DNA from: SAR116 cluster bacterium AG-426-B08
GTDB taxonomy: Bacteria > Pseudomonadota > Alphaproteobacteria > Puniceispirillales > Marisalimonadaceae
Direction of reading: 5' to 3'
NCBI GenBank assembly: GCA_003213175.1
Contig: QCNN01000008.1
Location: 1-39,478 of the forward strand
Length of the DNA stretch: 39,478 nucleotides
Shown: positions 1 through 39,478 of the stretch, piece by piece
Layout of the letters: each line of letters starts with the position of its first letter
How positions within the stretch are numbered: the first letter of the stretch is position 1
Made by a program: the position numbers and the translations under genes
The notes under the pieces: model-generated
What the model saw: the letters and a program-made list of their open reading frames with translations, nothing else
Database searches by the model: none
Told to the model about the DNA's origin: nothing

Positions 1-21
1 AATCAGATATTTCAAATATAC

Positions 22-65
22 CAAGAAATTCATCTTGTTTAACCTTAAATCACAGATTTAAGGTT
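22..65 (+). promoter_or_regulatory. Tandem hairpins in the rne leader
   Basis: Two inverted repeats lie just before the rne ribosome-binding site. The first is a 5-bp stem, CAAGA 22-26 with TCTTG 33-37. The second is a perfect 11-bp stem, AACCTTAAATC 41-51 with GATTTAAGGTT 55-65, with a 3-nt loop. The second stem ends five bases before the Shine-Dalgarno GGGAG at 71-75. It could be a weak terminator of an upstream gene, although the following TTTAATT is a poor U-tract. It could also be a leader element through which RNase E controls its own mRNA, as established for E. coli rne. The pairing is seen; the function is inference. Confidence 0.5.
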
Positions 66-81
66 TAATTGGGAGATGAAT

Positions 82-2082
82 ATGATTAAAAAAATACTTA
101 TAGATGCCAGACAACCTGAAGAAACTAGAGTTGCCTCAATTAATAACGAGATCATTGAAGATTTTGAATATGAAGTTAATGAGAAAAAACAATTAAAAGG
201 TAATATATATTTAGCAAGAATAACAAGAGTTGAACCAAGTTTGCAAGCTGCATTTGTAGAATATGGTGGTAACAGACAAGGGTTTCTTGCATTTAGTGAA
301 ATTCATCCTGACTATTACCGTATTCCTGTGGAGGATAGAGAAAAAATTTTAGAGGATGTAGAAAGTAAAAATGAGGATGATGAAAGTTTTAATTCCGCAT
401 CAAAAAATATAAAAATTGACAATGATACAGTGGATGATGAAGTAAATGATGAGGTGCAAAAAAAAGTCAAAAATAACATTTATAAAAATTATAAAAAAAT
501 TCAAGAAGTTATTTCAAAAAGACAAATTTTATTAGTTCAGGTTGTTAAAGAGGAGAGAGGTAATAAAGGTGCAGCATTGACAACATATATATCAATTGCT
601 GGTCGATATTGTGTTTTAATGCCAAATACACCTCGAGGTGGAGGGGTAAGTAGAAAAATTATAAATAGTTCTGATCGACAGAGGCTAAAAAAGGTTGTGG
701 ACGGTCTAGAAGTACCAAAAGAAATGGCAGTTATAATTCGTACAGCTGGTAGTAAAAGAACTAAAGTAGAAATTAAGAGGGATTATCAAAACTTGTTTGT
801 AATTTGGGAGGAGATTAAAAATAAAACTTTAGAATCTAATGCCCCAGATTTAATTTATGAAGAAGGATCTATAGTTAAAAAAGCTGTAAGAGATATGTAT
901 AATAGTGATGTTGAAGAAGTCTTGGTAGAGGGAGAAAAGGCTTATAAAATAGCTAAGGAGTACATGAAAGCATTAATGCCAAGTCACACAAAGAAAGTTC
1001 AACAGTACACAAATAAAAATTTACCCCTATTTCAAAAATATAAAATCGACACACAATTATCAGAAATTTTCAAACCAACTGTTACTCTAAAATCAGGTGG
1101 ATATTTGGTTATAAATCACACAGAAGCTTTGGTAGCTATTGATGTAAATTCAGGTAAAGCAACCAGAGAAAGATCCATTGAAAACACTGCTTTGAATACC
1201 AACCTCGAAGCAGCTGAGGAGTTTGCTAAACAGGCTAAATTAAGAGATTTATCAGGTTTAATAGTTATAGATTTTATAGATATGGAAGAACAAAAAAATA
1301 GGAATAACGTAGAAAGAAAACTCAAAGATTCTCTAAAAAAAGATAGAGCAAGGATTCAAGTTGGAGAAATTAGCAATTTTGGCTTATTAGAACTATCAAG
1401 ACAAAGATTAAGACCTTCAGTTTCTGAAATATCCTCTGAGTTATGTGACCAATGTGGAGGAATTGGTAGAATTCAGTCATTAGAAATAAGTGCTATGCAA
1501 GTCTTACGTGGAGCTGAGGAATATGCAATTTCTGAAAGCAAAAAAGAAATATTAATTAAAACAAGCTCTAATGTTGCTGTCTATATTTTAAACAACAAAA
1601 TTGAGCAAATTAAGGAAATTGAAGAGAGACAAAACATAAAAATTACATTTTCTAATGATAATAATTTTATTCCACCAGATTTTTTAATTGAAGGAATTAA
1701 AGATGCAGAAAGTTCTTCAAATGAAAAAGAGAAGAAGAGACATTTAGATAAAAATCACAAAAAAAATAAAAATAACTCCAAAAGAAAAAACATTTCAATT
1801 GCTTCAATCTTAAATGATAAAGATGATGAGAAATTTGTTAAATCAAAATCTAAGATAAAATCTAATAATAAAAATATAGCAAAATCTAAAAAGATAAATT
1901 CTATAAGCAACCCATCTGTGGATTTGAAAATAAATAAAATAAAATCTGAGGAAAAAGAAAAAACAAAAGTTAGAAAATCAAAAACTAGATTAAAAAAATC
2001 ATCTATTCCAATTGAAGTAGTTGATTTAAATAATGATAAAACAAATGACCAGCCAAAAAAAAAGGGATGGTGGAATAATTAA
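82..2082 (+). CDS. rne: Ribonuclease E/G family endoribonuclease
   Basis: Endoribonuclease that cuts single-stranded AU-rich RNA in mRNA decay and rRNA/tRNA processing. An S1 domain near residues 35-165 is interrupted by an acidic insert around 90-135, a common feature of alphaproteobacterial RNase E. The 5'-sensor stretch GRYCVLMPNTPRGGGVSR follows. The catalytic domain carries the two metal-binding aspartates in AIDVNSGKATR (D354) and IVIDFIDMEE (D397), and the Zn-link CDQC (C455, C458). A lysine/serine-rich tail of about 150 residues ends in KKKGWWNN, like the GWW tip that docks PNPase in Caulobacter. The protein is 666 aa, far shorter than the 1061 aa of E. coli RNase E, so the scaffold is minimal. 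ATG 82 is preferred over the in-frame ATG 76 because GGGAG (71-75) abuts 76 but lies 6 nt before 82. Confidence 0.96.
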   Translation: MIKKILIDARQPEETRVASINNEIIEDFEYEVNEKKQLKGNIYLARITRVEPSLQAAFVEYGGNRQGFLAFSEIHPDYYRIPVEDREKILEDVESKNEDDESFNSASKNIKIDNDTVDDEVNDEVQKKVKNNIYKNYKKIQEVISKRQILLVQVVKEERGNKGAALTTYISIAGRYCVLMPNTPRGGGVSRKIINSSDRQRLKKVVDGLEVPKEMAVIIRTAGSKRTKVEIKRDYQNLFVIWEEIKNKTLESNAPDLIYEEGSIVKKAVRDMYNSDVEEVLVEGEKAYKIAKEYMKALMPSHTKKVQQYTNKNLPLFQKYKIDTQLSEIFKPTVTLKSGGYLVINHTEALVAIDVNSGKATRERSIENTALNTNLEAAEEFAKQAKLRDLSGLIVIDFIDMEEQKNRNNVERKLKDSLKKDRARIQVGEISNFGLLELSRQRLRPSVSEISSELCDQCGGIGRIQSLEISAMQVLRGAEEYAISESKKEILIKTSSNVAVYILNNKIEQIKEIEERQNIKITFSNDNNFIPPDFLIEGIKDAESSSNEKEKKRHLDKNHKKNKNNSKRKNISIASILNDKDDEKFVKSKSKIKSNNKNIAKSKKINSISNPSVDLKINKIKSEEKEKTKVRKSKTRLKKSSIPIEVVDLNNDKTNDQPKKKGWWNN

Positions 2083-3424
2083 GTTTTCTCTTTATATATT
2101 TAAGTTTATATTAATTACAAAAGTTTTAATTTTTTTATCTTTTGAAACTATTGCAAAAACAAATAAAAGTTTTTACGTAATTCGAGATGCTGAAATAGAA
2201 TTTTTCCTACAAAACTTAATAAATGATTTATTGGTAAATAAAAATTTAAAGATAAATTCTATTTTACCTAGACTAATTTTGGATGAAAACTATAACGCCT
2301 TTGTAGTAGGAGATAATAAAATCTATGTAAATACAGGTTTAATTCAAAATTCCACTTCTAAGGAAGAAATTCAAGGAGTTCTAGCTCACGAATTAGGTCA
2401 TTTATTTTTGGGACATATACAAAGTAGAAAATTAAAAATTAGAAATAATAATAAGAAAATATTTGTAAGTACTATTGCTTTTTTAGGATTAGCTCTTGGA
2501 AAAGAACAGAATTTATCAGGCGTTTTGATTGCAACACAAGATTTAATGAAAAAAAACCAATCAAAATTTAGTAAACATCAAGAACTAGAAGCTGATATAT
2601 ATGCTATAAATTCATTAAATAATATGAATGTAAGTTTGTTAGGTATGCAAAACTTTCATGTCAAGGCAAAATCAAAACAAGAGATCTTGGGAAGTCCATA
2701 TCAACAATATTATAGCACTCATCCAAGTTCGGAAGAAAGATTAAACTTAATTAAAAATTTTATTAGAGAAAATCCAACTAAACTCAGTACCAATTTAAAT
2801 TTTAAAACATTTTCAATCAATTTAGAAACTTTGAAATTGAAAACTTTTGTATATCACAAAAATCTCAGTAAACTAGAATCTATCCAAGATTATGAAGAAA
2901 CAAAACTTCAAAATTATTTGGAATTATCGAAACTTTATTTACGCGGTGATATAAAAAATTCAATTAGATTAGCTGAAGAATTAAAAAAAAGTGAACCTCA
3001 AAACCCATATAATTACTTATTAAGTGGGGATATAAATGTTCAATCAAATAAATTGGATAAGGCAATTTCTGAATATAAATATGCGATAAAATTAATTAAT
3101 AAAAATACTTTAAATGCTCTTCCCAAGATATCCCTAGCAAAAGCGCTTATAAAAAAAGAAAATGAGTATAGCTTAGTTGAAGCTTTAAATATTTTGGAAG
3201 AAATAATGCCATATGAAAGTTCAACAACTTTCTTTTGGAGGCTTATTGCAGAGGCTTCAGGAAAATTAAAACTTAAATCAAAAGCATATATAGCATTAGC
3301 TGAAGAGCAAATCTTAAAAAAAAATATAAAAAAAGCTAAACAATTTGCTTTATTAGGTTTACAAGATAAAAAACTAGACTTTATTTATAAACTTAGAGCT
3401 GAAGATATACTTAATTTAAAATAA
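2033..3424 (+). CDS. M48 family zinc metallopeptidase with TPR-like C-terminus (BepA/YfgC type)
   Basis: Predicted periplasmic zinc protease. A hydrophobic stretch near residues 17-40 looks like a signal peptide. The zinc site is HELGH (119-123), and the third ligand is probably E184 in the ELEAD motif. THPSSEERL, usual in this family, follows, and then a helical repeat region (about 290-460) resembling TPRs. BepA-type proteins act on outer-membrane protein assembly; a similar role here is inference. The reading frame begins inside the end of rne. ATG 2033 and 2045 lack a Shine-Dalgarno. A rare ATT at 2078, preceded by GGTGGA, would give a tighter signal peptide. The N-terminus is therefore uncertain. 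The gene precedes a DsbA-like gene by 12 nt, probably in one transcript. Confidence 0.88.
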   Translation: MIKQMTSQKKRDGGIIKFSLYIFKFILITKVLIFLSFETIAKTNKSFYVIRDAEIEFFLQNLINDLLVNKNLKINSILPRLILDENYNAFVVGDNKIYVNTGLIQNSTSKEEIQGVLAHELGHLFLGHIQSRKLKIRNNNKKIFVSTIAFLGLALGKEQNLSGVLIATQDLMKKNQSKFSKHQELEADIYAINSLNNMNVSLLGMQNFHVKAKSKQEILGSPYQQYYSTHPSSEERLNLIKNFIRENPTKLSTNLNFKTFSINLETLKLKTFVYHKNLSKLESIQDYEETKLQNYLELSKLYLRGDIKNSIRLAEELKKSEPQNPYNYLLSGDINVQSNKLDKAISEYKYAIKLINKNTLNALPKISLAKALIKKENEYSLVEALNILEEIMPYESSTTFFWRLIAEASGKLKLKSKAYIALAEEQILKKNIKKAKQFALLGLQDKKLDFIYKLRAEDILNLK

Positions 3425-3436
3425 TATGGTAAAGAA

Positions 3437-4150
3437 ATGAGAAAAGTTTTAACATTTTTTATAATTATAATATTAACAATTATTCAAACTAAAAACAGTA
3501 TCTCGCATGAAATTAACAAAAATCAGATTGATGAAATTATTAGAGAATTCATAATAAATAATCCTAATGTTTTAGAAAAGTCAATTCTAAATTACAAAGA
3601 GTCTAAAGCAAAAAAAAAATTTTTAAGTATATTAAATGAACTAAAAAAAGTTTCAAATCCTAAAATTCATCACAAAGATAAAAATTTAACAATATATGAA
3701 TTTTTTGACTATAATTGTGGTTATTGCAAAACAATGATGAATAGACTTTTTGAAACTTATGAAAGAGATAAAAACTTTTCGATTGTATTTGTGGAACTTC
3801 CCATTTTGTCTCAATCTTCTTTTGATGCTTCTATAGCGGCGCTAGCAGCACATAACCAAAATAGATACATAGAATATCATATTGAATTAATGAAACATCA
3901 AGGTAATTTAAATAAAGGGACATTAATAATGATTGCCAAAAAACTAAATCTAGATTTAAAATTATTTCAAGATGATTTGTCTAATGATAGGTTAAGAGTA
4001 ACGATTAATAAAAATAGAAAAATTGCACAAAAACTGAAATTAAGAGGTACACCTGCATTTATCATTGGTAATACAATTTATCCAGGAGCTTTAAAAAAGT
4101 CTGATCTCATGGAAGCAATAAAACTTGAGAGAATTAATTTAAAAAAATGA
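3437..4150 (+). CDS. Periplasmic DsbA-family thiol:disulfide oxidoreductase
   Basis: Thioredoxin-fold disulfide oxidoreductase exported to the periplasm. The N-terminal 23 residues form a signal peptide (basic MRK, then a long hydrophobic run). A short helical segment (about 27-75, containing INNPNVLEKS) resembles the N-terminal extension of Com1/ScsC-like DsbA proteins. The active site is CGYC (94-97) in FFDYNCGYCKTM, and the conserved cis-proline loop is RGTPAF (203-208). The length of 237 aa fits this group. Substrates are unknown, and oxidase versus isomerase activity cannot be told from sequence. The gene sits 12 nt after the M48 peptidase, consistent with shared envelope protein maintenance. 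Confidence 0.9.
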   Translation: MRKVLTFFIIIILTIIQTKNSISHEINKNQIDEIIREFIINNPNVLEKSILNYKESKAKKKFLSILNELKKVSNPKIHHKDKNLTIYEFFDYNCGYCKTMMNRLFETYERDKNFSIVFVELPILSQSSFDASIAALAAHNQNRYIEYHIELMKHQGNLNKGTLIMIAKKLNLDLKLFQDDLSNDRLRVTINKNRKIAQKLKLRGTPAFIIGNTIYPGALKKSDLMEAIKLERINLKK

Positions 4151-4193
4151 CATATATCGTAATTAAATATATTCTTATAAATGGAGTTAAGAT

Positions 4194-4643
4194 TTGAGCA
4201 AACTAATTTACATAATAAATGGTCCAAATTTAAATAAACTTGGTGAAAGAGAACCATCTAAATACGGTAGTCATTCTTTAGAGGACTTAAAAACCCTATG
4301 TAAAGAAAAAATAATAAAGCACGATTTAAAATTGGATTTCTTCCAGTCAAATAGTGAAAAAGATATTATAGATAAAATTCATGAAGCTCAACAAAAAGGT
4401 GACGCAATATTGATTAATGCAGCTGCTTTTACTCATACATCAATTGCGATAATGGATGCTTTATCAATATTTCAAGGACCAATAATTGAAATACATATAA
4501 CTAATATTCATGCTAGAGAAGAGTTTAGACATAAATCTTTCATTTCTAATATTGCTTACGGAATAATTGCAGGTTTTGGTTTTAAATCTTATGAATTGGC
4601 TATAGATGCTATCGCAGAAAAACTTGAAAAAAATAAAGGTTAA
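4194..4643 (+). CDS. aroQ: Type II 3-dehydroquinate dehydratase
   Basis: Converts 3-dehydroquinate to 3-dehydroshikimate in the shikimate pathway; the family is a cytoplasmic dodecamer. Type II hallmarks are all present: NGPNLNKLGEREPSKYG with the catalytic Tyr (Y24), NAAAFTHTSIAIMDAL, and EIHITNIHAREEFRHKS with the general-acid His (H101) and the substrate-binding arginine. The length of 149 aa is normal. The start is TTG at 4194, supported by GGAG at 4183-4186 seven bases upstream and by homology beginning right at this codon. accB follows after 2 nt. The aroQ-accB-accC order is common in Alphaproteobacteria. Confidence 0.97.
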   Translation: MSKLIYIINGPNLNKLGEREPSKYGSHSLEDLKTLCKEKIIKHDLKLDFFQSNSEKDIIDKIHEAQQKGDAILINAAAFTHTSIAIMDALSIFQGPIIEIHITNIHAREEFRHKSFISNIAYGIIAGFGFKSYELAIDAIAEKLEKNKG

Positions 4644-4645
4644 AA

Positions 4646-5110
4646 ATGAAGGATAATCATAGTAAAAATTTTAAGTTAATAAGTGAACTATCGGAGTTAA
4701 TGACAAAAGAGAAAATATCATCATTAGTTTACGAAGTTTCTGGTTTAAAATTAAAAATAGATAAGAATGAAAGTAATCAATTTAAAATTGAAAATAAAAA
4801 CACTGAACAAGAAGATAACCTTTTAAATGAGAGAAATAGTGGTGTTTTAGATAAGATAGAATACACCTCTGATCATCCAGGTTCTATAAAATCTCCAATG
4901 GTAGGAACAGCTTATGCATCTCCAGAGCCAGGCAAAAGCCCTTTTATTAGAATAGGCGATCAAGTTAATAAAGGTCAACCACTTGTAATCATTGAAGCTA
5001 TGAAAGTAATGAATACTATTAACGCAGAAAAAAATGGGAAAGTTGTCTTTATTGGTTTTGAAGATGGTCAACCAGTTGAATTTGATCAATTATTAGTAAT
5101 TATTGAATAA
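4646..5110 (+). CDS. accB: Biotin carboxyl carrier protein of acetyl-CoA carboxylase
   Basis: Carries the biotin that shuttles CO2 from biotin carboxylase to the carboxyltransferase in the first committed step of fatty acid synthesis. The C-terminal biotinyl domain (about 78-154) has the EAMKVMN motif with biotinylated K120. Before it lies the thumb-like segment ASPEPGKSPFIRIGD typical of acetyl-CoA carboxylase BCCP rather than pyruvate carboxylase. The N-terminal half is a charged Asn/Glu/Lys linker. The Shine-Dalgarno AAAGG sits in the last codons of aroQ, so translation is probably coupled. accC begins immediately after the stop. Confidence 0.97.
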   Translation: MKDNHSKNFKLISELSELMTKEKISSLVYEVSGLKLKIDKNESNQFKIENKNTEQEDNLLNERNSGVLDKIEYTSDHPGSIKSPMVGTAYASPEPGKSPFIRIGDQVNKGQPLVIIEAMKVMNTINAEKNGKVVFIGFEDGQPVEFDQLLVIIE

Positions 5111-5111
5111 A

Positions 5112-6452
5112 ATGTTTTCTAAAGTTTTAATTGCCAATAGAGGTGACATAGCGCTAAGAATATTAAGGTCTTGCAAAGAACTTGAAATTAAAACTGTTGC
5201 GATACATTCAACAGCTGACTCAGATGCTATGCATGTAAGATTGGCTGACGAAAGTGTTTGTATAGGACCACCTCACTCATCAAAATCATATTTAAATATT
5301 CCATCAATTATCACTGCAGCTCAGTTGGTTGGAGCGGATGCAATACACCCCGGTGTTGGTTTTTTATCTGAAAATGCGAATTTTGCTGAGATTGTAAATG
5401 CTCATAATATAACTTTTATTGGACCAAAAATCGAGCATCTGAAAGTCATGGGTGATAAAATTCAAGCAAAAATCATGGCTAATCAACTAGGGTTACCCCT
5501 TGTTCCAGGTTCAAAGTCTGTCATTTTATCGCTCGATGAAGCTAGATTCGAAGCTGATAAAATTGGTTATCCCATTTTGATTAAAGCATCCGCTGGTGGG
5601 GGCGGAAAAGGAATGAAAGTTGTAGATGATAAAAAAGATTTAGAAAATTCTTTCGTATCTGCAAAGAACGAATCTAGAGCAGCTTTTGGTAATGATGAGG
5701 TATACATAGAAAAATACTTATCTAATCCAAGACATATAGAGGTTCAAATTGTAGGTGATAAATATGGAAATGTTGTTCACCTGGGGGAGAGAGAATGTTC
5801 TATTCAGAGAAATCATCAAAAAATAATTGAAGAAGCTCCATCCCCTGTTCTATCTGAACAAGAAAAAGAAAATTTAGGAAATTTAGCTGTTTCAGCGGCA
5901 AAAAAAATGAAGTATGAAAATCTTGGTACTATTGAGTTTCTATATCAAGATGAAAAATTCTATTTCATAGAAATGAATACAAGATTGCAAGTTGAGCATC
6001 CAATAACTGAAGCAATTACTGGTTTAGATATAGTTAGAGAGCAAATAATGATTTCTTCGGGGAAGAAACTATCATTTAAACAGGAGAATATTAAATTTTT
6101 TGGCCACTCAATAGAATGTAGGATTAATGCAGAAGATCCAATGACTTTTGTACCATCCCCAGGAATTATTTCACAATTCCACCCACCAGGTGGGCTAGGT
6201 GTAAGAGTTGACTCAGGAATATACTCTGGTTACCAAATACCACCTTTCTATGATAGCTTAATAGCTAAATTAATTGTACATGGTGATGATAGACAACATT
6301 GTATCAGGAGACTAAAACAAGCATTAAAAGAAATGATTATAGAGCCAGTACCCACCACTTTAGAACTTCACAAACAAATTTTAGATAATGAAGACATGAA
6401 TACAGCTAATTATGATATTAAATGGCTTGAAAATAATTTTTTAAGTAAATAG
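5112..6452 (+). CDS. accC: Biotin carboxylase subunit of acetyl-CoA carboxylase
   Basis: ATP-dependent carboxylation of the biotin on AccB. The N-terminal domain starts MFSKVLIANRGDIALRI. The ATP-grasp glycine loop is KASAGGGGKGMK (about 158-169). The substrate and metal site is EMNTRLQVEHPITE, and the C-terminal domain contains AEDP...PSPG. The length of 446 aa is the usual size. ATG 5112, one base after the accB stop, matches the family N-terminus better than an in-frame TTG at 5103. Neither has a clear Shine-Dalgarno, so reinitiation after accB is likely. An AGAGGAAG stretch overlapping the stop probably serves the following aat gene. Confidence 0.98.
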   Translation: MFSKVLIANRGDIALRILRSCKELEIKTVAIHSTADSDAMHVRLADESVCIGPPHSSKSYLNIPSIITAAQLVGADAIHPGVGFLSENANFAEIVNAHNITFIGPKIEHLKVMGDKIQAKIMANQLGLPLVPGSKSVILSLDEARFEADKIGYPILIKASAGGGGKGMKVVDDKKDLENSFVSAKNESRAAFGNDEVYIEKYLSNPRHIEVQIVGDKYGNVVHLGERECSIQRNHQKIIEEAPSPVLSEQEKENLGNLAVSAAKKMKYENLGTIEFLYQDEKFYFIEMNTRLQVEHPITEAITGLDIVREQIMISSGKKLSFKQENIKFFGHSIECRINAEDPMTFVPSPGIISQFHPPGGLGVRVDSGIYSGYQIPPFYDSLIAKLIVHGDDRQHCIRRLKQALKEMIIEPVPTTLELHKQILDNEDMNTANYDIKWLENNFLSK

Positions 6453-6460
6453 AGGAAGAA

Positions 6461-7123
6461 ATAAGAAATATATCAGAAGACTTCTCATCAGAAATTATCA
6501 TACAATTATATAAATCAGGAATTTTTCTGATGGCTAACAATCGATTTGACAAACAATTATACTTTGTTGAGCCAAAGAAAAGAGCATTGTTACCAATTGG
6601 CAATTTTAAGTATTCAAAATCTATAATTAGATTATGTAAAAAAAAGCCATTTGAAATTTCGCTGAACAAGTCATTTAAAGAAGTTATTTTTAATTGTGCA
6701 ACAGTAAATAGAAAAGAAACTTGGATTAACGAATCAATAGAAAAAAAATTTTGTAAATTACACCGAGAAGGTTATGCACATTCAATTGAGTGCTGGAGTA
6801 ATGATAAGTTGGTTGGAGGAATTTATGGAGTAGCTATAGGAAGTTGTTTTTTTGCAGAGTCAATGTTTAGTAAAGTTTCTAATGCAAGTAAATTTGCTTT
6901 AATTACATTAATTGCAAGATTATGGTATCTTAATTACAAAATATTAGATGTCCAATTTGTGAACAATCATTTAAAACAGTTTGGTGTTTTTGAAATATCA
7001 AAATATGTTTTTAAAGACAAAATAAAAAAATTAGTCGATAAAAAAAAAAACTTTACTCATTTGGGCAAAGATCCTTTTATAGTACTTCTAGATTTTTTAC
7101 ATGAAATAAGCGATAGATCATAA
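6461..7123 (+). CDS. aat: Leucyl/phenylalanyl-tRNA--protein transferase, unusual start
   Basis: Adds Leu or Phe from aminoacyl-tRNA to proteins with N-terminal Lys/Arg, making N-degrons for ClpS/ClpA(P). Family blocks are clear: HSIECWSNDKLVGGIYGVAI, FFAESMFSKVSNASKFAL and LDVQFVNNHLKQFGVFEISK. The first ATG is at 6530, but the conserved GIFxMA motif (SGIFLMAN) straddles it. The open frame reaches back to 6449 with no ATG, GTG or TTG. The best start by spacing is ATA at 6461, four bases after AGGA (6453-6456), giving 220 aa. A sequence error is possible but is not needed to explain this. The last 67 nt overlap the DUF2155 gene on the other strand. Confidence 0.9.
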   Translation: MRNISEDFSSEIIIQLYKSGIFLMANNRFDKQLYFVEPKKRALLPIGNFKYSKSIIRLCKKKPFEISLNKSFKEVIFNCATVNRKETWINESIEKKFCKLHREGYAHSIECWSNDKLVGGIYGVAIGSCFFAESMFSKVSNASKFALITLIARLWYLNYKILDVQFVNNHLKQFGVFEISKYVFKDKIKKLVDKKKNFTHLGKDPFIVLLDFLHEISDRS

Positions 7124-7473
7124 ACAGGGTGTTCCATGGCGTTTAAAGCTGGACTGGAAGCGAACATCCAACCCTCAAACACATAATTTTTTTTATTTAA
7201 ATTCAATTGCTTTTCTTTATTTTCATAAACAGATAGATATGCTATTGCCTCTGGAGTCTCTGTAGGTTTCGAAAAAACACATCTTTTTATCAAAATATTT
7301 AAAATACCAAAACTTTTTCTTTCACCAACATTAATTTTTAACGTTTTAATTCTTGCAGTTATTTTATCCAACCCTTGTATTAAAGCAAAATTACCATCAA
7401 CCCATTTTCCGTGTGACTGATTGGTAAATAAAATTATAAATAAAAAATAAATTATTAAATTTCTTAACTTCAT
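7057..7473 (-). CDS. DUF2155 domain secreted protein
   Basis: Conserved alphaproteobacterial protein of unknown function, 138 aa, with an N-terminal signal peptide (about 1-22, cleavage likely near SHG-KW). Family blocks are visible: NFALIQGLDKITARIKTLKI, an ILIKRCVF...ETPEAIAYL segment, and GWMFASSPALNAMEHPVYD followed by a cysteine. The two cysteines could form a disulfide in the periplasm. Its ATG shares one base with the stop of mlaD (TAATG), so translation is probably coupled. The family is often found beside NDUFA12 and aat in Alphaproteobacteria, as here. The 3' end overlaps aat tail to tail by 67 nt. Confidence 0.88.
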   Translation of the reverse strand: MKLRNLIIYFLFIILFTNQSHGKWVDGNFALIQGLDKITARIKTLKINVGERKSFGILNILIKRCVFSKPTETPEAIAYLSVYENKEKQLNLNKKNYVFEGWMFASSPALNAMEHPVYDLSLISCKKSRSTIKGSLPK

Positions 7474-7916
7474 TATTTATTATTCGAAAAAATCATTTTT
7501 CCTAGAAGATCAGTGAAACTTACTGAAGAAGTTGTATCATATATTGTTTCGTTGTTTTGTAAAATTTTTTCAGAAACACCAGGAATTATTTCTACGTAAC
7601 TTCCACCCAAAAGGTTTGATGAAGTAATTCTTGCGCTTGTATCTTCAGGTAAACTAATATTTTTTTCTAAACTCATCAAAACTTGTGCCTCATAAGTCTC
7701 TTTAGTCAATTTTAAATCTACTATTTTACCAATATCGATTCCAGAAATCTTGACATTATCACCAATTTTCAAACCAGCTACATTTTCGAATAAAGCTGAA
7801 ATAATGATTTCATTTTCAGTGTTAATTTTAGCTGTATTAATACCAAAGATTACAAAAGAAACTGCAATTATTAAAACCAGAGCTCCCATTATCGTTTCAA
7901 TAAAATTATATTTCAT
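7473..7916 (-). CDS. mlaD: MlaD-like MCE domain protein (phospholipid transport)
   Basis: Substrate-binding MCE-domain protein of the Mla phospholipid transport system, anchored in the inner membrane. One N-terminal transmembrane helix (about 5-27, GALVLIIAVSFVIFGI) is followed by an MCE domain (about 35-115) with the typical GLKIGDNVKISGIDIGKI and ITSSNLLGGSYVEIIPG segments. ATG 7916 is chosen over the longer reading at 7946 because AAGG lies 8 nt upstream and 7946 would overlap NDUFA12. The length of 147 aa is normal. The permease and ATPase genes (mlaE, mlaF) are not in this window. The gene sits between NDUFA12 and DUF2155 and probably shares their transcript. Confidence 0.9.
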   Translation of the reverse strand: MKYNFIETIMGALVLIIAVSFVIFGINTAKINTENEIIISALFENVAGLKIGDNVKISGIDIGKIVDLKLTKETYEAQVLMSLEKNISLPEDTSARITSSNLLGGSYVEIIPGVSEKILQNNETIYDTTSSVSFTDLLGKMIFSNNK

Positions 7917-7930
7917 CAAATTAACCTTAA

Positions 7931-8284
7931 TTATTTTGGCTTCCATGACTCATAGTCTGCATGAGTTGCTTCTCTTTTTCCAATCTTAGACAAACTTCCT
8001 TTTGGCTTTGAAGCAAAAATAGTACCTGTTAAGTTAGGAAGATGTTCTTTTTGCCAATCATATTGTTTTTTAATTTTTTTTGGGGGTTTTTTTTCAACTT
8101 GATGAAGCCAAGCATGCCACACTGGAGGTATTTTTGAAGCTTCAACCAGACCATTATATCTAACATATCTTTTTTTTCTTTTCCCATCATATGTTTTTGT
8201 ATCCTCATAATATTTGTTACCATATTGGTCCTCACCTATTTTACGAGAAAATAACATTATTGTTAAGTCGTTCAGAAATTTCAT
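7931..8284 (-). CDS. NDUFA12-family NADH:ubiquinone oxidoreductase accessory subunit
   Basis: Homologue of the mitochondrial complex I accessory subunit NDUFA12 (B17.2), found in alphaproteobacterial complex I. The family signature covers GEDQYGNKYYED, KRYVRYNG and ASKIPPVWHAWLHQ, followed by YDWQKEHLPNLTGT. The length is 117 aa. It lies apart from the nuo operon, as is usual, and leads a three-gene unit with mlaD and DUF2155. Its promoter must lie in the 292-bp spacer shared with nrdJ. A second in-frame ATG (MLFSRK) at 8257 is an alternative start. The assignment rests on the whole-length pattern, since the protein has no catalytic residues. Confidence 0.93.
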   Translation of the reverse strand: MKFLNDLTIMLFSRKIGEDQYGNKYYEDTKTYDGKRKKRYVRYNGLVEASKIPPVWHAWLHQVEKKPPKKIKKQYDWQKEHLPNLTGTIFASKPKGSLSKIGKREATHADYESWKPK

Positions 8285-8418
8285 ATAACTAGTATTAAAA
8301 CTTGTGTATTAATCTTAATAGAATTTTATAATTACTTGGCACTATTATACAAGTTGAATCTAATTTTTATTCCATTTTTTTAGATAATTTTAAAAAAAAT
8401 AAATTTTTTTTAAAAAAA

Positions 8419-8447
8419 TTAATTTAAATGCTTTACTATAGTATACT
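8419..8447 (+). promoter_or_regulatory. Putative nrdJ promoter
   Basis: Two overlapping -10-like hexamers, TATAGT (8437-8442) and TATACT (8442-8447), each match TATAAT at five of six bases. They lie within the palindromes ACTATAGT and TAGTATACTA. A weak -35 (TTAATT, 8419-8424) stands 17 bp from the second. Transcription from the first would start near 8449-8450, exactly at the foot of the structured leader; from the second it would start a few bases inside the closing helix. No clear NrdR box was seen. Prediction only. Confidence 0.4.
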
Positions 8448-8449
8448 AA

Positions 8450-8530
8450 ATAATGTATCTTTATCAATCATCATAACAACATGTAGTTGTTTTACTAGTT
8501 AAGATAAAATATTTAACTAGCATACATTAT
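8450..8530 (+). promoter_or_regulatory. Candidate structured RNA leader of nrdJ (three-way junction)
   Basis: An 81-nt segment in the 292-bp spacer before nrdJ. Helix P1 pairs ATAATGTAT (8450-8458) with ATACATTAT (8522-8530), nine perfect pairs. It encloses hairpin P2, AACAAC (8475-8480) with GTTGTT (8486-8491) and loop ATGTA, and hairpin P3, CTAGTTAA (8495-8502) with TTAACTAG (8513-8520). The P2 loop ATGTA repeats part of the P1 5' arm, so it could compete for TACAT (8523-8527) in the P1 3' arm. That is a possible switch. I found no B12-box, so it is not an obvious cobalamin riboswitch. Rfam holds a motif named nrdJ associated with such genes; I recall the name but not its consensus and cannot claim a match. 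Confidence 0.6.
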
Positions 8531-8576
8531 GAGTCAGCAAAGATTAGTGCTTGATTAATAAAATAGGAGTTTAAAA

Positions 8577-11500
8577 ATGAAGTTTGAGAGATTTTTCACA
8601 TTGGATGGATGCAGAGATTATGATGGAATTAAGTTTAAAACAACTTCCAGTGAAATAAAAAACCCTGATGGAACTGTAGTTTTCAGTGCTCCTAATATTG
8701 AAGTACCATCAAATTATTCACAAGTGGCTGCAGATGTTATAGCACAAAAATATTTTAGGAAAGCTGGCGTACCAAAGTTTTTAAAAAAAGTTAGTGAAAA
8801 AGGTATACCATCATGGCTATGGCGTTCTGAAGAAGATAAAGAAAAGTCTATGTCAATTGATAAGAATGATAGATATACTTCAGAAAATTCAGCCAAACAA
8901 GTCTTTGACAGATTGGCAGGAACCTGGACATATTGGGGATGGAAAGGTAATTATTTTTCTTCTGAACAAGATGCTAAAATATATTTTGATGAAATGAGAT
9001 ATATGCTGGCAACACAAATGGGTGCTCCTAACTCGCCTCAATGGTTTAATACTGGTCTTCATTGGGCCTATGGAATAGATGGTCCTAGCCAAGGTCATTA
9101 CTATGTTGATTACAAAACTGAAAAATTAGTAAAATCATCATCTTCTTATATTCATCCTCAACCCCATGCTTGTTTTATACAATCTATAAAAGATGATTTA
9201 GTAAATGATGGCGGAATAATGGATTTGTGGGTAAGAGAAGCAAGACTTTTCAAGTACGGATCCGGTACAGGAACCAATTTTTCAAATCTTAGAGGTAATA
9301 ATGAAGAACTATCAGGTGGAGGAAAATCTTCAGGAATGATGAGTTTTTTAAAAATTGGTGATAGAGCAGCGGGGGCTATTAAATCCGGAGGAACTACTCG
9401 AAGAGCTGCAAAAATGGTAACTGTTGATGTAGATCATCCTGATATTGAAGAATTCATTGATTGGAAAGTTGTTGAAGAACAGAAAGTTGCAGCATTAGTA
9501 GCAGGATCAAAATCAACAGCAAAACATCTAAACGCTGTAATGTTGGCCTGCAATTCAAACAAAGTAAATGATGATGATAGATTGAATTCAAAAATAAATC
9601 TAGAGTTAAAAAAAGCAATATTGGATGCAAGAGCAATAATGATCCCTGAAAATTACATACAAAGAGTTATTCAATTTGCGAGCCAAGGGTTTAAAGAAAT
9701 TGAATTTAAAACATTTGATACTGATTGGGATAGTGAAGCGTATTTAACAGTGTCTGGTCAGAATTCAAATAACTCTATTCGTGTTACAAATGATTTTCTT
9801 AAAAAGGTTGAAAACTCTGAAGATTGGAGTCTTATCAGAAGAACTGATAACAAGATATATAAAACTTTAAAAGCAGATAAACTATGGGATAAAATCACTG
9901 AAGCAGCATGGTCTTGTGCTGACCCTGGTTTACAATACGATACCACTATTAATGAGTGGCATACTTGTCCAGCTGAAGAGAGAATAAATGCATCTAATCC
10001 TTGTTCTGAATACATGTTTATAGACGATACAGCATGTAATTTAGCTTCTTTAAATTTAATGCAGTTTAAAAATCAAAATCAAAAGTTCAATGTTGAAGGT
10101 TTTGAATATGCTTGTAGACTTTGGACTTTAACCTTAGAAATTTCAGTTATGATGGCTCAATTCCCATCAAAAGAAATTGCACAAAAATCTTTTGATTATA
10201 GAACCTTAGGTTTGGGTTATGCAAATATTGGGGGTTTATTAATGTCGTGGGGCATACCTTACGATAGTGAACAGGGTAGATCTGTTTGTGCTGCTGTCAC
10301 AGCTATTATGACTGGAATAGCCTATGCTACTTCAGCAGAAATTGCAAAAGAACTTGGACCTTTTTCAAAATATAAATCAAACTCAAAATCAATGTTAAAG
10401 GTTATAAGAAATCATAAAAGAGCAGCAGAAGGCAAAAAAGAAAACTATGAAGATTTAACAATAAACCCTGTGCCTTTTGACAAAAATATTTGCCCTGAAA
10501 AAACCCTTTCTGAATCGGCTGTAAAATCTTGGAGCAAAGCTCTAAAACTAGGAGAAAAATATGGTTTTAGAAATGCTCAGACTACAGTAATTGCTCCTAC
10601 TGGAACTATTGGATTAGTTATGGACTGTGATACAACTGGTGTAGAACCAGATTTTGCAATGGTTAAATTTAAAAAGCTAGCAGGGGGTGGCTATTTTAAA
10701 ATAATTAATCATGTCGTTCCTCAGGCCCTTAAACAGTTAGGTTATAAAGATAATCAAATTGATGATATACAAAAATATGTTGTTGGTTCTGGAAGTCTAA
10801 AAAATTGTCAGTCAATTAGCCATAATGCACTTATGGATAAGGGCTTTAAAGATAAACAAATAAAGATGATTGAGGACTCATTAGAAAGTGCTTTTGATAT
10901 AAAGTTTGTTTTTAATCAGTTTACCTTGGGAAAAGAGTTTTGCACTGAAGTTTTAAAAATAAGTGATGAAAAATTAAATGATTTTTCTTTTGATATGCTT
11001 GATTTTCTAGGTTTTTCTAAAGATGAAATTGATGCAGCAAACATCCATGTGTGTGGTTCAATGACATTAGAAGGGTCTCCACATATCAAGGAAGAACATT
11101 TAGCTGTATTTGATTGTGCAAACGTTTGTGGGAGAATAGGAAAAAGATTTTTGTCAGTGGAAAGTCATATTAGAATGATGGCTGCTGCTCAACCATTTAT
11201 TTCTGGTGCAATTTCAAAAACAATAAATATGCCAAATGATTCTTCAATTGAGGATTGTAGTAAAGCATATATGTTATCATGGAAACTTTGTTTAAAAGCG
11301 AATGCTCTTTACAGGGATGGTTCAAAATTAAGTCAGCCTCTAAATTCTAGCTTATTAGATGACGAAGATTTAGAAAATGAATTGGATATTACAGAAAAAA
11401 CAACAAAAGTAGTTGAAAAAATTGTTGAAAGAGTAATTCGAGCTGAAAGAGAAAAGTTACCACATAGAAGAAAAGGCTATACTCAAAAAGCAATAGTTGG

Positions 11501-12188
11501 AGGTCACAAAGTTTACTTAAGAACTGGTGAATATGAAAATGGTAAAATCGGAGAAATTTTTATTGATATGCATAAAGAAGGTGCCGCTTTTCGTTCTTTA
11601 ATGAATAATTTTGCAATTGCAGTGTCAATTGGACTTCAATATGGTGTCCCATTAGAAGAGTTTGTTGAAGCTTTTACTTTCACTAGGTTTGAACCTCAAG
11701 GAATTGTCACAGGAAATGATACAATAAAAATGTCTACTTCTATTCTAGATTATATTTTTAGAGAATTAGCTATTTCCTATTTAGATAGACATGATCTAGG
11801 TCATGTAGAACTTAATAATATTGATACAAGTCCTACTGGCGTAGGACCAAGAGGGGATGAAAATACAGAGCGAGTAGCAAGTAGAGGATTTGTTAGACGA
11901 GAACTAAAAGTAGTTTCAGGAGGTGCTGCAAATAGTAATATTTCAATCTTGCAAACAAAAAGTTCATTGAGCACTGAAAGTTCAGAAAATAATGTAACTG
12001 ATAAAAATTATAAAGATTATCAAGAAAATGTAATTGTCAAAAATAATTCTAAAATTTCAAAAGAAATTGAGGCAAAAATTAAAGGTTATGAGGGTGAAGC
12101 ATGCGGTGAATGTGGTAATTTTACGCTTGTAAGAAATGGAACATGCATGAAATGTAATACTTGTGGCGCTACCTCTGGTTGTTCTTAA
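8577..12188 (+). CDS. nrdJ: Vitamin B12-dependent (class II) ribonucleoside-diphosphate reductase
   Basis: Reduces ribonucleotides to deoxyribonucleotides using adenosylcobalamin to make the thiyl radical, so it works with or without oxygen. At 1203 aa it is the long alphaproteobacterial form. Active-site features are NPCSEYMF with radical Cys C476 and E478, a partner Cys in PQPHACFI (C199), and the loops [18 protein letters not shown] and [16 protein letters not shown]. The C-terminus has a redox/zinc tail with [21 protein letters not shown]. Start ATG 8577 has AGGAG at 8565-8569, seven bases upstream. It follows a structured leader and is followed after 14 nt by a RidA-family gene. No nrdAB or nrdDG genes are in the window. 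Confidence 0.97.
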
Positions 12189-12202
12189 GAGAGGGGATAT
12201 AA

Positions 12203-12673
12203 ATGTCTTATAATGTAGAAGAAAATTTAAAGAAATATGGTATTGAACTTGAAAGTCCTAGTACACCAGCGGCAAACTATATTCCATACACAATTGTAGG
12301 AAATTTAGTTTTTATTTCAGGACAACTCCCATTTAAAAATGGTTCTTTACCTATAACTGGAATAGTTGGTGAAACAGTTAGTGTTGAAGATGGGATTAAA
12401 ATGGCAGAGTTATGTGCTTTAAATCTTTTAAGTCAATTAAAACAAGCATGCGGTAATGATTTAAATATAGTTACAAAAGTTGTTAAACTAGGGGGTTTTG
12501 TAGCTTCATCAAAAAACTTTGGAGACCAACCAAAAATTATAAATGGTGCGTCAGATATAATGGTAAAAGTTTTTGGTGAAAAAGGCAAACACTCTAGATT
12601 TGCTGTAGGTGTCTCCTCTCTTCCTAAAAACGTTCCTGTGGAAGTTGAAGGTATTTTCGAAATTAAAATATAG
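12203..12673 (+). CDS. RidA/YjgF-family protein
   Basis: RidA-family protein of 156 aa. Archetypal RidA hydrolyses reactive enamine/imine intermediates made by PLP enzymes. This one belongs to the longer subgroup with NLVFISGQLPFKNG and SRFAVGVSSLPKNVPVEVEGIFEI, where the arginine in SRFAVG lies close to the substrate-binding position of RidA. The exact substrate of this subgroup is not established, so a symbol is withheld. It has a strong Shine-Dalgarno (GAGGGG) 14 nt after nrdJ and is 18 nt ahead of the FemAB-like gene. That pairing recurs in Alphaproteobacteria. Confidence 0.9.
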   Translation: MSYNVEENLKKYGIELESPSTPAANYIPYTIVGNLVFISGQLPFKNGSLPITGIVGETVSVEDGIKMAELCALNLLSQLKQACGNDLNIVTKVVKLGGFVASSKNFGDQPKIINGASDIMVKVFGEKGKHSRFAVGVSSLPKNVPVEVEGIFEIKI

Positions 12674-12691
12674 TTTTAATTTTTCGTTAAA

Positions 12692-13831
12692 ATGAAAATA
12701 GAAGTCATTTCGAATATTTCAGAAATTAATGAGAAACAATGGAATAATATTAATGCAGATGATTATCCGTTTACTAGTCACGAATTTTTATATTCTCTAG
12801 AAGAGTCTAAATCCGTATCAATTGAAACAGGGTGGCAACCGAAACATATAATTGTAAAAAATTGTAAAGAAAATATTATAGGTGCATTGCCAAATTACCT
12901 TAAAAATCATTCATATGGTGAATATGTATTTGACCATAGCTGGGCTGATGCATATGAAAGGTCTGGAGGAACTTATTATCCTAAATTAATTTCAGCAATA
13001 CCATTCACACCTGTAAATGGACCGAGATTCCTATATGAATTAGATAAAAAAAAACAAGTAGTCAATTCAATTTGTGAAGTAATTGAGAATTTAGTTAAAA
13101 AAAATAACCTAAGTACTTCTCATATAAATTTTTTATCTGATGATTGTAATAAAATCCTCAAAGAACGAGGATGGTTAGAAAGAAAAGGTATTCAATTTCA
13201 CTGGGAAAATAAAAATTATAAAGATTTCAATAATTTTTTAGATGAATTAAAAAGCCAAAAAAGAAAAATGATAAAAAAAGAAAGAAGATCTTTTAAAGAA
13301 TCTAATATTTCTATAATTAGGTTAGTGGGTGATGAAATAAATAGTTCAATTTGGGATAGTTTCTATACGTTTTATTTAAATACAGTAAATAAGAAATGGG
13401 GTGGCGTTTATTTAAATAGAACTTTTTTTGATTTGATTTCAAAAAAAATTTCTTCGAAAATTTTATTAATTTTAGCTAAAAAAGATGATAAAGTTATTGC
13501 AGCTGCTCTAAATTTTATCAGCAAAGATAGATTGTTTGGAAGAAATTGGGGATCAATTGTAAATGTACCTTTTTTACATTTTGAACTTTGTTATTATCAA
13601 GCAATTGAATTTGCTATTGAGAATAAAATTAAATTGGTTGAAGCAGGGGCTCAAGGACCTCATAAAATTAAAAGAGGTTACTTAGCAAAACCTACGTTAA
13701 GTTATCACTTTATTCCTAATTTATCATTTAAAATTGCTGTTGAAAAATTTGTAAATTATGAGACAAGTGAAATTTCAAAACAAATTGATTACATAAACAT
13801 TGAACAAAATCCATTTAACAATAAATATTAG
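12692..13831 (+). CDS. FemAB-like / DUF482 GNAT-fold acyltransferase
   Basis: Member of the FemAB_like (pfam04339, DUF482) family of GNAT-fold proteins, 379 aa; the function is not established experimentally in most bacteria. Visible family segments are NPFTSHEFL-like YPFTSHEFLYSLEES near residue 25, GWQPKHIIVK, YVFDHSWADAYERSGGTYYPKL, IPFTPVNGPRFL and EAGAQGPHKIKRGYLAKPTLSYH. No signal peptide or membrane helix is seen, so it is probably cytoplasmic. There is no clear Shine-Dalgarno; coupling to the upstream RidA-family gene is likely. Homologues are often annotated as peptidoglycan-related acyltransferases, but that is unproven. Confidence 0.85.
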   Translation: MKIEVISNISEINEKQWNNINADDYPFTSHEFLYSLEESKSVSIETGWQPKHIIVKNCKENIIGALPNYLKNHSYGEYVFDHSWADAYERSGGTYYPKLISAIPFTPVNGPRFLYELDKKKQVVNSICEVIENLVKKNNLSTSHINFLSDDCNKILKERGWLERKGIQFHWENKNYKDFNNFLDELKSQKRKMIKKERRSFKESNISIIRLVGDEINSSIWDSFYTFYLNTVNKKWGGVYLNRTFFDLISKKISSKILLILAKKDDKVIAAALNFISKDRLFGRNWGSIVNVPFLHFELCYYQAIEFAIENKIKLVEAGAQGPHKIKRGYLAKPTLSYHFIPNLSFKIAVEKFVNYETSEISKQIDYINIEQNPFNNKY

Positions 13832-13889
13832 AAATTCTGACTTAAGCAGTTAATTTTCGTATAATTATTAATGAGTTTATTGTATATAA

Positions 13890-13914
13890 TTTTTTTTGAT
13901 GAAATATATTTCAT
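13890..13914. repeat. T-run next to a perfect 16-bp palindrome in a convergent spacer
   Basis: The 111-bp spacer between the convergent FemAB-like gene and clpA holds the perfect palindrome ATGAAATATATTTCAT (13899-13914), preceded by eight T (13890-13897). Neither strand has the hairpin followed by a T-run that an intrinsic terminator needs: the T-run precedes it on + and an A-run follows it on -. It could still stabilise or end messages from both sides, or be a protein site. Purely sequence-based. Confidence 0.35.
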
Positions 13915-13942
13915 TGGTATATAAGTAAACTGTTTAAAAAAA

Positions 13943-16237
13943 CTAACTAGACGTTTTAACAGTTGCAACTTTCTTATTTTCATTATTTTTGTTATTAGAC
14001 TCTATCTTAATTTTTAATTTATTTTTAACTAAATCAATAAAAGCTATGCCTCCATCTTTCAAAGAACCAAACAATAGCTCCTCAGCTAAATCTTTTTTAA
14101 TATTTTCTTGTATCAACCTACCCAGTGGTCTTGCACCATAGATTTTATCATATCCTTCTTCAGCAAGCCAATCGCGAGCACTATCGCTTAACACGATGGA
14201 TACACCCTTATCAGAAAGTTGGACTTCTAGTTGCATGATAAATTTATCTACAACCATTCTTATTACATTAATGGATAAGTAATCAAAAGGAATGATAGAA
14301 TCTAACCTATTTCTAAATTCTGGGCTGAAAAGTTTTTCTACAGCCTCTGTATCAGCTCCTACTTTTGTATCATTTAAAAAACCTATAGCCGATTTTGATA
14401 ACTCGCTTGCGCCTGCATTCGTAGTCATAATCAAAATAACATTTCTAAAATCTATAGATTTTCCATTATTGTCAGTCAATTTACCATGATCCATTACTTG
14501 TAATAATAAATTAAATAAATCAGGATGTGCTTTTTCTATCTCATCTAATAGCAGAACTGAATGCGGATTTTGGTCAACTGCATCAGTTAAAATTCCACCT
14601 TGATCAAAGCCAACGTAACCTGGGGGTGCGCCAATTAATCTTGAAACAGTATGTCTTTCCATGTACTCTGACATATCAAACCTAATTAACTTTATTCCAT
14701 AAGATTCCGATAATTGCCTTGCAACTTCTGTTTTACCAACTCCTGTTGGACCCGAAAAAAGGTAACAACCTATAGGTTTTTCACCTTCTCTTAAACCTGC
14801 TCTTGAAAGCTTTATGTTTGAAACTAAAGCGGATATTGCTTTGTTTTGACCGTAAACCATTCTTTTGAGATCATTTTCTAGATTTGAAAGTGCTTTTTTA
14901 TCGTCTTTAGAAACATTTCTAGCTGGAATTCTAGCTATTAGAGCAACTGTTTCTTCAATTTCAATTTTACCAATTGATTTTTTTCTTTTTGTTTTAGGTT
15001 TTAGCATTTGTGCTGCAGCAGTTTCATCAATTACATCTATTGCTTTATCGGGTAACTTTCTATCGTTAATATATCTACTCGATAGCTCAACTGCTATTTT
15101 AATTGCTTCGTTAGTAAACTTTATTTTATGATGTTCTTCATATCTTCCCTTCAATCCCATCAAAATTTTTATTGAGTCGTCAACTGATGGTTCTTTAACA
15201 TCTATTTTTTGAAACCTTCGAACAAGTGCCCTGTCTTTATCAAAATAACCTCTATATTCTTTATAGGTTGTTGAACCAATACACTTTAAACCACCGTTTT
15301 GAAGAACGGGTTTTAATAGATTAGAAGCATCCATAGCTCCTCCACTAGTGGCTCCTGCACCTATTACAGTATGAATTTCATCAATGAACAAAATAGCATT
15401 TTCATTTTTTTCTATTTCTTTCATGACTGCTTTAAGTCTTTCTTCAAAATCACCTCTATATCTAGTACCTGCTAGAAGGGCTCCCATATCAAGTGCATAA
15501 ATTTCTGATTTGAGCAAAATTTCTGGAACTTCACCTTTCACTATTTTATCTGCAAGACCTTCTGCTATAGCTGTTTTACCAACACCTGGGTCTCCAACCA
15601 GTAAGGGATTATTTTTAGTTCTTCTACATAACACTTGAATTGTTCTATTTAATTCTGACTGTCTTCCAATTACTGGATCAATTTTTCCTGATGCAGCTTT
15701 TTCATTCAGATTTACTGCAAACTTTTTAAGTGCCTTTTGTGTTTTAGAATCACTTTCAAGTTCGTCTTCGTTCATATTTTCAGATATTTTTTTATAATTT
15801 GGATCCTTTGCCAATCCATGACTCATAAAGCTAACTGCATCTAATCTTTTCATATCCTGCTTTTGAAGAAGGTAGGTTGCGTAACAATCCCTTTCAGAAA
15901 ACATTGCAACCAAAACATTTGCACCAGTGGCTTCATCCCTTCCTGATGATTGGGTATGTATTACAGCTCTTTGAACAACTCTTTGAAATCCAGAAGTTGG
16001 TTGAGTATCAACATCTTGGTTTGAACTTACGATAGATTTTAAATCTTCATCCAAGTATTTATTTATGTCTTCTTTAAGCAAATTTGTGTCTACACTGCAG
16101 GCTTTAAGAACTTCAAGAGCATCTTGATCTTCAATTAATGAAAATAATAGATGTTCAAGAGTTGCAAATTCATGTTTTTTTTCAGTAGCTACTGACATAG
16201 CACGTCTTAGTGTTTCTTCTAAAGATCTTGATAACAT
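13943..16237 (-). CDS. clpA: ATP-dependent Clp protease ATPase subunit ClpA
   Basis: Hexameric AAA+ unfoldase that feeds substrates to ClpP, including N-degron proteins delivered by ClpS. An N-terminal Clp repeat domain (about 1-145) is followed by two AAA+ modules. The first Walker A is GDPGVGKT (215-222) with Walker B ILFIDEIH, and the second is GPTGVGKT (near 490) with [12 protein letters not shown]. The ClpP-docking loop is present as IGFL in [10 protein letters not shown]. No ClpB-type middle coiled coil is seen. The length of 764 aa is typical. Start ATG 16237 has AAAGGA seven bases upstream, overlapping the clpS stop. A Lys/Asn-rich tail ends the protein. Confidence 0.97.
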
Positions 16238-16240
16238 AAG

Positions 16241-16564
16241 TTATTCCTTTTCCAACTGCAACTGAAGTGGGTGTTCATATTTTCTTGCATAATTTGTGAC
16301 TTGTACGGCTTTAGTTTCAGCTATTTCATATGTATAAATACCACACATCCCTATACCTTTTTGATGAACATGTAACATGATTTGTGTTGCTTCCTCTCTT
16401 TTTTTATTGAAATACTTTTCTAATACTTCAATAACAAATTCCATTGGGGTATAATCATCGTTTAACATTAAAACTTTATATAATGATGGTTTTTTTGTTT
16501 TAGGTTTTTTTTCAGTTAATAAACCAGTGTTAAAATCATCATTAAATTTTCTATCATCAGTCAT
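16241..16564 (-). CDS. clpS: ClpS adaptor of the N-degron pathway
   Basis: Adaptor that binds N-terminal Leu/Phe/Tyr/Trp and hands substrates to ClpA. An unstructured N-terminal extension (about 1-25) precedes the folded core. Pocket residues are visible: the acidic NDDYTPM (N35, D36, D37 and the gatekeeper-region Met 41) and the His of LHVHQKG (H67). [11 protein letters not shown] ends the protein as in the family. The length of 107 aa is normal. It is 3 nt upstream of clpA, the usual operon. Together with aat about 9 kb away, most of the bacterial N-degron pathway is in this window. Confidence 0.97.
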
Positions 16565-16794
16565 TTATCAAAAATTCACTTCTAAAAATTTATCTATTAA
16601 TTAAGTTATACCAATATATTTAATATTTACAAACTGATCTATCAAGGAAAATAGAAATAAATACTAAATCTGGTGTAAATTTAAATATTTATATCAATAT
16701 AAAGTATTTTTTTTATTTTTAATCTGTTAATATAAGTTATTTGTGTTAAGAATTAATATTGATATTCAGTTTAAATTAATTTTATTATTTTAAA
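16565..16794. other. 230-bp divergent spacer between clpS and dacA
   Basis: Very AT-rich spacer that must hold promoters for clpS (-) and dacA (+). An imperfect hairpin, AAATATTTATA (16683-16693) with TATAAAGTATTT (16698-16709), is followed by eight T (16707-16714). That is terminator-shaped on the + strand. No + strand gene ends before it, so it would act only as an attenuator of the dacA leader. Because the stem is almost all A/T it may be chance. No clear operator was recognised. Confidence 0.35.
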
Positions 16795-18027
16795 ATGCCT
16801 TTGCAGTTAATTAACTTGTTTTTAAATAAATCTTTTACCAATCTGAATTTAAAGAAATTACTTTTATTATTTTTTTTAAGCATTTTTTTTATTTTTCAAA
16901 ATTATCTTGCTGATGCTAAATATGCATCAATAATTATGAACGAAAATACAGGCAAGATATATTATCAAAAAAATGCTAGCACAATGAATTATCCTGCGTC
17001 ACTTACAAAAATAATGACGTTATATATGATTTTTGATTCACTAAAATCAAAGAAAATAACAATGAAAACTAAATTCAAGGTTTCAAAAAATGCTGCAATT
17101 AAACCTCCATCAAAACTGGGTCTTCATCCAGGTTCCACTATATCTGTCAGAAATGCAATATTAGCATTGATTACTAAATCTGCTAATGATGTTGCATCTG
17201 TTGTGGCTGAAAATCTTGGCAAAACAGAAAAGAGATTTGCAAAAAAAATGACAGCAATGGCAAAAAAAATTGGAATGAAACGTACGGTTTTCAGAAATGC
17301 GTCAGGCTTGCCTAACAAAGGCCAATTATCAACTGCTAGAGATATGGCTAAACTTGCTATACTTATAAGAAAAAATTTTCCTGAATATTTTCATTTTTTT
17401 AAGAGGAAAACTTTTACTTATAATAATATCGAATATCGTAATCATAATAATTTACTAGGGTCTTATGATGGTACAGATGGTATTAAAACTGGTTATACCA
17501 ATGCTTCAGGTTTTAATTTAGTTGCTTCAGTTGAAAGAAATGGCCAAAGAATTATAGGCGTCGTTTTTGGTGGTAAAACTGCAAGAACAAGAGATCGTCA
17601 TATGATTCATTTGCTAAATAAATATTTTCTTACCAAAGCAAATCAACCTTTAGTTCGAACAGCAAAATCTTATGAATTACCAACTAACAGACCAAAAATT
17701 ATAGTTGAAAAAAGAACTATCAGTTCCCAAAAAAATAATTTTGTTAATCAAAAGTCATCTGTCACTGAAGACTGGTTTATTCAAATAGGAGCCTTTAGTA
17801 ATAAGCTTAATGCACATAAAGCCGCAAGAAAAGCAAGAAATGCAGCGCCTGAACAACTTGGAAATCTTCCAGCTTCTCTGAGAAGAATACCTTTTGTAAC
17901 AGAAAAAAATTCAAAAAAATCTCTTTGGCGAGTTAGATTTGTTGAGCTTGCTGAAAATCAGGCAAGATCTGTTTGTGCTGAACTATGGGCGTCTGGTCTT
18001 GGCTGTATCCCTCTTCCCTCTAAATAA
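16795..18027 (+). CDS. dacA: D-alanyl-D-alanine carboxypeptidase (PBP5 type) with SPOR domain
   Basis: Low-molecular-weight penicillin-binding protein that trims the terminal D-Ala from peptidoglycan stem peptides in the periplasm. The signal peptide is long (about 1-41, hydrophobic core 20-37, ending ADA-K). Catalytic motifs are SLTK (S69-K72), SAN (129-131) and KTG (231-233). A C-terminal SPOR domain (about 325-408, beginning DWFIQIGAFSNK) replaces the amphipathic PBP5 anchor. SPOR domains bind denuded glycan at the septum, so a division role is likely. This architecture is common in Alphaproteobacteria. There is no visible Shine-Dalgarno. The gene ends 11 nt before the convergent umuC stop. 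Confidence 0.93.
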   Translation: MPLQLINLFLNKSFTNLNLKKLLLLFFLSIFFIFQNYLADAKYASIIMNENTGKIYYQKNASTMNYPASLTKIMTLYMIFDSLKSKKITMKTKFKVSKNAAIKPPSKLGLHPGSTISVRNAILALITKSANDVASVVAENLGKTEKRFAKKMTAMAKKIGMKRTVFRNASGLPNKGQLSTARDMAKLAILIRKNFPEYFHFFKRKTFTYNNIEYRNHNNLLGSYDGTDGIKTGYTNASGFNLVASVERNGQRIIGVVFGGKTARTRDRHMIHLLNKYFLTKANQPLVRTAKSYELPTNRPKIIVEKRTISSQKNNFVNQKSSVTEDWFIQIGAFSNKLNAHKAARKARNAAPEQLGNLPASLRRIPFVTEKNSKKSLWRVRFVELAENQARSVCAELWASGLGCIPLPSK

Positions 18028-18038
18028 AAAACATGTTT

Positions 18039-19358
18039 TCAATTCACTTTAGGCAATTCTTGCCAATTAGTTGTAAAAGACTTTGATTTGTAATAGTCAA
18101 GTGGACCTGATATTTTTTTATTTTTCAAATTTATTTTTATTCCTTGAGAACCATAAAAAATTGTACCTGCACCCATTCTATAATTAATATTATCTAGTAT
18201 TTTCATAAATTTATTTGATTTTTTTTGGCTAAGTAGACTTTGACTAAACAAGTTACCTTGTATAAATTTTTCTCCGGGCATTGTAGGAAATTTTAAACTT
18301 AATTCTTTATTATTTATTGTAAAATTTATTAGTGTTACACCAATTTTTTTATAATTATGTTTAACACGATATATACCTTGTAAAACTTCAAATCCTCTTT
18401 TAATCATTAAACTAGTATCATTAGTTGGCTCATCAAATATCGTTATTCCTTTATTGCTATATTGAAGATCTTTTTTTCTATATCTATTGGTATTGATAAA
18501 AACACATAATCCACTACATAATCCTTTTTGAAAACGAAGCTTTTCAGCAGCTCTGAATATGTAATTAGCTAATGCTTTTTTGAGGTTGGGTAAATCGTCA
18601 ACTGTATTTTCAAACGATCTTGATACAGTTATAGACTTTTTTACATTATCGTTCTCTAAATATAAATTAGGGTAACCTCGTAACTCGTATACTATTCTTT
18701 CTCCTACCACAGAAAGACAATTTCTTATATGACGAGGATTTGCACGTTGTAATTGTAAAGCTGTGTATATACCAACTTTTTTTAATCTGTTACCACACCC
18801 TTTAGAAATACCCCATATATCTTCAACATTAAAATCATTTAATATTTTAGTAAGTTGATCTGAAACGGTTATTTGATATATACCATTATCAGAATACTTT
18901 TTTGCTATTTTGTTAGCAAGTTTTGCTAAAGTTTTAGTTGGTCCTAATCCTATGGAAACAGGAATACCAGTCCATTGATATACCTTTTTTCTCATATTAA
19001 CCATTTTTTGATAAATAATACTATTATCAAAACCTTGTAAGTTAAGAAATGCTTCATCAATGGAATATACCTCAACATCTGGAACAAAATAATTAAATGA
19101 ATTCATAACTCGGGAAGACATATCGCCATAAAGTGTATAATTTGATGAATAAACAATTACGTTATTTTTTTTAATAATCTCCTTATATAAATGTAATGGT
19201 GCACCCATAGGTATGTTTAGAGCTTTCGCTTCATTAGATCTCGCTATAATACAACCATTATTATTCGATAAAACAACAATTGGTTTATAACTTAAACTAG
19301 GATTAAAAACTCTCTCACAAGATACATAAAAATTATTACAATCAACTAAAGCGTACAA
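18039..19358 (-). CDS. umuC: Y-family DNA polymerase V catalytic subunit
   Basis: Error-prone translesion polymerase that works with processed UmuD and the sliding clamp. Catalytic acidic residues are D6 in MYALVDCNNFY and D101/E102 in VYSIDEAFLNL. Other Y-family blocks include ARSNEAKALNIPMGAP, SSNYTLYGDMSSRVM and SIGLGPTKTLAKLANKIAKK. A clamp-binding motif, QGNLF, lies near residue 365. The C-terminal RMGAGTIFYGSQG block marks the DUF4113 tail of UmuC. The length of 439 aa is near the E. coli 422 aa. It is intact, 13 nt downstream of umuD, and presumably SOS-induced from the umuD promoter. Confidence 0.96.
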   Translation of the reverse strand: MYALVDCNNFYVSCERVFNPSLSYKPIVVLSNNNGCIIARSNEAKALNIPMGAPLHLYKEIIKKNNVIVYSSNYTLYGDMSSRVMNSFNYFVPDVEVYSIDEAFLNLQGFDNSIIYQKMVNMRKKVYQWTGIPVSIGLGPTKTLAKLANKIAKKYSDNGIYQITVSDQLTKILNDFNVEDIWGISKGCGNRLKKVGIYTALQLQRANPRHIRNCLSVVGERIVYELRGYPNLYLENDNVKKSITVSRSFENTVDDLPNLKKALANYIFRAAEKLRFQKGLCSGLCVFINTNRYRKKDLQYSNKGITIFDEPTNDTSLMIKRGFEVLQGIYRVKHNYKKIGVTLINFTINNKELSLKFPTMPGEKFIQGNLFSQSLLSQKKSNKFMKILDNINYRMGAGTIFYGSQGIKINLKNKKISGPLDYYKSKSFTTNWQELPKVN

Positions 19359-19371
19359 TTGAATAACCTAA

Positions 19372-19866
19372 TTAATAGAGAGAATGAATAGCTGTAACCA
19401 CAACTCCCCATATTTCTATACTCATGCTTTCTGTAATTTCTATGGGCTTAAAGTTTTTATTCTCTGGCATTAAAATTAATTTTCCAGAACGTTTGTACAG
19501 TCTTTTCACCGTCATCTGACCATCAACAACTGCTATAACAATTTTACCGTGTGAAGGTTTCAAACTCCTATCAACTATTAATATATCATTATCGTTGATA
19601 CCAGCATTTATCATTGAGTCTCCACTAACACGAACAAAAAAAGTGGCTGCAGGATGTTTTATTAAATAACTATTTAAATCTAAACTTTTTTCTAAATGAT
19701 CATCTGCAGGCGATGGAAAACCAGCAGATATTTTACAACTATATAACGGTAATTTAATTGATGACTGGTTATCAATAGAAGAAAATTTTAGTAATTTAAT
19801 TTCATTGTAAGGTAAGTAATGACCGTTTGAAATCAGTAATTCTTTTGTTCGTTGTATATTATTCAT
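19372..19866 (-). CDS. umuD: Pol V accessory subunit UmuD (self-cleaving S24 peptidase)
   Basis: RecA-stimulated self-cleaving partner of UmuC, 164 aa with an N-terminal arm longer than in E. coli. The cleavage site is predicted between A48 and G49 in CKISAGFPSPADD. This is Ala-Gly as in LexA, not Cys-Gly as in E. coli UmuD. The catalytic pair is Ser84 in SGDSM and Lys121 in MTVKRL. It could be taken for a LexA, but it has no helix-turn-helix domain and directly precedes umuC. Start ATG 19866 has AGGA about 10 nt upstream. A LexA box overlaps the predicted transcription start. Confidence 0.95.
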   Translation of the reverse strand: MNNIQRTKELLISNGHYLPYNEIKLLKFSSIDNQSSIKLPLYSCKISAGFPSPADDHLEKSLDLNSYLIKHPAATFFVRVSGDSMINAGINDNDILIVDRSLKPSHGKIVIAVVDGQMTVKRLYKRSGKLILMPENKNFKPIEITESMSIEIWGVVVTAIHSLY

Positions 19867-19882
19867 GTATTTAAATCCTTTT

Positions 19883-19930
19883 GTTCTTGTTTTGTTCTTT
19901 ATTTATACATAAAAAGAAGTTAAATGGAAA
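19883..19930 (-). promoter_or_regulatory. umuD promoter with LexA box GTTC-N7-GTTC
   Basis: On the + strand GTTCTTGTTTTGTTC (19883-19897) is an exact GTTC-N7-GTTC direct repeat, the established LexA box of Alphaproteobacteria. On the coding strand a -35-like TTTCCA (19930-19925) and -10 TATAAA (19907-19902) are separated by 17 bp. This places the start site near 19895, inside the box, so bound LexA would block initiation. The box ends 17 nt before the umuD ATG. The repeat and spacing are seen directly; LexA binding is inferred. Confidence 0.8.
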
Positions 19931-19968
19931 TATTTTTTAAAATTTCTATTCAATACTCAAAAGTAGAA

Positions 19969-20226
19969 TTATAATTTTTTATGCTTTTCTAATAAAGACT
20001 CTAAATCATGATTTACTTGTTCATCAAAACCAAAACGAGATGAAAAAAATGCTAATCCCATCAATCCAAAGCCAAGCAATAATGATACTATTATGCAAAT
20101 AGAAATAGCCACAATACCATTGGTACTAATATTGATAAAATCCATGTTAAACCATAGTTTCAGAGAAAAAATTATCGTTATTAATAATATTAAGAAAAAA
20201 CTAAGAATTATTATTTTTTTTTTCAT
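19969..20226 (-). CDS. Small two-helix membrane protein, unknown function
   Basis: 85-residue protein I do not recognise. It has two predicted transmembrane helices, one starting after a MKKK basic end (about 4-24) and one glycine/leucine-rich (about 36-60, with LLLGFGLMGLAFF). A short charged tail (FGFDEQVNHDLESLLEKHKKL) is likely cytoplasmic. ATG 20226 is preferred over an in-frame TTG at 20238 because it starts a classic KKK-hydrophobic N-terminus. It lies 17 nt after the M20 amidohydrolase stop on the same strand, suggesting one transcript. It is separate from the LexA-controlled umuDC. A real coding region is likely but unproven. Confidence 0.6.
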   Translation of the reverse strand: MKKKIIILSFFLILLITIIFSLKLWFNMDFINISTNGIVAISICIIVSLLLGFGLMGLAFFSSRFGFDEQVNHDLESLLEKHKKL

Positions 20227-20243
20227 ACCAAATACCAAGTATA

Positions 20244-21428
20244 TTACAAGCTAGTATGAATAGGTAATTCTTGTTTAACAAGTTCTTCCCAATACGCTAT
20301 ACCAATAGGAATAATATCATCATTAAAATCATATTTTGAATTATGAAGCATATAACCTCTTTTTCCTTTGCCAGCACCAAGCCAGGCATAACATCCTGAT
20401 TTTTTTTCTAACATATAAGCAAAGTCTTCAGCTCCCATAGACGGTGCAAGATTAGTTTTAACAAATTTTTTACCAACTACATTTTGGGCTACAATTACGG
20501 CTTTTTCACTTTCATTCAAGTGATTGACTGTAACAGGATACCCATGTATTATCTCTATTTCAGCATGACAACCGTAAGCGGCAGCAGTCATTTTACAAAT
20601 TTCTAAAAACTGTTTATGAACTGATTTTCTTACGTTTGGGTTTATAGTACGAATAGTACCAATAAATTCAGATTTTTCAGGTATAATATTAAATCCTGTT
20701 CCTGAATTAATCTGAGTAACAGAAACTACTACAGAGTCTAATGGATTTTGTTTCCTTGAAACTATTTGTTGCAATGATTGAATAGTAGCAGAAGTAGCTA
20801 AAATAGAATCTGATGACGACTGTGGAATGGCAGCATGACCACCTTTTCCTTTTATTATTACATTAAACTTATCAAAAGATGCCATTACCGAACCTTTGTG
20901 TATAGCAAATTCACCTACCTCTAAACCAGGCCAATTATGTAATCCCCAGACACTTTCCATAGAAAATTTATCAAACAATCCATCTTTAATCATAGACAAA
21001 CCACCAGCACCACCCTCTTCAGCAGGTTGAAAAATAAAATATACAGTTCCATTAAACTTTTTATGTTCAGACAAAATTCTAGCCGCACCTAGTAACATAG
21101 CTACATGACCATCATGACCACATGCATGCATTTTTCCATCATATTTTGATTTATAAGTAATTTCATTTTCTTCTTGTATAGGAAGAGCATCCATATCAGC
21201 TCTTAGCCCAATAGCACGATTACCCCCACCTTGATCTCCTTTTAACACGCCAACAACACCTGTACCTCCAAAACCTCTATGAACCTCGATACCAAAAGAT
21301 TTTAGTTTTTGACTTATAAAATCAGATGTCCATGCCTCTTCATAACCTAATTCTGGATTATTATGAAGTTGGTGTCTCCAATCAGTAACATTGCTTAATA
21401 TATTTTTTATATTTGATGATATTTTCAT
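20244..21428 (-). CDS. M20D family amidohydrolase (hippurate hydrolase/HipO-like)
   Basis: Metal-dependent amidohydrolase of the M20D group, which cleaves N-acyl amino acids, indole-3-acetyl amides or N-acetyl-diaminopimelate-type substrates. Metal-site motifs are GLRADMDALPIQE, MHACGHDGHVAMLLGAA (Cys and His ligands) and FQPAEEGGAGG (general-base Glu). A dimerisation domain follows, and AYMLEKKSGCYAWLGAG with a final MLHNSKYDFND His completes the site. The length of 394 aa is normal and there is no signal peptide, so it is cytoplasmic. The actual substrate cannot be told from sequence. It is divergent from an MFS transporter 75 bp away, which might move its substrate or product. Confidence 0.93.
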   Translation of the reverse strand: MKISSNIKNILSNVTDWRHQLHNNPELGYEEAWTSDFISQKLKSFGIEVHRGFGGTGVVGVLKGDQGGGNRAIGLRADMDALPIQEENEITYKSKYDGKMHACGHDGHVAMLLGAARILSEHKKFNGTVYFIFQPAEEGGAGGLSMIKDGLFDKFSMESVWGLHNWPGLEVGEFAIHKGSVMASFDKFNVIIKGKGGHAAIPQSSSDSILATSATIQSLQQIVSRKQNPLDSVVVSVTQINSGTGFNIIPEKSEFIGTIRTINPNVRKSVHKQFLEICKMTAAAYGCHAEIEIIHGYPVTVNHLNESEKAVIVAQNVVGKKFVKTNLAPSMGAEDFAYMLEKKSGCYAWLGAGKGKRGYMLHNSKYDFNDDIIPIGIAYWEELVKQELPIHTSL

Positions 21429-21503
21429 TGTTAAAAGTTATGTAAGAGTATACTCATTTAAATATGTTAATTTCAGCTTAATACAATAGACAAAAAATAT
21501 AAA

Positions 21504-22757
21504 ATGAAAAATCCTGAAACCACATTTCATAAGATATTATTTATTTTTATTCCATTTTCAATTGGTTATTTTTTATCATATTTGTATAGATCTACAAATG
21601 CGGTACTAGCGCCTTATTTAAACGAAGATCTTGGTATAAACGCTGAACAATTGGGCTTAATAACTTCAGTCTACTTTCTTACTTTTGCTTTGTTCCAATT
21701 ACCTCTTGGAATTTTATTAGATAAATATGGAGCAAGAAAAGTTCAAACAGTATTATTTATAATTGCTTCAATTGGGGCTACAACTTTTGCATTAGGTAAC
21801 GATGTTTTCCAATTAACGGTTGGTCGCGGTTTAATTGGATTAGGAGTTTCTGGAGCTTTGATGGGCGCTTTTAAAGCTATTTCAGTCTGGTTTCCCAAGG
21901 AAAAATTAAGTTTATTAATTGCAGTTTATTTGGGATTTGGTGCTATGGGAGCCGTTGTTGCTTCAACTCCTCTTGAGTTAGCATTAAATATTACAAGTTG
22001 GAGGGTAATTTATTTGTCTTTAGCAGTAATAACTTTATTGGTTAGTCTTTTGATCTTTTTTGTTGTTCCAGAAAAAAATATCTCTGATGAACAAGTTGAT
22101 AAAGAGGAAATTTTAAAAGTTCTAAAAGAAATATATTTAAGTTATGCCTTTTGGAGAATATGTCCAATTGCATCAATAGTAGGAGGAACTTCAATGTCCA
22201 TTCAAGGTTTATGGGCTGGTCCCTGGTTGACAGACGTTGGAGGATTTAATCAAATGGAAACAGCAAATATTTTGTTTATTTTTACAATATGCATGGCAAT
22301 AGGAATTGTCATGATGGGTATAATATCTGATTATGTCAGAAAATTTAAAATATCACCTATTGGTGTTATGGGATTTTTTATGTTTCTATTAATTATCCCT
22401 TTTGCTATAATAACATCAGGATCAATGCCAAAAGCTATTTGGCCTTGGGTAATGTTTAGTTTAACTTCGTTTTGTGGCACATTAGGTTATGCTGGACTGA
22501 GCGCACATTTTCCACTTAACTATGCTGGTAGAGTTTCAACTGCAGTTAATCTTATAACATTTTTGGTAGCATTTTTCTCACAATATGCGATTGGAAACAT
22601 TCTACAATTTTTAGACCCTGGCAAAACTTCAGGATATTCAATAGATTCTTATCAAATAGCCTTTGGGGTGTTTTTATTTTTAATTATCCTTTTATATGTA
22701 ATCTTTGTTTTGATGAGTATTTTAGAGAGAAAAAGAACTAAGGATAATATCTGTTAG
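21504..22757 (+). CDS. Major facilitator superfamily transporter
   Basis: Inner-membrane secondary transporter of 417 aa with about 12 predicted transmembrane helices. The conserved loop between helices 2 and 3 is GILLDKYGARKVQ. Helix 4 has VGRGLIGLGVSGALMGAFKAISVWFP, and a hydrophilic central loop (about 194-210, EKNISDEQVDKEE) divides the two halves. The substrate is unknown. A -10-like TACAAT is about 20 nt before the start and no Shine-Dalgarno is visible, so the leader may be very short. It is divergent from the M20 amidohydrolase. Its last 20 nt overlap the end of pdxH on the other strand. Confidence 0.92.
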   Translation: MKNPETTFHKILFIFIPFSIGYFLSYLYRSTNAVLAPYLNEDLGINAEQLGLITSVYFLTFALFQLPLGILLDKYGARKVQTVLFIIASIGATTFALGNDVFQLTVGRGLIGLGVSGALMGAFKAISVWFPKEKLSLLIAVYLGFGAMGAVVASTPLELALNITSWRVIYLSLAVITLLVSLLIFFVVPEKNISDEQVDKEEILKVLKEIYLSYAFWRICPIASIVGGTSMSIQGLWAGPWLTDVGGFNQMETANILFIFTICMAIGIVMMGIISDYVRKFKISPIGVMGFFMFLLIIPFAIITSGSMPKAIWPWVMFSLTSFCGTLGYAGLSAHFPLNYAGRVSTAVNLITFLVAFFSQYAIGNILQFLDPGKTSGYSIDSYQIAFGVFLFLIILLYVIFVLMSILERKRTKDNIC

Positions 22758-23331
22758 CCTCCCATAATTTTAATTTTTTTGATGGTTTTAGGATGAACCT
22801 ATCGTGTAATCTAAATTCACCATCTTGCCAAAATTCAAACTCAATAGGCGACAAAGCAAAGCCTCCCCAGTGATCTGGTCTTGGAATATCGTTATCAAAT
22901 TTATTTTCAAAGTCTTTTACTCTATTTATCAGGGTCTTACGACTATCAAGTGGTCTTGACTGCATAGATGCCCAAGCACCAACTCTACTACCCTTTGAAC
23001 GCTTTGAAAAATATAAGTCAGAAATTTCTTTATCAACCTTAGTAATTTGACCAACCATTCTTACTTGTCTATTTAATGATTTCCAATAAAAACAAATAGC
23101 CCCTTTACCTGTTTGAAAAATTTCATCTGATTTTCTACTTTCATAGTTTGTGTAGAAAACAAAACTACCATCAATTATATCCTTTAACAAAACTGTTCTA
23201 ACAGATGGCATGCCATCTTTAGATACAGTTGCTAGTTGCATGGCATTTGGATCTCTTAATTCTTTTTTTTTTGCTTCATCAAACCAAGTCTCGAATAGTT
23301 GAATAGGATCCAAAAGTTTATCTAATTCCAT
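22738..23331 (-). CDS. pdxH: Pyridoxamine 5'-phosphate oxidase
   Basis: FMN-dependent oxidation of pyridoxine or pyridoxamine 5'-phosphate to PLP. Characteristic segments are DPNAMQLATVSKDGMPSVRTV, FYTNYESRKSDEI (FMN phosphate contacts), AICFYWKSLNRQVRMVG, GAWASMQSRPL and the C-terminal FWQDGEFRLHDR...RYYP. ATG 23331 is chosen because AGAGGT lies about eight bases upstream; a longer reading from TTG 23352 is less likely. The product is 197 aa, a normal size. It is convergent with the MFS gene, overlapping by 20 nt, and divergent from the glycine-zipper gene. Confidence 0.96.
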   Translation of the reverse strand: MELDKLLDPIQLFETWFDEAKKKELRDPNAMQLATVSKDGMPSVRTVLLKDIIDGSFVFYTNYESRKSDEIFQTGKGAICFYWKSLNRQVRMVGQITKVDKEISDLYFSKRSKGSRVGAWASMQSRPLDSRKTLINRVKDFENKFDNDIPRPDHWGGFALSPIEFEFWQDGEFRLHDRFILKPSKKLKLWEANRYYP

Positions 23332-23412
23332 TTTAATACCTCTTATGCACAAATTTTCGCCATAATCTTTATTTATCTATTTAGATATAATTTTTATACA
23401 GGAATTTTAAAG

Positions 23413-23949
23413 ATGAAAAAAATTATTTTAGTAATTACAACTATATTAGTTTTTCCGTTTAATTTACATGGTAAAACTATCAATACTCAAATCACAGGAT
23501 TTGTTCATTCAGTAGAAGTTTTGAAAAAATTTATTACTAAACAGGTTCCGAAAAGAGAAAAAGTTTGTGAAATTAAACAGGTACCTGTGACTGAGGGCAG
23601 TCAAAAGTTTGGAGCAGATAATTTAATTGGTGCACTAATTGGTGGAGCAATTGGAAATCAACTTGGTAAAGGTGGAGGCAAACAAGGATCAACAGCAATT
23701 GGTGCACTGATCGGGTCGGAAATGGTTAGAAAAGACAAAGTTGCAAGAGCAAACAATAATTCATTTGTTGAAAAAGAAATTTGTAGGCTTCAAAGAATAG
23801 TTCATACTGAAACTATAGAACAAATTTATGGTTACAAGTTGTCAATTGAAATTGATGGAAATTTAATAACCATGCAAAGTAATAGATCTTATAATCCAGG
23901 AGATACAATTTCAATAAGAAAACAAATTTCATATTCAATTTTTCAATGA
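23413..23949 (+). CDS. Glycine-zipper protein (Rickettsia 17-kDa antigen-like)
   Basis: Predicted envelope protein of 178 aa. The N-terminal signal peptide (about 1-20) is not followed by a lipobox cysteine, so it is probably not a lipoprotein, unlike the Rickettsia 17-kDa antigen. The central region (about 70-105) has glycine-zipper repeats: LIGALIGGAIGNQLGKGGGK and AIGALIG. Cysteines flank this core at about positions 52 and 124. The C-terminal part (GYKLSIEIDGNLITM...YNPGDTISIRKQ) looks like a small beta domain seen in related proteins. The function is unknown. A consensus -10, TATAAT, lies at 23386-23391, and AGGA precedes the ATG. Confidence 0.82.
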   Translation: MKKIILVITTILVFPFNLHGKTINTQITGFVHSVEVLKKFITKQVPKREKVCEIKQVPVTEGSQKFGADNLIGALIGGAIGNQLGKGGGKQGSTAIGALIGSEMVRKDKVARANNNSFVEKEICRLQRIVHTETIEQIYGYKLSIEIDGNLITMQSNRSYNPGDTISIRKQISYSIFQ

Positions 23950-23974
23950 AACTTAAATACAACAAACTTTTCTA

Positions 23975-24008
23975 AGATAATTTTAACTATTAAAATGTTG
24001 AATTATCT
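23975..24008 (+). promoter_or_regulatory. Hairpin between the glycine-zipper gene and fabI
   Basis: AGATAATTTTAAC (23975-23987) pairs with GTTGAATTATCT (23997-24008): twelve pairs including one G-T, one bulged T, and a nine-base loop. It begins 25 nt after the upstream stop and about 50 nt before the fabI ATG. No T-run follows, so it is not a standard terminator. It may lie at the fabI promoter/leader (TATAAA follows at 24011-24016) or stabilise the upstream message 3' end. Confidence 0.4.
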
Positions 24009-24058
24009 ATTATAAAAAAAATATTGTTTTAATTATTAAAAGAAAAGAGATAATTGAT

Positions 24059-24874
24059 ATGTCTGGTCTAATGGATAAAAAATGCGGTTTAGTAATGGGT
24101 GTTGCTAATGATAAATCAATTGCTTGGGGTATAGCCAAAGCAATTGCTGATCAAGGAGGTAAAATTGCTTTTACTTACCAAGGTGAGGCTCTAAAAAAAA
24201 GGGTTACCCCATTAGCTAATTCAATTAACTCAGATATCATATTAGAATGTGATGTTTTAAATGATAAGGATATTGATAATACATTTGAAAAATTAAGTAA
24301 AAAATGGCCTAGAATTGATTTTTTAGTTCATGCAATTGCATTTTCCGATAAAGAAGAATTAAAAGGAAGTTATATTGATACATCCAGAAGTAATTTTAAA
24401 AAAACTATGGATGTTTCAGTATATTCATTTACAGCAATTGCTCAAAGGGCAGCTTCAATGATGAACGCTGGTGGTTCAATGCTTACTCTAACCTATTATG
24501 GTTCTGAAAAAGTTATGCCTCATTATAATGTAATGGGATTAGCAAAATCAGCCCTTGAGTCTTCTGTTAGATACCTAGCAGCAGATTTAGGAGAAAATAA
24601 TATAAGAGTTAACAGCTTATCTGCTGGACCTATTAAAACTCTAGCTGCAAGTGGTATAGGTGACTTTAGATATATTCTAAAATGGAACGAATTTAATTCT
24701 CCACTTAGAAGAAATGTTACATTAGATGATGTTGGTGGAAGTGCAGTTTATCTACTTTCAAATTTATCAAGTGGCGTTTCAGGTGAAAATCATCATGTTG
24801 ATTGTGGATACCATGTTGTAGGAATGAAAGCAATTGACGCTCCAGATATGAGTCCTGAAAAAATTAATAAATAA
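24059..24874 (+). CDS. fabI: Enoyl-[acyl-carrier-protein] reductase (NADH), FabI type
   Basis: Catalyses the last reduction in each fatty acid elongation cycle. It is an SDR-fold protein with the FabI-type cofactor loop GVANDKSIAWGIAKAI in place of TGxxxGIG. Catalytic Tyr and Lys are Y156 and K163 in HYNVMGLAKSALESSVRYLA, the same numbers as in E. coli FabI. SAGPIKTLAASGIGDF forms the substrate loop. The length is 271 aa. It is 16 nt ahead of aroC. fabI close to aroC and pdxH is a recurrent alphaproteobacterial arrangement. It is functionally linked to accB/accC elsewhere in the window. Confidence 0.97.
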   Translation: MSGLMDKKCGLVMGVANDKSIAWGIAKAIADQGGKIAFTYQGEALKKRVTPLANSINSDIILECDVLNDKDIDNTFEKLSKKWPRIDFLVHAIAFSDKEELKGSYIDTSRSNFKKTMDVSVYSFTAIAQRAASMMNAGGSMLTLTYYGSEKVMPHYNVMGLAKSALESSVRYLAADLGENNIRVNSLSAGPIKTLAASGIGDFRYILKWNEFNSPLRRNVTLDDVGGSAVYLLSNLSSGVSGENHHVDCGYHVVGMKAIDAPDMSPEKINK

Positions 24875-24890
24875 TTAAAGGAATAAATTA

Positions 24891-25985
24891 ATGGCTAGCA
24901 ATTCTTTTGGTAATATTTTTAGATTTACTAGTTTTGGGGAGAGCCACGGGAAAGTTATTGGATGTGTGGTTGACGGTGTACCTCCAAATATTTCATTGAG
25001 CGAAAAAGATATTCAAAAATTTCTTGATAGAAGAAAGCCTGGTCAGTCAAAATTTGTAAGCCAAAGAAAAGAGAGCGATAAGGTTGAAATACTATCTGGA
25101 GTATTTGAAAACAAAACCACAGGTCACCCTATTGCATTAAATATTGTAAACGAAGATCATAGAAGTAAAGATTATTCTGAAATTGCTAAAAAATTTAGAC
25201 CTGGTCATGCAGATATAACTTACTATGAAAAGTATAAGATCAGAGATTACCGAGGTGGAGGTAGATCCAGTGCCAGAGAAACTGCTGTAAGAGTTGCGGC
25301 AGGAGCTATTGCTAGTAAAGTTTTAAATTTTAAATTGAAAAATAAAATTAAAATTAGAGCAAGTGTTATACAAATTGGCCCTCACAAAATTAATAGAGAA
25401 AACTTTAATTGGGACGAAGTTGAAAAAAATCCCTTTTTTTGTGCAGATCCTCAAGCTGCTAATAAATGGTCTAAATGGTTAGATGAAATAAGAAAAAAGG
25501 GAAACAGTGCTGGGGCTATAATTGAAATAATAGCTGATAAAATACCAAAAGGACTTGGAAGTCCAATATATCAAAAATTAGATAGTCAAATAGCTGATGG
25601 ATTGATGTCTATAAATGCTGTTAAAGGTGTAGAAATTGGTTCTGGCTTTGAATCAACCTCTATGTTAGGCAGTCAAAGCAATGATGAAATATTTCCAAGT
25701 GAGGATGGTAACTATTTTTATAAGACAAATCATGCAGGTGGTGTGCTTGGAGGCATATCAACAGGTCAACCACTAATTGCTCGCTTCGTTGTAAAACCCA
25801 CGAGTTCAATCCTGATTGAGAGAAACTCTATAGATATTAACAATAATGCTATAAAAATAAGAACCAAAGGAAGGCATGACCCATGTGTTGGTATAAGAGC
25901 TGTACCAATTGCTGAGGCAATGATTGCAATTGTTCTAGCTGATCAATTAATGATGCATGAAGCTCAAGTTGGCAACCTAAAGTAA
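24891..25985 (+). CDS. aroC: Chorismate synthase
   Basis: Converts 5-enolpyruvylshikimate 3-phosphate to chorismate with reduced FMN, the last step of the shikimate pathway. Signatures include [13 protein letters not shown] with the conserved His (H19), [69 protein letters not shown] and [17 protein letters not shown]. The length of 364 aa is normal. The Shine-Dalgarno AAAGGA lies 8 nt upstream. Only 14 nt separate its stop from the convergent tlyA stop. AroQ of the same pathway is at 4.2 kb. Confidence 0.98.
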
Positions 25986-25999
25986 AAATGTTTATTATT

Positions 26000-26743
26000 T
26001 CACTTTTTTAATGCGCAAATTAAGAACTCTTTATTACCTTTTGAGCCTAGAATCGGACTTTCTATTACTCCACATACTTTAAAGTTAATTTCCTTAGTAA
26101 ACCAATTTTTAATGTCATTTACAACAAGATCATGATGTTCTGGATTTTTTACAATACCGCCTTTACCTACAAGATTTCTTCCAATTTCAAATTGAGGTTT
26201 TATTAGTGCTACTAAGTGGCCTGAACGTTTCAAAAATTTTAAGCTAGCTGGTAGAATCTTTTTCAATGAGATAAAAGAAGCGTCACAAACTATAATATCT
26301 AAAGTATCATTTATAATTTTTTCATCAATATATCTCGCATTAGTTTTTTCAAAAACAAAGACTTTTTCATTTGTACGAATTTTCCAATCAAGTTGTCCAT
26401 AACCAACATCAATACAATAAATTTTTTTTGCACCATGCTTCAACAAAACATCTGAGAATCCCCCTGACCCACATCCAATATCTAATGCCTTGACATTGTC
26501 ACAAATCAAAGAAAAATATTTTATAGCCTTGTCAAGTTTATAACCTCCTCTTGATACCCAAGTACCATCTTTTTTATTTTTAATTTGTAAATTACTATCG
26601 ATTGGCAGGATAAAGCCTGGTTTATCAATTATTTTTGTATTTAAAAACACGTTGCCTGATAGAATTAAAGCTACAGCATCTTTTCTGTTTTTAACAATTT
26701 TTTTTGAAACAAGTATTTTATCAATACGATCTTTTTGAGTCAC
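26000..26743 (-). CDS. tlyA: TlyA family rRNA 2'-O-ribose methyltransferase
   Basis: S4 RNA-binding domain (about 4-65: RIDKILVSKKIVKNRKDAVALILSGNVFLN) fused to an FtsJ-like SAM methyltransferase (about 65-245). The SAM site is KALDIGCGSGGFSDVLLKHGA and a catalytic-region block is LDIIVCDASFISLKKILP, followed by ALIKPQFE. TlyA enzymes methylate 16S and/or 23S rRNA riboses. The older name hemolysin A is historical. Its start overlaps the end of dxs by 23 nt, so translation is probably coupled. The length of 247 aa is standard. tlyA following dxs is a common order. Confidence 0.94.
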   Translation of the reverse strand: MTQKDRIDKILVSKKIVKNRKDAVALILSGNVFLNTKIIDKPGFILPIDSNLQIKNKKDGTWVSRGGYKLDKAIKYFSLICDNVKALDIGCGSGGFSDVLLKHGAKKIYCIDVGYGQLDWKIRTNEKVFVFEKTNARYIDEKIINDTLDIIVCDASFISLKKILPASLKFLKRSGHLVALIKPQFEIGRNLVGKGGIVKNPEHHDLVVNDIKNWFTKEINFKVCGVIESPILGSKGNKEFLICALKK

Positions 26744-28706
26744 TGAAACTATTTTGTTTTTTATATTTTGGAACTATTTTTAATATTGAAATTATATTTT
26801 TTAATTCTTTTAAAATTCCCTCATCATCTAAATTTGCCTCATTTAATTGATTATCTTGGCTACCATGATCTTGAAACTTGTCAGGCAAAGTTAGGCATTT
26901 AACAAACGTAGATTTTTGACCTAAAAAATTATTTTTAGATAAATAACTTAGACAATGTGAGGAAAAACCTCCTTGAGCACCTTCTTCGACAATTAATAAA
27001 GCCTGATGATTAAGAAATAAATTTTCTAACATTTCATAATCTATAGGTTTCACAAATCTAGCATCAGCAATGGTCATACTATATCCATCATTATCTAAAA
27101 ACTCACATGATTGCAGTACAGATTTCAACATTGTACCAACTGATAACACAGCAATTTGATTACCTTTTTTAAGAATTTTACCTTTTCCAATTTTTAACTT
27201 TTCTAATTTTTCTTCAATTTTTAAACCAACAGCTTCACCCCTTGGATACCTGCAAAAAATAGGTCCATCGTTATACTTAGAAGCAGTAAAAACCATTTTT
27301 GATAATTCATTTTCGTTACTTGGGGCCATAATGACTACATTTGGCAAGCAAGATAGGTAAGCTAAATCAAAAGAACCTGCATGAGTTGCTCCATCAGCCC
27401 CGACTAATCCTGCTCTATCTAACATAAACCTCACTGGGAGTTTTTGAATTACAACATCGTGTATCACTTGATCATATGCCCTCTGTAAAAAAGTCGAATA
27501 TATCGCTACAAAAGGTTTGAAACCCTCAACAGCTAGCCCAGCTGCAAAAGTGACGGCATGTTGCTCTGCAATGCCAACATCATAAAACCTATCATAAAAT
27601 CTTTTTTTAAAATTATTTAGTCCAGTTCCAGATGGCATTGCAGCAGTGATGGCAATTATTTTTTCATCATTTTCTGCAATATCACAAAGTGTATCAGAAA
27701 AAACTGATGTATAGGTTGGTACGTTAGAGTTTGATTTAACCGAATCTCCACTAACTAAATTAAACTTAGACACAGCATGATATTTCTCTTCTGATACTTT
27801 TGAAAAGGGATGTCCTTTCCCTTTTTCTGTAACAACATGAAGTAAAACAGGACCCTCTATTGGTCCATCCTTTAAATTTTCTAAAATTTTAACCATAGAC
27901 TTTACATCATGTCCATCAACAGGACCCAAATAAAACATTCCCATTTGACTAAAAATTGTACTTTCACCCTTGTTTAACAAATTTCTAGCTAAATCTTCTG
28001 CTTTTTTTGCAGTTTTGCTCAGTTCTTCAGGAAAAAACTCCATCATTTGTTTGGCTGTTTCACGAACAGTATTAAAAGGTCTACTTGAGACTACATTGGA
28101 GAGATAATTACTCAAAGCACCTACAGCTGGCGCAATAGACATATCATTATCATTTAAAATTATAATCATATTTGTATTTATATTACCTGCATTATTCATA
28201 GCCTCATACGCCATACCAGCACTCATCGCCCCATCACCAATTACTGCAATAACATTAAATTTTTTTCTAAGCTTATCTCTTGCAACTGCAATACCTAAAG
28301 CCGAAGAAATAGAAGTAGATGAATGTCCTGCTCCAAAATGATCAAATTTTGACTCTGTTCTTTTTAAAAATCCAGAAAGACCATTTTTTTTTCTCAAAGT
28401 TTGCATCTTTTTACGTCTACCAGTCAAAATTTTGTGTGGATAGGCTTGATGACCTACATCCCAAATCAATTTGTCTTCTGGAGTATTAAAAACATAGTGC
28501 AACGCAATTGTTAATTCGATAACACCAAGACCAGCTCCCAAATGTCCACCAGTTTTGGATACTACATCAATTAATTCACTTCTAAGTTCATCTGATAATT
28601 TTTCTAATTCTTCAATTGTTAATTTTTTTAACTCACTTGGTGAGTTTACTAAATCTAGAATTTTTTTTTCTAATTTTTGCTTATTTTCTTTCATAACTGT
28701 ATTCAC
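26721..28706 (-). CDS. dxs: 1-deoxy-D-xylulose-5-phosphate synthase
   Basis: Thiamine diphosphate enzyme condensing pyruvate and glyceraldehyde 3-phosphate, the first step of the MEP isoprenoid pathway. Motifs are GGHLGAGLGVIELTIALHYVF, the TPP/Mg segment VIGDGAMSAGMAYEAMNNAG, DRFYDVGIAEQHAVTFAAGLA with the conserved catalytic Glu, and DRAGLVGADGATHAGSFD. At 661 aa it is slightly longer than E. coli Dxs. The ORF opens with GTG 28706, five bases after ispA; ATG 28694 is an alternative. Neither has a strong Shine-Dalgarno. It lies in xseB-ispA-dxs-tlyA. Confidence 0.98.
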   Translation of the reverse strand: MNTVMKENKQKLEKKILDLVNSPSELKKLTIEELEKLSDELRSELIDVVSKTGGHLGAGLGVIELTIALHYVFNTPEDKLIWDVGHQAYPHKILTGRRKKMQTLRKKNGLSGFLKRTESKFDHFGAGHSSTSISSALGIAVARDKLRKKFNVIAVIGDGAMSAGMAYEAMNNAGNINTNMIIILNDNDMSIAPAVGALSNYLSNVVSSRPFNTVRETAKQMMEFFPEELSKTAKKAEDLARNLLNKGESTIFSQMGMFYLGPVDGHDVKSMVKILENLKDGPIEGPVLLHVVTEKGKGHPFSKVSEEKYHAVSKFNLVSGDSVKSNSNVPTYTSVFSDTLCDIAENDEKIIAITAAMPSGTGLNNFKKRFYDRFYDVGIAEQHAVTFAAGLAVEGFKPFVAIYSTFLQRAYDQVIHDVVIQKLPVRFMLDRAGLVGADGATHAGSFDLAYLSCLPNVVIMAPSNENELSKMVFTASKYNDGPIFCRYPRGEAVGLKIEEKLEKLKIGKGKILKKGNQIAVLSVGTMLKSVLQSCEFLDNDGYSMTIADARFVKPIDYEMLENLFLNHQALLIVEEGAQGGFSSHCLSYLSKNNFLGQKSTFVKCLTLPDKFQDHGSQDNQLNEANLDDEGILKELKNIISILKIVPKYKKQNSFSDSKRSY

Positions 28707-28711
28707 ATTCT

Positions 28712-29626
28712 TTACATATCACGTTCTATAGAATATTTAGCAAGTAATACAAGATTTTTTGCATTATTACCAAAAATTTTTACAGATTCTATTGCTTTAT
28801 CAACCATGATTTCAGATTTTTTTCTCGCTTCGTTTTCGCCGAGTAAATTTACAAAATTTGGGGTTTTGTTACTTAAATCTTTTCCTACAGGTTTTCCTAT
28901 TTTTTCTTTTGAACCTCTCAGGTCTAGTAAGTCATCAGCTATTTGAAAAGCCAAACCTAAATTATTTGCATAATTGATAAGAGCTTTTTTCTGATCATCA
29001 TATCCTTTTCCAATTAAAAAACCAAAAATAACACAACATTTTAACAAGCAACCAGTTTTTTTTTCTTGAATCCAAGAAATATCATTTGTCCGTATTTTTA
29101 AATTTTGTAAATCTATATCAGCCTGCTGACCTGCGGCCATACCTGACATACCTATTCCTCTAGCTAAATTTAAAATCATTTCAGACCTGACTTCAGCACT
29201 TTTAATATTATTCGGATTAGATATTAATTCAAAAGCCCAACTTTGCAAAGCATCTCCAGCTAATATTGCAGTTGCTTCATCAAACATTATATGATTTGCT
29301 TTTTTACCTCTTCTAAAATCTGAGTTATCCATTGAAGGCAAGTCATCATGTATTAAAGAATATGTATGAATTGATTCCACTGCTGACGCAGCTACTAACA
29401 ACTGCTTTAACTTATTATCGTCAATATTAAACCCATTTTCTTTTGATATCATTTTGCCTGTTTCGAAAACTAAGTATCCTCTTAGCTTTTTTCCTGAGCT
29501 AACAAGAGAATATTTTATAGATTTTAATAAGTTCGAATGAAGTCCAGTTTCTTTAGGTAAATTTGTTCTAAAAAAATCATCGATAATTTTGCTATTTAAT
29601 TTTAAAGCATCCTCAAGTTGCTTCAT
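28712..29626 (-). CDS. ispA: Polyprenyl (farnesyl) diphosphate synthase
   Basis: Condenses isopentenyl diphosphate with allylic diphosphates to make farnesyl (or geranyl) diphosphate. The two aspartate-rich Mg-binding motifs are DDLPSMDN (near residue 93) and DDLLD (near 230). Other conserved parts are SGKKLRGYLVFE at the N-terminus and MSGMAAGQQADI. The length is 304 aa. Chain length cannot be fixed from sequence, but its place between xseB and dxs matches ispA in many proteobacteria. It begins 6 nt after the xseB stop. The C-terminus is slightly diverged but intact. Confidence 0.95.
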   Translation of the reverse strand: MKQLEDALKLNSKIIDDFFRTNLPKETGLHSNLLKSIKYSLVSSGKKLRGYLVFETGKMISKENGFNIDDNKLKQLLVAASAVESIHTYSLIHDDLPSMDNSDFRRGKKANHIMFDEATAILAGDALQSWAFELISNPNNIKSAEVRSEMILNLARGIGMSGMAAGQQADIDLQNLKIRTNDISWIQEKKTGCLLKCCVIFGFLIGKGYDDQKKALINYANNLGLAFQIADDLLDLRGSKEKIGKPVGKDLSNKTPNFVNLLGENEARKKSEIMVDKAIESVKIFGNNAKNLVLLAKYSIERDM

Positions 29627-29632
29627 TTTTTT

Positions 29633-29866
29633 TCATTCATCAATTTTTTCTAATTTAATAGAAAAATCATCCTTATTTTTTTCAGCATGAATTTTTTCTA
29701 CTTTTAACTTAGCTTCTTGTAACCTTTTTTCGCATTGATTTTTTAGTTCTGTTCCTCTTTCATAAGCTTTTATTGCGTCTTCCAAAGAGATTTCACCTCT
29801 TTCTAGAGATTCAACTATAGACTCCAGTTCATCAAGTGCCTCTTCAAATGTAAGGTTTTTGTTCAC
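29633..29866 (-). CDS. xseB: Exodeoxyribonuclease VII small subunit
   Basis: Small subunit of exonuclease VII, which degrades single-stranded DNA to oligonucleotides; the XseA catalytic subunit is not in this window. The 77-aa protein is two helices: [47 protein letters not shown] is the standard family pattern in full, followed by a short Lys/Asp tail. It begins the xseB-ispA-dxs block. A 59-nt gap separates it from the upstream proline iminopeptidase, so it may have its own promoter or be read from upstream. Confidence 0.95.
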
Positions 29867-29925
29867 AAAATACTTTTAAATTAATTTAAATTCATACGAT
29901 AGGTTTAATCATATAAATCTGTCAA

Positions 29926-30840
29926 CTAATATATCTCTTCTAATGATTTTCTTATTTTACTAAACATCTCTTTTTCAAAAGCTGAATGCGACCCGTCTTC
30001 AACTATGTAAATTTTACTGCTTTCCCAAACAATCGAAAGTTTTAATGCATTAAAAGGTGGGCATATAACATCATGCCTACCTTGAATTATAATACTAGGA
30101 ATATTTTCAATATTTTTAATATTTTCTATGATAAAATTATCTTTTATGAAACAGTTGTTAATAAAGTAGTGACTTTCAATTTTGGCTATAGCAAGAGAAT
30201 CGTAACTTGAATTACTTCTATCTTCATATTTTAATGTAGAGCAAGAAATTTCATACTGACTCCATTTTGCAGCTACCTTGTAGGCTTTTTCTTTATTTTT
30301 AGAGTGAAGCATTTTATGATACCAGCCTAAAATATTATTTCTCTCAGATATTGGTACATCGTTAATGAATTTATAATATGATTCTGGAAAAAATTTTTCC
30401 ATCCCATATAAAAACCAATTTATTTCATCCAAAGTTCCTAGAAAAATACCTCTCAACACAAATCCTAAACAATGTTGTGGAAAATTTATGCCATATAAAA
30501 TGGCCAGTGTACTCCCCCAAGATCCTCCAAAAATTAACCATTTTTCAATTTTTAAAAGTATTCTTATTTTTTCAATATCATTTAATAAATCTTTCGTGGT
30601 ATTTTTTGTGGTTTCAGAATAAGGTTTGCTTTTTCCTGAACCCCTTTGATCAATAAAAATAACTCTGTGTATTTTTTCATCAAAAAACTTTCTTTGAAAT
30701 GTTGAACACCCTGCTCCTGGTCCACCATGAAGAAACAAAATTGGTTTTCCATCTGGATTACCATATTGTTCATAGTAAATCTCATGGACATCATCAACTC
30801 TGATGTAACCAAAATCATAAACAAAGTTTTTAGAAATCAT
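29926..30840 (-). CDS. pip: Proline iminopeptidase, S33 alpha/beta hydrolase
   Basis: Removes N-terminal proline from peptides. Alpha/beta hydrolase features are the oxyanion segment LFLHGGPGAG, the DQRGSGKS motif, the nucleophile elbow GGSWGS (Ser107), the acid in GRHDVICPP and the His in DGSHSAFE. The GGSWGS plus DQRGSGKS pair is typical of prolyl iminopeptidase. The length of 304 aa is close to the usual 310-320. There is no signal peptide, so it is cytoplasmic. It is 27 nt downstream of carD, probably on the same transcript. Other S33 esterases share the fold, so the substrate is likely but not certain. Confidence 0.92.
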   Translation of the reverse strand: MISKNFVYDFGYIRVDDVHEIYYEQYGNPDGKPILFLHGGPGAGCSTFQRKFFDEKIHRVIFIDQRGSGKSKPYSETTKNTTKDLLNDIEKIRILLKIEKWLIFGGSWGSTLAILYGINFPQHCLGFVLRGIFLGTLDEINWFLYGMEKFFPESYYKFINDVPISERNNILGWYHKMLHSKNKEKAYKVAAKWSQYEISCSTLKYEDRSNSSYDSLAIAKIESHYFINNCFIKDNFIIENIKNIENIPSIIIQGRHDVICPPFNALKLSIVWESSKIYIVEDGSHSAFEKEMFSKIRKSLEEIY

Positions 30841-30867
30841 TGTAATTAGAGTAAACTTTTAAAAGTT

Positions 30868-31392
30868 CTAAGCTGCTTGTTCAGAGCTTTCATCTATAAT
30901 TTTTTCTAGCTTTCCTATAGCTGTATTTTTATCTAAATCTTCTACAGCAGCAAATTCGCTTGCAAGCCTCTCTAAAGCGGCCTGGTACATTTGCCGTTCA
31001 GAATAAGATTGTTCACCTTGATCTTCTTTCTTGTATAAATCTCTTACTACTTCAGCAATCATAACTAAACTTCCCGAATTTATTTTTGTTTCATACTCTT
31101 GAGCTCTTCTTGACCACATTGTTTTTTTAGTCCTCGCTTTACTTTGTAAAGTAGAGATAGCCTCATCCATTTGTGCTCTGCTCGATAAAGTTCTTAAGCC
31201 TGAAATTTTTGCTTTATCTAGAGGAACTCTTAAAGTCATTCTTTCTTGTTCAAATCTTATAACCAAAAGTTCTAAATCTATATTTTCTACTTTACGACTT
31301 TCAGTTCCTAATATTTTACCAACACCATGACTAGGATAAACCACATAGTCGCCTACAATAAAATTTATATCTTTATCATTTTCTTTACTCAA
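30868..31392 (-). CDS. carD: CarD family transcriptional regulator
   Basis: RNA polymerase-binding protein that stabilises open promoter complexes, notably at rRNA promoters, in species with CarD/CdnL. The N-terminal RNAP-interaction domain (about 10-75) has VGDYVVYPSHGVGKILG and LRVPLDKAKISGLR. The C-terminal helical DNA-binding domain has the conserved Trp in TKKTMWSRRAQEYETKINSG and LYKKEDQGEQSYSERQMYQAAL. TTG 31392 is chosen because AGG stands eight bases upstream; GTG 31401 would overlap that site. The product is 174 aa. carD beside fdxA is a standard alphaproteobacterial arrangement. Confidence 0.94.
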   Translation of the reverse strand: MSKENDKDINFIVGDYVVYPSHGVGKILGTESRKVENIDLELLVIRFEQERMTLRVPLDKAKISGLRTLSSRAQMDEAISTLQSKARTKKTMWSRRAQEYETKINSGSLVMIAEVVRDLYKKEDQGEQSYSERQMYQAALERLASEFAAVEDLDKNTAIGKLEKIIDESSEQAA

Positions 31393-31547
31393 TTTACACA
31401 CCTATATAAGAAACAAGGCAACACAAGGGAGCCAAAAAATTTAATCGTTATTTAAAAAAAAATTTTACACTTTATCGTTATTCGTAAGCTTATTATCACA
31501 TTTGACAGATAAAATCTAGTTTGAAACATGATTTTATTAATTTAAAT
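31393..31547 (-). promoter_or_regulatory. fdxA-carD spacer with hairpin and repeated ATCGTTATT
   Basis: Ten bases after the fdxA stop is a near-perfect inverted repeat (31509-31537). ATAAAATC and GATTTTAT form eight pairs around an inner GTT/AAC stem with a 3-nt loop. No T-run follows on the coding strand, so it may be a processed 3' end or weak terminator. Further on, the nine-base ATCGTTATT occurs twice (31444-31452 and 31474-31482), exactly 30 bp apart, about three helical turns. The repeats flank a -10-like TAAAAT (31467-31462, coding strand). This suggests a carD operator; it is inference. Confidence 0.4.
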
Positions 31548-31868
31548 TCATCTAATAAAAAATTTATTATATTTATCCTTCACTTCTGCAAAATCATCTG
31601 CATCTTCTGGAGCGTCTTTTTTTTCAGTTATATTTGGCCAAACTTCAGACATTTCTCTATTTAAAGTAAGCCATGATTCTGCGCCTTCATCCGTGTCAGC
31701 TTGTATAGCGTCAACAGGACATTCTGGTTCACAAACACCACAATCAATACATTCATCAGGGTGAATTACAAGCATATTCTCACCTTCATAAAAGCAATCA
31801 ACTGGACAGACTTCAACACAGTCAGTGTATTTACATTTAATACAATTTTCATTTACAATATATGTCAT
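31548..31868 (-). CDS. fdxA: Seven-iron ferredoxin FdxA
   Basis: Low-potential electron carrier with one [3Fe-4S] and one [4Fe-4S] cluster, 106 aa. Cysteines fall at 9, 12, 17, 21, 25, 40, 43, 46 and 50. This matches the Azotobacter ferredoxin I spacing shifted by one residue: [17 protein letters not shown] and [11 protein letters not shown]. The acidic C-terminal tail is typical of the FdxA group. ATG 31868 is chosen because homologues begin MTYIV; the open frame extends to 31913. It lies between an S4 protein and carD. Its redox partner is unknown. Confidence 0.96.
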
Positions 31869-31921
31869 AAGTGTCTCATGGACAAAGAGCCTCGATGATT
31901 TTATATATAACACTTTTTTAA

Positions 31922-32287
31922 TTAGTTTCTACCCATTAATTTATCAATTTTACGACGATCCATTTTTGTTGGTCGGCCAGTTATTCTATAGACAAAAGGA
32001 CTTAATTTTTCTTTTGTTTTGAAAATTAAATTTTCTTTTGGAGTTAAGTCTTTATAAAATAATTTAGACTCATCAAATGAACCTCTTCTTTTTGGAAAAT
32101 CTAATATCTTAATTATCCTAATATGATTGTTTTTATCTATGCTAATTTTCTCACCAATTACAACTTTCTTATGTCCTTTATAAATTAATGAACCATTAAT
32201 TCTAACTTTACCACTAATAACCGATTTATTAGCCAGACTTCTGCTTTTAAAAATCCGGATAAAAAATAAAAGTCTATCTAATCTCAT
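31922..32287 (-). CDS. S4 domain RNA-binding protein (HslR/Hsp15-like)
   Basis: 121-aa basic protein with an N-terminal S4 domain ([20 protein letters not shown]...[25 protein letters not shown]). It resembles Hsp15 (HslR), which recycles 50S subunits still carrying peptidyl-tRNA. The C-terminal part is basic ([20 protein letters not shown]), which fits RNA binding. Residue GRPTKMDRR is a common ending in alphaproteobacterial members. It starts 12 nt after the helicase gene, likely in one operon. A ribosome-rescue role is inferred from family only. Confidence 0.9.
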
Positions 32288-32299
32288 CTAAATAATTTT

Positions 32300-34876
32300 T
32301 CATTTAAATTTTAATTTCTTTAGTATCTCAAATGGTGATTTAGATGATGAAAATTCATTTTTTAAATTTTTTTTACTTTTTTTAATTTTTTTTACTTTTT
32401 GAGTATTGTCTTTATTTTTGAGATTTCTCTTTTTGTCAAAAAATGGTATTAATATGCTATTATCTTTTTCTGACTTGATATTTTTTACAATTTGAAAATT
32501 TAGTGAAATAAGAATTTCTTTCATTTGTTCTTTGTTTGCACCAGCTATTGACAACATTTCCTCTTTAATTTGAAAACATCCCTTTTTGGACTCCTGTCTA
32601 ATTAAAACATTCACTCTTTCAGCTATATCAACTCTCAAAGCAAATGTCTTATAGGGTAGATATCCAATAAAATAATAATAGTTTGATGATATTGTACTAT
32701 CCATAATACAACCTACTCTTCCTGTTTCAGGAGGACCTTGAATAGGGTATGCGTTATTATAAACTGACCACAAAATTGATCTTAGTTTGATAGAAGCTGG
32801 CTTCAATAACTTTGGCAAGTAAATCATTTCAGTTCCTATTCTTAAACCTAATTTTGCTAAAATTAATTTTTCGTCTGGATTAAGAGTAACTAAAGAAAAA
32901 GGAATTTTCTTGACTGAAGTACTTCCAAGTTCTTCATAAACATTAAAAGCTATAGCTTTTACTTTTGAAGTGATTTTAAGATTTAAGTTTTCTAATATTT
33001 CGTTTAAACGCAATTCTTTTAACTTAATAACATCTTCTAAAACTTCACAAATCTTCTTTCTTAATGAAATTGAACACTTATCCCTAACTCTATTTTTTTG
33101 ATCAAGTGACAACATTTCTAAATCGTTTAACAAAATTTTAGGACTATAAATGTCAATCCCCTTGGACATCCTTCCAATTATACTTTCCATCCAAAATACA
33201 TTTCCTTTATTATCTAGTTTTATAGATTCAATGGATGATTGCAGAAATTCATTTACACGTTTATCTATTTCTTTTGGTAAAGCTTTTCTAGCAGCAGATA
33301 AAATTTTGGTAGCATGATCTGAATCATTTATTCCTATAACAAAATCAAACCCTTTTAAATAACCAACTTCTTGTCCCTCTACTAAAACCTTCCCATCAAA
33401 TTTGACTTGTGCTTCCAAAAATTTATTCTCGTTAAGTTTTTTTGCTAAAATTACAATTTTCTTATCAACAAACCTTTTCGTTAGTCTATCATGTAATTCA
33501 TCTGAAAGTTTGTCTTCAATAATCTTAGTTTCATTTTGCCAAAACTCAAAGTCATTAATCCAATTATTTTTGTTAGTTATATAAGTCCATGTTCTTATAT
33601 TAGCAATCCTATTTATCAATGTTTCTATTTCTCCATCAATTCTGTTTAAACCAATTATCTGACTTTTCATCCAGTCATTATCTATTTTGCCTTCAATAAG
33701 GTAATTAAACAAAGTTTCAAGTAAATTAAAATGCCTATCCGAGTAGATATTGCCAAAATCTGGTATTTGACAAATATCCCACAAAAGAGAAATTAGAAAT
33801 TTATTATATTGATTTTTTTTTACAACGCTTAACTTTGACATATTTGTAAGAGAGATTAAATCTAAGGCATTACCTTTTCTTTTCAAAAACTTTGAAGAAG
33901 ATGGTATTTCCAACGATTTAATTAATGCCTTAATAGAAGAAAAATCTAATTTGGAGTTTCTCCAACATATATTTAGTAATGAGGGAAATTCATGTTTTTC
34001 AACCATTTCAACTAATTTTTTATCTAACATTAACTCATCATCGATAACACCAAACGTACCATTTTTGCTAGACCTTCCTGCCCTACCTGCTATCTGAGCA
34101 ATTTCATTAGGAGATAAACTTCTATAAATATTACCATCAAACTTAAAATTAGATGCAAAAGCCACATGATCTATATCTAAGTTTAAACCCATGCCAATTG
34201 CGTCAGTTGCTATCAAAAAATCAACTTGACCATTTTGATATAAGTCTACTTGAGAATTTCTTGTTCTTGGGGATAAAGAACCCATTACAACAGCAGCTCC
34301 ACCTTTTTGAGTTCTTACTAACTCAGCGATTCTATAAATCTCAGAAATTGAAAATGTTACAACAGCAGAACGTGGTTTAAGTCTTGTGATTTTTTTTGTA
34401 CCTGAATAAGTCAAGGTAGATAATCTAGGTCTAATTTCAATTTTACATCTTGGTAGAAGTGATTGAATAAGAAATTTTATTGACTCAGAACCTAGAAAAA
34501 TTGTTTCTTCTGTACCTCTAGCATTTAGCAACCTATCTGTAAAAACATGTCCTCTTTCTTGATCGCCAGCTAATTGAATTTCATCAACAGATAAAAAAGA
34601 CACGCTCTTTTCAATCGGCATGGCTTCAACAGTACAACAATAATATTTTGCAGTTGGTGGAATAATTTTTTCTTCACCAGTTATTAAAGCCACTGAATTT
34701 TTACCAAGTATTTTTACTGCTTTATCATAATTTTCTCTAGCAAGAAGCCTGAGTGGGAAGCCAATCATACCTGTTTTATGCGCAATCATTCTTTCCATCG
34801 CATAATGTGTCTTACCTGTATTGGTAGGTCCTAATACAGCTCTTAAAATAGTCTCTTTAAACAAATTTTTTGACAT
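32300..34876 (-). CDS. SUV3-like superfamily 2 helicase
   Basis: 858-aa RNA/DNA helicase related to mitochondrial SUV3. Walker A is GPTNTGKT (16-23), followed by GMIGFPLRLLARENYD and TGEEKIIPPTAKYYCCTVEAMP. Walker B is the variant SVDEIQLAGDQERGH, and motif VI is QIAGRAGRSSKNGTFG. Downstream is a long region with a GFDFVIG...HATKILSAARKALP block, then a Lys-rich tail of about 50 residues. In mitochondria SUV3 partners PNPase in RNA decay, but the role of bacterial forms is not settled. Its gene leads the S4-fdxA-carD series. It is divergent from the SDR gene 98 bp away. Confidence 0.93.
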   Translation of the reverse strand: MSKNLFKETILRAVLGPTNTGKTHYAMERMIAHKTGMIGFPLRLLARENYDKAVKILGKNSVALITGEEKIIPPTAKYYCCTVEAMPIEKSVSFLSVDEIQLAGDQERGHVFTDRLLNARGTEETIFLGSESIKFLIQSLLPRCKIEIRPRLSTLTYSGTKKITRLKPRSAVVTFSISEIYRIAELVRTQKGGAAVVMGSLSPRTRNSQVDLYQNGQVDFLIATDAIGMGLNLDIDHVAFASNFKFDGNIYRSLSPNEIAQIAGRAGRSSKNGTFGVIDDELMLDKKLVEMVEKHEFPSLLNICWRNSKLDFSSIKALIKSLEIPSSSKFLKRKGNALDLISLTNMSKLSVVKKNQYNKFLISLLWDICQIPDFGNIYSDRHFNLLETLFNYLIEGKIDNDWMKSQIIGLNRIDGEIETLINRIANIRTWTYITNKNNWINDFEFWQNETKIIEDKLSDELHDRLTKRFVDKKIVILAKKLNENKFLEAQVKFDGKVLVEGQEVGYLKGFDFVIGINDSDHATKILSAARKALPKEIDKRVNEFLQSSIESIKLDNKGNVFWMESIIGRMSKGIDIYSPKILLNDLEMLSLDQKNRVRDKCSISLRKKICEVLEDVIKLKELRLNEILENLNLKITSKVKAIAFNVYEELGSTSVKKIPFSLVTLNPDEKLILAKLGLRIGTEMIYLPKLLKPASIKLRSILWSVYNNAYPIQGPPETGRVGCIMDSTISSNYYYFIGYLPYKTFALRVDIAERVNVLIRQESKKGCFQIKEEMLSIAGANKEQMKEILISLNFQIVKNIKSEKDNSILIPFFDKKRNLKNKDNTQKVKKIKKSKKNLKNEFSSSKSPFEILKKLKFK

Positions 34877-34974
34877 TATTTTTTATTAATATTTTGTAAT
34901 AAGCCCATACTTTAGTATAAAATAAATTTATTTAAATTCACAAAAATTTTTAATTAAACTTTAAAGAAATATTT

Positions 34975-35751
34975 ATGACAAAAAAGAGAAAAATAGTTAT
35001 TACTGGTTCAAGTAAAGGAATTGGAAAATCAATTGCTTACAAGTTTGCAGAAAATAATTGTGATATTTTTATTATTTCATCAAATAAAGAAAATTTAAAA
35101 AAAGTAGCTTTAGGTATAGAAAAAAAAACTAAGACAACTGTTAAATATTGTGCAGCCAATTTGAAAACAAAAGAAGGTTGTAATTTAGTGATTAATGAAG
35201 TTAAAGAACAATTTGATAGTTTTGATACATTGATTTTCTGTGCGGGTGATACTAAAAGTGGTGATTTTTTAACGCAACCAATTGAAGATTTTTATGATGG
35301 TTTTGCACTAAAATTCTATAGTGTAGTAAGATTATCAAAAGGTTTATGGAATATTTTAAAAAGAAAAAAAGGATGGCTCTTAACTATCAATGGTGGTATG
35401 GCCCATACACCAGATCCAAATTTCATGGTAGGTGGTTCCGTTAATGCAGCATTACAAAATTTTACAAAAGCATTGTCTAAAAAAGGTATATTAGATGGAG
35501 TTAACGTTAATTCAATAAACCCAGGTATGACCTCAACAGACAGATTAATATCTATAATAAAAGGAAATGCAAAGAGAGAAAAAATTAGTTTTGCAAAAGC
35601 TAAGAAAAATGCACTTGAATCATTAAATCTTAAGAGGTTTTCAACACCCGAAGAAATTGCGGAAGTAGCTTTTTTTATTTGTCAAACTAAAGTAAGACAT
35701 CTTAATGGTACCGAAATAAACTTAGATGGTGGTAAAAAACCAACGATATAA
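34975..35751 (+). CDS. Short-chain dehydrogenase/reductase family protein lacking the catalytic Tyr-Lys
   Basis: 258-aa SDR-fold protein. The NAD(P)-binding motif is intact (TGSSKGIG, 10-17) and the NNAG position reads FCAGD. The catalytic segment WLLTINGGMAHTPDPNFMVGGSVNAAL does not carry Tyr-x-x-x-Lys. By alignment with ordinary SDRs the Tyr becomes G153 and the Lys becomes N157, and the usual Ser region is NGG (139-141). I recall other uncharacterised SDRs with a similar NAAL pattern, so this is likely a subfamily and not decay. INPGMTSTDRL and HLNGTEINLDGG complete the fold. It is 15 nt upstream of a TPP enzyme with a good Shine-Dalgarno. The reaction, if any, is unknown. Confidence 0.85.
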   Translation: MTKKRKIVITGSSKGIGKSIAYKFAENNCDIFIISSNKENLKKVALGIEKKTKTTVKYCAANLKTKEGCNLVINEVKEQFDSFDTLIFCAGDTKSGDFLTQPIEDFYDGFALKFYSVVRLSKGLWNILKRKKGWLLTINGGMAHTPDPNFMVGGSVNAALQNFTKALSKKGILDGVNVNSINPGMTSTDRLISIIKGNAKREKISFAKAKKNALESLNLKRFSTPEEIAEVAFFICQTKVRHLNGTEINLDGGKKPTI

Positions 35752-35766
35752 GGCAAAGGAATTATT

Positions 35767-37416
35767 ATGAAAAAAGCTGCATCAATATTTATAAAAACAT
35801 TAATTAACCATAATGTTGATAGGTTTTTTTGTGTTCCTGGGGAGTCATACTTGCCCGTGATGGATGAATTGATTTCATCAAAAGATATTGATGTTGTAAG
35901 TTGTAGACATGAAGGCGGGGCAGGTTTTATGGCTTTGGCAGATGCAAAATGTACAGGTAAAGCAGGAATAGCATTTGTTAGCAGAGGACCTGGAGCTACA
36001 AATGTCTCTATAGCTGTTCACTCTGCCCATCAGGGAGGGATTCCAATGATCATATTTATTGGTCAAGTAAATAGAAAAAGTATTGGGAAAATGCACCTAC
36101 AAGAAATAGATTTTACAAAAATGTTTTCTGATATATCAAAACATGTTGAACAGATTATAAACCCTGAAGAAATAGCAAATGTGACGGCTAAAGCTTTTAA
36201 AATTGCTGAAAGTGGAACTCCAGGGCCAGTTGTAATTTCAATTCCATCAGATGTATTAGATTCTAAAGTATTATGTTCACCTCAAAAAAGAGCTGAGAAA
36301 ATCATTGCTAAAAGTGATATAATAGATATCAGGCAAGTGGCTAACGAAATATTGATTGCAAAAAAACCAATATTAGTTGTTGGTGGTCATCTTCAATTTT
36401 TAGATTATTCAAAATCACAAATTAAAAAAATCGCTTCTAAGTTTTTATTACCTGTATTATGTACTTATGAACATCAAGATCTAATTGATAATGACAGTGT
36501 TCATTATGCTGGTGAATTAGGTTTAAGACCACCCGAACCAGTAAAAAAAAATGCTACAGAAGCTGATTTAGTTTTGTGCATTGGGCATAGATTAAATGGC
36601 ATTCCAAATTTAGGATATACTTTTCCGTCTAAGAAACAAAAATTTATTCATGTTTTACCTGATGGTAAAGATTTAGAAAATATCTTCAAAACAGATCTTG
36701 GAATCATCTCGGATGGTAATGATTTCATGGAAAAATTACTCAAAGTTAAAATAAAAATAGTAGAAAAAAATAGAAATAAATGGATTAAAACTTGTAATGA
36801 TAGATACAAGAATAATAAATCTACTCAAAAACCTAGAAGTGCAAATGATGGTATGGATTTCGCTCACTTGATTGACAAACTTGGAACGTTGGCACCAAAA
36901 AATTCTATTATAACTAACGATGCAGGAAATTTTACAAGTTGGATGCACCACAGATTTCCTTTCAAGTCTTCTATGAAACTATTAGGCTCTGAGATAGGTG
37001 CCATGGGAATGGGAATACCTGCCGGCATTGCCGCCTCAATAAGGTATCCTAACAGAATGGTTTTTTCATTAGTTGGAGACGGTGGTGCACTAATGACAGG
37101 ATCTGAATTAGCTACTGCAGTAGCAAAAAAAGCTAAATTAAAAATAATTGTGGCAAATAATAATCATTATGGAACCATTAGATATCATCAAGAAGTGCAT
37201 TATCCTAACAGAAACCACTATGCCACAAACCTTGTAAATCCAGACTTTAAAAATTATGCAGAAAGTTTTGGAGTTAAAGGTTTTAAAATTGAAACAATTG
37301 ATGAAATTGAAAATGTTTTAAAACAAGCGATTAATGAAAAGGGACCTGTATTAATTGAATTTAATATGAGTTTAGAACTCAATACTAGCACCACAACGTT
37401 AAGTGAACTGCAATAA
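35767..37416 (+). CDS. Thiamine diphosphate-binding enzyme, acetolactate synthase-like
   Basis: 549-aa ThDP enzyme with the three-domain acetohydroxyacid synthase fold. The N-terminal pyrimidine-binding domain has the activating Glu (E49) in CRHEGGAGFMALADA and SRGPGATNVSIAVHSAHQ. The central domain follows near 195-330. The C-terminal PP domain has GDGGALMTGSE (GDG at 437-439) and NNNHYGT for Mg. The C-terminus, RYHQEVHYPNRNHYATNLVNPDF, resembles uncharacterised AHAS-like decarboxylases and not IlvB of the Ile/Val pathway. E49 argues against glyoxylate carboligase, which has Val there. AAAGGA precedes the ATG. The substrate is unknown. It is convergent with a hydroxyacid dehydrogenase. Confidence 0.9.
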   Translation: MKKAASIFIKTLINHNVDRFFCVPGESYLPVMDELISSKDIDVVSCRHEGGAGFMALADAKCTGKAGIAFVSRGPGATNVSIAVHSAHQGGIPMIIFIGQVNRKSIGKMHLQEIDFTKMFSDISKHVEQIINPEEIANVTAKAFKIAESGTPGPVVISIPSDVLDSKVLCSPQKRAEKIIAKSDIIDIRQVANEILIAKKPILVVGGHLQFLDYSKSQIKKIASKFLLPVLCTYEHQDLIDNDSVHYAGELGLRPPEPVKKNATEADLVLCIGHRLNGIPNLGYTFPSKKQKFIHVLPDGKDLENIFKTDLGIISDGNDFMEKLLKVKIKIVEKNRNKWIKTCNDRYKNNKSTQKPRSANDGMDFAHLIDKLGTLAPKNSIITNDAGNFTSWMHHRFPFKSSMKLLGSEIGAMGMGIPAGIAASIRYPNRMVFSLVGDGGALMTGSELATAVAKKAKLKIIVANNNHYGTIRYHQEVHYPNRNHYATNLVNPDFKNYAESFGVKGFKIETIDEIENVLKQAINEKGPVLIEFNMSLELNTSTTTLSELQ

Positions 37417-37437
37417 AAAAATTGTACTTAAATAAAT

Positions 37438-38277
37438 TTATTTATTTAATACCTTATACACTTCTGTATGATCGGCCTCTTGCCCAAGAAAACTCAGTGA
37501 AGAATTTAAATAACTTAAAACGTTTTTTGAAAGCGGTGATTCCTTAGTTAGATTCTCAATCAATCCGTTTGCTATTGACACATCTTTGACCATTAAATTA
37601 AGAGAAAATCCAGAATTAAATTTTTGTGAAATGACAAATTTATCTAATTTAACTTCTGTAGAATTATTCTTCCCTGTTGAACTATTAATGATTCTTAAAA
37701 AACTTACTTCATCAATACCAACTTTTCTAGCAGCATTAAGCGCCTCTAAACTAGCTATTAACCCCGCGGCAGAAACATAATTATTTAATGATTTCATTGC
37801 ATGACCAGATCCCAAAGGTCCAGTCATTTCTACTTTTCCCATGACTTGCAGAATTTTTATAACTTTTTTAATTTCATGTAAATCACCACCAACCATGATC
37901 ATTAACTCTCCAGTTATTGCTTTTGCCACACCACCCGATACTGGAGCATCTATTAAAGTTAAGTTTTTCTTATTTAGTCTTTTACCCAAAACCATAGTAT
38001 CTTCCGGATTACTAGACGACATATCAATCATAATAGATTTCGTATTTGATTTAATTAATTCTTCAGCAGTTTTTGATACCTCTTTACCATCTGGTAACAT
38101 AAAAATAACTACATCTTTATCTGATAAATCATTTACATTTCTGACATTAATGATACCACTATCTTCTAATTCTTTCTTTCTAATATCAAAGCCAAAAACT
38201 TTGTAACCAGCCTTTACTAACAGAGGTGCCATAACTGAACCCATTGCTCCTAGCCCTATAAAACCTATATTTTCCAT
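37438..38277 (-). CDS. 3-hydroxyisobutyrate dehydrogenase-family NAD(P) oxidoreductase
   Basis: 279-aa beta-hydroxyacid dehydrogenase. The Rossmann motif is GFIGLGAMG (5-13), and the family signature DAPVSGGVAKAITGELMIMVGG marks the substrate-binding loop. The catalytic Lys is in GHAMKSLNNYVSAAGL (near 168). Possible substrates include 3-hydroxyisobutyrate, tartronate semialdehyde/glycerate and related acids, which sequence cannot tell apart. A strong Shine-Dalgarno, AAGGAG, lies 6-7 nt before ATG 38277 in the 15-nt gap after the CoA-transferase gene. The two are very likely one operon. It is convergent with the TPP enzyme, 21 nt away. Confidence 0.92.
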   Translation of the reverse strand: MENIGFIGLGAMGSVMAPLLVKAGYKVFGFDIRKKELEDSGIINVRNVNDLSDKDVVIFMLPDGKEVSKTAEELIKSNTKSIMIDMSSSNPEDTMVLGKRLNKKNLTLIDAPVSGGVAKAITGELMIMVGGDLHEIKKVIKILQVMGKVEMTGPLGSGHAMKSLNNYVSAAGLIASLEALNAARKVGIDEVSFLRIINSSTGKNNSTEVKLDKFVISQKFNSGFSLNLMVKDVSIANGLIENLTKESPLSKNVLSYLNSSLSFLGQEADHTEVYKVLNK

Positions 38278-38292
38278 TTATTCTCCTTACGT

Positions 38293-39478
38293 TCAATCAA
38301 CAAATATAACACCACTTCGTATTAATTTATTTATTTCATTACTTTTTAGTCCTAAATTTTTAAGAGTTTTTATTGAGTCTCCTCCCAATTTAGGTGCAGG
38401 TTTTGTTTTTATTTTAAGATCCTTATTATCAAAAATAATAGGCAACTTTGTAAACATTAATTTTCCCTCAGAAGGGTGTTCCATTTTCCTAAAAAAGTTA
38501 GTTTTTTTTAGATGTTTATCTTTAAAAAGTTCATCTGGATAATTCAATTTCATCGATGGTATATCCCCTTTTCTAAGTTTTCTAATCCAATTTTTTGTCG
38601 TATCAGAAACTAATTCTAAACTTAAGATTTTATATAACTCATCAACATTTTCGTTTCTACTTTTTAAACTAGAAAACTTTCTTTTCTTTAAAATTCTCTC
38701 TTTACCTATAATCTTTAAAAATCTTAACCATTGATCATCATTATATGGAAGTACGGCTATATAACCATCTTTTGTCTTATAAGGTTTTCTGTTTGGTGAA
38801 GATTGCCTTGGGTAAATTGGTGGTCCTTTTGGCGGTATGAAATTATAACCATAAAGATGTTCAACTAATGTAAAATCAACCATAGTCTCATACATGGGAA
38901 CTTCAATCTCATAACCTTTTTGGGTCTTTTCTCTCTCAAACAAAGCTGAAACTATACTTAACCCTAGCATTAAACCTGTGGCTTTATCTGCTGTCGCACC
39001 AGACGTATATGATGGTTCTTTAGAGTATGCAGATTGATAACTTGCCATACCACTACAGGCCTGAATAGTATCGTCAAATGCTGGTAAATCTGAATAAGGA
39101 CCTTGACTAGAAAAACCAACAGCCACAGCAGTAATTATTTTCTTATTATATTTTAAAAAGTTTTTGTGAGTGAAACCTAGACGTTTTAAAGCTGGCTTTC
39201 TTATATTTGAAACAAAAATATCAGAATCAGCAATTAATTTGTATATTATTTTTTTTCCTTCGTCTTTTTTGAGATCTATTGAAATACTTCTTTTGTTTCT
39301 ATTTAGATTTAAAAAAACAGCTCCCATACCTTTATTTACTGATGGACCAATATATCGTGTATTATCACCTTCTAATGTTTCAACCTTTATCACTTCTGCT
39401 CCTAAATCTGCAAGAATTCTTGTGCAATATGGCACCATTAATATTGAAGAAACATCAATAATTTTAATACCACTTAGG
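38293..39478 (-). CDS. CaiB/BaiF class III CoA-transferase, 5' end beyond the window
   Basis: Family III CoA-transferase, moving CoA between acyl-CoA and a free acid through an aspartyl-CoA mixed anhydride. The reading frame stays open to the window edge. Before the first internal ATG (39438) it encodes LSGIKIIDVSSIL, the conserved CaiB N-terminal motif, so the true start lies outside. The catalytic Asp is in PAFDDTIQACSGM. Other conserved parts are ILADLGAEVIKVE, RNKRSISIDLKK and PNRKPYKTKDGYIAV. The C-terminal half is intact through GGDSIKTLKNLGL. The substrate is unknown. It is the first visible gene of a pair with the 3-hydroxyisobutyrate dehydrogenase-type enzyme. Confidence 0.93.
   Translation of the reverse strand, partial: LSGIKIIDVSSILMVPYCTRILADLGAEVIKVETLEGDNTRYIGPSVNKGMGAVFLNLNRNKRSISIDLKKDEGKKIIYKLIADSDIFVSNIRKPALKRLGFTHKNFLKYNKKIITAVAVGFSSQGPYSDLPAFDDTIQACSGMASYQSAYSKEPSYTSGATADKATGLMLGLSIVSALFEREKTQKGYEIEVPMYETMVDFTLVEHLYGYNFIPPKGPPIYPRQSSPNRKPYKTKDGYIAVLPYNDDQWLRFLKIIGKERILKKRKFSSLKSRNENVDELYKILSLELVSDTTKNWIRKLRKGDIPSMKLNYPDELFKDKHLKKTNFFRKMEHPSEGKLMFTKLPIIFDNKDLKIKTKPAPKLGGDSIKTLKNLGLKSNEINKLIRSGVIFVD

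Follow-up and report, generated by a model that had tools for sequence, protein, structure and literature searches.

As read from the sequence of P0001 and those of its relatives, this gene is a real and well-conserved short-chain dehydrogenase/reductase (SDR) that lacks the catalytic Tyr and carries a relocated lysine, in a clade shared with AerF and BacG, and its product probably still functions as an enzyme, through unusual chemistry, and is not a dead protein. The gene lies in a window of 39,478 nucleotides from SAR116 cluster bacterium AG-426-B08 (contig QCNN01000008.1), and its coordinates and those of its neighbours are collected in Table 1. The frame starts with ATG and stays open for 258 aa, the reverse-strand frame over the same region shows stops throughout, and its product scores well above the cut-offs of the SDR profiles PF13561 (107.9 bits vs 27) and PF00106 (105.2 vs 26.6). 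Classical features of the family such as the Rossmann fold and the TGxxxGxG cofactor motif are present according to Pfam, the sequence and an AF2 model. The cofactor site reads VITGSSKGIGK, which agrees with the kept glycine motif and the intact frame claimed in a preliminary description of this DNA, and strand beta-2 is followed by Ser-Ser, not acidic residues, at positions 35-36. In the available text of PMC4988501 a TGxxKGIG motif is described as predicting NADP(H) preference, and from this motif and the Ser-Ser pair we infer that P0001 is probably NADPH-dependent. Sequence prediction was uninformative, with no terminators and 11 promoter-like sites where shuffled sequences gave 14.1 on average.

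Table 1. Features of the P0001 region (positions in the window)
Feature	Positions	Strand	Evidence or remark
SDR gene P0001 of the Lys/Asn-swapped (KN) clade	34975..35751	+	PF13561, PF00106, AF2 model, tree
TGSSKGIG codons, residues 10-17	35002..35025	+	NAD(P)-binding glycine motif
Lys113 codon	35311..35313	+	Classical tetrad Asn position; predicted helix 103-131
Gly140 codon	35392..35394	+	Classical tetrad Ser position
Gly153 codon	35431..35433	+	Classical tetrad Tyr position
Asn157 codon	35443..35445	+	Classical tetrad Lys position
Arg190 codon, in NPGMTSTDR	35542..35544	+	Clade-typical; putative anion binder (substrate carboxylate or cofactor phosphate)
Gap of 15 nt, SDR stop to TPP gene	35752..35766	+	Ribosome-binding-like AAAGGA, by eye
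TPP-dependent enzyme gene, acetolactate-synthase type, 549 aa	35767..37416	+	Conserved SAR116 partner
3-hydroxyisobutyrate-dehydrogenase-family gene	37438..38277	-	Convergent; SDR link unproven
Class III CoA-transferase gene	38293..39477	-	Open to window end, start may lie beyond; SDR link unproven

The classical SDR tetrad is formed by Asn, Ser, Tyr and Lys, the Asn being located in helix alpha-4. In P0001 these four positions read K113, G140, G153 and N157. The Ser region is INGGM (N139-G140-G141), the YxxxK region is FMVGGSVNAAL, and Lys113, within the stretch DGFALKFYSVVRL, aligns with KLFEVNIMSGVRL of the canonical chain 3t4x, so that in the alignment the Asn and Lys positions are exchanged and Ser is replaced by Gly. 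The NGG of the Ser region, the G153 at the Tyr position and the N157 at the Lys position had all been read correctly from the sequence alone; the statement that no catalytic Ser, Tyr or Lys remained holds for the usual places, but it missed an invariant lysine at the Asn position of the tetrad. G140, G153, G154 and N157 are found in all 45 SAR116 rows, a uniformity that together with the substitution pattern against the related locus L009 speaks against chance or sequencing error as their origin.

The wider distribution of these residues was followed in an alignment of 209 SDRs, a similarity-picked sample with 50 places added from a PF13561 search of 21 genomes (the window's own and 20 others), in which 24 rows are of FabI type and from which identical rows and those shorter than 180 aa were dropped. 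Lys occupies position 113 in 108 of the 209, accompanied at 157 by Asn (102), Arg (4), Asp (1) or Gly (1), and position 157 in 98, accompanied at 113 by Asn (58), Ser (24), Asp (13) or His, Val and Leu (one each); no row has Lys at both positions and three have it at neither. In a thinned set, 63 KN rows picked by K113 and N157 were compared with 60 canonical rows picked by Y153 and K157, a choice of groups that leaves the counts of G140, R190, R119 and canonical K113 as the sole free observations. G140 is present in 63/63 KN vs 0/60 canonical rows, 59 of the latter having Ser there, R190 in 62/63 vs 4/60 and R119 in 61/63 vs 8/60, and none of the 60 canonical rows, selected as they were by Tyr153 and Lys157, has K113. 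Both groups have the Gly-rich motif and the PG..T segment.

The Tyr position itself is variable among the 102 KN rows (Gly 95, Pro 3, Ala 2, Ser 1, Asn 1; Gly in 56/63 of the thinned set), and Val, Ile and Ser also occur there in KN members added from plasmids. Such variation at 153, with K113, G140, N157 and R190 kept, is what would be expected if the Tyr site had lost its role. Moreover, no Tyr column appears among the columns that are at least 80% uniform in KN rows. A conserved Tyr/Lys pair elsewhere in the active site had been named as evidence that would count against the first reading; half of such a pair, Lys113, was found, and with no conserved Tyr elsewhere in the KN rows a pair shifted as a whole along the sequence is discarded. 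Two Tyr residues were considered: Y117, seen in 8/102 KN rows and in 0/45 SAR116 rows (which all read Val or Ala at 117 and Gly at 154; V117 and G154 in P0001), and Y115, seen in 44/45 SAR116 rows (the other reads X). Position 115 is often His, Phe, Met, Leu, Ile or Val elsewhere in the clade, and this variability is the reason why Y115 is not proposed as the acid.

P0001 belongs to a KN clade with AerF and BacG/YwfH that shares ancestry apart from the canonical SDRs. In a tree of 138 SDRs, all 63 KN rows including AerF and BacG group at SH-aLRT 98, together with one K-D and one T-R row, and a wider K113 clade (SH-aLRT 97) adds four proteins with Lys113 and Arg157; these are quick trees with SH-aLRT values and without bootstraps, built from a similarity-based sample in which SAR116, FabI and D-Y-K rows were thinned. 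When columns 113, 140, 153, 154 and 157 and seven long-branch rows are removed, the two clades are still recovered at 92 and 87, respectively. The sole K113 row outside the clade, L005 (K113, Gly157), sits on a long branch. Members are seen in alpha- and betaproteobacteria, Acidobacteriota, Myxococcota, Latescibacterota, a cyanobacterium (AerF), Bacillus (BacG) and haloarchaea. The set K113, G140, N157 and R190 is also carried by 6/8 plasmid relatives checked, two haloarchaea included; the two without it come from Streptomyces and Gloeothece. Phage homologues of the SDR amount to 65 records, with identities of at most 27% among the five matches listed.

Regarding existing family models, the best NCBIfam match of P0001 is NF004779 (PRK06125), the top of 210 families matched, with 153.9 bits and below the cut-off of 261. 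The same model is the best one for five other KN proteins scanned (L038, L040, L122, L176 and L181), and L040 exceeds its cut-off (364.4 vs 261). It is named only 'short-chain dehydrogenase/reductase', with no further function, and a literature search by its name returned nothing on it. A search for the Lys/Asn exchange as a clade likewise found no description, which is no proof of absence, as the BacG structure paper was not among the results. The exchange is distinct from the divergent YxxMxxxK motif of FabI-type SDRs, with Met at the Tyr position and the Lys kept: the 24 FabI-type rows of the alignment read S-M-K at 113/153/157, where P0001 reads K-G-N. One further SDR of the window (24098-24814, L150) reads S-M-K at these positions and looks like a FabI-like enoyl-ACP reductase. 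Other SDRs with altered tetrads in the same genome read K-T-R (L002, G000:C56:781-1524), C-T-R (L127, G000:C10:16007-16720) and N-V-K (L133, 195-947), and L002 falls in a small K-R clade adjoining the KN group.

An SDR fold is predicted for P0001 with good overall scores (AF2, pLDDT 90, pTM 0.89), the stretch 143-145 beside the Ser region being modelled poorly (pLDDT <50). The model superposes on SDR chains over 238-255 residues with Z values of 31.8-34.3 among the best 50 rows of VIA-align; the top match is L-sorbose reductase (3ai3, Z 34.3), and the BacG chain 3u4c reaches Z 32.0. In Foldseek 3u4c ranks fourth, and the AerF entries 6jhb, 6jha and 6jh7 come at the seventh to twelfth places, amid ordinary reductases. 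With ordinary carbonyl reductases among the top fold matches, the fold is uninformative about the chemistry. By sequence, the best solved relatives are AerF (6jh7, 5.1e-26) and BacG/YwfH (3u49, 9e-25); in a profile search three canonical chains move ahead of BacG, which then ranks fifth. Three other proteins of the K113 clade (L040, L176 and L041) likewise have AerF as their best solved match.

Both solved relatives share the exchange with P0001 at a considerable distance. AerF, whose entry 6jhb is titled as a complex with NADPH and 4-hydroxyphenylpyruvic acid, has the equivalents of Lys113, Gly140, Asn157 and Arg190, but it is 27-28% identical, carries Ser in place of the tetrad Tyr and a Tyr at 117 (Gly and Val in P0001), and is encoded, unlike P0001, in a non-ribosomal-peptide gene cluster. 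BacG/YwfH, the bacilysin reductase of Bacillus subtilis (3u49/3u4c), has the K/N exchange and the equivalents of Gly140 and Arg190, with 27% identity in structure comparisons and a place in the bac operon. An H2HPP reductase of BacG type would be expected beside genes for making prephenate-derived amino acids (BacA, BacB and BacF types); the genes immediately around P0001 are a helicase-type gene, the TPP enzyme, the 3-hydroxyisobutyrate-dehydrogenase-type gene and the CoA transferase. In their work on the BacG structure, Rajavel and colleagues (Acta Cryst. D 2013) reportedly named Lys113, Tyr117, Ser155 and Asn158 as its tetrad, with hydride delivered by conjugate addition, and the spacing in the BacG sequence (K, Y at K+4, S at N-3, 45 residues from K to N) fits this tetrad. 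Compared with it, P0001 keeps only K and N, the Tyr being replaced by V117 and the Ser by G154. On the present alignment, K and N are the core common to KN proteins and SAR116 has a barer version of it. Both AerF and BacG are reported as double-bond reductases, and BacG turns epoxy-3E-H2HPP into epoxy-4S-H4HPP according to the available text of a bacilysin review (PMC9147277).

It is very likely, judging from conservation and relatives, that P0001 is catalytically active. The reading that we prefer, and hold tentatively, is that of a working NAD(P)H-dependent oxidoreductase of the KN clade that would carry out conjugate C=C reduction of an anionic unsaturated substrate, a best guess that follows from the reports on BacG and AerF. 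In the proposed mechanism K113 would take over the positive charge of the active site and polarise or protonate the substrate, N157 may hold the cofactor ribose or a water, and R190 would anchor the anionic group. Hydride from NADPH would then add in 1,4 fashion to a carbonyl-conjugated C=C bond, as reported for BacG and AerF. K113 would stabilise the resulting enolate and water or solvent would protonate it, which would make a Tyr acid unnecessary. The SAR116 substrate would most simply be a 2-oxo acid or related anion, made or used by the adjacent TPP enzyme. The 'different chemistry' contemplated at the outset, among other non-classical modes of action, is the option that fits best. A partial parallel is given by isopiperitenone reductase from Mentha, an SDR ene-reductase with Glu in place of the catalytic Tyr, in which a change of this residue switched between ene- and keto-reduction; as far as the available text of PMC4988501 goes, it differs in having Asn, Ser and Lys in place, that is, a single substitution with no Asn/Lys exchange. 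Against conjugate reduction it must be considered that the two clade members with a known reaction are, at 27-28% identity, too far away to fix substrate or reaction type, and that about half of the relatives outside SAR116 sit in operons of acyl-CoA enzymes, unlike BacG and AerF.

These outside relatives comprise 42 loci at 32-44% identity from other alphaproteobacteria, SAR324, Deltaproteobacteria, Acidobacteriota and a Latescibacterium. Within the DNA covered, their neighbours include genes of the ApbA/ketopantoate-reductase type (21 loci), CoA transferases (19), Gfo/Idh/MocA proteins (19) and acyl-CoA dehydrogenases (16), often in the same gene order, and some operons add, at a greater distance, an enoyl-CoA hydratase, MaoC, a second SDR of D-Y-K type and a xylose-isomerase-like gene. 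A recurrent order is illustrated by L038 (5093-12697), with an ApbA-type reductase, the KN-SDR, an acyl-CoA dehydrogenase, a FadX-like CoA transferase (below cut-off) and a Gfo/Idh/MocA gene, and similar operons occur in L085, L092, L096, L101, L111, L114 and others. By these neighbourhoods, many genes of the KN clade look catabolic.

Alcohol dehydrogenases are common in such settings, and this lends some weight to another possibility, which we regard as real but doubtful: that P0001 is a carbonyl reductase or dehydrogenase with a rearranged proton relay, in which K113, or a water on K113 and N157, would act as acid/base in place of Tyr. L-sorbose reductase as top fold match points the same way. 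Classical keto-reduction, however, depends on Tyr and Ser, and among KN rows Gly occupies the Ser position in 63/63 cases and the Tyr position in 56/63; moreover, both clade members with a described reaction are reported as a double-bond reductase or as converting H2HPP to H4HPP. A Tyr-less bacterial SDR with a cofactor-bound structure does exist in BcSDR of Burkholderia cenocepacia, whose LxxxK motif has Leu for Tyr and which is proposed to use Ser or Asn instead, but according to the available text of PMC11614110 it keeps Ser, Asn and Lys.

A non-redox or redox-neutral activity (isomerase, epimerase, dehydratase or retro-aldol), with NAD(P) structural or recycled and K113 serving as base or forming an imine, would be permitted by a site that lacks Ser and Tyr but retains a lysine. 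It is nevertheless unlikely, as neither AerF nor BacG is described as an enzyme of this kind, and in their Gly-rich motif and PG..T segment the KN rows do not depart from canonical ones.

In SAR116, the SDR and the TPP-dependent enzyme form a conserved gene pair. The TPP gene lies directly downstream of the SDR in 42/43 SAR116 loci of a genome scan, the contig of the remaining one ending 91 bases past the SDR match, and in 30/30 family loci of a second search, which overlaps the first set and includes the window's own locus. Its product passes NF006052/PRK08199 (545.9 bits vs a cut-off of 539), a subfamily that resembles acetolactate synthase and whose name says no more than 'thiamine pyrophosphate protein'. 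Among the 43 loci the 3-hydroxyisobutyrate-dehydrogenase-type gene is found in 40 and the CoA transferase in 37, and the loci without them end early. All seven family genomes without the SDR also lack a TPP orthologue (matches there of at most 37% identity), and the three control genomes with the SDR carry one, at 66-67% identity; this co-occurrence is weak as proof of function, given that the seven genomes are 59-88% complete and the genes are adjacent.

Outside SAR116 the picture is different, and the tight coupling to a TPP enzyme asserted in the preliminary description stands within SAR116 but not beyond it. No close copy of the window's TPP gene was found in 44 non-SAR116 loci, some of them with short flanks, and a general coupling of KN-SDRs to this enzyme is unsupported there. 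A TPP gene at 23% identity occurs in four of them (L093, L106, L108 and L116; BLAST, E 1e-20). The closest outside relatives of the SDR and TPP genes among sampled genomes of the class lie in one genome, G515, on different contigs, in neighbourhoods that gave no clear reading, as the ORFs of this GC-rich DNA overlap. Relatives of the TPP enzyme at 36-38% identity also occur on plasmids, and of three such regions examined, one is unannotated, one names no SDR, and the third, L138, has an SDR pair 4 kb from the TPP relative that is canonical in both members (NYK). On the loci sampled, the link between KN-SDR and TPP enzyme is local to lineages. A second KN-SDR/TPP neighbourhood, distinct from that of SAR116, is seen in L106 (518-8759), L108 (1960-8759) and L116 (541-8753), where the KN-SDR lies about 4 kb from the 23%-identity TPP enzyme, with TctA- and TctC-like transport genes in between; the transporter names, as well as IclR-like and aldehyde-dehydrogenase-like labels, were assigned here from the appearance of the sequences. 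In L232 (3684-6798, a Natrinema halophilum plasmid) a haloarchaeal KN-SDR is divergent from an adjacent gene for a TPP-dependent enzyme, which is followed by the beta subunit of an alpha-ketoacid dehydrogenase; an IclR regulator flanks the SDR on its opposite side.

The neighbourhoods bear on the suggestion, also made in the preliminary description, that P0001 is a pseudoenzyme: it might sense the cofactor, or it might assist the TPP enzyme in a regulatory or structural role. The loss of the classical catalytic residues, the adjacency of the TPP gene wherever a SAR116 locus extends far enough to show it and the joint absence of both genes in 7/7 genomes would be in keeping with it, the last being explained equally well by linkage in incomplete assemblies. 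Sensing or partnership is now disfavoured and appears improbable: relatives with the same signature sit in other operons, with no close TPP copy in the 44 non-SAR116 loci, K113, G140, N157 and R190 are near-fixed across the clade, and AerF and BacG, solved reductases with the same swap, are described as enzymes.

The SDR is under purifying selection, with a dN/dS of 0.092 for the window vs L009, from which it differs by 12 nonsynonymous changes and 30 synonymous ones; the TPP gene gives 0.081 (window vs L042). In the genome scan it is present in 30/37 genomes of its family, without internal stops among the 34 matches listed, and the nearest named relative, SAR116 cluster bacterium AG-426-I14, has an SDR 95% identical. 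The gene was thus rightly considered functional, and a decaying gene or a frame or assembly error, which has the unusual residues themselves and nothing else in its favour, is dismissed by these values together with the same residues in 45/45 SAR116 rows.

Returning to conjugate reduction by P0001 and its relatives, we propose, still more tentatively, that the Lys/Asn exchange may represent a separate catalytic solution among SDRs, in which K113, G140, N157 and R190 are nearly invariant and neither Tyr nor Ser is required, and which would be used mostly in the catabolism of unsaturated carboxylates. Two of its branches, AerF and BacG, would have specialised, and the SAR116 pair would serve a marine 2-oxo-acid route of its own. 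Existing annotations, where there are any, label KN proteins 'SDR family oxidoreductase' or even FabG despite the textbook residues being gone, and the four-residue signature offers a simple test that separates them and joins many catabolic-looking genes to two reductases with solved structures. Whether the move of a lysine to helix alpha-4 is a general route from keto-reduction to flavin-free C=C reduction becomes a testable question. The AerF/BacG type was already known; no description of the SAR116 setting was found in the literature, and the SDR-TPP pair points to a carbon pathway in these marine bacteria. The surroundings of the pair show some variation: in L044 (10513-12126) the TPP gene is separated from the 3-hydroxyisobutyrate-dehydrogenase-type gene by two small genes with secreted- or lipoprotein-like starts, and the same spacing is seen in L045, L054 and other SAR116 loci, while in the window the TPP and dehydrogenase genes are adjacent.
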